This document shows, piece after piece, positions 1 to 42,010 of a stretch of 42,010 bases of DNA. The translations under genes were made by a program, and so were the position numbers. The notes below the pieces were generated by a model. It was given only the letters and a program-made list of their open reading frames with translations. It ran no database searches and was not told where the DNA came from. This DNA is from an uncultured beta proteobacterium. Lineage in GTDB: Bacteria; Pseudomonadota; Gammaproteobacteria; Burkholderiales; Burkholderiaceae_C. The stretch is taken from positions 1 to 42,010 of the forward strand of contig CAIJRK010000019.1 in NCBI GenBank assembly GCA_903823025.1. Direction: 5' to 3'. Positions within the stretch are counted from its first letter, which is position 1. Every line of letters starts with the position of its first letter.

Positions 1-61
1 CTTTTTGCGCTTCTTCAAGCGTTTGGGGTTTCGGGCTGGCTTGCCGTAGATTAATTTGCAT
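1..61 (-). CDS. possible 5' end of an unidentified gene, cut by window edge
   Basis: An ATG on the minus strand at 61 opens a frame that stays open to the window edge (about 20 codons, beginning MQINLRQASPKP and then rich in Gln, Glu and Lys). There is no convincing Shine-Dalgarno sequence in front of it. The fragment is too short to assign a family. It could equally be a chance open frame. Confidence 0.25.
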   Translation of the reverse strand, partial: MQINLRQASPKPQTLEEAQK

Positions 62-160
62 TGCTATCAATTCTGACCTGTTTTTGCACAAATCCCGACA
101 ACACTATGAAATCAGTTGGGTAGTGGGGTGAACGCGTACATTTTTTCTTGTGCAACGCAG

Positions 161-3100
161 TCAGGATGTCATCTCACTGAGATCAACCGGGGGCGCCGCA
201 TCAGGCTGCGGTTGATCTTTATTCGCCATTTCCAGGCGCATCGTCGCGGCAATTCGCAGGAGTGACGTGTGTATCTCATTATCTTCAGGCGCTTGAAGGT
301 GGTCGATAGTCGGATTGATATTGAGTTGCGCCAATCGTTGATAAAGCTGATCCAGTGCCTGCTCGGGTTCACGAAAGAACAAGCTGCCTCTGATTCTATG
401 AAAGCGCCAACCCAACCGTTCCAGCACGGCTTGGCGCGCCATATCTTCTGCAATCTTCTCGGCCCCTGAATGCCACCGCTCGCCATCGCATTCAATCGCC
501 AGTTTCCGGCCTTCGCATTCCGCCACCATATCAATGCGGTAGTAGCCGACAGCGTATTGCGTTTTAACTTTATAGCCACGCTCCAGCAGAGCTTTTAAAA
601 CCAGGCGTTCAAACTCGGACTCTGTTGGATTCAAAGGATCATCAGCCAGCGGATTTTGTGCTTCTATGTAAGCATATTCAAGCAACTCACGCCGTAAATC
701 ACCCGGCTTCAGATCAGTTTTGTAATCGACTGAATGCACAATCCACATTTGATTTTGGGCACGACTTGCCGCTACGTTATAGCGTTTTTTATTCAAGTCA
801 TTCGCGCCCTCGCCGACCAATCGCATTGGGCCATCACCTTCATTGCTATCGACCATCGAGAGCAGCATGACATCGCGTTCATCGCCCTGAAACTGGGCAG
901 CGTTGCCACAAATAATCTTGCGTGCCTCAATCTCTGCTACCGGCAAATGCTGGCGCACCAGACTCTCGATGAGTTTGCCCTGGTCGTCGCCCAACAGCGC
1001 AATGACGCCAATGCTTCGGCCCACATAGCTTTCATGTTGGCACATGGCGCGGATCAGCGCGACAATTTCATTGGCTTCTTCGCGGTTGATTTTTTGTCGG
1101 CCATCGCGCAGACCCGGCACGCGGTGCGCCACGACGGCTCGCAGCGGCGACGAATTGGGGTCGCGCAGGGGTTTGATCTTGCCGTGGTAACTGAGTCGGT
1201 TGCTAAAACCGATGATCGCGGGCAGACAACGAAAGTGCTCATTCAAACTCAACATGCCCGATGCCGCCCAGCGGCTCATATCGTAAAGCGACAGCTTGCC
1301 GTCGTAGAGAACCGTATTCGGAAATCCGGCCAGGTACTGATTCTGAAGTGACCGGGCGACAGGTAGATCTTCGCCAACGGCATCAGGACTGACCTGTTCA
1401 TGGTCGCCCACCACCACGACTTTCTTACCCATGTAGGCCGCCAGCAAACCGCTCATGCCGGCCTGACTGGCCTCATCAATGATGACCACATCAAAGCGAC
1501 TTTCCTCCACACTCAGGCTCCTGAAAACCTCGGCTAGCGGCATGATCCAGACCGGCACAGCCCGTTGACCTTGTTTAAGTTGTAAACGCGCTTCGTTGCG
1601 ATAGAACTCAACATTTTTCCCAGTGCCTTTGCCTATCTTGCGTATGGTGTCGAGCCAGCCAACTAGGTGTAATCTGAATTTTTCGGCAATAGAGAGTTGC
1701 CGCGCCCAGCACCGGGCTTCAATGAGTTCGCTGGTCACTTGATTGAGGGCGGTGGTTAACTGTTCAATCTCGCGAGCAATAGCCCCGGCATCAAGCTTGG
1801 AGCGATTTGCTAATTCATCATTGAGTTGACGCCAGCGCCAGGCCGCCATCGGGTCTTTATCCTCAGCGAGCGGGCCATCAAAACCCGCTGAACGACGTTT
1901 AAATTCAAGGCGCCATTGCGTAGCGCCTTGCGCCAATTTTCCAAGCAACTGGTAGCGTAAATCGTGCTCTCCTTCTAGGGATTGCAGGTGCTCAAGTTCA
2001 GCATAGGCCGCAGCATAGGCCTCTACATCGCCGTCCACTAAAGCATCGCTTATTTTTGCAACAACACCTTGCCCGCCAGCCTCAGGGAATTCGGTTTGCA
2101 AGCTGTCAATATAACTACTCACTTCGCGCTTAATTTCTTCAACTCTGAGACGCGCTAGATGCCCATTCCATTCGGGCAGCAAGTAATTTTTAGTCAGTAG
2201 CATCGCTCTGGTCAGGCGCGGATGTGGCACCGCGGGTGGCGGCACATAGAATTCAACTTCTACCCAAGGTCGGCCCAGTTTGGCGGTATCGTCCATTAAT
2301 GGTTGCCAGCGCCGCGAGAACCAGCCCAGCGTATCGGTGATGTAGTTTAGCCAGTCATCGGCTACTTTTTCAGGTTGCTGTTGGGGCAACGCGGGTCCGC
2401 CGATGACCTCGACTTGACGTGCCCAGCGTCGACACAAATGTGCCCGTGCCAAGTGAAGTTCAAGGTAGTGGGCCAAGGCTTCAAATTGATTAGTTTGTGT
2501 CGCCTTCTGGTCATTGCATTCGGCCTGCTCCAGCAGTGGCTTCCAATTGCCACTCAAGTGAACTTTGAAGGGTAGCTGGAAAACACTTAAGCCACTGCCC
2601 TGCGCTAAATGCAGCGTGATTTCTTTCAGATAAACCAGGTTCTGTGCTGTGCGCAAAGGCTCGGGCAAGAAGGGCGAATGATTCAAGAGGCTGCTACGAG
2701 ACTGGTTATAAAGCGCCTGCACTTGAGCGGCGTGTTCTTGTAGCTCGCGCCACACCAGCGGCATTTTTTCGTGTGACCCGGCTTCAACCAAGGCCAGCAA
2801 CCAGTCACCCGGTTTTGACAAGCGTTGCAAGTCCTCCTGAGCCGCCGTCGCCAGCGTGATCAAGTGTTTTAACGCAGCCGCACTGGCGCGACAGCCTGAC
2901 CAAATAGGGTTAACGAGCTGGCGCGCGTGCGTCTGGCATTGTTGCCTCTCTTGCAGCAAGGCCGTGAACTTCGCCACATCTGGCAAGCCGTCTGGTACGG
3001 GCAAGCCTTCCATCAGTTGTTGTTCGTCGTAGTCGCTGATGCGGCTTTGGCTGGCATAGAGCCACTTGAGATCAGCCGTTGAAAGTGGGCATACTTTGCC

Positions 3101-4705
3101 CAGCTCCGAGGGCAACAAAGGCCCGGGAATCCAGGCATGGATTTGCGCTCCGGTGCGCACCTCGCGGGCGGCTTGGGAAGGTTCAATGGATTCACCGCCC
3201 ACGACGATAGGTTCATATTCCTGGCGGACACACAAGCGCTGAGAGATGCGCGCTTGTTGAATCTTTTGCAAAATAGAGGCCCGCTCGTGGGCGAAGCGCG
3301 TCGCATTTTTCAAATGATTTGAGGTGCCTTCCTGCATCCGCTCGGCAATCGCCTGCACGGCATATTCCAGCTCGCGGCGGCTACGCGCGGCGTCGTCAAG
3401 CACGCTGACACACAAGGGCTGAATATTCTCAGGCACCTTGTCACGCAGCACACGCAGCGCTTTGGAGGTGTGGCTGGTCACCAGTACGCGCTTGCCTTGT
3501 GCCAGCAAGTGCCCCAGCAAATTGGCAATCGTATGGGTTTTTCCGGTGCCGGGCGGCCCTTGCACCAGCACCACATCTTTGTGCTCAATTTGCCGGGCTA
3601 GTTGCAGTTGCTCCAGATTGGCCGGTAGCGCAAAAAGAATCTCGACATCTTCGTTGGCGACAAAATCAGTCGAAGTCAAAACCTCGTCGCGCATCCTCTC
3701 AGGCGGGGCTACGCCAGCCAGGCGTAACAAATAAGGGGGTAAATCGTGCGCTTCGCGCTGTGCCAGATCTTCCAGCACGGACGTAGCTGCTCTGGCGGGC
3801 CAAGCTCCTCTGTCGCGCAAAAACAGGATAGGTTCAAGGGTTAAATCAACTGCTTCAAGCCCTGCCTGAAGACGCAACCAGTCGCCCATACTTTTGAGTA
3901 TCACGGCGGTTTGTGCATCTAGCGGATGCAACGCTTGCAGCGCTTCGCGCCAGTCACTAGCGGGTCTCAAGTCCGTCAGAAATTCGGCCAAAGGCTCCGT
4001 GTAAAGCTCCGTGGGTCGTTCGGTTTCAGTCAACGTCAAGCAATTTTTTTGACTGTCAAACTCAATGTCTAACGGTTTGATGATAAGAGGATGGTCGTAG
4101 CTTTGAAGCGCCGACTCGTAACGCAATCGCCCAACGCCTAAAACTAGCTCTACCTGCTCGGAACCTTTTTGCAGTTCAGCACGCAGCGCCTGCAGTTTGG
4201 TAAACAGGGCACGGACCAGGTCTTGCTGGCATTGTTCCTGTGCCCATTGATCGCGTCGCACAGACCATTCATCCCACGTCGATTGACGCTGTGGGTCGTC
4301 TTCAAATCGGTCAATCAGATTGGCCCCGGTCCCATCCGGGATCAGTTTTTCTTCAATGTGTTGGGCGACTTCGGTATGCGTTTCCCAGCCGGGCAGCAGC
4401 CACGCCAGCGCCTGCTCAGGCGGTGCTTCGCAAGGCACAACAGGTGGACAAATGTGCACGCGCAAGAGCCACTCCCGGGCTGCGTCATCTGGCGTCCAGT
4501 GCGCCACCCATTCACTGCTGTCGGGCAAAGACTTGACCTCAATTTGAAGACTTGGAGTGGGTTGTTCTGCGAGTTTTCTGCGAATAGGATGGCGTGAGTT
4601 CGTGAAAGCACGAACAAACTGAAATAGTCTTTCGACCTTTGACTTTTCCTCATGGCTTGCGTCGGGGCGCCCTAGTTCACTCATTTTCATCATGTCCAGA
4701 TTCAT
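161..4705 (-). CDS. SF1 (Upf1-like) helicase with C-terminal Vsr/DUF559-like nuclease domain
   Basis: A 1514-residue protein. Walker A GPPGTGKT lies at residues 383-390 and is followed by an AAA_11-type segment (VLVTSHTSKALRVL). A very long helical insert, about residues 450-1050, separates it from the DEAD-like Walker B VVIIDEASQAG near residue 1075. Motifs near the end of the helicase core include QGDERDVMLLSMVDSN and the arginine-finger-like NVAASRAQNQMWIVHS near 1320. The last ~110 residues (YRIDMVAECEGRKLAIECD, then GERWH) look like the Vsr/DUF559 branch of restriction-endonuclease-like folds, with spaced Asp/Glu-x-Asp acids. The N-terminal ~370 residues are not recognised. Helicase-nuclease fusions of this type are commonly found among antiphage genes; a defence role here is inference. 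It stands alone between the window edge and a gene on the same strand. Met5, Met6 and Met8 are alternative starts. Confidence 0.85.
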   Translation of the reverse strand: MNLDMMKMSELGRPDASHEEKSKVERLFQFVRAFTNSRHPIRRKLAEQPTPSLQIEVKSLPDSSEWVAHWTPDDAAREWLLRVHICPPVVPCEAPPEQALAWLLPGWETHTEVAQHIEEKLIPDGTGANLIDRFEDDPQRQSTWDEWSVRRDQWAQEQCQQDLVRALFTKLQALRAELQKGSEQVELVLGVGRLRYESALQSYDHPLIIKPLDIEFDSQKNCLTLTETERPTELYTEPLAEFLTDLRPASDWREALQALHPLDAQTAVILKSMGDWLRLQAGLEAVDLTLEPILFLRDRGAWPARAATSVLEDLAQREAHDLPPYLLRLAGVAPPERMRDEVLTSTDFVANEDVEILFALPANLEQLQLARQIEHKDVVLVQGPPGTGKTHTIANLLGHLLAQGKRVLVTSHTSKALRVLRDKVPENIQPLCVSVLDDAARSRRELEYAVQAIAERMQEGTSNHLKNATRFAHERASILQKIQQARISQRLCVRQEYEPIVVGGESIEPSQAAREVRTGAQIHAWIPGPLLPSELGKVCPLSTADLKWLYASQSRISDYDEQQLMEGLPVPDGLPDVAKFTALLQERQQCQTHARQLVNPIWSGCRASAAALKHLITLATAAQEDLQRLSKPGDWLLALVEAGSHEKMPLVWRELQEHAAQVQALYNQSRSSLLNHSPFLPEPLRTAQNLVYLKEITLHLAQGSGLSVFQLPFKVHLSGNWKPLLEQAECNDQKATQTNQFEALAHYLELHLARAHLCRRWARQVEVIGGPALPQQQPEKVADDWLNYITDTLGWFSRRWQPLMDDTAKLGRPWVEVEFYVPPPAVPHPRLTRAMLLTKNYLLPEWNGHLARLRVEEIKREVSSYIDSLQTEFPEAGGQGVVAKISDALVDGDVEAYAAAYAELEHLQSLEGEHDLRYQLLGKLAQGATQWRLEFKRRSAGFDGPLAEDKDPMAAWRWRQLNDELANRSKLDAGAIAREIEQLTTALNQVTSELIEARCWARQLSIAEKFRLHLVGWLDTIRKIGKGTGKNVEFYRNEARLQLKQGQRAVPVWIMPLAEVFRSLSVEESRFDVVIIDEASQAGMSGLLAAYMGKKVVVVGDHEQVSPDAVGEDLPVARSLQNQYLAGFPNTVLYDGKLSLYDMSRWAASGMLSLNEHFRCLPAIIGFSNRLSYHGKIKPLRDPNSSPLRAVVAHRVPGLRDGRQKINREEANEIVALIRAMCQHESYVGRSIGVIALLGDDQGKLIESLVRQHLPVAEIEARKIICGNAAQFQGDERDVMLLSMVDSNEGDGPMRLVGEGANDLNKKRYNVAASRAQNQMWIVHSVDYKTDLKPGDLRRELLEYAYIEAQNPLADDPLNPTESEFERLVLKALLERGYKVKTQYAVGYYRIDMVAECEGRKLAIECDGERWHSGAEKIAEDMARQAVLERLGWRFHRIRGSLFFREPEQALDQLYQRLAQLNINPTIDHLQAPEDNEIHTSLLRIAATMRLEMANKDQPQPDAAPPVDLSEMTS

Positions 4706-4717
4706 TGACTTTGTCCG

Positions 4718-4731
4718 CCTCTGAAAAGAGG
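4718..4731 (-). promoter_or_regulatory. small hairpin over the purine-rich site before the helicase gene
   Basis: On the mRNA strand the leader folds as CCTCT-TTTC-AGAGG, a perfect 5-bp stem. Its 3' arm AGAGG is the only Shine-Dalgarno-like run near the start codon at 4705, and it sits rather far away (12 nt). The hairpin could limit ribosome access and keep expression of the helicase-nuclease low. The structure is short and may be coincidental. Confidence 0.3.
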
Positions 4732-4838
4732 ACGGCTCTTGTGCCTATTTTGTTAGGCAAAGATGTCTATTATGCGGACTCTGAATCACGGGCCTGACCT
4801 GCGCCCGGTCAAGTCGTCAAGGTCAGCGACGAAGCTTG

Positions 4839-5510
4839 CTAAACCCCGGCCAGCGAACGTAGCCCTGTCGGGTCAACCAGATTGAGGATACGCCCGGAAC
4901 CACTGATCAGACTGCGCTCGCGCAAGTGGCGCAAGACCCGCGACAATGTTTCAGGCGCAATCCCCAACTGCGCGGCGATGGAGCGTTTGCGCTGTTGCAA
5001 GAGCACCGCCATCACGCCTTTGTCACCTACTTGGGCATGGCGCAAAAGCCATTCAGCACAGCGGGCCTCGGCGTCTTTGGCCAAGCGACTCACCGCCAAT
5101 TCTGTCTGCTGGCGGTGGGCCTTGGCAACATCTTGCAAGACGGCTTGTGCAGACGCTGGCATTTCAGCGAGTGAGCGACGAAATTCAGCCACTGGCACGC
5201 GGCGTAGAAAAACATCGGTTTCAGCCAGCGCATCGACGGCATGGGGTAAATTCAAAACAGCCGAGGTCGCCTCCAACCAACAAGGTCCTTCAAGCACCCC
5301 GAGTTGATGTTCCATGGCGGCCCCGTCCATGATGCCCAAAGCCACGCGCCCTGATTCCAGATAAATAACCCAGGGTGAAGAGAGCGCGCGCTTGAGCAAA
5401 GACACCCCCCGCGAGACGAGGTGAGGTGCGACAGAGAGATCAATAGTTTGAGCAGGTAGCATGGCGTGACTTTGCCCGGGGCAGGCGCCTTGGGCCTTGA
5501 GCGAAATCAA
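4839..5510 (-). CDS. Crp/Fnr-family transcriptional regulator
   Basis: A 223-residue cytoplasmic DNA-binding protein. The N-terminal ~115 residues have the cyclic-nucleotide-binding-like beta-roll pattern (ESGRVALGIMDG, LGVLEGPCWLEATSAVL). The C-terminal winged helix ends in an HTH_Crp recognition helix (AAQLGIAPETLSRVLRHL, about residues 178-195). The cysteine spacing of Fnr iron-sulphur clusters is absent, since only scattered Cys residues occur, so oxygen sensing by a cluster is unlikely. The longest frame begins with TTG at 5510. An ATG at 5462 (Met17) is an alternative, and the N-terminus is unusually diverged. It lies 17 nt after the glycerate kinase stop on the same strand, so it is probably the last gene of the liv-glycerate kinase operon. 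Its ligand and targets cannot be read from the sequence. Confidence 0.85.
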   Translation of the reverse strand: MISLKAQGACPGQSHAMLPAQTIDLSVAPHLVSRGVSLLKRALSSPWVIYLESGRVALGIMDGAAMEHQLGVLEGPCWLEATSAVLNLPHAVDALAETDVFLRRVPVAEFRRSLAEMPASAQAVLQDVAKAHRQQTELAVSRLAKDAEARCAEWLLRHAQVGDKGVMAVLLQQRKRSIAAQLGIAPETLSRVLRHLRERSLISGSGRILNLVDPTGLRSLAGV

Positions 5511-5527
5511 ACAACCCTGCAGAAAAC

Positions 5528-6853
5528 TTACAAAATCAGTACCGCACGAAAATCGTTGACATTGGTGAATGTCGGGCCGGTCATCACCAAGTCACCCAAC
5601 GCGGCAAAGTAGCCGTAGGCATCGTTGCGATCAAGATAGTCGTCGATTCTCAGGTCTTTGAGGTGTGCCCGGTTGAGGGTGGTCGGTTCGACCCAGGCGC
5701 CAGCATTATCTTGCACGCCATCAATGCCGTCGGTGTCGGCGGCTAACGCATAGACCTGCGCCTGTCCTTGGAGCGCTTGCGCCAGTCCCAGACAAAACTC
5801 ACCGGCACGACCCCCGCGTCCACGGGGCACGCCGGGCGCCAACGGGCGCACCGTCACGGTGGTTTCGCCACCACTTAAGAGCAGGCAGGGTCGTTGAAAG
5901 GGGTGGCCTTGCGTGACCACCGCACGGGCTAACGCGGCATGAACTTTGCCCACTTCACGCGATTCGCCTTGTATCTCATCGCTCAGGATGTAGGCGTTCA
6001 GGCCAGCGGCACGCGCGGCTTGTGCAGCGGCTTGCAGCGATTGCTGCGGAGTCGCAATCAAATGAATTTCATGTCCAGCAAAGGTGGCATCACCGGGTTT
6101 GGGTGTTTCCAGCGTGCCACGGGTCAGCGCCGCGAGCACCGGGGCAGGTAGGTCAATGTGGTAGCGCTTCAAAATTGAAATCGCCTCGGCACAGCACGTT
6201 GGGTCAGGCACAGTCGGCCCGCTGGCGATGGTGGCGGGGTCATCTCCTGGTACATCGCTGATGGTCAGCGTCACCACCCGCGCCGGGGCACAGGCCTGTG
6301 CCAACCGCCCGCCTTTGATTTGCGAAAGATGTTTACGCACGCAATTTATCTCGGCAATAGGGGCACCGCTGTCAAGCAAAGCTTGGTTGATGCGCTGCTT
6401 GTCTGCCAACGTCAGGCCTTCAGCGGGCAGCGTGAGCAAGGCGGAGCCGCCGCCCGAGATCAGGCAGAGCACCAAGTCATTCGCCGTCAAGTCTTGCGTC
6501 AGGGCCAATAGGCGCTGGGTGGCCGCCAGACCGGCAGCATCGGGCACCGGATGTGCTGCCTCCACCACCTCAATGCGCGGCTTCAAGCCCATCGGGCGTG
6601 GCGGTATGTGGTCATAGCGCGTGATCACCAAACCCGACAGCGGTGCCGCTTCAGGCCAGAAAGCCTCGACTGCCTGCGCCATAGCTCCACCGGCTTTGCC
6701 CGCGCCCAGCACCAAGGTTCGACCTTGGGGCGGTGGCGGCAAAAAAGCCGCTGTATTGTGCAGCGGCAGAGCACGGCGCACGGCCATCTCAAAAAGATAT
6801 GTTAAAAATTGACGCGGCTGGGTGCGAGGGTCGGGCGCCGTCCTGTGCGGCAT
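5528..6853 (-). CDS. ttuD: glycerate 2-kinase, MOFRL family (formerly called hydroxypyruvate reductase TtuD)
   Basis: A 441-residue cytoplasmic enzyme expected to phosphorylate D-glycerate to 2-phosphoglycerate with ATP. This is the entry of glycerate from tartrate, glyoxylate or serine breakdown into lower glycolysis. Family marks are the N-terminal LVLGAGKAGGAMAQAVE, the nucleotide-binding glycine run CLISGGGSALL, the INCVRKHLSQIKGGRLA segment, TISDVPGDDPATIASGPT, and the C-terminal MOFRL region (LLSGGETTVTV, then YALAADTDGIDG). Length is usual for the family. The ATG at 6853 lies 2 nt after the livF stop, implying translational coupling with the transporter. The older name hydroxypyruvate reductase is considered a misassignment for this fold. 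Confidence 0.9.
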   Translation of the reverse strand: MPHRTAPDPRTQPRQFLTYLFEMAVRRALPLHNTAAFLPPPPQGRTLVLGAGKAGGAMAQAVEAFWPEAAPLSGLVITRYDHIPPRPMGLKPRIEVVEAAHPVPDAAGLAATQRLLALTQDLTANDLVLCLISGGGSALLTLPAEGLTLADKQRINQALLDSGAPIAEINCVRKHLSQIKGGRLAQACAPARVVTLTISDVPGDDPATIASGPTVPDPTCCAEAISILKRYHIDLPAPVLAALTRGTLETPKPGDATFAGHEIHLIATPQQSLQAAAQAARAAGLNAYILSDEIQGESREVGKVHAALARAVVTQGHPFQRPCLLLSGGETTVTVRPLAPGVPRGRGGRAGEFCLGLAQALQGQAQVYALAADTDGIDGVQDNAGAWVEPTTLNRAHLKDLRIDDYLDRNDAYGYFAALGDLVMTGPTFTNVNDFRAVLIL

Positions 6854-6855
6854 GA

Positions 6856-7572
6856 TTATTCGCCCAGATAAGCGGCGCGCACTTTGGGGTCGTTCAACAT
6901 TTCTTTGGCGTTGCCCGACATGATGACCAGGCCCGAATCCATGACGTAGCCTCTATCGGCAATTGCCAAAGCGCGGCTGGCGTTTTGTTCCACCAGCAGC
7001 ACGGTGACGCCTTGCGCGTACACGTCACGAATGACTTCAAAAATCTTATCCACCATGATGGGCGACAGTCCCATGGACGGCTCATCAAGCAGCAGCACTT
7101 TAGGACGGCTCATCAAAGCGCGCCCCATGGCCAGCATTTGCTGTTCACCCCCGCTCATCGTGCCGGCCAGTTGGTCACGTCGCTCTTTAAGACGCGGAAA
7201 AATGGTGAACACTTTGTCGATATCTGCCAGAATTTCGGGCTTGTCGTTGCGGATGTAGGCGCCCATTTGCAGATTTTCAAGAATGGTCATGCGGGTAAAA
7301 ACCCCGCGCCCTTCGGGCACCATCGCCAACCCCTGTTTGACCAAGTCCCACGGACCTTGGCCGCGAATGCTCTTGCCCAGGTATTCAATATCGCCATCGT
7401 TAATCGGCAGGCTGCCCGTAATGGCTTTCATGATGGTGGTTTTGCCCGCCCCGTTGGAGCCGATCAGCGACACCAACTCGCCTTCGCGGACTTCAAAGTC
7501 AACGCCTTTGACTGCTTGAATGCCACCGTAAGCCACTTTAAGGCCAGTGACTTTGAGAAGAATGTTTGTCAT
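6856..7572 (-). CDS. livF: branched-chain amino acid type ABC transporter ATPase LivF
   Basis: A 238-residue ATPase that would sit on the cytoplasmic face of a LivHM channel and power uptake of branched-chain amino acids or related compounds (HAAT family). Walker A GSNGAGKT lies at residues 38-45. The Q-loop region follows. The signature is MSGGEQQMLAMGRAL, Walker B is VLLLDEPSMGLSP, and the switch histidine is replaced in the LLVEQNASRAL segment, which is typical for LivF. Length fits the family. It lies 24 nt after livG. Because this family also takes up amides, urea and aromatic acids, the substrate is not fixed by sequence. Confidence 0.95.
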   Translation of the reverse strand: MTNILLKVTGLKVAYGGIQAVKGVDFEVREGELVSLIGSNGAGKTTIMKAITGSLPINDGDIEYLGKSIRGQGPWDLVKQGLAMVPEGRGVFTRMTILENLQMGAYIRNDKPEILADIDKVFTIFPRLKERRDQLAGTMSGGEQQMLAMGRALMSRPKVLLLDEPSMGLSPIMVDKIFEVIRDVYAQGVTVLLVEQNASRALAIADRGYVMDSGLVIMSGNAKEMLNDPKVRAAYLGE

Positions 7573-7596
7573 TAATTTAATACCTTGTGGGGCAGC

Positions 7597-8367
7597 CTAG
7601 TGCCCGCTGGTGCCCAGATAGGCTTCAATTACTTTTTCGTTTTTCTGCACTTCGGCGGGCGTGCCTTCGGCAATTTGTTTGCCGTAATCCAACACCGTCA
7701 GACGGTCGCACAGGCCCATCACCAGCTTCACATCGTGCTCAATGAGCAAAATGGTTCGGTTGTCATTGCGGATTTTGGCAATCAGCTCGCGCAGCATGAC
7801 TTTTTCGGTGGCGTTCATGCCTGCAGCAGGCTCGTCGAGGGCAATGAGTTGCGGGTCAGTCGCCAAAGCACGCGCAATTTCAAGGCGGCGCTGGTCGCCG
7901 TAGCTCAGGGTTCTGGCCTTGTAATTAGCCAGTTGACCAATGCCCACATAGTCCAGCAACTCATGGGCCCGTTCGGCAATGGCAGCCTCTTCTCGCTTGA
8001 AGCCAGGCGTGCGAAAAATGGCGCCGAGCAAGCCCGAATGCGTGCGCACATGGCGCCCCACCATGACGTTTTCGACGGCCGTCATCTCGGAAAACAAGCG
8101 AATGTTTTGAAAGGTGCGCGCAATGCCGGCTTTGGCGACTTCATGCACCGCCGTCGGTTTATAAGGTTTACCCGCCAGCACAAAACTGCCGGTGTCAGGC
8201 GTGTAAAGGCCGGTCAACACATTAAAAAAAGTGGTTTTTCCAGCGCCATTGGGGCCGATCAGGCCATAAACCTGACCCCGCTGGATTTTGATGCCGACAT
8301 CGCTTAAAGCTTGCAAACCACCGAATCGCTTGGAAACGCCAGCGACGTTGAGAACTGTGTCTGTCAT
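7597..8367 (-). CDS. livG: branched-chain amino acid type ABC transporter ATPase LivG
   Basis: A 256-residue ATPase partner of LivF. Walker A GPNGAGKT lies at residues 38-45. It carries the LivG-specific NVLTGLYTPDTG and GIARTFQNIRLFSEMTAVEN segments, the signature LSYGDQRRLEIARAL and Walker B LIALDEPAAGMNATE. The switch region is LLIEHDVKLVMGLCDR with the expected histidine. The C-terminal LivG extension (EGTPAEVQKNEKVIEAYLG) is present. The gene lies 18 nt after livM, in one transcription unit with it. Confidence 0.95.
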   Translation of the reverse strand: MTDTVLNVAGVSKRFGGLQALSDVGIKIQRGQVYGLIGPNGAGKTTFFNVLTGLYTPDTGSFVLAGKPYKPTAVHEVAKAGIARTFQNIRLFSEMTAVENVMVGRHVRTHSGLLGAIFRTPGFKREEAAIAERAHELLDYVGIGQLANYKARTLSYGDQRRLEIARALATDPQLIALDEPAAGMNATEKVMLRELIAKIRNDNRTILLIEHDVKLVMGLCDRLTVLDYGKQIAEGTPAEVQKNEKVIEAYLGTSGH

Positions 8368-8385
8368 ATTCGTTCCGATTGAGGA

Positions 8386-9471
8386 TCAGGTCTTGACGCT
8401 TTGCAGCGACTTGCCGTGGTCTGGCGACGGCCATAGGCCACGCGGACGCAGCAGCATGATGCTGATCATGGCCAGTGCAATCAACAGTTGACGCAGGATG
8501 GAGGCATCCAGTCGCCCACCGGTCATGGCTTGCAAAGGCCCAGCCACATAGCGCAACACTTCGGGTAAAGCCGACAGCAGCACCGCGCCCAAAATAACGC
8601 CCGGCAAATGCCCGATACCGCCCAACACCACCATCGCCACAATCATCACCGACTCCATCAGACTGAAGGACTCGGGCGAAATAAAGCCTTGAAAAGAAGC
8701 AAACATAGCCCCCGACACACCGCCAAACGTAGCGCCCATGCCAAAGGCCAGCAGTTTGAGATTACGGGTATTGATGCCCATCGCTTTAGCTGCAATTTCG
8801 TCCTCGCGAATCGCCATCCAGGCACGACCCACACGCGAGAGTTGCAGCCGGTGCGAGATCACCACGCTGATCACGACCAGCACTAGGAAGGTGTAGTAAT
8901 ACAGGGAGACCGAGGCCAGTTCAAAGTTGCCAATGGTGACGCTTTTACTCAACTCCAGACCAAAGAAACTCAAGGAGTCAATCTGACTCAAGCCTTTGGG
9001 GCCGTTGGTGATGTTGACGGGATGGTCCAGGTTGTTCAAAAACACGCGAATAATTTCGCCAAAACCCAAGGTCACGATGGCCAGATAGTCGCCACGCAAA
9101 CGCAGTGTGGGCGCGCCCAACAAAATGCCCAGTACACCGGCCAAGCCTGCCGCTGCCGGAATCACAATCCACAGCGGCGTGTGAACCCCGTTGGGGAACA
9201 TGGCCGCAATCATCGGGAAAGTTTCAAACAAATGTGGCGAGGCCAATAGGCCATACATATAAGCACCAATCGCAAAAAATGCGACATAACCCAAATCAAG
9301 CAAGCCCGCGTAACCCACCACAATGTTGAGGCCCAAGGCCAGCAACACGTAAAGCAGCGCCATGTCGGCAATGCGAACCCAAGCGTTGCCAAAACCCTGC
9401 AACAGAATCGGTAACACCAGCAGGCCAACAGCGGCCAGCAGGAAGACAATAATTTTGTGTTTTTGTTTCAT
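8386..9471 (-). CDS. livM: branched-chain amino acid type ABC permease LivM
   Basis: A 361-residue inner membrane permease with about ten hydrophobic helices. The family motif is in LNIVVGYAGLLDLGYVAFFAIGAY (residues ~48-71). The cytoplasmic coupling loop is SRVGRAWMAIREDEIAAKAMGIN, which contacts the ATPases. The conserved GATFGGVSGAMFASFQGFISPESF follows. Its ATG at 9471 lies 9 nt after the livH stop. It would form the translocation pore as a heterodimer with LivH. Confidence 0.95.
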   Translation of the reverse strand: MKQKHKIIVFLLAAVGLLVLPILLQGFGNAWVRIADMALLYVLLALGLNIVVGYAGLLDLGYVAFFAIGAYMYGLLASPHLFETFPMIAAMFPNGVHTPLWIVIPAAAGLAGVLGILLGAPTLRLRGDYLAIVTLGFGEIIRVFLNNLDHPVNITNGPKGLSQIDSLSFFGLELSKSVTIGNFELASVSLYYYTFLVLVVISVVISHRLQLSRVGRAWMAIREDEIAAKAMGINTRNLKLLAFGMGATFGGVSGAMFASFQGFISPESFSLMESVMIVAMVVLGGIGHLPGVILGAVLLSALPEVLRYVAGPLQAMTGGRLDASILRQLLIALAMISIMLLRPRGLWPSPDHGKSLQSVKT

Positions 9472-9480
9472 ACCAAGCCT

Positions 9481-10410
9481 TTACGCGCGATCCGCCACCC
9501 GCTCACCCAGCAAACCCGAAGGCCGCAGTGTCAGCACGATGATCAACACAATGAACGCAAAAATATCGGAGTAGTGACTTCCCAATACGCCGCCGGTTAA
9601 TTGACCGATATAGCCTGCGCCGAGCGATTCAATCAAGCCCAATAAAATGCCACCCAACACCGCGCCCCCAAGGTTGCCAATGCCGCCGAACACCGCCGCC
9701 GTAAAGGCTTTAAGCCCTGGCAAAAAGCCCATGGTGTGCTGAACCGTGCCGTAGTTGGCAGCCCACATCACGCCTGCAATCGCGGCCAGCACAGCACCAA
9801 TCAAAAAAGTCGCAGAAATCACCACGTCGGGCTTGACACCCATCAGCGCCGCCACGCGAGGGTTCTCTGCGGTAGCCCGCATGGCGCGACCTAATTTCGT
9901 GTAATTCACCAGCCACATCAAAATTGCCAGCGACACAACCGTCGTCGCCAGAATCAGCACCTGCGTTGGCGTGATCACGGCACCGCCAATTTCAAAAGGC
10001 GTGCGTGGCAGCAAGGTGGGATACGGTTTGTAGTTGGGTTTCCAGATGATCATGGCCAGCGTCTGCAACAGTATGGACATACCAATGGCGGTGATCAAAG
10101 GCGCCAGCCTGGGACTGTTGCGCAAGGGCCGATAGGCCACTTTTTCGATCACATAACTCAGGGTTGCCGCCACGATGCAGGCAATGATCAACGAGATAAA
10201 AAGAATCACATAACCGGGGGTATTGGGCATGGCGTCTTGCATCAAACCAATGATGCTCCAGCTGGTTAAAGCCCCGATCATCAAAATTTCACCATGGGCA
10301 AAATTGATCAGGTTGATGATGCCGTACACCATGGTGTAGCCCAAAGCAACCAGGGCATACATGCTGCCCAACACCAGACCATTGATGATCTGCTGTATGA
10401 AAGTATCCAT
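9481..10410 (-). CDS. livH: branched-chain amino acid type ABC permease LivH
   Basis: A 309-residue inner membrane permease. It begins MDTFIQQIINGLVLGSMYAL and carries the hallmark YTMVYGIINLINFAHGEILMIGAL. The coupling loop is TKLGRAMRATAENPRVAALMGV, and the protein ends in LTLRPSGLLGERV. The frame is open upstream to 10530, but the ATG at 10410 is preferred: it has a GGAG Shine-Dalgarno 6-7 nt upstream and gives the normal family length. It is the first gene of livH-livM-livG-livF-glycerate kinase-crp. No periplasmic binding protein gene (livJ/livK) is next to it or anywhere in the window. Confidence 0.95.
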   Translation of the reverse strand: MDTFIQQIINGLVLGSMYALVALGYTMVYGIINLINFAHGEILMIGALTSWSIIGLMQDAMPNTPGYVILFISLIIACIVAATLSYVIEKVAYRPLRNSPRLAPLITAIGMSILLQTLAMIIWKPNYKPYPTLLPRTPFEIGGAVITPTQVLILATTVVSLAILMWLVNYTKLGRAMRATAENPRVAALMGVKPDVVISATFLIGAVLAAIAGVMWAANYGTVQHTMGFLPGLKAFTAAVFGGIGNLGGAVLGGILLGLIESLGAGYIGQLTGGVLGSHYSDIFAFIVLIIVLTLRPSGLLGERVADRA

Positions 10411-10595
10411 AAAAATCTCCGATTTTTGGCCGGCTTGAATCAGCAAATTACTGATGAGCGATGCCGCCTTTTGAGCGCTGCCAGTTCTATAGCAATAAAC
10501 CTGCCAATGTGTCGCCCCGAATTGGGTCACAAACAGGTGAGTGGACGCGATTGTAGCGAGCGCTCAGGGTTTATCGAGCCGGCTTGCGGCGGTGT
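10411..10595 (-). promoter_or_regulatory. livH upstream region, probable operon promoter
   Basis: This 185-base stretch separates the rarA stop from the livH start. On the minus strand a GCTACAAT box (TACAAT) lies near 10552, with only a weak -35 before it. A further A/T-rich patch (GCTATAGAAC) lies nearer the gene. No clear terminator for rarA is visible, so read-through from rarA is possible. Confidence 0.35.
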
Positions 10596-11903
10596 TTACC
10601 CTTGAAGGTTCTGCTTTTTGAGTCGCCGTAATTTGTCTGCAATTTTGATTTCCAGACCTCGCTCAACCGGTCTGTAAAAATCGGGCGATGCCATGCCATC
10701 CGGCAAGTAGCGCTCACCTGCTGCGAAGCCGCCTTCTTCGTCGTGTGCGTAGCGGTAGCCTTTGCCGTAATCCAATGCTTTCATCAGTTGGGTGGGCGCA
10801 TTTCGCAGGTGCATCGGCACCGGGCGCGTGCCCTCTTGTTTAACGAACGCTTTGGCTTCGTTGAAGGCTTTGTAAACCGCGTTGGACTTGGGGGCGACGG
10901 CCAAATAAACCACACATTCGGCCAGCGCCAACTCCCCCTCGGGTGTGCCCAGGCGCTCATAGACATCGGCCGCATCCAGCGCCAGACGCAAGGCGCGCGG
11001 GTCGGCCAGACCAATGTCTTCACTGGCGATGCGAATCAGTCGGCGTGCCAGATAACGCGGCTCGGCACCGCCGTCGAGCATCCGCACCAACCAGTACAGG
11101 GCGGCATCCGGGTCAGAGCCACGCACGGATTTATGCAGCGCTGAAATGGTGTCGTAAAACTGCTCTCCGCCCTTGTCGTAGCGGCGCATCCGCTCGCCCA
11201 GCACATTGAGCAACCACACGTCAGTGATCTCGGTGCGCTTCTCCTGTACTGCCGCCACGGCCAGCGTTTCCAGCGTATTGAGCAGGCATCGGGCATCTCC
11301 GTCGGCATAAGCGACCAGACGATCCACCGCTATCTTTTCAATGGCCGGAAGCACCTGCACGGCTTGGGCTGAAAGAATAATTTGCTCCAGATCCTGGGGT
11401 GACAAAGGCTGTAACACATACACCGCTGCCCTGGAGAGCAGGGCCGAGTTCAACTCAAAGGAAGGGTTCTCGGTGGTGGCGCCAATAAAGGTGAACAGGC
11501 CACTTTCGACATGCGGCAAAAAAGCATCTTGTTGACTCTTGTTGAAACGATGCACTTCATCCACAAAAACAATCGTGGCGCGCCCCTGCCCTTGCGCGAC
11601 CTGCGCTTTTTCGACCACCTCGCGAATCTCCTTGATACCGCCCAGTACGGCGCTGATAGTCATGAATTGCGCGTCAAACGCATGAGCCATCAAGCGCGCA
11701 ATCGTGGTTTTTCCGGTGCCCGGCGGTCCCCACAAAATACAGCTGTGCGGGCGTCCTGACTCGAAGGCCATCCGCAGCGCCCGACCCTCACCCAGCAGAT
11801 GTTGCTGACCAATGACATCGCCCAGTGTTTGAGGCCGCAAGCGTTCGGCCAATGGTTGATTGACTGACGAGGGCAAGGCGGAAGATAACTTTTCAGTTGG
11901 CAT
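10596..11903 (-). CDS. rarA: replication-associated recombination protein A (RarA/MgsA)
   Basis: A 435-residue AAA+ ATPase related to clamp loaders and RuvB. It acts at stalled replication forks and interacts with single-strand binding protein. The N-terminus has PLAERLRPQTLGDVIGQQHL, Walker A GPPGTGKT at residues 59-66 and Walker B TIVFVDEVHRFNKSQQDAFL. Sensor 1 is GATTENPSFELNSALLSR. The C-terminal tetramerisation and MgsA domain includes SVRGSDPDAALYWLVRMLDGGAEP and RRLIRIASEDIGLADPRAL. Full length. In many proteobacteria rarA follows lolA directly. Here lolA and rarA keep the same strand but are separated by two genes of opposite orientation. Confidence 0.96.
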   Translation of the reverse strand: MPTEKLSSALPSSVNQPLAERLRPQTLGDVIGQQHLLGEGRALRMAFESGRPHSCILWGPPGTGKTTIARLMAHAFDAQFMTISAVLGGIKEIREVVEKAQVAQGQGRATIVFVDEVHRFNKSQQDAFLPHVESGLFTFIGATTENPSFELNSALLSRAAVYVLQPLSPQDLEQIILSAQAVQVLPAIEKIAVDRLVAYADGDARCLLNTLETLAVAAVQEKRTEITDVWLLNVLGERMRRYDKGGEQFYDTISALHKSVRGSDPDAALYWLVRMLDGGAEPRYLARRLIRIASEDIGLADPRALRLALDAADVYERLGTPEGELALAECVVYLAVAPKSNAVYKAFNEAKAFVKQEGTRPVPMHLRNAPTQLMKALDYGKGYRYAHDEEGGFAAGERYLPDGMASPDFYRPVERGLEIKIADKLRRLKKQNLQG

Positions 11904-12008
11904 ACAAAAATTTCAATGACGAGGCTTAGCACTCAAAGTCTATCGGATAGGCCTCGAATGTTATAAACCGCTGGTTATTTCATTAATTCATCAAGTATTG
12001 CTAACCCT

Positions 12009-12509
12009 ATGAAGCTTCGAACCTTATTTTTACTGATCGTCTTACTGGCTATGACCACTTTTGCGGCGCTCAACTGGAGTGTGTTCATAACCCCAACCAC
12101 CCTTTCTTTAGGCGTGACCGACGTTCAGGCGCCGCTGGGTTTGGTCATGATCGGGATCGTGGCTTTACTCACGGTCTTGTTTTTGGCGTTTGTGGTTTAT
12201 CTGCAAACCTCCATCCTGCTTGAGACGCGTCGCCATGCCCAAGAGCTACACGCCAATCGGACGCTGGCCGACAAAGCCGAGGCTTCGCGGTTTAGTGAAT
12301 TGCGGGCCTTTCTGGATGCCGAGTTAAAGAAGCAAGTCAGCCTGGACAGCGAGTCCAGAGCCGCCGTCCTGACCCGTGTTGACCTGCTGGACCGCGACCT
12401 GCGTTATGCGCTGGAACAGTCGGTCAACACGCTCGCCGCCTACATTGGCGAACTCGAAGACCGGCTTGAGAAAGACCCGAAAACTGCAGAGCCAGTTCAA
12501 CCCAGTTGA
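12009..12509 (+). CDS. LapA-like (DUF1049-type) inner membrane protein
   Basis: A 166-residue small membrane protein. Two hydrophobic helices lie at about residues 5-27 and 43-66, joined by a short loop (SVFITPTTLSLGVTDVQAP). A cytoplasmic charged helical tail of about 95 residues follows. The two-helix hairpin with an N-W after the first helix resembles the LapA family, whose E. coli member with LapB controls LpxC turnover and LPS synthesis. The tail lacks any recognisable enzymatic motif and may form a coiled coil. It lies in the same orientation as mscS, 127 nt before it, and diverges from rarA. The assignment is by topology and weak motif similarity, so the function is uncertain. Confidence 0.6.
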   Translation: MKLRTLFLLIVLLAMTTFAALNWSVFITPTTLSLGVTDVQAPLGLVMIGIVALLTVLFLAFVVYLQTSILLETRRHAQELHANRTLADKAEASRFSELRAFLDAELKKQVSLDSESRAAVLTRVDLLDRDLRYALEQSVNTLAAYIGELEDRLEKDPKTAEPVQPS

Positions 12510-12636
12510 TCTTTGGCGTCGGCGTCGAGCACCCGCTTGACTACAAATAAAAATTTAATGCCTTGCCTCAAATCAAGTCATTTTTGCAAGATTCATACAA
12601 TCTATCGTTTCTCACACTCACCAGAGAGACGAATAG

Positions 12637-13728
12637 ATGACCATATATCGTCAACTCATCGCTGAAAACAGCGCCGAAAATTGGCTGGCAGCCCTGTTGG
12701 CCGCCGTGGCCTTCGTGGTCGTGCTGCATCAGTTGCAACGCATCATGCTGCGCCGAGCCACGCTGACAGCGACCACCACCGCGACCGACAACATTTTCAG
12801 TAACTTCTTGATCGAGGTTTTATCGGCCACACGAATCTTTCTCGCTATTGCCGTAGGGCTTTACGTTGCGACACATTTTTTGACGCTGCCGTCCACGGTC
12901 GAGACATATGTGAATCGTATTTTCATTGCTCTGATGCTGTTGCAGTCGGGCCTGTGGGTGCGTCGATGCCTTGATTTCTGGCTGCGTCAGCGTTTTTCCC
13001 AAGGTGAAGAAGGCGAAGAAGGTGCCCGGGCGATGACCCGTTCCTTGCTTTCGTTTTTAGGTCGTGTTGTGTTGTGGGCCTTGGTGGGCTTGCTCATTCT
13101 GGACAATATGGGCCTCAACGTCACCACCTTGGTGACCAGTCTGGGGATTGGCGGTATTGCCGTTGCGCTCGCAGCCCAAAGCATTCTGACCGACCTGTTT
13201 GCCTCCCTTGCCATTGCCATTGATAAGCCGTTTGTCATTGGCGATTTCATTATTGTTGACGACCTGATGGGCACGGTGGAGCACGTCGGCCTGAAGACCA
13301 CGCGCATTCGCAGTCTGAGCGGTGAGCAAATTGTTTTTTCCAATACGGACCTTTTGAAAAGCCGGATTCGCAACTACAAACGGATGCAGGAGCGGCGCGC
13401 CGTTTTTGTCATCGGTGTGGTTTATGACACGCCCCCGGCGCAGCTGGAAATAGTTCAGCAACTGATTGAACAGGCCATTCTGGCGCAAGTTCAGACCCGG
13501 TTTGATCGGGCGCATTTCAGAAGCTTTGGCCCATCGTCACTCGACTTTGAAGCCGTCTATTACGTGCTGACGCCTGACTACAATTTATACATGGACATCC
13601 AACATGCGATTAATTTGCAACTGGTGAGGGCGTTCTCGGATCGCGGTATCAGCTTCGCCCTGCCGACCCGCACACTGCATCTGGCGGAAGGCTTGCAACT
13701 GGCCCGGCCCCTAACTACTGGCGAATAA
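12637..13728 (+). CDS. MscS-family mechanosensitive ion channel
   Basis: A 363-residue inner membrane channel expected to gate on membrane tension during osmotic downshock. Four N-terminal hydrophobic helices are followed by the pore-lining helix LVTSLGIGGIAVALAAQSIL (residues ~165-185). The MscS beta-domain follows, with DKPFVIGDFIIVDD, GTVEHVGLKTTRIRS and the conserved FSNTDLLKSRIRNYKRM. The C-terminal alpha/beta domain is complete. GAGAGA lies before the ATG. The gene ends tail to tail with lolA, overlapping it by 14 nt. Confidence 0.92.
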   Translation: MTIYRQLIAENSAENWLAALLAAVAFVVVLHQLQRIMLRRATLTATTTATDNIFSNFLIEVLSATRIFLAIAVGLYVATHFLTLPSTVETYVNRIFIALMLLQSGLWVRRCLDFWLRQRFSQGEEGEEGARAMTRSLLSFLGRVVLWALVGLLILDNMGLNVTTLVTSLGIGGIAVALAAQSILTDLFASLAIAIDKPFVIGDFIIVDDLMGTVEHVGLKTTRIRSLSGEQIVFSNTDLLKSRIRNYKRMQERRAVFVIGVVYDTPPAQLEIVQQLIEQAILAQVQTRFDRAHFRSFGPSSLDFEAVYYVLTPDYNLYMDIQHAINLQLVRAFSDRGISFALPTRTLHLAEGLQLARPLTTGE

Positions 13729-14371
13729 TATCGCTGCCAAGCGGCGGTTTGAACTGAAAAGTTTCAGCAGCAAGCGCCGGATTAACCTCCACTTGATTGA
13801 AGGTGATAAGCGAGCGCTGCCCAAAACTGTCGAGAATTTCAAGCGCGGCCAAACCCGCTGATGCGCTCACACTCGGACGGCTAAGGTGAAAGCCCACGCG
13901 AACAGTTTGCAGTTGCCCATCTTTGGATTTTGGTGTTGCCGTCACCCATTGAAGTCCGTCTTTGTCAGGCGCATCGGCCAACTTGAAGTCGGCTTGCAAA
14001 GCCTTTAAATCAGGTGCTGCGGCGATCAAGGCTGCGGGCGTTGACCCCAACACCTGCGATTGCTGACTGGCGGTCACCTGGTTCAAATCCACATCAAAAA
14101 ACCACAAGGTTTGACCGTCGGCTACGATGCTTTGTTCAAACGGTTTTTTGTAGATGAACTTAAAACGATTGGGGCGTGAAAACTCAAAAGTCCCACTCGA
14201 CGTTTTGACCCGTGGCGCCTGACCGTCACGGGTGGGCGAGGTCACCACTTGGGTAAAGTCGGCGCGCCCTGTTTTAACGGTTTTGACAAAAATCTCAAGA
14301 CTTTCCAGCCCCCCGGCCCCAGCCAAACTTGCGTAAGCAGCAATACAAAAAGTAGCTAAAAGTTTTTTCAT
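13715..14371 (-). CDS. lolA: outer membrane lipoprotein carrier protein LolA
   Basis: A 218-residue periplasmic chaperone that takes lipoproteins from LolCDE to the outer membrane receptor LolB. A Sec signal peptide (MKKLLATFCIAAYASLAGAG) is followed by LESLEIFVKTVKTGRADFTQVV. The family hallmark is FEFSRPNRFKFIYKKPFEQ, then VADGQTLWFFDVDLNQVT. The C-terminal segment is ALEILDSFGQRSLITFNQVEVNP, then FQFKPPLGSDII. It starts 6 nt after the ftsK stop, so the two are almost certainly co-transcribed and translationally coupled. Confidence 0.95.
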   Translation of the reverse strand: MKKLLATFCIAAYASLAGAGGLESLEIFVKTVKTGRADFTQVVTSPTRDGQAPRVKTSSGTFEFSRPNRFKFIYKKPFEQSIVADGQTLWFFDVDLNQVTASQQSQVLGSTPAALIAAAPDLKALQADFKLADAPDKDGLQWVTATPKSKDGQLQTVRVGFHLSRPSVSASAGLAALEILDSFGQRSLITFNQVEVNPALAAETFQFKPPLGSDIIRQ

Positions 14372-14377
14372 ATAGGG

Positions 14378-16810
14378 TTACTCCGACCGCATGGGCACTA
14401 AAATTTCTCGTTGTCCGTTGCCGCTCATCGCGCTCACCAGCCCTGCTTTTTCCATATCTTCGACCAGCTGTGCAGCGCGGTTGTAACCAATTTTTAGCTG
14501 GCGCTGCACCTGCGAAATACTGGCCTTGCGGTTTTTCAAAACCACCTCGACGGCCTGGTCGTACAAAGGGTCTTTTTCACTGCTACTGCTCTCGCGCATC
14601 AAATCAACAGCGCCCTCTGCGGTGCCGCCTTCGAGGACGCCTTCAATGTAGTTGGGCGTCCCTTGCGATTTAAGATAGAGGACAACCCGGCGCACTTCGT
14701 CGTCACTCACAAAAGCGCCATGCACCCGAATGGGCAAGTCAGTGCCGCTAGGCATATAAAGCATATCGCCCAAGCCTAACAAAGCTTCGGCACCCATCTG
14801 ATCCAAAATAGTGCGACTGTCGATCTTGCTGCTGACCTGAAAGGCAATGCGGGTCGGAATGTTGGCTTTAATCAAACCGGTAATCACATCCACGCTGGGC
14901 CGCTGGGTTGCCAGAATCAAGTGAATCCCTGCCGCGCGTGCCTTCTGCGCCAAGCGGGCAATGAGTTCCTCAATTTTCTTGCCAACTCCCGTCATCAAAT
15001 CGGCCAGCTCATCGATCACCACCACAATATGCGGCAAACGAGCCAGTGGTTCTGGTGCATCGGGCGTCAGGCTAAAGGGGTTATAGACAAATTCCTCACG
15101 CGCGGTAGCTTCATCAATTTTGGCGTTGTAGCCGGCCAGATTACGCACGCCTAATTTGCTCAACAACTTGTAACGGCGCTCCATTTCTGCCACACACCAG
15201 GTGAGGCCGTAAGTGGCCTTCTTCATATCGGTGACCACTGGCGCCAGCAAGTGTGGAATGCCTTCATAAAAAGACATTTCAAGCATTTTGGGGTCAATCA
15301 TGAGCATCCGAACCTCGCGCGGATCTGCTTTGTAGAGCAGACTCAAAATCATCGCATTAATCCCCACGGATTTCCCTGAACCAGTCGTTCCAGCGACCAG
15401 AATATGTGGCATTTTTGCCAAATCGGCGATCACCGGGTTACCCACAATATCTTTGCCCAAGCCCACGGTAAGCACAGACGTGGCGTCGTTAAAAATCTGG
15501 GAACCCAAAATCTCGGACAACTTGATGGACTGACGTTTGGCATTAGGCAACTCCAGCGCCATGCAGTTCTTGCCAGGAATCGTCTCTACCACGCGGATGG
15601 AAGTCAAGCTCAAGGAACGCGCCAAATCTTTGGCCAGCCCGACAATCTGTGAACCCTTGACACCGGTGGCAGGTTCAATCTCATAACGCGTAATGACCGG
15701 CCCGGGTTGCGCCTGCACCACGCGCACTTCCACGCCAAAATCCCTAAGCTTTTTCTCAATCATGCGGCTGGTCATCTCCAGCGTCTCTAATGCCACCGTT
15801 TCTTGATTCAACAGCGCATTGTCAAGTAAAGAAATTTGCGGCAATTTAGCGTCGTATAAACAGGCCTCCATCGCCACTGTTTTTTGTGGCGCTTTGTCTT
15901 TGACAACGCTATCGCTTTTGTGCACTGCCTCCAGTGCGGATTCAACCCGAACGGGCTGGGGCTGGAACAGGGGCTTGGGGTGAGGCGTGCTGGATGCAGC
16001 AGGTGGTTCAACCAAAGCCTCTTTTTTATCTTCTTTGGGCTTGTTCTTTTGCTCGTTTTTTCGTTCCTCTTTGGACTCTTTTTCTCGCTCACGCGAAGCT
16101 TGTTGACCCAGCGCGACGTCCTGCGCGACTTCACGCTTTTTGAGCAAAGCGCTGACCTGTAAATAAAGCCAGGCCCCCAGACGTTCGGCTACATTAGCCC
16201 AGGAAAAGCGAAACACCAGCGCCGAACCGGCAACCCCTACGGCAATGGCACTCAAGCCAGAGCCGGAAAACCCCAACCACTTGATACTCAAAGAGCCTAA
16301 AAGATAGCCAAGAATGCCACCACTAGAACCCGGTAAACGCGCTTCAACACTGTAAAAACGAGTCCATTCCAACGTGGCGCTGGCACACAACAACAGCGCC
16401 AAACCGCACCAAAAGGCGAGATGACCCGCCACAAATCCAGTGGGGATTGCGGTTGGAGACTCGTTTTTTTGCAGCAACAATTCACGACCACGTAACCAGC
16501 GAGCCAGACTGGTGAGCCAGACGCGAATGCCCGCAGCCAAACACCACCAGACCGAAAATCCCAACAAAAAATAACTTCCGTCAGCCAGCAAAGCGCCCAT
16601 GTGCCCGGCTCGGTTGAGCAGCGGGCCACCCGTGCCGGAGGTTGACCAGGCAAGGTCTTGCGCTGAATAGCTCAACAACGCGAGTAGCCAAAAAGCCAGA
16701 AAAACCAGACCAGCCAGCAGACCCAATTCATTCACAAAACGACGCCATCCCGAGCGGGATTTCACTGCGTCAGTGCGAGAAGAGTTCAAGGTATTGAATG
16801 AATAAGTCAT
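14378..16810 (-). CDS. ftsK: DNA translocase FtsK
   Basis: An 810-residue septal DNA pump that helps resolve and segregate chromosome dimers with XerCD. The N-terminus has four membrane helices (about residues 28-49, 75-97, 125-147, 165-200). The linker is short and rich in Lys and Glu (residues ~225-320), much shorter than in E. coli. The motor domain has the [19 protein letters not shown] start, Walker A GTTGSGKS near 474-481 and Walker [14 protein letters not shown] near 595-606. [19 protein letters not shown] follows. The C-terminal gamma winged helix (about 745-805) recognises polar chromosomal motifs. The gene diverges from trxB and is followed immediately by lolA. Confidence 0.96.
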
Positions 16811-16936
16811 ACTAAAAATGTTGTTCCAAACTTAACCCTTGTAGAAAAGCGTTTGTTTATCTAAAGCTAACACCGGTTTAAAAATTCTTCCTTCAGGAAG
16901 GCTAGATTTTATTTGGGAGAGGGGTAACCTCTTCTG

Positions 16937-16968
16937 GATTTTGCCCCTGCAGGGGCGTGGATTGAAAC
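16937..16968 (+). repeat. solitary type I-C CRISPR-repeat-like element
   Basis: The 32-base element ends in GGGGCGTGGATTGAAAC (16952-16968). As recalled, these 17 bases equal the 3' half of known type I-C repeats such as that of Desulfovibrio vulgaris. The preceding GCCCC-TGCA-GGGGC stem-loop (16943-16956) sits exactly where the I-C repeat hairpin sits, while the first six bases (GATTTT) differ from the usual GTCGC start. No second copy is visible one spacer length (30-40 bases) to either side, and no cas gene is in the window. It is therefore not an array. It could be a relic, an orphan repeat, or a repeat-mimicking regulatory RNA. Confidence 0.5.
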
Positions 16969-17087
16969 ATAAAAGGCTGACTCTGATTGGGTCAACCCCG
17001 CATAATCTTGACTGCGACTGGAAAAATAAAGGGCCGGTCACGGCGCCTGAATCCAGCCAAATTGCGCCCAGGCGCTTACTGTAAACG

Positions 17088-18114
<1,027 letters not shown>

Positions 18115-18165
18115 CGAGGGCTTTACTGGAATACGTCAAGTCTCTTCATGGGGGCAAGATGAGCT

Positions 18166-18256
18166 GGTAAATCTCTTTACCGCCACATCAAGATGTGGCG
18201 AGGTGCGGCGAAAGCTGTTAACGAGTGAACTAAAAATGTTCACCTCTTCTGGAGTG
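18166..18256 (+). promoter_or_regulatory. hairpin-rich 5' leader of rpmB-rpmG
   Basis: Three perfect stems follow one another in the leader. The first is GGTAAA-TCTC-TTTACC (18166-18181). The second is CGCCACATC-AA-GATGTGGCG (9 bp, 18181-18200). The third is GTGAAC-N7-GTTCAC (18225-18243). The CACCTC run at 18241-18246 could instead pair, with one bulge, with GAGTG at 18252-18256, which covers most of the GGAG Shine-Dalgarno at 18251-18254. Stem 3 and that pairing exclude each other, the layout expected of a translational switch. A regulatory role is inference. Confidence 0.5.
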
Positions 18257-18261
18257 TCCAC

Positions 18262-18495
18262 ATGGCACGCGTATGTGTAGTTACGGGCAAAGGCCCCATG
18301 GTCGGGAACAAAGTTTCCCACGCCAACAACAAAACCAAACGCCGGTTCTTGCCGAACCTGCAATATCGCCGTTTTTGGGTTGAAACTGAAAACCGCTGGA
18401 TTCGTTTGCGAATTTCAAACGCAGGTTTGCGTTTGATCGACAAAAACGGTATTGATGTTGTGCTCGCAGATTTGCGCGCACGTGGCCAAGCATAA
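18262..18495 (+). CDS. rpmB: 50S ribosomal protein L28 (bL28)
   Basis: A 77-residue protein of the large ribosomal subunit. It begins [20 protein letters not shown] and carries [19 protein letters not shown] and the C-terminal [20 protein letters not shown], all typical of bL28. GGAG lies 7 nt before the ATG. It is followed after 11 nt by rpmG, the conserved pairing. Confidence 0.98.
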
Positions 18496-18506
18496 GGAGC
18501 ACCACC

Positions 18507-18677
18507 ATGGCAACCAAAGGCGGACGCGAAAAAATCAAGCTGGAATCTACAGCAGGCACTGGTCACTTTTACACGACTAGCAAAAACAAGAAAACCATGC
18601 CCGAGAAAATGCTGATCAAGAAATTTGATCCAAAAGCTCGCAAGCATGTGGATTACAAAGAAATGAAACTGAAGTAA
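18507..18677 (+). CDS. rpmG: 50S ribosomal protein L33 (bL33)
   Basis: A 56-residue protein beginning [20 protein letters not shown] and continuing [22 protein letters not shown], the bL33 pattern. It has no CXXC pairs, so it is the zinc-independent form. AAGGAG (18494-18499) lies 7 nt before the ATG. It is co-transcribed with rpmB and followed directly by a strong terminator. Confidence 0.98.
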
Positions 18678-18695
18678 TTCAATTACTGCTCTATT

Positions 18696-18722
18696 AAAAA
18701 GCCCGCATTCGCGGGCTTTTTT
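18696..18722 (+). terminator. rho-independent terminator of rpmB-rpmG
   Basis: The stem AAAAAGCCCGC / GCGGGCTTTTT with loop ATTC (18696-18721) runs into a T-rich tail. Its A/T flanks make it usable on the minus strand as well, though no nearby gene would need it there. Confidence 0.9.
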
Positions 18723-18777
18723 ATGGGTATGCGGTTCTAGCAGGTGTCAGCCAATAGTCATCTAAAACTACCGCCGG

Positions 18778-18803
18778 TTTGACCCCACCCTAAACTGGTC
18801 AAA
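18778..18803. repeat. inverted repeat downstream of the desaturase gene
   Basis: TTTGACC (18778-18784) and GGTCAAA (18797-18803) form a perfect 7-bp dyad with a 12-base loop, just past the 3' end of the minus-strand desaturase gene. No T tract follows on either strand, so it is at best a weak 3'-end stabiliser. Confidence 0.3.
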
Positions 18804-18822
18804 AGTCGGGCCGACAAAGCGG

Positions 18823-20037
18823 TCAGACCCGTGCAGCCCGCAGTCGCAGGGAAAACTCCTGCAGGACCGCAATGCCGCTAGCCTCGGCACGATGGCACCA
18901 AGCCTGCAAATCGGCCGCCAACTGTTCACGGGTATGCGTCCTGCTTAACCACAGCTGGCGCAACTCTTCGCGCATGATCACCATTTTGTCCAGCACGGGC
19001 GAAGCCGCACGCGCCAAAACCAATTGGGGCACTGCCGCCGCTGGCACGCGCTCGGCATCCCGGTGCATCCAACGCTTGGCGGCCTTGATGACGGCGGCGT
19101 CTGCACTACGGGCCTTCATGGCTTGAAGTTCGCCCTTGAAGGCGTGCCGCATGTCTTTGGCATACCCGGCCATGATTTCATAGCGATTGGAAATCAAGAC
19201 TTCAAGCGTCTTTTCATCGGCTATCAAACGCAGGTCACCTAGCGCTAATTTGGGCGGGGTCTTTTTGACTTTGGCCAAGCCCACCATTTGCATCAGGCGA
19301 ATGTACATCCAGCCAATGTCAAACTCATAGGATTTAACTGACAACTTGGCCGACGTGGGATACGTGTGGTGGTTGTTGTGCAACTCTTCGCCGGCAATCA
19401 GAATGCCCCATGGCGATATATTGGTGCTGGCATCTGGCGCCTCAAAGTTGCGATAACCCCAGTAGTGCGCGGCGCCATTGATGATGCCCGCCGCCATGAT
19501 CGGGGTCCAGGCCATTTGCAATGCCCACACCGCCAAGCCTGCTGCGCCAAACAGCGCCAGATCAATGCCCAGCATAAAGAAAATGCCGAGCCACGAAAAC
19601 CGGGTGTACAGATGGCGCTCCATCCAGTCGTTCGGTGTGCCATGACCATAGCGCGTCATGGTTTCTTTGTTTTTGGATTCGGTACGGTACAACTCGGCAC
19701 CTTGCAGCAGCACGGTTTTAATGCCATACACATGCGGGCTGTGCGGGTCTTCCGCCTGTTCGCATTTGGCGTGGTGTTTGCGATGAATCGCCGCCCATTC
19801 TTTGGTGACTTGGCCGGTAGTCAACCACAGCCAAAACCGGAAAAAATGCGAAGCAATCGGGTGCAAATCCAAGGCACGATGCGCTTGATGTCGGTGCAAA
19901 AACACCGTCACACTCACCATCGTGATGTGGGTGACGACCAGTGCAAACAACACAATTTGCCAGCCAGTCAATTGCCAAAGACCATTCGCCAGCCAGTCAA
20001 TGACTGCATTCAAGATAGCCCAATCAGGTAAGAACAT
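18823..20037 (-). CDS. membrane acyl-CoA desaturase (delta-9 type)
   Basis: A 404-residue integral membrane di-iron enzyme expected to introduce a cis double bond into saturated acyl chains, adjusting membrane fluidity. The three histidine boxes are all present: HRHQAH near residue 46, HRKHH near 83, and HNNHH near 222 (GEELHNNHHTYPTSAKLS). Membrane helices flank them. The C-terminal ~140 residues are soluble, helical and Arg/Ala rich, a tail seen in betaproteobacterial members. The frame is open to a TTG at 20076, but the ATG at 20037 is preferred because GAGGGA lies about 10 nt upstream and the protein then begins just before the first helix. Regulation is not evident from the sequence. Confidence 0.9.
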   Translation of the reverse strand: MFLPDWAILNAVIDWLANGLWQLTGWQIVLFALVVTHITMVSVTVFLHRHQAHRALDLHPIASHFFRFWLWLTTGQVTKEWAAIHRKHHAKCEQAEDPHSPHVYGIKTVLLQGAELYRTESKNKETMTRYGHGTPNDWMERHLYTRFSWLGIFFMLGIDLALFGAAGLAVWALQMAWTPIMAAGIINGAAHYWGYRNFEAPDASTNISPWGILIAGEELHNNHHTYPTSAKLSVKSYEFDIGWMYIRLMQMVGLAKVKKTPPKLALGDLRLIADEKTLEVLISNRYEIMAGYAKDMRHAFKGELQAMKARSADAAVIKAAKRWMHRDAERVPAAAVPQLVLARAASPVLDKMVIMREELRQLWLSRTHTREQLAADLQAWCHRAEASGIAVLQEFSLRLRAARV

Positions 20038-20143
20038 ATAAACCAAGTCCCTCAATAATGTATGAATAAGGATCAACAGCCGACCATGCCGACTTGCCGG
20101 ATAGTGATTTTAAAGGTTCTTGGCACAAAATGTGCATAGATGT

Positions 20144-20171
20144 AAAAAAGGCCACATCAGTGGCCTTTTTT
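20144..20171 (-). terminator. rho-independent terminator after the RNA methyltransferase gene
   Basis: Six A, then GGCCAC-ATCA-GTGGCC, then six T (20144-20171). It is symmetrical and would work in both directions. It lies 15 bases beyond the methyltransferase stop on the minus strand. Confidence 0.9.
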
Positions 20172-20185
20172 AATCATTTAATGCG

Positions 20186-21475
20186 TTACTTTTTTTGCCA
20201 AACCGCTGCAAAAAATCCGTCGGTCTGATGACGGTGCGGCCACAAACGTAAAAAGCGCTGCGCATTGTCGCCACCGCTGCACAATTTAGCGGCGCCTTCT
20301 ACCTTCAACTCGGTCAGAACGGCACCGGCATCAAGCGGCGTGAAATCCGGGTTGGCTTCGGTGAAGGCTTGCGCGATGGCCTCGTTTTCCTGAATCATCA
20401 CGCTGCAAGTGGCGTACACCAAACGACCACCGGGTTTTAACAAACGTGCGGCACTTTGCAAAATAGCGGTTTGGGTAACGGCCATTTGCTCAACCAGCGC
20501 CAGCGTTTGCCGCCATTTGAGGTCAGGATTGCGCCGCAGTGTGCCCAAACCTGAACAAGGTGCATCGACCAGCACGCGGTCAATCTTGCCGGACAGGCGC
20601 TTGACACGGTCATCGCGCTCGTGGGCAATAGCCGCCGGATGCACGTTGGACAAGCCACTGCGGGCCAGGCGCGGTTTGAGCGCATCCAGACGATGCAACG
20701 AGGTATCAAAAGCGTACAAACGCCCCGTGCTGCGCATGGCGGCACCAATTGCAAGCGTCTTGCCGCCCGCACCGGCACAAAAATCCACCACCATCTCGCC
20801 GCGTTTGGCGTCCAGCAACATGGCCAGCAATTGCGAGCCTTCGTCTTGCACCTCAAAAGCGCCGCGTGTGAATGCGTCCAGCTTGTTCAAGGTGGGCTTG
20901 CCGGCAATGCGCAAACCCCAAGGGGAATAGGCCGTAGGCACCGCTTTGATGCCGACTTGGGCCAATTCTTTTTGCACATCAGCCCGCTTGGTATTGAACG
21001 CATTGACGCGCAAATCAAGCCCGGCACCTAGGTTGAGACTCTCGGCGAGTTGCCAGAATTCATCACCCAGCTGATCTTTCAGCGGCTGCACCAGCCACTC
21101 GGGCAGGTTGTGGCGATGGCGTTCCATCAGGTCGAGAGGGTTTATTTTTTCGCACTGGTCGATCCAGTTGATTTCCTGGTCAGTCAAGGCGCTGCGCAGA
21201 AAATCGCCGGGGCCGTAAAAACCCAGAATCGCCAGACGGCGTTCTTTGGGGCCGCTGCCAGAAGGCGCGAAGTGGTCAAACAATAATTTTTTGCGCAGAA
21301 CCGTGTAAACGGTTCCAGAAAGTGTGGCGCGTTCGCGTGGCCCAAGACCCCGGTTGTCACGAAAAAACTTCGAAACAATGGCGTCAGTGGGATGGTCAAA
21401 TTTGAGTGTGAGCCGGACAAGTTCGGAACAGACGTCGAGTAGAGCTTTAGGATGCATAGCTTTGGATTGTCCCAT
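20186..21475 (-). CDS. RsmB/NOP-family RNA (cytosine-5) methyltransferase
   Basis: A 429-residue SAM-dependent enzyme that methylates C5 of cytosine in rRNA or tRNA. The N-terminal ~140 residues are helical and NusB-like (ALLDVCSELVRLTLKF). The catalytic domain has the EVQDEGSQLLAMLLD entry, SAM motif I VVDFCAGAGGKTLAI, motif IV VDAPCSGLGTLRRNPD with a catalytic-region cysteine, and motif VI RLVYATCSVMIQENE with the second cysteine. E. coli RsmB modifies 16S C967. Burkholderiales often carry more than one member of the family, so the exact target is left open. Met7 (21457) is an alternative start. Confidence 0.9.
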   Translation of the reverse strand: MGQSKAMHPKALLDVCSELVRLTLKFDHPTDAIVSKFFRDNRGLGPRERATLSGTVYTVLRKKLLFDHFAPSGSGPKERRLAILGFYGPGDFLRSALTDQEINWIDQCEKINPLDLMERHRHNLPEWLVQPLKDQLGDEFWQLAESLNLGAGLDLRVNAFNTKRADVQKELAQVGIKAVPTAYSPWGLRIAGKPTLNKLDAFTRGAFEVQDEGSQLLAMLLDAKRGEMVVDFCAGAGGKTLAIGAAMRSTGRLYAFDTSLHRLDALKPRLARSGLSNVHPAAIAHERDDRVKRLSGKIDRVLVDAPCSGLGTLRRNPDLKWRQTLALVEQMAVTQTAILQSAARLLKPGGRLVYATCSVMIQENEAIAQAFTEANPDFTPLDAGAVLTELKVEGAAKLCSGGDNAQRFLRLWPHRHQTDGFFAAVWQKK

Positions 21476-21529
21476 GACTGACGAAAAACTTGGCGCTCTT
21501 ATTCAGACCTGCAAGGGGTCGCATCACCA

Positions 21530-22564
21530 TTAGATTCGTTGGCGTGGCAAGGTCAGCGTAACCACCAAACCGGTATCAGTGCCGTTACGCAAACGCAGTT
21601 GACCTTGGTGTCGGCGTGCAATGTCGTGGGCAATAGACAAGCCTAGGCCAACGCCGCCACTGTTGCGGTTACGCGACGACTCCACCCGGTAAAACGGGGC
21701 CAGCACGCAATCCAACTCGTGTTCAGGAATTCCGGCCCCTTCATCGCGCACTTCAATACAGACGTGATCGGGGTGATCGGTTAGCTGGATGCGCGCCACA
21801 CGGCCATAGCGGACGGCGTTTTCCACCAGGTTATCGAGGCAGCGGCGCAGCGACGAGGCTTGTGCTTTGAGCGGTGCCGCATGGCCGGTGACGGACACGT
21901 CATGACCACACGCCTGTTGGTCATCAGCCAGACTGTCCAGCAAAGAAGTCACATCCAGCAACACGAACGGCTCGGGGTCAGCCGCACCGCGCAAATAATC
22001 CAGCGTGGCCGTAATCATGTCGTTCATCTCGATAATATCCTGCCCAAAATGCCGTCGTTGATCGGCATCAGTCAAGCCTTCAGCCCGCAGCGCCAGACGC
22101 GTTAAGGGGGTGCGCAGGTCGTGCGATACGGCGGCGACAAACCGGTCACGCTCGCTGAGTTGTTGGCAAATTTGGGCCTGCATCTGGTTAAAAACACGGG
22201 TCGCGGCCCGGCATTCGTCGGGGCCATCTTCGGCCATCGGGGGACGATGAATATCGAGGCCGATTTCATGCGCAGCGCTGGCCAGGCGCTTGATCGGTTG
22301 CGACAACCAACGCGCACCAATCCAGGCGGCCAGCATCAACGCGGAAAGCCGCACGCCAATATCGAGCAGCAATCCCGGATGCAACAAAGGCGGTGGGTCA
22401 TGCGGTGGCGGGTGACCGGGGGCGGGCATCGGACGCAGTTCAAACATGAGCGTCAACGCCAACACATGGCTGGCGAGTACGGCCACAAACAGCAGCAAGG
22501 CCAACCGGCCAAACAAAGTGTTCGGCCATAAACGAATCGGCCAGCGTGAGATCAATTGCGCCAA
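21530..22564 (-). CDS. sensor histidine kinase of a two-component system
   Basis: A 344-residue inner membrane kinase. Helix 1 (about residues 17-41) and helix 2 (about 66-86) enclose a tiny periplasmic loop of ~25 residues with PMPAPGHPPPHDPPPLLHPG, which contains His51, His55 and His62. A HAMP region follows. The phosphoacceptor is His148 in AAVSHDLRTPLTRLALR. The ATPase domain has N-box NLVENAVRYG, G1 VRDEGAGIP and G2 GGVGLGLSIA. Its start overlaps the response regulator stop by 13 nt. The short loop suggests sensing within the membrane or of a small ligand such as a metal, which is inference. Confidence 0.93.
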   Translation of the reverse strand: MAQLISRWPIRLWPNTLFGRLALLLFVAVLASHVLALTLMFELRPMPAPGHPPPHDPPPLLHPGLLLDIGVRLSALMLAAWIGARWLSQPIKRLASAAHEIGLDIHRPPMAEDGPDECRAATRVFNQMQAQICQQLSERDRFVAAVSHDLRTPLTRLALRAEGLTDADQRRHFGQDIIEMNDMITATLDYLRGAADPEPFVLLDVTSLLDSLADDQQACGHDVSVTGHAAPLKAQASSLRRCLDNLVENAVRYGRVARIQLTDHPDHVCIEVRDEGAGIPEHELDCVLAPFYRVESSRNRNSGGVGLGLSIAHDIARRHQGQLRLRNGTDTGLVVTLTLPRQRI

Positions 22565-23292
22565 GCCGCAGCGCCTTGCACCGACTGGACGTTAAACATA
22601 TAACCCGCGCCGCGAACGGTCTTGATCATCTTGGGTTCACGCGGATCATCGGCCAACTTCTGGCGCAGGCGTGACACCAGCAAATCAATGCTGCGCTCAA
22701 ACGAATCCATGGCCCGACCACGCGCTTGCGCCATCAACTGATCCCGGCTGAAAAGCCGACGCGGCATTTGTAAAAAGGTAGAAAGCAGACGAAATTCGGC
22801 ATTGGACAAAGCCACCACCAGACCGGCGGGCGACGTGAGGCAGCGGTCTTCGCGGTGCAATTCCCAGCCATCAAAACGAATCACGTCGCTGCGACTGTAC
22901 GCCGCCGTGCCGTCAAGCGTCGTACTGGCGCGGCGCAGCACGGTTTGGATGCGCGCCACCAACTCACGCGGCTCGAAGGGCTTGCTCATGTAGTCGTCGG
23001 CCCCGGACTCCAGCCCGAGCACACGGTCATAAGGGTTGGAGCGGGCGGTCAACATGATGATTGGAATGGGCGAATGCTGGCGCAAATCGCGGGCCAACGC
23101 CAGACCGTCTTCGCCCGGCAACATCAAGTCCAACACAATCAGGTCGATGTGCCTGGCGGCCAATTGCGCACGCATTACCACACCGTCGCCTGCAACACAG
23201 GCCTCGAAACCGAAGCGGGCCAGGTATTCACGCAACAAGGCGGTGATGCCTTCGTCGTCGTCAACGATCAATATTTGCGAATGAGGCTGCAT
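22552..23292 (-). CDS. OmpR/PhoB-family response regulator
   Basis: A 246-residue DNA-binding regulator. The receiver domain has acidic residues 11-13 (IVDDDEG), phosphoacceptor Asp55 in IVLDLMLPGEDG and the conserved lysine in YMSKPFEPRELV. The C-terminal winged helix of the OmpR type ends in SFERSIDLLVSRLRQKL and TVRGAGYMFNV. It precedes and overlaps its kinase gene. It diverges from the EF-hand and export genes, so those are the natural candidate targets. Confidence 0.95.
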   Translation of the reverse strand: MQPHSQILIVDDDEGITALLREYLARFGFEACVAGDGVVMRAQLAARHIDLIVLDLMLPGEDGLALARDLRQHSPIPIIMLTARSNPYDRVLGLESGADDYMSKPFEPRELVARIQTVLRRASTTLDGTAAYSRSDVIRFDGWELHREDRCLTSPAGLVVALSNAEFRLLSTFLQMPRRLFSRDQLMAQARGRAMDSFERSIDLLVSRLRQKLADDPREPKMIKTVRGAGYMFNVQSVQGAAAWRN

Positions 23293-23388
23293 GGTGGGTT
23301 CATTTGAGGTGAAAGTTTAAATGGGGCTTGCGCGGTTCAAAAATCGAATAACCGGGTCTATTGCGCTCTGTTTGCCTGTTTAAGCGCT

Positions 23389-23414
23389 GCTTTGTATCAG
23401 CTTCGGTACAAAGC
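23389..23414. promoter_or_regulatory. inverted repeat between response regulator and EF-hand genes
   Basis: GCTTTGTA (23389-23396) and TACAAAGC (23407-23414) form a perfect 8-bp dyad around a 10-base centre. It can be extended by a G-T and a C-G pair. Further smaller dyads follow before the EF-hand start: TCAACA-ATG-TGTTGA and GTTGA-N5-TCAAC. Their position suits an operator or a leader hairpin controlling the EF-hand gene. Confidence 0.4.
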
Positions 23415-23480
23415 GGACAAACGCGGTTAACGCGCGTCTTCAACAATGTGTTGATTCAGTCAACAACCTAAGGAATGACG

Positions 23481-24209
23481 ATGAGCACCATCAGCGGAGT
23501 TAGTAGTACCAGCAGCGCTTGGGCCAACACGAGCGCGTCGCGCAGTCAGATGCAAGCCAAAATGTTTGCCAAGGTCGATGCCAACAGCAGCGGCGGTGTG
23601 GACAAAACCGAGTTGCAGAGCCTGATGGCCGACGTTGCCAAAAAATCCGGGGTCGCCAACAGCAGCAGTACCGACGAGTTGTTTGGCAAAATGGACAGCA
23701 ACAGCGATGGCAGCTTGTCCAGTGATGAGTTGGACAGCGGAATGCAAACCCTCATGCCAGCACCGTCCACGATGGATTTTGCCAAGCAAAGTGCCGGCGG
23801 CTCACCACCACCTGTCGGCGGTGGCGGCGGCGGCGGAGCCAGCAGCACAAGCAGCACAAGCACCACGTTTGACACGCTGGACACCAATGAGGACGGCGTC
23901 GTGTCAGCCCAGGAACGTATGGCCCCCAGTACCTCGACCGACCCACTGCAAGCCCTGTTCAAGGCCATTGATTCCGATAGTGACAGCAAAATTAGCGGCG
24001 ATGAGTCGGATGCTTTCATCAAACAACTGACGTCACAGGTTGAAGCCACAACCCAGTCGGCACAAAACACAGACACCAACGCCAGCACCACCGCAAAGTC
24101 TAAAAACGACAGCTTTGATTTGAAGGAACTAGCCCGTCAGACCTATGAGCAAATCGCCAGCGGTCTGTCACAACAAGCCAAGGGATCTACGTTTAGCATA
24201 ATGGCCTGA
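23481..24209 (+). CDS. EF-hand calcium-binding protein, serine-rich
   Basis: A 242-residue protein with four EF-hand loops: DANSSGGVDKTE (33-44), DSNSDGSLSSDE (72-83), DTNEDGVVSAQE (134-145) and DSDSDSKISGDE (164-175). The fourth has Ser where the central Gly is usual and may bind calcium weakly. A seven-glycine linker (113-119) separates the two pairs. There is no Sec signal peptide or membrane helix. The ends are Ser/Thr rich and the C-terminus closes with FSIMA. The start is set at 23481 because AAGGA lies exactly 6 nt before it, while the in-frame ATG at 23475 directly abuts AAGGA. It diverges from the two-component system and precedes the exporter genes. Substrate, sensor or buffer roles are all possible. 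Confidence 0.85.
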   Translation: MSTISGVSSTSSAWANTSASRSQMQAKMFAKVDANSSGGVDKTELQSLMADVAKKSGVANSSSTDELFGKMDSNSDGSLSSDELDSGMQTLMPAPSTMDFAKQSAGGSPPPVGGGGGGGASSTSSTSTTFDTLDTNEDGVVSAQERMAPSTSTDPLQALFKAIDSDSDSKISGDESDAFIKQLTSQVEATTQSAQNTDTNASTTAKSKNDSFDLKELARQTYEQIASGLSQQAKGSTFSIMA

Positions 24210-24213
24210 ATTT

Positions 24214-24227
24214 GCTAGACCTCTAGC
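24214..24227 (+). terminator. weak hairpin after the EF-hand gene
   Basis: GCTAGA-CC-TCTAGC followed by TTTA, five bases beyond the EF-hand stop. The stem is only 6 bp and A/T rich, so it may attenuate rather than stop transcription into the exporter genes. Confidence 0.4.
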
Positions 24228-24311
24228 TTTACAAGTCTTCACGCGGGGGAAACGGCTTCGTTATTTGACTCTTGCACAATAGACCTTCAACCCAGCCTTG
24301 AGCCGCATAAA

Positions 24312-25751
24312 TTGATAGTCTCACCAAAATCTGTCTCCCCAAAGTCACGCAGCAATTCACGCCGAGTTCTGCCGTTAACCATTGCACTTGCCTTGGCGCT
24401 GAGTGGCTGCACGTCCTGGTCGCCCAAAGCGCAAGGGGTGCCTGACGTTGCCATCCCTACGACTTGGTCAACCACGGCATCGCCCGTCAGCGCAAATGCC
24501 ACCACGGCCACCGCGAATTCGCTCGCCCAGTGGTGGCAGCGATTTAATGACCCTTTGTTAAGTACGTTGGTCATGCAGGCCTTGCAAACCAATACCAGCG
24601 TCTGGTCTGCGAAGGCGGCGCTGCAGCAAGCACGCGCCTTACGCGATGTTCAAGGGGCGGGCCTGTTGCCTAGCGTGTCCACCTCCGGCTCGGTGGGGCG
24701 CAGCAAGTCGGGCGGTAACGAAGCCAACAACAGTTTCAGAGCGGGTTTGGATGCCAGCTGGGAACCCGACATTTTTGGAGGCCAACGCAGCGCCTTGAAT
24801 GCTTCTGAAGCCGAGGCCCAAGCGTCAGAGGCCACGCTGGCCGATGTGCAAGTTTCGGTGGCCGCCGAGGTCGCGCTGGCTTACATCCAGTTGCGCGGCC
24901 AACAAACCCAGTTACTGATCGCCCGCAACAATTTGATCAGCCAGCAAGAAACGCTGCAAATCACCGACTGGCGCGCACAAGCCGGGTTGATCACCTCGCT
25001 TGAAGTGGAGCAGGCCCGCACCGCCAGCGAACAAACCGCCGCCCAGATTCCCACACTGGAGGCCAACATTGCCAAGTCCTCGCACAGCCTCGCGGTGTTG
25101 ACGGGTCAAACTCCAATGGCACTGCAAACGCTGGTCATGGCCCCGCAGCCAATACCGCAAGCAGCGCCAGATCTGGCCCTGAGCATTCCGGCACAAACCC
25201 TGCGCCAGCGTCCTGATTTGCGCGCGGCAGAATTTCGCGTCAGTGCGGCCTTGTCGCGGGTGTCTGTGGCAGACGCAGCGCGCTATCCCGGCTTTTCTAT
25301 TAGTGGCTCCTTGGGCTTGAATGCGCTGACCTTGGGTGCGCTCACCAACGGCGCTTCCGTGGTCAATTCTTTATTGGGCAGTGTTTCCGTTCCCCTGTTT
25401 GATGGCGGCTCGGCCCAAGCGCAAGTGCTGGCGCAAGAAGCCTCGCTGGAGCAGGCCCGCGCCAGCTACCAGTCCATCGTTTTGACCGCGCTGCAAGATG
25501 TCGAAGACGCGCTGGTGGCGTTGCAAGGCGACCGTGCGCGCTTGATTCGCCTGCAAAATGCCGCCACAGCGGCGGACAATGCGGCTCTCTTGGCCCAGCA
25601 ACGCTTTACCAGCGGCCTGATTGATTTTCAAACCGTGCTGCAAACACAGCGTTCCCTGTTGAGCACCCAAGACAGCGTCGCCACCACTCGCGCCGACATT
25701 AGCGCCGACCATGTGCGCTTGTACAAAGCGCTAGGCGGCGGCTGGAACTGA
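24312..25751 (+). CDS. NodT-family outer membrane efflux lipoprotein
   Basis: A 479-residue TolC-like channel. After a short charged leader, the lipobox LALSGC places the acylated cysteine at residue 33. The two OEP repeats are visible: LVMQALQTNTSVWSAKAALQQARALRDVQGAG with its FRAGLDASWEPDIFGG strand, and ALSRVSVADAARYPGFSISGSLG with VSVPLFDGGSAQAQV. The long helices that form the periplasmic barrel follow each. The likely start is TTG, as no ATG is available upstream of the signal peptide. It leads a four-gene set with the adaptor, ATPase and permease and would be their outer membrane exit duct. Confidence 0.92.
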   Translation: MIVSPKSVSPKSRSNSRRVLPLTIALALALSGCTSWSPKAQGVPDVAIPTTWSTTASPVSANATTATANSLAQWWQRFNDPLLSTLVMQALQTNTSVWSAKAALQQARALRDVQGAGLLPSVSTSGSVGRSKSGGNEANNSFRAGLDASWEPDIFGGQRSALNASEAEAQASEATLADVQVSVAAEVALAYIQLRGQQTQLLIARNNLISQQETLQITDWRAQAGLITSLEVEQARTASEQTAAQIPTLEANIAKSSHSLAVLTGQTPMALQTLVMAPQPIPQAAPDLALSIPAQTLRQRPDLRAAEFRVSAALSRVSVADAARYPGFSISGSLGLNALTLGALTNGASVVNSLLGSVSVPLFDGGSAQAQVLAQEASLEQARASYQSIVLTALQDVEDALVALQGDRARLIRLQNAATAADNAALLAQQRFTSGLIDFQTVLQTQRSLLSTQDSVATTRADISADHVRLYKALGGGWN

Positions 25752-25809
25752 ACACGCCGCCCGCGCCCGGCCCCATTTTTTGAACACCCCCCGAATTACC
25801 CAAACCATC

Positions 25810-27114
25810 ATGACCCAAGCTGCCGCCAGTGAACCCCTCTCAACTGCTGATTTGCAAACCCTGCTGGACGAAGCGCCGCAAAAAGTCTGGTGGCGGCGCA
25901 GCATCGTCTGGATCACCATCGGGCTGATCTTGTTGGCTGGAGCGGGGTTTTACTATTGGCAATTGAGCGTCAAACGCAATGCGGCACCTGCTTTTGTGAC
26001 CGAAGCGGCGAAGCGCGGCAACCTGACTTTGAGCGTGTCCGCCAACGGCACGCTACAACCCACACGCGCCGTCAACATCGGCAGTGAGTTGTCCGGCACC
26101 GTGTTGCGCGTGCTGGTGGATGTGAACGACCAGGTCAAAAAAGGTCAGGTACTGGTGGAGTTGGACACCGCCAAACTGAACGACCAAGTGGCCCGTTCAC
26201 GCGCCGCGCTGGCAGCGGCTAACGCCAAGGTGGCGCAAGTCGTCGCCACAGTGAAAGAATCGCAGGGCAATCTGGCGCGACTGGAAGAGGTCGCGCGTTT
26301 GTCGGGCGGCAAAGTGCCCTCGCAGGCCGAACTGGACACGGGTCGGGCCACACTGGAACGCGCCCGGGCCGACGAGATCAGCGCCCGCGCCAGCGTGACA
26401 GAAGCCAAGGCGACGGCTTCCACGGACAAAACCAATCTGTCCAAAGCGTCCATTCGCTCGCCTATTGATGGCGTGGTGTTGACCCGCACGGTCGATCCCG
26501 GCAATGCCGTGGCCGCCTCGCTGCAAGCCGTCACGCTGTTTTCACTGGCCGAAGACTTGGCCAAACTCAAGCTGCAAGTCAATGTGGATGAGGCCGATGT
26601 CGGCTCGGTCAAAGTCGGTCAAAAGGCCAGCTTTACGGTTAGCGCCTACCCTTCGCGCCCCTATCCAGCCACGATCACCCGCGTGGCCTTTGGTTCCACC
26701 ATCACTGAAAACGTGGTGACTTATGTCACTTATCTTGACGTGGACAACAGCGACCTGACTCTGCGCCCCGGCATGACGGCGTCCAGCACCATCACGTCAA
26801 CTGAAAGAACCAATGTCCTGCTGGTGCCCAACACAGCGCTGCGCTTTACGCCTTCCTTGCCCAGCGGCGGCGCGGCCAAATCAGGGGGCGGCATCATGAC
26901 CAGCTTGATGCCGCGTATGCCTCGGGGTGGCTCCAAAACTGCCACCGGCAGCGGCCCGTCACGCCAAGTGTGGGTGTTGCGCAATGGGTCAGCGGTGGCG
27001 GTCAACGTGACCACCGGCATCAGCGATGGCCGCATGACCGAGGTGACAGCAGGCGATTTGCAGGCCGACATGCTGGTGATTACCGATCAGCGCACCGCCG
27101 GGACGACGCCATGA
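25810..27114 (+). CDS. MacA-like periplasmic adaptor (HlyD/RND-type membrane fusion protein)
   Basis: A 434-residue adaptor that would bridge the inner membrane ABC permease and the outer membrane channel. One membrane anchor lies at about residues 32-50 (IVWITIGLILLAGAGFYYW). The lipoyl half-motifs are ELSGTVLRVLVDVNDQVKKGQVLVELD-like and SPIDGVVLTRTVDPGNAV-like, and they flank an alpha-hairpin of ~100 residues. Beta-barrel and membrane-proximal domains follow, with a Gly/Ser-rich insert (GGAAKSGGGIMTSLMPRMPR). ATG at 25810 is chosen over a TTG at 25780; neither has a strong Shine-Dalgarno. The stop overlaps the ATPase start (ATGA). Confidence 0.9.
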   Translation: MTQAAASEPLSTADLQTLLDEAPQKVWWRRSIVWITIGLILLAGAGFYYWQLSVKRNAAPAFVTEAAKRGNLTLSVSANGTLQPTRAVNIGSELSGTVLRVLVDVNDQVKKGQVLVELDTAKLNDQVARSRAALAAANAKVAQVVATVKESQGNLARLEEVARLSGGKVPSQAELDTGRATLERARADEISARASVTEAKATASTDKTNLSKASIRSPIDGVVLTRTVDPGNAVAASLQAVTLFSLAEDLAKLKLQVNVDEADVGSVKVGQKASFTVSAYPSRPYPATITRVAFGSTITENVVTYVTYLDVDNSDLTLRPGMTASSTITSTERTNVLLVPNTALRFTPSLPSGGAAKSGGGIMTSLMPRMPRGGSKTATGSGPSRQVWVLRNGSAVAVNVTTGISDGRMTEVTAGDLQADMLVITDQRTAGTTP

Positions 27115-27836
27115 GTCAGTCCCCGCTCATCCAACTCAAGCGCGTTACCAAGGTTTACGGCCAGGGCGCAACCGCTTTGCAAGCCCTCAAAGGCGTTGAC
27201 CTGACCATTCACGCCGGGGATTTTGTGGCGATCATGGGGCCAAGCGGCTCAGGCAAATCCACCGCCATGAACACTTTAGGTTGCCTGGACACGCCGACTA
27301 CCGGCGAATATTTGTTTAACGGCGTGCATGTCGAAACCTTGTCGCGTGACCAGCGCGCCCGCTTGCGCCGACGTTTTCTGGGCTTTGTGTTTCAGGGCTT
27401 TAACTTGCTGGCGCGTACCACCGCGCAAGAAAACGTCGAACTCCCCTTGTTGTACCGGGGCGAATCCGCCAAGGCACGTCACGCAGCCGCCACCCAAGCG
27501 CTGGCCTCGGTTGGTTTGGCGGGATGGGAACATCACACACCTGCCGAGTTGTCAGGCGGACAACAACAGCGCGTAGCGATTGCCCGCGCCATCGTCACCG
27601 AACCCGCCGTGTTGTTGGCGGATGAACCCACTGGCAACCTGGACACGCAACGCAGCCAGGAAATCATGGAACTGCTGTCGGGTTTGAATGTGAATCTTGG
27701 CATTACCGTCCTGATGGTGACGCATGAGGCCGATATGGCCGCCTACGCCAAACGCATCGTGCGCTTTGTGGATGGCGTTGTCGCCAACGACACGCTCAAC
27801 CCGAATCCCATCGGGTTGAAGCAGGAGACGCCCTGA
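27111..27836 (+). CDS. MacB/LolD-type ABC transporter ATPase
   Basis: A 241-residue ATPase. Walker A GPSGSGKS lies at residues 43-50, followed by [19 protein letters not shown] and the Q-loop FVFQGFNLL. The signature is [15 protein letters not shown], Walker [13 protein letters not shown] and the switch histidine in [13 protein letters not shown]. These are the marks of the MacB/LolD/FtsE branch that drives mechanotransmission rather than transmembrane pumping. The start at 27111 overlaps the adaptor stop by 4 bases, and its stop overlaps the permease start (TGATG). In E. coli MacB the ATPase and permease are one chain, while here they are separate. Confidence 0.95.
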
Positions 27837-29038
27837 TGCTGCTCAATACCTTGTTACTGGCCCTGCGCTCCATCCAGCGCAACCTGATGCGCTCGTTTTT
27901 AACGATTCTGGGCATTGTGATTGGCGTGAGCGCCGTCATCACCATGGTGACGCTGGGCAATGGGGCCACGATGGCGATTCAAAACCAGATTTCGGGTTTG
28001 GGCACCAATCTGCTCCAGGTGCGCCCCGGTCAACGCATGGGGCCGGGCAGTGGTGGCGCGCCATCGTTCAAGGAGTCGGACGCTGCGGCCATCGCCACCC
28101 AAATCGGTGGTATCGCTGCTGTGGCGCCTGAAGCGCGCACCAATGCCACCGTTATCGCCAATGGCCGCAACTGGAGCAGCAGCATCATGGGCAGTACCAA
28201 TGCCTGGCTCATCACGGGCAACTGGCAACTCGGCGAAGGGCGTGAGTTTTCTGACGACGAACTGCGCGCTGGAGCCGCCGTTTGTCTGATCGGGGAAACT
28301 GTGCGGCGTGAACTTTATGGCGCACTTCCCGCCTTGGGTTCGCAATTACGCGTGAAGCAAATATCCTGCACCGTGGTGGGCGTGCTGGCCGCCAAAGGCC
28401 AAGGCGCTTTCGGCAACGACCAAGACGACATGGTGCTGGTTCCCATCAAAACGCTGCAACGCCGCATCACCGGCAACATTCGCGTTAACACCTTGCTGGT
28501 GTCGATGAGGGACGGCAGTGATGCTGACCGTGTCAAAGCCAGCCTGACGCAATTGCTGCGCGAACGCCGCAAGCTGGCTGCCGGAGACGACGACAACTTC
28601 AACGTGCTCGACACGAAGCAACTGGCCGACACCTTGTCGGGCACGACCAAAGTGCTAACCACACTCTTGGGCGCGGTCGCCGCCGTGAGTTTGCTGGTGG
28701 GCGGCATCGGCATCATGAACATCATGCTGGTGAGCGTGACCGAGCGCACCCGCGAGATCGGGCTGCGGCTGGCAATTGGTGCGCTGGAGCGTGAGGTGTT
28801 GCTCCAGTTTCTGATTGAGGCCGTGGTGTTGTCCTCGCTGGGCGGCTTGATCGGCATCGTGCTGGCAACGCTCGCCTCGCTGGGCCTGTCAAGTTTGATG
28901 GATGTGCCCTATGTGTTTAACGTCGGCGTGAACGTGTTGTCGTTCTTGTTCTCGGCGGGTATTGGCGTGTTGTTTGGCTACTTTCCGGCGCGCCGGGCCG
29001 CTCGACTCGATCCGATTGAAGCGCTTCGCCATGAGTGA
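27836..29038 (+). CDS. MacB-type ABC transporter permease
   Basis: A 400-residue inner membrane protein. One N-terminal helix (about residues 20-42, [20 protein letters not shown]) is followed by a ~220-residue periplasmic MacB_PCD domain ([32 protein letters not shown]). A C-terminal FtsX bundle of three helices follows, with [28 protein letters not shown] and the cytoplasmic end [17 protein letters not shown]. With the ATPase, adaptor and NodT-like channel it forms a complete tripartite exporter. Such systems export macrolides, peptides, siderophores or haem-like compounds; the substrate cannot be told from sequence. Confidence 0.95.
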
Positions 29039-29218
29039 TCACAGCGGTTTTCTTCGGGCGCTGTTTTAGCGTCACTTCCAACTTTAAAAAAGTTGTTGCG
29101 AAATAACATATCCAGTGCATATTCGTCAGAAATAAATCCTTAAAAACAATAAGGAATTACCCTTAATTTCAGTAGAATTCGTCACATAAAAAACATGTGA
29201 CCGCTTTATGCGTCGTAA
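29039..29218 (+). promoter_or_regulatory. promoter region of the cytochrome operon
   Basis: An A/T-rich 180-base gap after the exporter genes. It contains CCTTA-N7-TAAGG (29138-29154), a further CCTTA at 29161-29165, and the GTCACAT-N7-ATGTGAC dyad described separately. No terminator with a T tract is clear for the exporter operon. No canonical -35/-10 pair stands out. Confidence 0.45.
29181..29201. promoter_or_regulatory. dyad-symmetric operator-like site
   Basis: GTCACAT (29181-29187) and ATGTGAC (29195-29201) form a perfect 7-bp inverted repeat around AAAAAAC, ending 17 bases before the cytochrome b561 start. Spacing and symmetry fit a dimeric regulator site or a leader hairpin. The half-sites are TCACA/TGTGA in the reverse order to a Crp site, so Crp binding is not implied. 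Confidence 0.45.
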
Positions 29219-29797
29219 ATGCAAAAATTATCGGATTCCTTAACGTCCAAACCTGCCCGGCAATCTTCGCCCACGATTGCCATCCATTGGTTGTCCGCCT
29301 TGGCGGTTGTTTTGGCATTTACAACGGTATGGTCGCGTGACTTTATCGATGACGATGCGCTCAGCGCGCTACTGCTTGGAACCCATCGCCAGCTGGGCTT
29401 ATTTGTCCTTTTGCTCTGGTTTGTCCGGTTGTTGGTGCGCTGGTCTCACACCCCCCCTGATCAAGCGCAAGGCACGCCATTATTGATGCGGTGGGCCGCC
29501 GCAGGCGCGCATGTGATGCTGTATGGCGTTTTGTTAGCCATGCCACTTTTGGGTTGGGCCATGACGAATGCACAAGGTCATGTGGCCCGTTTGGCCAACC
29601 TGGTTCCCTTGCCCCTGCTGGTCTCGATTAACCCGGATCTGGCAGACACCCTGCAAGACTGGCACGAATGGACGGCTTGGTGTTTGTTGGGCTTGATCTT
29701 GTTACATGTATTGGCAGCGCTCTGGCATCACGTTATTCGTCGCGATGGCGTACTGGCGGCCATGCTCCCGTTGGTGAGTCCACGGAGCCAGCGGTAA
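29219..29797 (+). CDS. cytochrome b561 family protein
   Basis: A 192-residue inner membrane di-haem b cytochrome with four helices, expected to exchange electrons between the quinone pool and periplasmic partners. Candidate haem-ligand histidines are in AIHWLSALAVVLAF, LLGTHRQLGLFVLLLW, AAGAHVMLYGVLLAMPLLGW and LILLHVLAALWHHVI. The conserved W-H-E-W segment (LQDWHEWTAW) precedes the last helix. It is the first gene of a run with the outer membrane cytochrome (45 nt later) and the soluble cytochrome c, which suggests it is their membrane electron donor or acceptor. Confidence 0.9.
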   Translation: MQKLSDSLTSKPARQSSPTIAIHWLSALAVVLAFTTVWSRDFIDDDALSALLLGTHRQLGLFVLLLWFVRLLVRWSHTPPDQAQGTPLLMRWAAAGAHVMLYGVLLAMPLLGWAMTNAQGHVARLANLVPLPLLVSINPDLADTLQDWHEWTAWCLLGLILLHVLAALWHHVIRRDGVLAAMLPLVSPRSQR

Positions 29798-29842
29798 TCT
29801 AATTTTTCTAATTTTTATCTTTCGACTCTTTGGAATAATTTA

Positions 29843-31126
29843 ATGAAACTGTGGCGAACCTTTCAAGCTGTGCCAACGGCTCTACTCAAGACGATGACTT
29901 TATTGGCCGCGTTGTGCGCAACACAAGTCCATGCGTTGCCCAGTTTTGCAAGACAAACCGGGATGGACTGTGTCGGCTGTCATGTGGGCGGCTTTGGCCC
30001 CCAACTCACCCCGGCGGGTGTGATGTTCAAGTTAACCGGCTACACCGACTCTGATGGTCAATCCGGCAAAGTGCCGCTGTCAGCCATGGTGGTGGCGTCT
30101 TGGTCGCAAACATCAGCGGATCAAAATCCACCGCCTGATCACCTCAAAGCCAACAACAATTTACGCATGGACGAAGCGTCTGTTTTTCTGGCTGGAAAAC
30201 TGACCGAGCACATCGGGGCTTTTGTCCAAGTGACGAATAACGGCACGGACCACACCACCAGCCTGGATCAGACCGATATTCGGTATGCCCGCTCCCTGGA
30301 GTTAGGGTCTAAAGATGCCATCTTTGGTGTCAGTGTGAACAACAATCCGGGCGTGCAAGACCCCTTCAACACCATGCCGACCTGGGGGTTTCCTTTTGCA
30401 TCATCCCCCGCAGGTTTTGGCACCGGCAGCGCCGCAACGCTGATCAACGGCGGGTTGGAAGGCCGCGTGGTGGGTGCCTCGGCTTACACCTTTTATGACA
30501 AATCTCTTTACGCCGAGTTAGGCACTTACCGCTCCATGTCTGCGGCAAATCAAAATCGTTTGGGCCTTAGTGACGACTCGCAGCGTTTGGGTGGCAACAC
30601 TTATTGGCGGTTGGCCTGGATGAAAGACCAAAAAAGTCAAGCGTTTAATGTCGGCGTCTTTGGCTGGAATGCGTCCCTAACCCCTGACCGCAACGCCAGT
30701 GCCGTCCAAGACAAATACCGTGATGTGGGCGTCGATGCGGGCTATCAATTTTTAGGCACCCGTCAACATGTCGCCACTGTTAATGCCAGCTATGTAGATG
30801 AGCGCAAAACCGAAGGGGCAACGGGCGATCTCATTTCGTTAAAAGAAGCGCGCCTGAACGCCTCCTACTATTTCAAACAAACATGGGGCGGCACCGTGGG
30901 CTTGTTCTCAACACATGGGTCAGACCCACTGGCCGCCACGAAGGGCAGTATTTTGCAAGTGGACTGGACACCTTGGGGCAAAGAGAGTGCCAGCGCACCT
31001 GATCCGTTTGGCTGGGCTAATCTGCGCATAGGCGCCCAATACTGGATTTATAACCAGTTTGCTGGCGACACCGTTGCCGCCAAAGATCACAACACGCTGT
31101 ATTTATTTGCCTGGACAAGTTTCTAA
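29843..31126 (+). CDS. outer membrane monohaem cytochrome-porin fusion, Cyc2-like
   Basis: A 427-residue protein. A signal peptide ends near residue 31 (ATQVHA). Immediately after it comes PSFARQTGMDCVGCHVGG, with the c-type haem site CVGCH at 43-47, and then LTPAGVMFKLTGYT. The remaining ~340 residues are rich in alternating polar/aromatic strands with Gly/Asn/Asp turns (LEGRVVGASAYTFYDKSLYAELG), and the chain ends in LYLFAWTSF, a terminal Phe typical of outer membrane beta-barrels. This layout, length and FARQTG-xx-CXXCH opening match, as recalled, the fused cytochrome-porin Cyc2 of iron oxidisers. TPAG replaces the more usual TPFG. Electron transfer across the outer membrane is inferred. 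A soluble cytochrome c follows after 2 nt. Confidence 0.75.
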   Translation: MKLWRTFQAVPTALLKTMTLLAALCATQVHALPSFARQTGMDCVGCHVGGFGPQLTPAGVMFKLTGYTDSDGQSGKVPLSAMVVASWSQTSADQNPPPDHLKANNNLRMDEASVFLAGKLTEHIGAFVQVTNNGTDHTTSLDQTDIRYARSLELGSKDAIFGVSVNNNPGVQDPFNTMPTWGFPFASSPAGFGTGSAATLINGGLEGRVVGASAYTFYDKSLYAELGTYRSMSAANQNRLGLSDDSQRLGGNTYWRLAWMKDQKSQAFNVGVFGWNASLTPDRNASAVQDKYRDVGVDAGYQFLGTRQHVATVNASYVDERKTEGATGDLISLKEARLNASYYFKQTWGGTVGLFSTHGSDPLAATKGSILQVDWTPWGKESASAPDPFGWANLRIGAQYWIYNQFAGDTVAAKDHNTLYLFAWTSF

Positions 31127-31128
31127 TC

Positions 31129-31533
31129 ATGCGCCATTCCTTTTATCAAAAAAGTCGTGCTGTGCGGTTGGCGGCTACCTTGTTGACCGTCGTCACTATT
31201 TCGCCAGCTTGGGCGCAGCAAGGAGACGTGACCAAAGGCGGTGAGCTTTTTGCTACACATTGCGCCGAGTGTCATAGCATGAAAGAGGGCAAAGACAAGA
31301 AAGGCCCGTCCTTGTTTTCAATCTTTGATAACAAGGCGGCTTTGCGTGAAAACTATGTTTATTCAGACGCCCTGAGAAACAGCCATATCACCTGGAATGC
31401 AGAATCTTTGGGCGCCTACCTCACCAACCCCAAGAAGTTGGTGCCAGGCGGAAAGATGAAGTATGACGGCTTGGAAAGCGCCTCAGAACGCGCCGATTTA
31501 ATCGCGTATCTGGCCCGTCAGTCCAAACATTAA
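31129..31533 (+). CDS. class I c-type cytochrome (periplasmic, monohaem)
   Basis: A 134-residue protein. The signal peptide is cleaved after residue 29 (TISPAWA). Haem site CAECH lies at 45-49 within GGELFATHCAECHSMKEG. The distal ligand is probably Met110 in LVPGGKMKYDGL, followed by the C-terminal helix RADLIAYLARQ. The GPSLFSIFDNKAALRENYVYSDAL segment is that of the cytochrome c2/c550 type. It starts 2 nt after the outer membrane cytochrome stop, so it is the likely periplasmic shuttle between that protein and inner membrane carriers. Confidence 0.94.
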   Translation: MRHSFYQKSRAVRLAATLLTVVTISPAWAQQGDVTKGGELFATHCAECHSMKEGKDKKGPSLFSIFDNKAALRENYVYSDALRNSHITWNAESLGAYLTNPKKLVPGGKMKYDGLESASERADLIAYLARQSKH

Positions 31534-31543
31534 CGTTATGAAA

Positions 31544-31563
31544 AACGGACTTAAACGTCCGTT
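31544..31563. terminator. shared terminator of cytochrome operon and purN
   Basis: AACGGAC-TTAAAC-GTCCGTT (31544-31563). On the minus strand it is followed by a run of T, making it a good terminator for purN. On the plus strand the tail is less T rich. It lies between the two convergent stops. Confidence 0.75.
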
Positions 31564-31582
31564 CTGCATTTGCAATGAACGG

Positions 31583-32173
31583 CTACTGGCGTAGCCATTC
31601 AGCAATCGCCCGAGGATAGATGAGGTGCTCCTGTGTGAGCACACGCGCCGCCAAAATGTCGGCTGAATCGCCGGGCAGCACGGGCACCACCGCCTGCGCC
31701 AGAATGGGGCCGTGGTCCAACTCAGCCGTCACCTGATGCACGGTGGCGCCAGCAAATTTGCAGCCTGCATCCAGCGCCTGCTGATGTGTATGCAAGCCCG
31801 CAAAGGCAGGCAGGAGCGAAGGGTGAATGTTGAGCAAACGCCCCGCATAACGATTCACAAACCCCGGTGTGAGAATGCGCATAAACCCTGCCAGTACCAC
31901 TAACGCGGGTTGACCCGGTTCGTCGTAACGGTCAATGGCGGTTGACAAAGCCGCATCAAACGCCTCACGCGAGGCAAAGGTTGTGTGGTCCAGCACCTCG
32001 GTTGCAAGGCCCTGTTCTTGCGCAAAAACAAGACCGTGGGCTTGCGCTTTGTTGCTGATAACGCCCGCCACGCGCGCACCTAATTTTTTATGCCAACCCT
32101 CGCGTTGAGCCGTTTTAACAATAGCGGCCATGTTGGAGCCGCCGCCTGAGATCAAAATAACGATGTTTTTCAT
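31583..32173 (-). CDS. purN: phosphoribosylglycinamide formyltransferase PurN
   Basis: A 196-residue cytoplasmic enzyme that transfers the formyl group from 10-formyltetrahydrofolate to GAR, the third step of purine synthesis. It begins [19 protein letters not shown]. The catalytic region is [24 protein letters not shown] with Asn and His, and the catalytic Asp is in [19 protein letters not shown]. The frame is open upstream to 32344, but that extension is antisense to the neighbouring gene and foreign to the family, so ATG 32173 is used. Only 12 bases separate this start from that of the divergent gene. Confidence 0.96.
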
Positions 32174-32185
32174 TTTGACCAAATT

Positions 32186-32908
32186 ATGACCTCTACATCC
32201 CCCCTCCCGACGACCAGCCCAACGCCCACACCCACCGTTAGCCCGATTGAAGCCCGCGTGCTGGGCACCTTGATGGAAAAAGCCCGCACCGTGCCTGACA
32301 GCTACCCGCTCACGCTCAATTCTCTGATTTTGGGTTGCAACCAAAAAAGTAGCCGTGAACCGCTCATGGAGTTAACAGAGGCGCAAGTTGCCACCGCCTT
32401 GGACCAACTGAAATCGGCGGGACTGGTGCGTGAAAGCAGTGGCGGGCGCACGACCCGCTACGAGCACAACTTTCAACGTGGCATTGGTGTTTATGAACAA
32501 TCGGCGGTGTTGTTGGGCTTGTTGATGCTGCGCGGGCCGCAAACTGCGGGCGAGTTGCGTTTGAATTCAGAACGCTGGTACAAGTTTGCCGACATCTCGT
32601 CGGTCGAAGGTTTTCTGGAAGAACTGCAAGACCGCGCTGCTGAAAAAGGGGGGCCGCTGGTGGTCAAGCTGGCGCGTGGACCCGGCACGCGAGAGCAACG
32701 CTGGGCGCATCTGTTGTGCGGCCCGGTGGATGTCACGCAAAGCGGCAGCCCCAGCACACGCGCCAACGACGGGTCTGTTGCGGGCAACACAGCGGCGCGC
32801 ATCGAGCGGCTTGAAGCCGAGGTTGCGCAACTGCGTAACACCGTGCAAAAGCTGTGTGCGGAATTGGGCGTAGAGGCTTCTTTTACTCCGCCGAGCGCTG
32901 ACGCATAA
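32186..32908 (+). CDS. YceH/DUF480 (UPF0502) family protein
   Basis: A 240-residue protein with two winged-helix-like repeats. The family opening is [41 protein letters not shown], shown here in part, followed by [11 protein letters not shown] and [22 protein letters not shown]. The C-terminal ~30 residues form a coiled coil ([19 protein letters not shown]). Its biochemical role is not established. The first ~17 residues are a Thr/Pro-rich tail and no Shine-Dalgarno precedes the ATG, so the start is uncertain or the message leaderless. Its 3' end overlaps the DNA ligase gene tail to tail by 26 nt. Confidence 0.88.
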
Positions 32909-33779
32909 AACTGGCAAAACGCGGCAGGCCCGTCGTTGTTCGACCCCGATAACGGTAGGTCACGAAAGTACCTACAGCGGGGGGCGACTCGCGTTGTGCA
33001 TCGGTAAACCCCGTGCCCAGCGCAAAACGCTTGCCATTAGGCATTTCAAGCAACAACGCGCCCAGACGCCCCGCGTTACGACCCTTGCCGGGCAAGTGGG
33101 AAACCACGCGCGCATCTTCATCGGGCACCAGCTTGAGCTTGCGCAGTGCATCACTGCGACCGGGCGACCAATCGGCATCCGCACGGTGCAACATGAAGCC
33201 TTCACCCCCCTCGCTGACGAGTTGACGCAGCTGGCTTTGCAGCGTGGCCCGATCAGAACCTGGACGTTGCTCAACAGCCTGCAGCCAGGGCACCCCAGTT
33301 GCTGCTACCAAGGCGACCACGCGGGCGCTACGCTCGGCAAACGAACCCGGTTCACCCGGTAAATCAAAAATCATGTAATGCAGTTTTCGCCAGTCGGCAT
33401 CAACGGGCACGAGGTGGCGAACCGTCCCCGAGAGTTCATCAAAGCGGCCTCGTTGCAGCCACAGTTCGCCGTCCAGTGGCGTGGCGGGCAAGGCGGCGAT
33501 GAACCAGTCAGGGGCGATGATGCGCCGCCCACTGCGAAAGCGCAGCACCTGCCCGTCCCAGACGGCGCGCACGCCATCGAGCTTTTCGCTTACTAAAAAA
33601 TCACTGGGGGCCAGCCCGGCTTGCCAGTGTTTGGCCAAGATCAATTCGGGCGGTAAAACCAGCGGCGCTTCAATAACAACGGTTGCCAAACCAGTGGCGG
33701 GCGCCGCCAAGGGGAGAAATGTGCTGCCTAAAAGCAGTGCTAAATGGGTGGCTCGTTGGCCTATTAATCGGTACGCCAT
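32883..33779 (-). CDS. ligE: ATP-dependent DNA ligase with signal peptide (Lig E type)
   Basis: A 298-residue minimal ligase. The first ~27 residues are a signal peptide ([19 protein letters not shown]), implying action in the periplasm or outside. The nucleotidyltransferase motif I is [13 protein letters not shown] with the AMP-accepting Lys66. Motif III is YMIFDLPG, motif IV EGFMLHR and motif [14 protein letters not shown]. The OB-fold domain with [18 protein letters not shown] closes the protein. No zinc finger or DNA-binding extra domain is present, as expected for the Lig E group found in Gram-negative bacteria. A role in repairing or joining extracellular or incoming DNA is proposed for that group; here it is inference. 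Confidence 0.9.
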
Positions 33780-33832
33780 GATCTTTTCTCCCTGAAGTTA
33801 TGTCAGGGAAAGTGTAGCAACCCAGCGCGGCG

Positions 33833-34390
33833 TTAGTCCATGAGCCTTGAAGACTTGGGCACATGCGCCATTAAAAACTCCATTTGATCGGCGAGAATGC
33901 GGCGGTTGCGCAAAATAAAATCTTCCCACAAGCTGGGGATGTAAGGGGTGTACAACAGCGGCATTCCTGCTTGTTCAGGGGTGCGGTGGCTTTTGCGGTG
34001 ATTGCAAGGACGACACGAAGTCACCACATTCATCCAGGTATCTATGCCGTTTTGCGCAAACGGAATAATGTGTTCGCGGGTCAGCACTTCTTCGTGGAAG
34101 TGTTCGCCGCAATAAGCGCAAACCTGATGATCGCGAGCGAACAATTTACTGTTGGTCAGCCCCGGTTTCAGGTTGAACGGGTTAATGCCGGGCACGCCCC
34201 GGGTGCCAATGATGCTGTTGACCGTGATGATGGATTGTTGACCGGTTAGCGCGTTATGGCCGCCATGAAACACCGCAACCTGGGCGCCCATCTCCCAGCG
34301 CACATCCTCGGCGGCGTAATGAATCACCGCTTGTTCAAGCGTAATCCATGATTGGGGCAGCCCTTGGGCCGACAACTTCAAAACTTTCAA
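33833..34390 (-). CDS. HNH endonuclease family protein
   Basis: A 185-residue protein with the HNH core in its middle: FARDHQVCAYCGEHFHEE, LTREHIIPFAQNG and NVVTSCRPCNHRKSHRTPEQAG. The two CXXC pairs bind zinc and the His residues form the betabetaalpha-metal site. A C-terminal helical tail follows. The longest frame reaches 34483, but a TTG at 34390 is preferred. It has AGGAG 7 nt upstream (34398-34402), and the protein then begins with the conserved KVLKLSAQGLPQSWI. No methyltransferase is nearby, so it is not an obvious restriction enzyme. Such stand-alone HNH proteins are common in betaproteobacteria and their function is unknown. Confidence 0.88.
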   Translation of the reverse strand: MKVLKLSAQGLPQSWITLEQAVIHYAAEDVRWEMGAQVAVFHGGHNALTGQQSIITVNSIIGTRGVPGINPFNLKPGLTNSKLFARDHQVCAYCGEHFHEEVLTREHIIPFAQNGIDTWMNVVTSCRPCNHRKSHRTPEQAGMPLLYTPYIPSLWEDFILRNRRILADQMEFLMAHVPKSSRLMD

Positions 34391-34505
34391 AACACGTCTC
34401 CTGGAACAATGCGTACCACTGACACGAAATGCAATCCGCTTTGGCAGCATCAACGTTTGAAGCGCTCTGCTACTGAGACACAATATACCTTGTTTTTACG
34501 ACTGC

Positions 34506-34544
34506 CTTGCTGTCAAAGCAAGTGTCAATAGCGGAGTTTGCTAT
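34506..34544 (+). promoter_or_regulatory. two small hairpins in the ribF leader
   Basis: CTTGCT-GTCAA-AGCAAG (34506-34522) and ATAGC-N7-GCTAT (34528-34544) lie in tandem, ending 19 bases before the ribF ATG. They do not resemble an FMN riboswitch. A regulatory role is possible but unproven. Confidence 0.3.
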
Positions 34545-34563
34545 CAAAAAAGTTATCAATTTA

Positions 34564-35550
34564 ATGAAGATTTTTCGGGGGTTTAACCACCCCGGCATTG
34601 CCAAATCCTGCGCGCTGACCATTGGCAACTTTGACGGGGTGCACTGCGGCCATCAAGCCATGCTGGCGCTGTTATGCCGAGAGGCCCAACAGCGCGGCGT
34701 GCCCAGTTGCGTCCTGACTTTTGAGCCGCACCCGCGTGACTACTTTGCCGCCCTCCACCAAAAACCGGAACTCGCCCCTGCCCGCATTGGCGCCTTGCGC
34801 GACAAACTGACCGACCTGTCTCATTGCTGCATTGACCAAGCGGTCGTTTTGCCTTTTGATGCCCGACTGGCCTCGCTGTCACCGCAGACTTTTATCAACG
34901 ACATTCTGGTCAAAGGTTTGGGTGCGCAATATATTTTGGTGGGCGATGATTTTCGTTTCGGCTTCAAGCGTCAGGGCGATGACGCCATGCTGGATGCGGC
35001 GGGTCTGGCGCAAGGCTTTGACGTGGCGCGCATGAGCAGTTACGAAGTTCATGGCCTGCGGGTGTCAAGTTCTGCCGTGCGTGACACTTTATCACAAGGC
35101 CGCATGGCGGACGTGACGCGGCTGCTGGGACGGCCTTATCGCATCTCCGGGCATGTGGTTCATGGCCGCAAACTGGGGCGTTCGTTGGGCTTTAGAACCC
35201 TGAACTTGCGCTTTTCCCACTGGAACCCCGCCGCCAGCGGCATCTTTGTCGTGCGGGTGCATGGCTTGACTGAAATACCTTTGGCCGGTGTGGCCAACCT
35301 AGGCATTCGCCCGTCCCTTGATCCATCTGATGTCAACGGGGGGCGCGTGCTGCTGGAAACCCATTGTCTTGATTGGCCCGACACCCTGGGGCCTGAAGGG
35401 GCCTACGGTAAAATTATTCGAGTTGAACTCCTCCACAAATTGCACGACGAATTGAAGTACGACGGACTGGATGCCCTCACGGCGGGTATTCACCGTGATT
35501 GCCTGCAAGCGCGGGCCTACTTTGCCAATCAGCGCCACCATGACCAATAA
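34564..35550 (+). CDS. ribF: bifunctional riboflavin kinase / FAD synthetase
   Basis: A 328-residue enzyme making FMN from riboflavin and then FAD. The N-terminal adenylyltransferase domain has [47 protein letters not shown] and [14 protein letters not shown]. The C-terminal kinase domain has [22 protein letters not shown], in which the usual PTAN is RTLN, keeping the Thr and Asn. [12 protein letters not shown] and the catalytic-region Glu in LLETHCLDW follow. The ATG at 34564 is chosen over the TTG at 34507 on family length. Its stop overlaps the ileS start by 11 nt. It heads the ribF-ileS-lspA unit. Confidence 0.95.
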
Positions 35551-38437
35551 ATCCACGCCTCCCACCTCTGAATCTGTCGCCCAACCGGTCGCTAAAACCG
35601 ACTACCGCGCCACCCTTAATCTGCCGGACACGCCTTTCCCGATGCGCGGCGATTTGCCCAAGCGCGAGCCGGGCTGGGTCAAGCAATGGGAGGACGAAGG
35701 TCTTTACCAGCAACTGCGCACCGCCCGCCAAGACGCACCCAAGTTTGTGCTGCACGACGGCCCACCGTATGCCAACGGCCAGATTCACATGGGGCACGCG
35801 GTCAATAAAATCCTCAAAGACATGATCGTCAAGTCGCGCCAGCTTCAAGGCATGGACGCCGCCTACATTCCCGGTTGGGATTGCCACGGTTTGCCGATTG
35901 AGAACGCGATTGAAAAGAAGTTTGGCCGCAAGCTGCCACGCGACGAAATGCAGGCCAAAAGCCGCGCTTACGCTACCGAGCAAATCGACCTGCAACGCAC
36001 CGACTTCAAACGCCTGGGCGTGCTGGGCGATTGGGATCATCCCTACCGCACCATGGATTTCAGCAACGAAGCGAATGAACTCCGGGCTTTCAAACGGGTG
36101 GTGGAACGCGGTTTTGTTTATCGGGGTTTGAAGCCCGTGTACTGGTGCTTTGATTGCGCCTCCTCGCTGGCCGAGTTTGAAATTGAATACGCCGACAAAA
36201 AATCACAAACGCTGGATGTGGGCTTTTTGTGCGCCGAACCTGCCAAACTGGCCGCTGCCTTTGGTCTGAAAGCGCTCGACAAAGAAGCCTTTGCCGTGAT
36301 CTGGACCACGACTGCGTGGACGATTCCCGCCAATCAAGCGCTCAACCTGAACCCGGAATTCACCTACGCGCTGGTGGACACCGAACGCGGCTTGCTGCTG
36401 TTGGCCGAAACACTGGTTGAAACGTGCCTGGAGCGCTACCAACTCACCGGCACCGTGATCGCCACTACGCCCGGCAAGGCCTTGGCCGACCTTCAGTTCA
36501 AGCATCCGTTCGCCCATGTGGACGCCGGTTATGACCGTGTCAGCCCGATCTATCTGGCCGATTACGCCACGGCCGATGACGGCACCGGCGTGGTTCACTC
36601 CGCGCCCGCTTATGGCGTAGAAGATTTCAACTCCTGCATCGCGCACGGCATGGCCTATGACGACATCCTGAATCCCGTGCAAGGCAACGGCGCTTACGCG
36701 CCTGAACTGCCGCTGTTTGGCGGACAACACATCTGGAAAGCCTGCCCGGTCATCATTGATGCCCTGCGCGAAGCCGGTCGCCTGTTTGCCACGTCGGAGA
36801 TCACCCACAGCTACCCGCATTGCTGGCGCCATAAAACGCCAGTGATTTATCGGGCGGCGGCCCAGTGGTTCATCCGCATGGACGAAGGCGAAGGCGTATT
36901 CACCCAAGACAAAGCGCCTAAATCACTGCGCCAACTGGCGCTGGACGCTATCGAAGAAACTGCGTTCTACCCCGAAAACGGCAAGATCCGTTTGCGTGAC
37001 ATGATCGCTGGCCGCCCTGACTGGTGCATCAGCCGCCAACGCAGTTGGGGTGTGCCCCTGCCCTTCTTTTTGCACAAAGACAGTGGCGAGTTGCACCCGC
37101 GCACGATGGAGATTCTGGACATCGCCGCCGACATGATCGAACAAGGCGGCGTTGAGGCTTGGAGCAAGGTCACAACCGATGCCATTCTGGGCGCAACGGA
37201 CGCTGTTCACTACACCAAAAGCAGCGACATTCTGGAAGTCTGGTTTGACTCCGGCACCACGCACACCACGGTGCTCAAAGGCTCGCACCCCGGCAGCGGC
37301 CACGCATCTGGCCCCGAGGCTGACTTGTATCTGGAAGGCCACGACCAGCACCGAGGCTGGTTCCACTCTTCCCTGTTGACGTCCTGCGCCATCAATGGCC
37401 GCGCGCCCTACAAAGCCATTCTGACCCACGGTTTCACGGTGGACAGCAAAGGCCACAAGATGAGCAAAAGCTTGGGCAATGGCGTCGATCCGCAAGAAAC
37501 CTCCAAAAAACTGGGCGCTGAAATCATTCGTCTGTGGGTCGCCTCCAGCGACTATTCCGGCGACATTGCCGGTGACGAAAAAATCCTGGCCCGCGTGGTG
37601 GACATCTACCGCCGCATCCGCAACACGCTCAAGTTTTTGATGGCCAATGTGAGCGACTTTGACACCCAGGCGGACGCCGTGCCGCTGGCTCAGATGCTGG
37701 AAATTGACCGCTACGCCCTGAGCCGCGTCGCCCAATTGCAGGCCGACATTCTGGCCCACTACGAGGTGTATGAATTCCACCCCGTAGTCGCCAAGCTGCA
37801 AATTTACTGCTCGGAAGACCTCGGTTCGTTTTACCTGGACGTGCTCAAAGACCGGCTCTACACCACCGCGCCAAAGTCGTTGGCCCGACGCAGCGCGCAA
37901 ACCGCCCTGTGGCAAATCACGCAAACCCTGTTGCGTTTGATGGCCCCGTTTTTGAGCTTTACTGCGGAAGAAGTCTGGGCAGTTTTGGGCGCGGCAGGCA
38001 AAACGCCAATTGAAACGAAAGCCTCCATCTTTTTGGACACCTACGCGCCACAAGACGCACCCGACGCGGCCTTGCTCGCCAAGTGGGCGCGTATCCGCGA
38101 GTTGCGCGACGTCGTGAACAAAGACATCGAAGCGTTGCGGGCCGACGGCAAAGTGGGTTCCTCATTGCAAGCCAACGTGACGCTGACCGTGGGGGCCGAC
38201 GACCACGCCTTGCTAGCCAGTTTGGGCGATGACCTGAAGTTTGTCTTCATCACCTCCGCAATTCATTTGGTCGCGGGCGACGCCTTGTCGCTCAGCGCCA
38301 GCCCCTCCACTGGCGTTAAATGCGAGCGCTGCTGGCACTACCGCGACGATATCGGCACCGATGCCGCCCACCCCACCCTGTGTTGCCGCTGCACCAGCAA
38401 CTTGTTTGGCGCGGGTGAAAACAGGCAGTTTGCGTAA
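35540..38437 (+). CDS. ileS: isoleucyl-tRNA synthetase
   Basis: A 965-residue class I synthetase charging tRNA-Ile. The HIGH-type motif is HMGH at residues 83-86 ([15 protein letters not shown]) and KMSKS lies at 640-644. The editing domain (CP1) is present, with [18 protein letters not shown] and [16 protein letters not shown]. The C-terminal zinc site is [13 protein letters not shown], then [11 protein letters not shown] 35540 is used; the frame runs upstream only within ribF. The TAA overlaps the lspA ATG by one base. Confidence 0.98.
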
Positions 38438-38934
38438 TGGCTAAAAGCGCCCGATCTGCCAGCCCGGGCTTGTTGCCATGGTTGGGGCTGGCGGCCATCA
38501 TCTTGATTGCCGACCAGTTCACCAAAGTGCTGATCCTCGGCTACTACCAACTGGGTGACAGCACCCTGATCACCAGCTTCTTCAACGTGGTGCGCGCCCA
38601 CAACAGTGGTGCGGCGTTCTCGTTTTTAGCGGGCGCATCGGGCTGGCAGCGGTGGTTCTTCACCGTCATTGGCCTGCTGGCGGCGGTGTTGATTGTGTGG
38701 ATGCTGCGCACGCACGCGGGTCAAAAGTTGTTCTCTTTTGCGCTGGCCTGCATTTTGGGCGGTGCCTTGGGCAATGTGATTGACCGGGTTTTGTATGGCT
38801 ACGTGGTGGACTTTCTGGACTTTCACTGGCTTGGCTGGCATTTTCCGGCCTTCAATGTGGCCGATAGCGCCATCACCGTTGGCGCGGTCTGTTTGATTTT
38901 TGACGAACTGCGCCGCGTGCGTCGCGCCCGCTAA
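38437..38934 (+). CDS. lspA: lipoprotein signal peptidase (signal peptidase II)
   Basis: A 165-residue inner membrane aspartyl protease that removes the signal peptide from prolipoproteins after diacylglyceryl transfer. Four helices are visible. Conserved segments are [48 protein letters not shown] and [11 protein letters not shown]. The catalytic aspartates are probably Asp125 and Asp143. It starts within the ileS stop (TAATG), and the next gene begins 2 nt after its own stop. Confidence 0.97.
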
Positions 38935-38936
38935 CG

Positions 38937-40556
38937 TTGACGCATCTGCTTAATCTGCTGGCGGCTATTGCGCTGCTGGTTTGGGGCACGCAACTGGTGC
39001 GCACTGGCATTCTGCGCGTGTTGGGCGGCAATTTGCGCAATGTGCTGGCGCAAAGTGTCAGCAACCGGTTCAAGGCGGCCCTCTCGGGCATCGGAGTGAC
39101 GGCGCTGGTGCAATCGAGCACCGCCACCGCGCTGATCGTGTCGGCGTTTGTGGGGCAGGGATTGATGACGTTGCCCTCGGCTTTGGCCGTCATGCTGGGC
39201 GCCGACATTGGCACCAGCCTGATGGCCGTGGTGTTTTCACGTGACCTGTCCTGGTTGTCGCCTCTGTTTGTTTTTGTGGGCGTCGTGCTATTTATGACCT
39301 GCCAGTCCAGCACCGCCGGGCGTGTGGGACGTATCCTGATTGGTCTGGGTTTGATGTTGCTGGCCCTGAGCCTGATCTCAGCCTCGGCCCGTGAGTTAAC
39401 GCAAGCGCCCGCCGTTCGCGCCTTGCTGGCCTCTTTGAGCAGTGACCTGGCGTTAGAGATCACCATGGGGGCCGTGCTGGCTGTGCTCAGTTATTCCAGT
39501 TTGGCGATTGTGCTGCTCACCGCCACCCTCGCCAGCACCGGCGTGATTCCCGTGGATGTAGCGCTCGGCTTGGTGTTGGGCGCCAATTTTGGCAGCGGTC
39601 TGCTGGCCGTGTTTACCACCTTCAACACCAACGTGGAAACCCGTCAAGTACCGTTGGGCAATCTGGTGTTCAAGGTGCTGGGCGTCGCCCTTGCCGCGCC
39701 TTTGGTGGAACCTTGGTTGCAATATATTCGCCCGCTGCTGGGCGATGCGGCCACGGTGATCGTGCTGTTTCATCTGAGTTTTAACCTGATGGTCGGCCTG
39801 CTTTTTATTGGGCTAATTCAAGTCGTGGCACGCTGGACTGAATACGGGCTACCCAAGCCCCAAAAAAATGCCACAGGCCATTCAAGTCATCTCGACGCAT
39901 CCGTGCTGGACACGCCATCACTGGCTTTTTCATGTGCGGTGCGTGAAGCCATGCACCAAGCCGACTTGGTAGAAAACATGCTGCTGGGCGTGATGACTGT
40001 GATCAAAACCAACGACAGCAAACGCGCCCGCGACTACCAGAAAATGGATGCCACAGTGAATCAGCTGTATGTGGACATCAAGTGTTACCTGACCAAAATT
40101 TCACGCGAAGCCTTGAGTGAGTCAGAGGGACACCGCTGGAGCGACGTCATCAACTTCACGCTCAATATGGACCAAATCGCCGACATTATTGAGCGCGTGT
40201 TACAGGATATTGAGGATAAAAAAATCAAAGTAGGGCACGAATTCTCCGAGGCAGGTCTGACCGAAATCACCGAGCTGCACACCCGTCTGGTCAACAACCT
40301 GCGCCTGGGCATGAGTGTGTTTTTGAACGGCAATGTGCGCGATGCCCAAGCGCTGCTGGCAGAAAAAACCAGGTTTCACGATTTGGTGCGCGACTACGCG
40401 GTCACGCACCTGAGTCGCTTGTCCGTGAACACACCGAAAAGTGTTGAAACCCGCTCGCTGCATCTTGACTTGATCAGCGACTTCAAGCGCATCAACTCGC
40501 TGATCTGTGCGCTGGCGTCACCTGTGCTGGCTGCAGAAAATTTCAAACCGCACTAG
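38937..40556 (+). CDS. Na+/phosphate cotransporter family protein with PhoU-like domain
   Basis: A 539-residue inner membrane protein. Two inverted Na_Pi_cotrans repeats carry the QSS-type motifs ALVQSSTATALIVSAFVGQG (near residues 57-76) and VLSYSSLAIVLLTATLASTG in the second repeat. About eight helices end near residue 305. The cytoplasmic C-terminal ~215 residues are helical and PhoU-like (AMHQADLVENMLLGVMTV, FTLNMDQIADIIERVLQDIEDKKI). Related proteins export or import phosphate. It begins with TTG 2 nt after the lspA stop, with no clear Shine-Dalgarno, so translation is probably coupled. Confidence 0.9.
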   Translation: MTHLLNLLAAIALLVWGTQLVRTGILRVLGGNLRNVLAQSVSNRFKAALSGIGVTALVQSSTATALIVSAFVGQGLMTLPSALAVMLGADIGTSLMAVVFSRDLSWLSPLFVFVGVVLFMTCQSSTAGRVGRILIGLGLMLLALSLISASARELTQAPAVRALLASLSSDLALEITMGAVLAVLSYSSLAIVLLTATLASTGVIPVDVALGLVLGANFGSGLLAVFTTFNTNVETRQVPLGNLVFKVLGVALAAPLVEPWLQYIRPLLGDAATVIVLFHLSFNLMVGLLFIGLIQVVARWTEYGLPKPQKNATGHSSHLDASVLDTPSLAFSCAVREAMHQADLVENMLLGVMTVIKTNDSKRARDYQKMDATVNQLYVDIKCYLTKISREALSESEGHRWSDVINFTLNMDQIADIIERVLQDIEDKKIKVGHEFSEAGLTEITELHTRLVNNLRLGMSVFLNGNVRDAQALLAEKTRFHDLVRDYAVTHLSRLSVNTPKSVETRSLHLDLISDFKRINSLICALASPVLAAENFKPH

Positions 40557-40632
40557 CAGATTTCAATGATTTGGCACGAAGCGGCCCTTAATATGAAGGC
40601 AGATTCATGCCGACTATTACAAGGAGACCTTC

Positions 40633-41793
40633 ATGCCCGTGATCACCACCATCGAAGACTTGCGCGTGCTCGCGCAAAAACGTGTGCCCCGTATGTTTTA
40701 TGACTATGCCGATTCGGGGTCGTGGACGGAGAGCACCTACCGCGCTAATTCGGCAGATTTTCAGACGATCAAGCTGCGCCAGCGTGTCGCTGTCAACATG
40801 GAAAACCGCAGCACCGCCACCACCATGGTTGGGCAAAACGTGGCCATGCCGGTAGCGATTGCGCCCACCGGCTTGACCGGGATGCAACACGCCGACGGTG
40901 AAATTCTGGCCGCCCGCGCTGCCAAGAAGTTTGGCATTCCGTTCACGCTTTCCACCATGAGCATTTGCTCAATTGAAGACGTCGCGGCAGAAACCGGCAA
41001 CCATCCGTTCTGGTTTCAGTTGTATGTGATGAAAGACCGCGACTTTATTGAACGTCTGATTGACCGCGCCAAAGCCGCCAACTGCTCGGCATTGGTGCTC
41101 ACACTGGATTTGCAAATTCTCGGCCAGCGTCATAAAGATTTGAAAAATGGTCTGAGCGCCCCGCCCAAACTTACCATTGCCAACATCCTGAACATGATGA
41201 CCAAACCGCGCTGGGGCTTGGGCATGTTGGGCACCAAACGCCACGGCTTTGGCAACATCGTGGGCCACGTCAAAGGCGTAGAAAACATGGGTTCGTTAAG
41301 CGAGTGGACCGCCAAGCAGTTCGACCCCGGCCTGAATTGGGGCGACGTGGAATGGATCAAAAAACGCTGGGGCGGCAAGCTCATCCTGAAAGGGATTCAG
41401 GACGTGGAAGACGCGCGCTTGGCCGTCAACTCCGGCGCGGATGCGTTGATTGTATCCAACCATGGCGGGCGTCAATTGGATGGCGCCGAGTCCTCGATTC
41501 GCGCCCTGCCGCACATTGTGGACGCGGTCGGCAAAGAGATTGAGATTCACATGGACGGCGGCATCCGCTCCGGGCAAGATGTACTCAAAGCCCGCGCTTT
41601 GGGGGCGCAAGGCACTTACATTGGCCGCGCTTTCTTGTATGGTTTGGGCGCGATGGGCGAAGCGGGCGTGACCAAAGCGCTGGAGATCATCCACCGAGAG
41701 CTGGACTTGACCATGGCCTTTTGCGGCCACACCAACTTCAAGACGCTGGACAAAGGCATCTTGCTGCCCGGCACGTATCCCACGGCGGAATAA
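40633..41793 (+). CDS. lldD: FMN-dependent L-lactate dehydrogenase (alpha-hydroxy acid oxidase family)
   Basis: A 386-residue membrane-associated flavoenzyme that oxidises L-lactate to pyruvate and passes electrons to the respiratory chain. Substrate-binding Tyr24 (MFYDYADSGSW), FMN-binding PVAIAPTGLTGM and FTLSTMSICSIEDVA, Tyr131 (WFQLYVMKDRD) and LTLDLQILGQRHKDLKNG are present. The lysine of LILKGI, the catalytic His277 with Arg280 in VSNHGGRQLDGA, and DGGIRSGQDVLKARALGA follow. AAGGAG lies 6 nt before the ATG, and a separate promoter is likely in the 76-base gap upstream. Glycolate or mandelate oxidation by this fold cannot be excluded, but the sequence pattern is that of LldD. Confidence 0.93.
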   Translation: MPVITTIEDLRVLAQKRVPRMFYDYADSGSWTESTYRANSADFQTIKLRQRVAVNMENRSTATTMVGQNVAMPVAIAPTGLTGMQHADGEILAARAAKKFGIPFTLSTMSICSIEDVAAETGNHPFWFQLYVMKDRDFIERLIDRAKAANCSALVLTLDLQILGQRHKDLKNGLSAPPKLTIANILNMMTKPRWGLGMLGTKRHGFGNIVGHVKGVENMGSLSEWTAKQFDPGLNWGDVEWIKKRWGGKLILKGIQDVEDARLAVNSGADALIVSNHGGRQLDGAESSIRALPHIVDAVGKEIEIHMDGGIRSGQDVLKARALGAQGTYIGRAFLYGLGAMGEAGVTKALEIIHRELDLTMAFCGHTNFKTLDKGILLPGTYPTAE

Positions 41794-41812
41794 AACCGGG
41801 CGGGATATTCCT

Positions 41813-41846
41813 CTTGGGATTTTTGTTAATCGCGCATCATCCCAAG
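41813..41846 (+). terminator. inverted repeat after lldD
   Basis: CTTGGGAT (41813-41820) and ATCCCAAG (41839-41846) form a perfect 8-bp dyad with an 18-base loop, 20 bases after the lldD stop. There is no T tract behind it, so it is at most a rho-dependent or processing site. Confidence 0.35.
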
Positions 41847-41943
41847 CTGATAATGGTATTTAAGTTTCGAGCTATAGCAATCGCTAATCAAAATGCAGCC
41901 AGAAGTATAAATTTCTATCGCCGCTAAATGTGAAAATACGAGT

Positions 41944-42010
41944 ATGCAGAAATTTCTCTCTACCAGCCAAAGATCGGCTCTCAAATCAGCCCATAAAATC
42001 GAGCGTGATC
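41944..42010 (+). CDS. 5' end of a possible IS630-type transposase, cut by window edge
   Basis: An ATG at 41944 opens 22 codons running off the window: MQKFLSTSQRSALKSAHKIE, then RD. The LS-x-x-x-R-x-x-L-x-x-x-H-x-x-ERD pattern recalls the start of IS630-family transposases. The A/T-rich stretch just upstream differs from its surroundings. The fragment is too short to be sure, and the inverted-repeat end cannot be defined without the other side. Confidence 0.4.
   Translation, partial: MQKFLSTSQRSALKSAHKIERD

Follow-up and report, generated by a model that had tools for sequence, protein, structure and literature searches.

Introduction

Cyc2 of Mariprofundus ferrooxydans and Acidithiobacillus ferrooxidans carries a single CXXCH haem motif after the signature AXPXFAR[Q/K][T/Y] and is described as a cytochrome fused to a 16-strand porin, for which the available text of PMC8406198 names OprP and OprO. 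The same text argues for small soluble partners inside the barrel, gives 208 mV for Cyc2 of strain PV-1, and presents Fe(II) oxidation, with electrons flowing inward, as the demonstrated activity of the family (PMC8406198). The partner in A. ferrooxidans is a dihaem cytochrome, Cyc1 (PMC7029218). Cyc2 homologues serve as markers of iron oxidation, and Rhodoferax ferrireducens is one of the iron reducers for which the authors of FeGenie reported a cyc2 of cluster 3 (PMC7005843). Many homologues are found in bacteria not known to oxidize iron, and their role is said to need testing (PMC8406198, PMC5566968).

Other outer-membrane conduits are built differently. MtrCAB, MtoAB and PioAB also cross the outer membrane with a haem protein and a porin, here a decahaem protein in a 26-strand barrel (PMC8406198), and NapC/NirT proteins, which link quinone to periplasmic partners, provide the quinone connection in the form of CymA and ImoA, the latter said to serve iron oxidation (PMC13390463). 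Geobacter sulfurreducens has alternative quinone oxidoreductases in its inner membrane, ImcH and CbcL, the latter with a b-type part, which it uses according to the potential of the acceptor (PMC9129911); together with CbcBA they form a set of alternative quinone-linked proteins, one with a di-haem b-type domain, that serve extracellular electron transfer and coexist in one genome. The Gallionellaceae of the KS culture have a Cytbc operon in which a b561 domain and small cytochromes of the periplasm lie next to an outer-membrane system for iron oxidation, but there the b561 part forms one protein with a dihaem cytochrome c and belongs with the mto operon, with no Cyc2-like protein in the description available (PMC5566968).

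Results

A three-gene operon with a Cyc2-like cytochrome-porin

The window is the whole stretch of 42,010 nucleotides analyzed here, from an uncultured beta proteobacterium (assembly GCA_903823025.1, contig CAIJRK010000019.1). Translation of its ORFs gives three consecutive genes on the forward strand, for products of 192, 427 and 134 aa, with gaps of 45 nt (b561/cytochrome-porin) and 2 nt (cytochrome-porin/cytochrome c):

29219..29797, + strand: cytochrome b561 (PF01292), predicted quinone-linked inner-membrane di-haem protein, from profile match and conserved His
29843..31126, + strand: Cyc2-like fused cytochrome-porin, 427 aa
29933..29959, + strand: ALPSFARQT, fitting the Cyc2 motif in the available text of PMC8406198
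29969..29983, + strand: CVGCH haem c attachment site, invariant in 80/80 aligned rows (window counted twice)
30077..31120, + strand: predicted 16-strand beta barrel, residues 79-426, from structure prediction
30086..30088, + strand: Met82, candidate second axial haem ligand, from conservation
31129..31533, + strand: monohaem class I-type cytochrome c, presumably periplasmic, CXXCH at 31261-31275, from PF00034 and conserved residues
31544..31563, strand unassigned: inverted repeat with 7-bp arms just 3' of the last gene, which may be the operon terminator, from sequence

The genes 5' of the operon, ending at 29038, are presumably tolC-macA-macB-like, and the convergent gene on the 3' side is one that we take to be purN-like, so the three-gene set stands alone. 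Its genes have 50-56% GC and a GC3 of 0.58-0.63, a range that overlaps ftsK (0.59) and trxB (0.62) of the same window, and base composition therefore does not support horizontal gain. Inspection by eye of eight upstream stretches, with ORF starts set mechanically, revealed no evident site common to near relatives.

The first protein matches PF01292 over residues 14-184 (2e-28, 99.8 bits against a cut-off of 30.1), and the 53 aligned sequences, window included, conserve H23 in 52 cases and H56, H149, H163 and H170 in all 53, placing it among the prokaryotic cytochromes b561; four of these five histidines probably bind haem. Its best-scoring model is PRK11513 cytochrome b561, below that model's cut-off (73.4 of 170 bits), which we take to be CybB, a superoxide oxidase. 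The third protein matches PF00034 (1.7e-8) with one CXXCH; C45, C48 and H49 are kept in 75/75 aligned sequences and M110 in 74/75. The middle protein has a leader ending in ..VHA, judged by eye as a signal peptide, a single CXXCH (CVGCH, residues 43-47) and a C-terminal Phe. The original prediction had read this segment as three tightly spaced genes for a cytochrome b561, a secreted-type protein with one CXXCH after the leader and a terminal Phe, and a monohaem cytochrome c starting 2 nt later, and the ORFs, gaps, profile matches and motifs recovered here agree with it throughout.

The cytochrome-porin bears a signature of the published type, ALPSFARQT-GMD-CVGCH. Both elements of the screen given in the available text of PMC8406198 are present: a length of at least 365 aa with a CXXCH (427 aa, CVGCH at 43-47), and PXFAR[Q/K][T/Y] 5' of it (PSFARQT at 33-39). 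A slightly looser pattern of the ALPSFARQT type fits 81 of 83 ORFs, a set in which the window is counted twice and the second gene of locus L043 is included; the other two ORFs begin at a contig edge. A PXL four residues past CXXCH belongs to the Cyc2 consensus, outside that screen (PMC8406198, available text). The window protein has PQL in this region, with five residues between H47 and P53, two more than the three that the consensus spacing leaves; the five-residue spacing is found in 80 of the 83 ORFs examined. Met82 is kept in 79/80 aligned rows and in 27/27 rows spanning two subfamilies.

The structural model has 16 strands at pLDDT 84.4, inside the 14 to 18 expected of the barrel-like body that had been proposed, with OprP and OprO among its best PDB fold matches. 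The haem plug is poorly modelled, with mean pLDDT of 41 (residues 31-40) and 63 (residues 41-50). The protein has no Pfam or NCBIfam family match and is its own sole match in the host genome at E 1. A solved structural relative was sought by sequence in the PDB, with no match at E 1; a profile search gave two weak rows (best E 0.25). Since the predicted barrel resembles general porins, the protein might be a porin for solutes in which haem plays a structural or regulatory part, with b561 and cytochrome c serving another enzyme. We consider this very improbable: the haem motif shows no variation in 80/80 rows, and the operon pairs the protein with either of two dissimilar redox proteins, as described below.

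Relationship to proven Cyc2

A phylum-wide profile search, in which 80 of 397 genomes match at E 1e-5, led to a protein whose named relatives come from the Mariprofundaceae or Mariprofundales, Ghiorsea included. One of these relatives, P0322, bears the name Mariprofundus ferrooxydans and carries a Cluster 1-like motif; from species and motif, rather than accession, it is probably the Cyc2 assayed in PMC8406198. In a profile comparison with this M. ferrooxydans-type family, residues 11-73 of the window protein align (probability 97.1, E 7.4e-11), indicating homology of the haem domain, while no alignment was obtained for the barrel. The structure predicted for the M. ferrooxydans protein is of low confidence (pLDDT 67.6), and no strand count was taken from it; OprP and OprO are among the folds that it matches.

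In a tree of 137 rows, eight Cluster 1-type rows, taken as Cluster 1 from species names and motif, lie opposite the window protein across a branch of support 100; the tree was built by a quick method, is rooted on those eight rows, has long branches flagged, and omits L072 and L081, whose N-termini are cut. The window protein thus falls outside Cluster 1, the neutrophilic iron oxidases, in a comparison that used Cluster 1-type references alone. The Cyc2-like identity proposed for the protein stands for the signature, the predicted barrel and the haem domain; the barrel is unaligned, and the protein lies apart from the Cluster 1-type rows. From sequence, we regard it as a Cyc2 homologue of a separate subfamily, which matches proven Cyc2 in signature, similar length and predicted 16-strand fold, and not as a proven iron oxidase.

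Recurrence of the operon

Named genomes were scanned once with two peptide patterns from an alignment of 20 homologues, and the best 80 of 104 relatives were kept, so the sample favors the subfamily of the window. Neighbors were found by per-gene profiles, with counts anchored on conserved codons. Among these best 80 of 104, b561 lies directly upstream on the same strand in 53 and downstream in one (L080), cytochrome c lies downstream of the cytochrome-porin in 77, and the full order b561, cytochrome-porin, cytochrome c occurs in 53. The host genome has only seven PF01292 matches in 3.47 Mb, whereas b561 is adjacent in 53 of the best 80 of 104 loci, so the order is far above chance and the genes are not chance neighbors. 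A survey of relatives for the same gene order had been proposed, and a b561 partner had been expected to be unusual; the order recurs, and at 53 of the best 80 of 104 loci such a partner is standard in the subfamily, ruling out a one-off or unusual operon.

Pairwise distances of the three proteins correlate, with r of 0.76 for b561 and porin and 0.72 and 0.73 for the other two pairs (0 of 2000 permutations as high in each case; n = 51 including the window, with ORF starts set mechanically). Genes for a response regulator and a kinase are found in the neighborhood at 51 of the best 80 of 104 loci, 36 of them with b561, 12 with NapC and three with neither; two examples that were typed combine a PF00072/PF00486 regulator with a PF08521 (2CSK_N) and HisKA kinase. 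This recurring two-component system is not beside the operon of the window. The pair at 21530-23292 of the window was considered and rejected, as its kinase has HAMP and not 2CSK_N, and the best match to the recurring kinase across the host genome is 32% identical and on another contig. Neighbor clusters beyond the system's own genes, all unannotated, each occur in at most six loci. Within the family, 21 of 399 genomes, host included, have a match to the window protein at or below E 1e-60. Thauera, Azoarcus and Dechloromonas, genera with denitrifiers, are among the named relatives, and culturable bacteria with the operon include Derxia gummosa and isolates of Ideonella and Zoogloea.

Exchange of b561 for NapC/NirT-type proteins

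Cytochrome b561 and the NapC/NirT proteins are different families, both linking quinone to periplasmic partners. Profile searches placed a NapC/NirT-type protein in the stead of b561 at 14 of the best 80 of 104 loci, and the two occur together at none of these 80. All five NapC-type proteins that were tested match PF03264 (L053, L067, L027, L057, L081), and 13 of the 14 have four CXXCH motifs, with L027 showing two, cut by the contig end. The NapC gene is divergent upstream in nine loci and downstream in five. L170, a family member outside the 80, also has NapC.

How often did this exchange happen? The NapC rows sit in three places of the porin tree, and the b561/NapC label requires three changes. 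A single NapC origin is rejected, since forcing one NapC clade gives a likelihood worse by 256 lnL (AU p 0.000143; 14 NapC against 55 b561 rows, with L081 put back and L072 left out). L007 and L075 were hand-labelled b561 for the tree, in agreement with the codon-anchored count.

Twelve of the best 80 of 104 loci have neither b561 nor NapC. Five of them hold less than 900 nt upstream; the other seven hold at least 2.8 kb, and the quinone module is therefore not universal. L060, L063 and L070 also lack cytochrome c, and L063 holds just 233 nt downstream. Other cytochromes c lie downstream in L068, L073 and L079.

Unlike quinone-linked families that alternate beside the same outer-membrane gene indicate quinone exchange, and this trading of a single position is the strongest indication we have that the operon would wire the quinone pool to the outer membrane. 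A link to the quinone pool had been proposed from b561, and with NapC/NirT proteins in its place the proposal is backed more strongly than the sequence alone allowed. The NapC form parallels the CymA and ImoA connection of MtrCAB, MtoAB and PioAB, but those systems hold a decahaem protein in a large barrel, whereas the window protein has one haem fused to a small barrel. Geobacter likewise uses alternative quinone-linked proteins, but there the gates coexist in one genome, whereas b561 and NapC replace each other.

The host genome and a second Cyc2-like type in its genus

Cyc2-like matches of any kind occur in 17 of the 89 genomes of the host's genus, host included (50 of the 89 reach a completeness of 90% or more with contamination of 5% or less), and the host is the only one with the close type. 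That type was not found in the other 88 genomes, although base composition gave no support for horizontal gain.

The 19 genus matches outside the host are 33-41% identical to the window protein over the matched part, and 15 of these 19 loci read CHAGGQFPELTP. Six of the 19 were reread with longer flanks (L161-L166): a dihaem c-type ORF adjoins the gene in L161 and L163-L166 and is absent at L162, and none of the six has an intact b561 or NapC. L161 holds the 109-aa b561-like ORF, possibly a leftover of the gene, that was also matched beside L088. PF00034 matches in two stretches in two of the genus dihaem proteins and in one beside the second Cyc2-like gene of L043. Cyc2-like subfamilies thus differ in wiring, with a dihaem partner in the other subfamily and b561 or NapC here. 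The same contrast separates A. ferrooxidans Cyc2, which uses dihaem Cyc1 in the available account (PMC7029218), from the subfamily of the window, with its monohaem cytochrome c and b561 or NapC.

The host genome matches neither RuBisCO models nor reaction-centre models. Several routes of carbon fixation exist, of which RuBisCO marks one. The decahaem DmsE/MtrA-type model (TIGR03508), which the decahaem proteins of MtrCAB, MtoAB and PioAB would call for, has no match in the host either, and none of 14 control genomes passes its cut-off; the window protein itself, with one CXXCH, is not of the MtoAB/MtrAB decahaem type.

These genomic features bear on a protective or assimilatory role, in which the operon would reduce ferric complexes, peroxide or another oxidant at the outer membrane to acquire iron or relieve stress but would not sustain growth. 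The best score of b561 with PRK11513, although below cut-off, the patchy spread of the close type (1 of 89 genus genomes) and the unmatched RuBisCO all fit such a role, but no neighbor cluster outside the system occurs in more than six loci; as these clusters are unannotated, an iron-uptake or stress gene may stand near a few. On balance we think this role unlikely.

Discussion

The arrangement is real, conserved and undescribed as far as searched, made of known parts, with its function inferred: in the open-licence literature available to us, neither the operon nor the b561/NapC exchange was found described. Our main reading, from sequence comparison and with a probability of roughly 0.6, is that the three genes form a compact conduit that moves electrons between quinone and the cell exterior, with a lean toward outward flow. 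The b561 would exchange electrons with inner-membrane quinone, the monohaem cytochrome c would ferry them across the periplasm, and the cytochrome-porin, predicted to lie in the outer membrane, would hand them to, or accept them from, a small soluble partner entering the barrel. In the outward version, electrons would leave quinol, run through b561, cytochrome c and the cytochrome-porin, and end on a rather high-potential acceptor outside the cell.

In which direction do the electrons flow? This is the weakest step, and outward flow is favored only slightly over inward flow from Fe(II). Ubiquinone lies at about +0.1 V. The lean rests on the 208 mV of Cyc2 from PV-1, which is above this value and would apply if the haem of the window protein is similar, on the frequent reductive use of NapC/NirT proteins and, weakly, on the unmatched RuBisCO, decahaem and reaction-centre models in the host. 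The exchange of b561 for NapC leaves the direction unfixed, because ImoA, itself a NapC/NirT member, is said to serve iron oxidation.

An inward conduit, in which the cytochrome-porin would take electrons from dissolved Fe(II), or from a different donor, and the quinone pool would receive them by way of cytochrome c and b561 for quinol-dependent respiration, for example of nitrate, is a serious possibility, though at somewhat less than even odds. The Cyc2 motif and the predicted barrel are consistent with it, and Fe(II) oxidation, demonstrated for the family in the available text of PMC8406198, is its only shown activity, which together with ImoA favors inward flow. The cluster 3 cyc2 of R. 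ferrireducens is used as an iron-oxidation marker (PMC7005843), and Fe(II)/Fe(III), at 0 +/- 100 mV at pH 7 (PMC8406198), makes the path possible end to end when set against the ubiquinone value given above. Relatives named for genera that contain denitrifiers would suit such a respiration. The separation of the window protein from the Cluster 1-type rows and the unmatched RuBisCO argue against inward flow, and a haem near +208 mV, if similar here, would make the step to quinone uphill. Electrons from Fe(II) could also reach a cytochrome c oxidase without a dedicated quinone protein. In a Sideroxydans strain, cyc2 expression did not track iron-oxidation ability (PMC12442390, available text), so expression alone may not settle the function of the operon.

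We tentatively suggest, with rather less confidence than in the conduit itself, a third architecture of outer-membrane conduits: a self-contained, often two-component-controlled system of mostly heterotrophic Beta- and Gammaproteobacteria, in which a one-haem cytochrome-porin is joined to quinone through an exchangeable b561/NapC gate, traded at least three times and perhaps matched to the potential of extracellular partners. If this reading is true, many "Cyc2" marker hits in bacteria that do not live on iron would be quinone-driven reductases and not iron oxidases. The repeated exchange of b561 and NapC offers a natural experiment on what an inner-membrane gate requires. Since the subfamily brings its own quinone-linked partner and shuttle, the role of a Cyc2-like protein becomes testable with three defined genes and culturable relatives, and if the flow is outward, the practice of inferring iron oxidation from a cyc2 hit and nothing else would have to be revised.

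Sequence features around the window operon

Upstream of the cytochrome b561 gene, an inverted repeat that might serve as an operator ends 17 nt before the start of the gene.

Window 29181-29201: inverted repeat GTCACAT-N7-ATGTGAC

By-eye inspection of near relatives revealed no evident copy of this repeat. Elsewhere in the window, the gene for a Ser-rich protein has a two-component system on one side and an operon resembling tolC-macAB on the other.

Window 23475-24209: Ser-rich protein; several motifs of the EF-hand-like DxDxDG type, recognised by eye

Variation among loci of Cyc2-like relatives

In Uliginosibacterium gangwonense, two Cyc2-like genes that belong to different subfamilies lie ~1.8 kb apart. 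Genes for b561 and a monohaem cytochrome c accompany one of them, and a dihaem cytochrome c gene follows the other.

L043:9156-10643: Cyc2-like gene
L043:5926-7353: Cyc2-like gene of the other subfamily

Two loci have neither of the quinone-linked partners, b561 and NapC. Both encode a second cytochrome c with two CXXCH motifs downstream, and L068 also encodes a cytochrome c'.

L068:2297-3648: locus without b561 or NapC
L079:7823-9040: locus without b561 or NapC

The gene set also occurs at loci L006 and L080, whose contigs bear the titles Chitinophaga pinensis and Candidatus Kuenenia stuttgartiensis. In the cytochrome-porin tree, L006 is close to proteobacterial sequences and L080 lies near the base; both bins may be mislabelled. 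Finally, loci L119-L137, the majority drawn from genomes of family code f43, encode a second Cyc2-like type with a motif near AIPAFARQTGxACLxCHFQxFP, alongside the Cluster 1-like type (that of Mariprofundus ferrooxydans and its kin) in the same genomes, which probably belong to Zetaproteobacteria.
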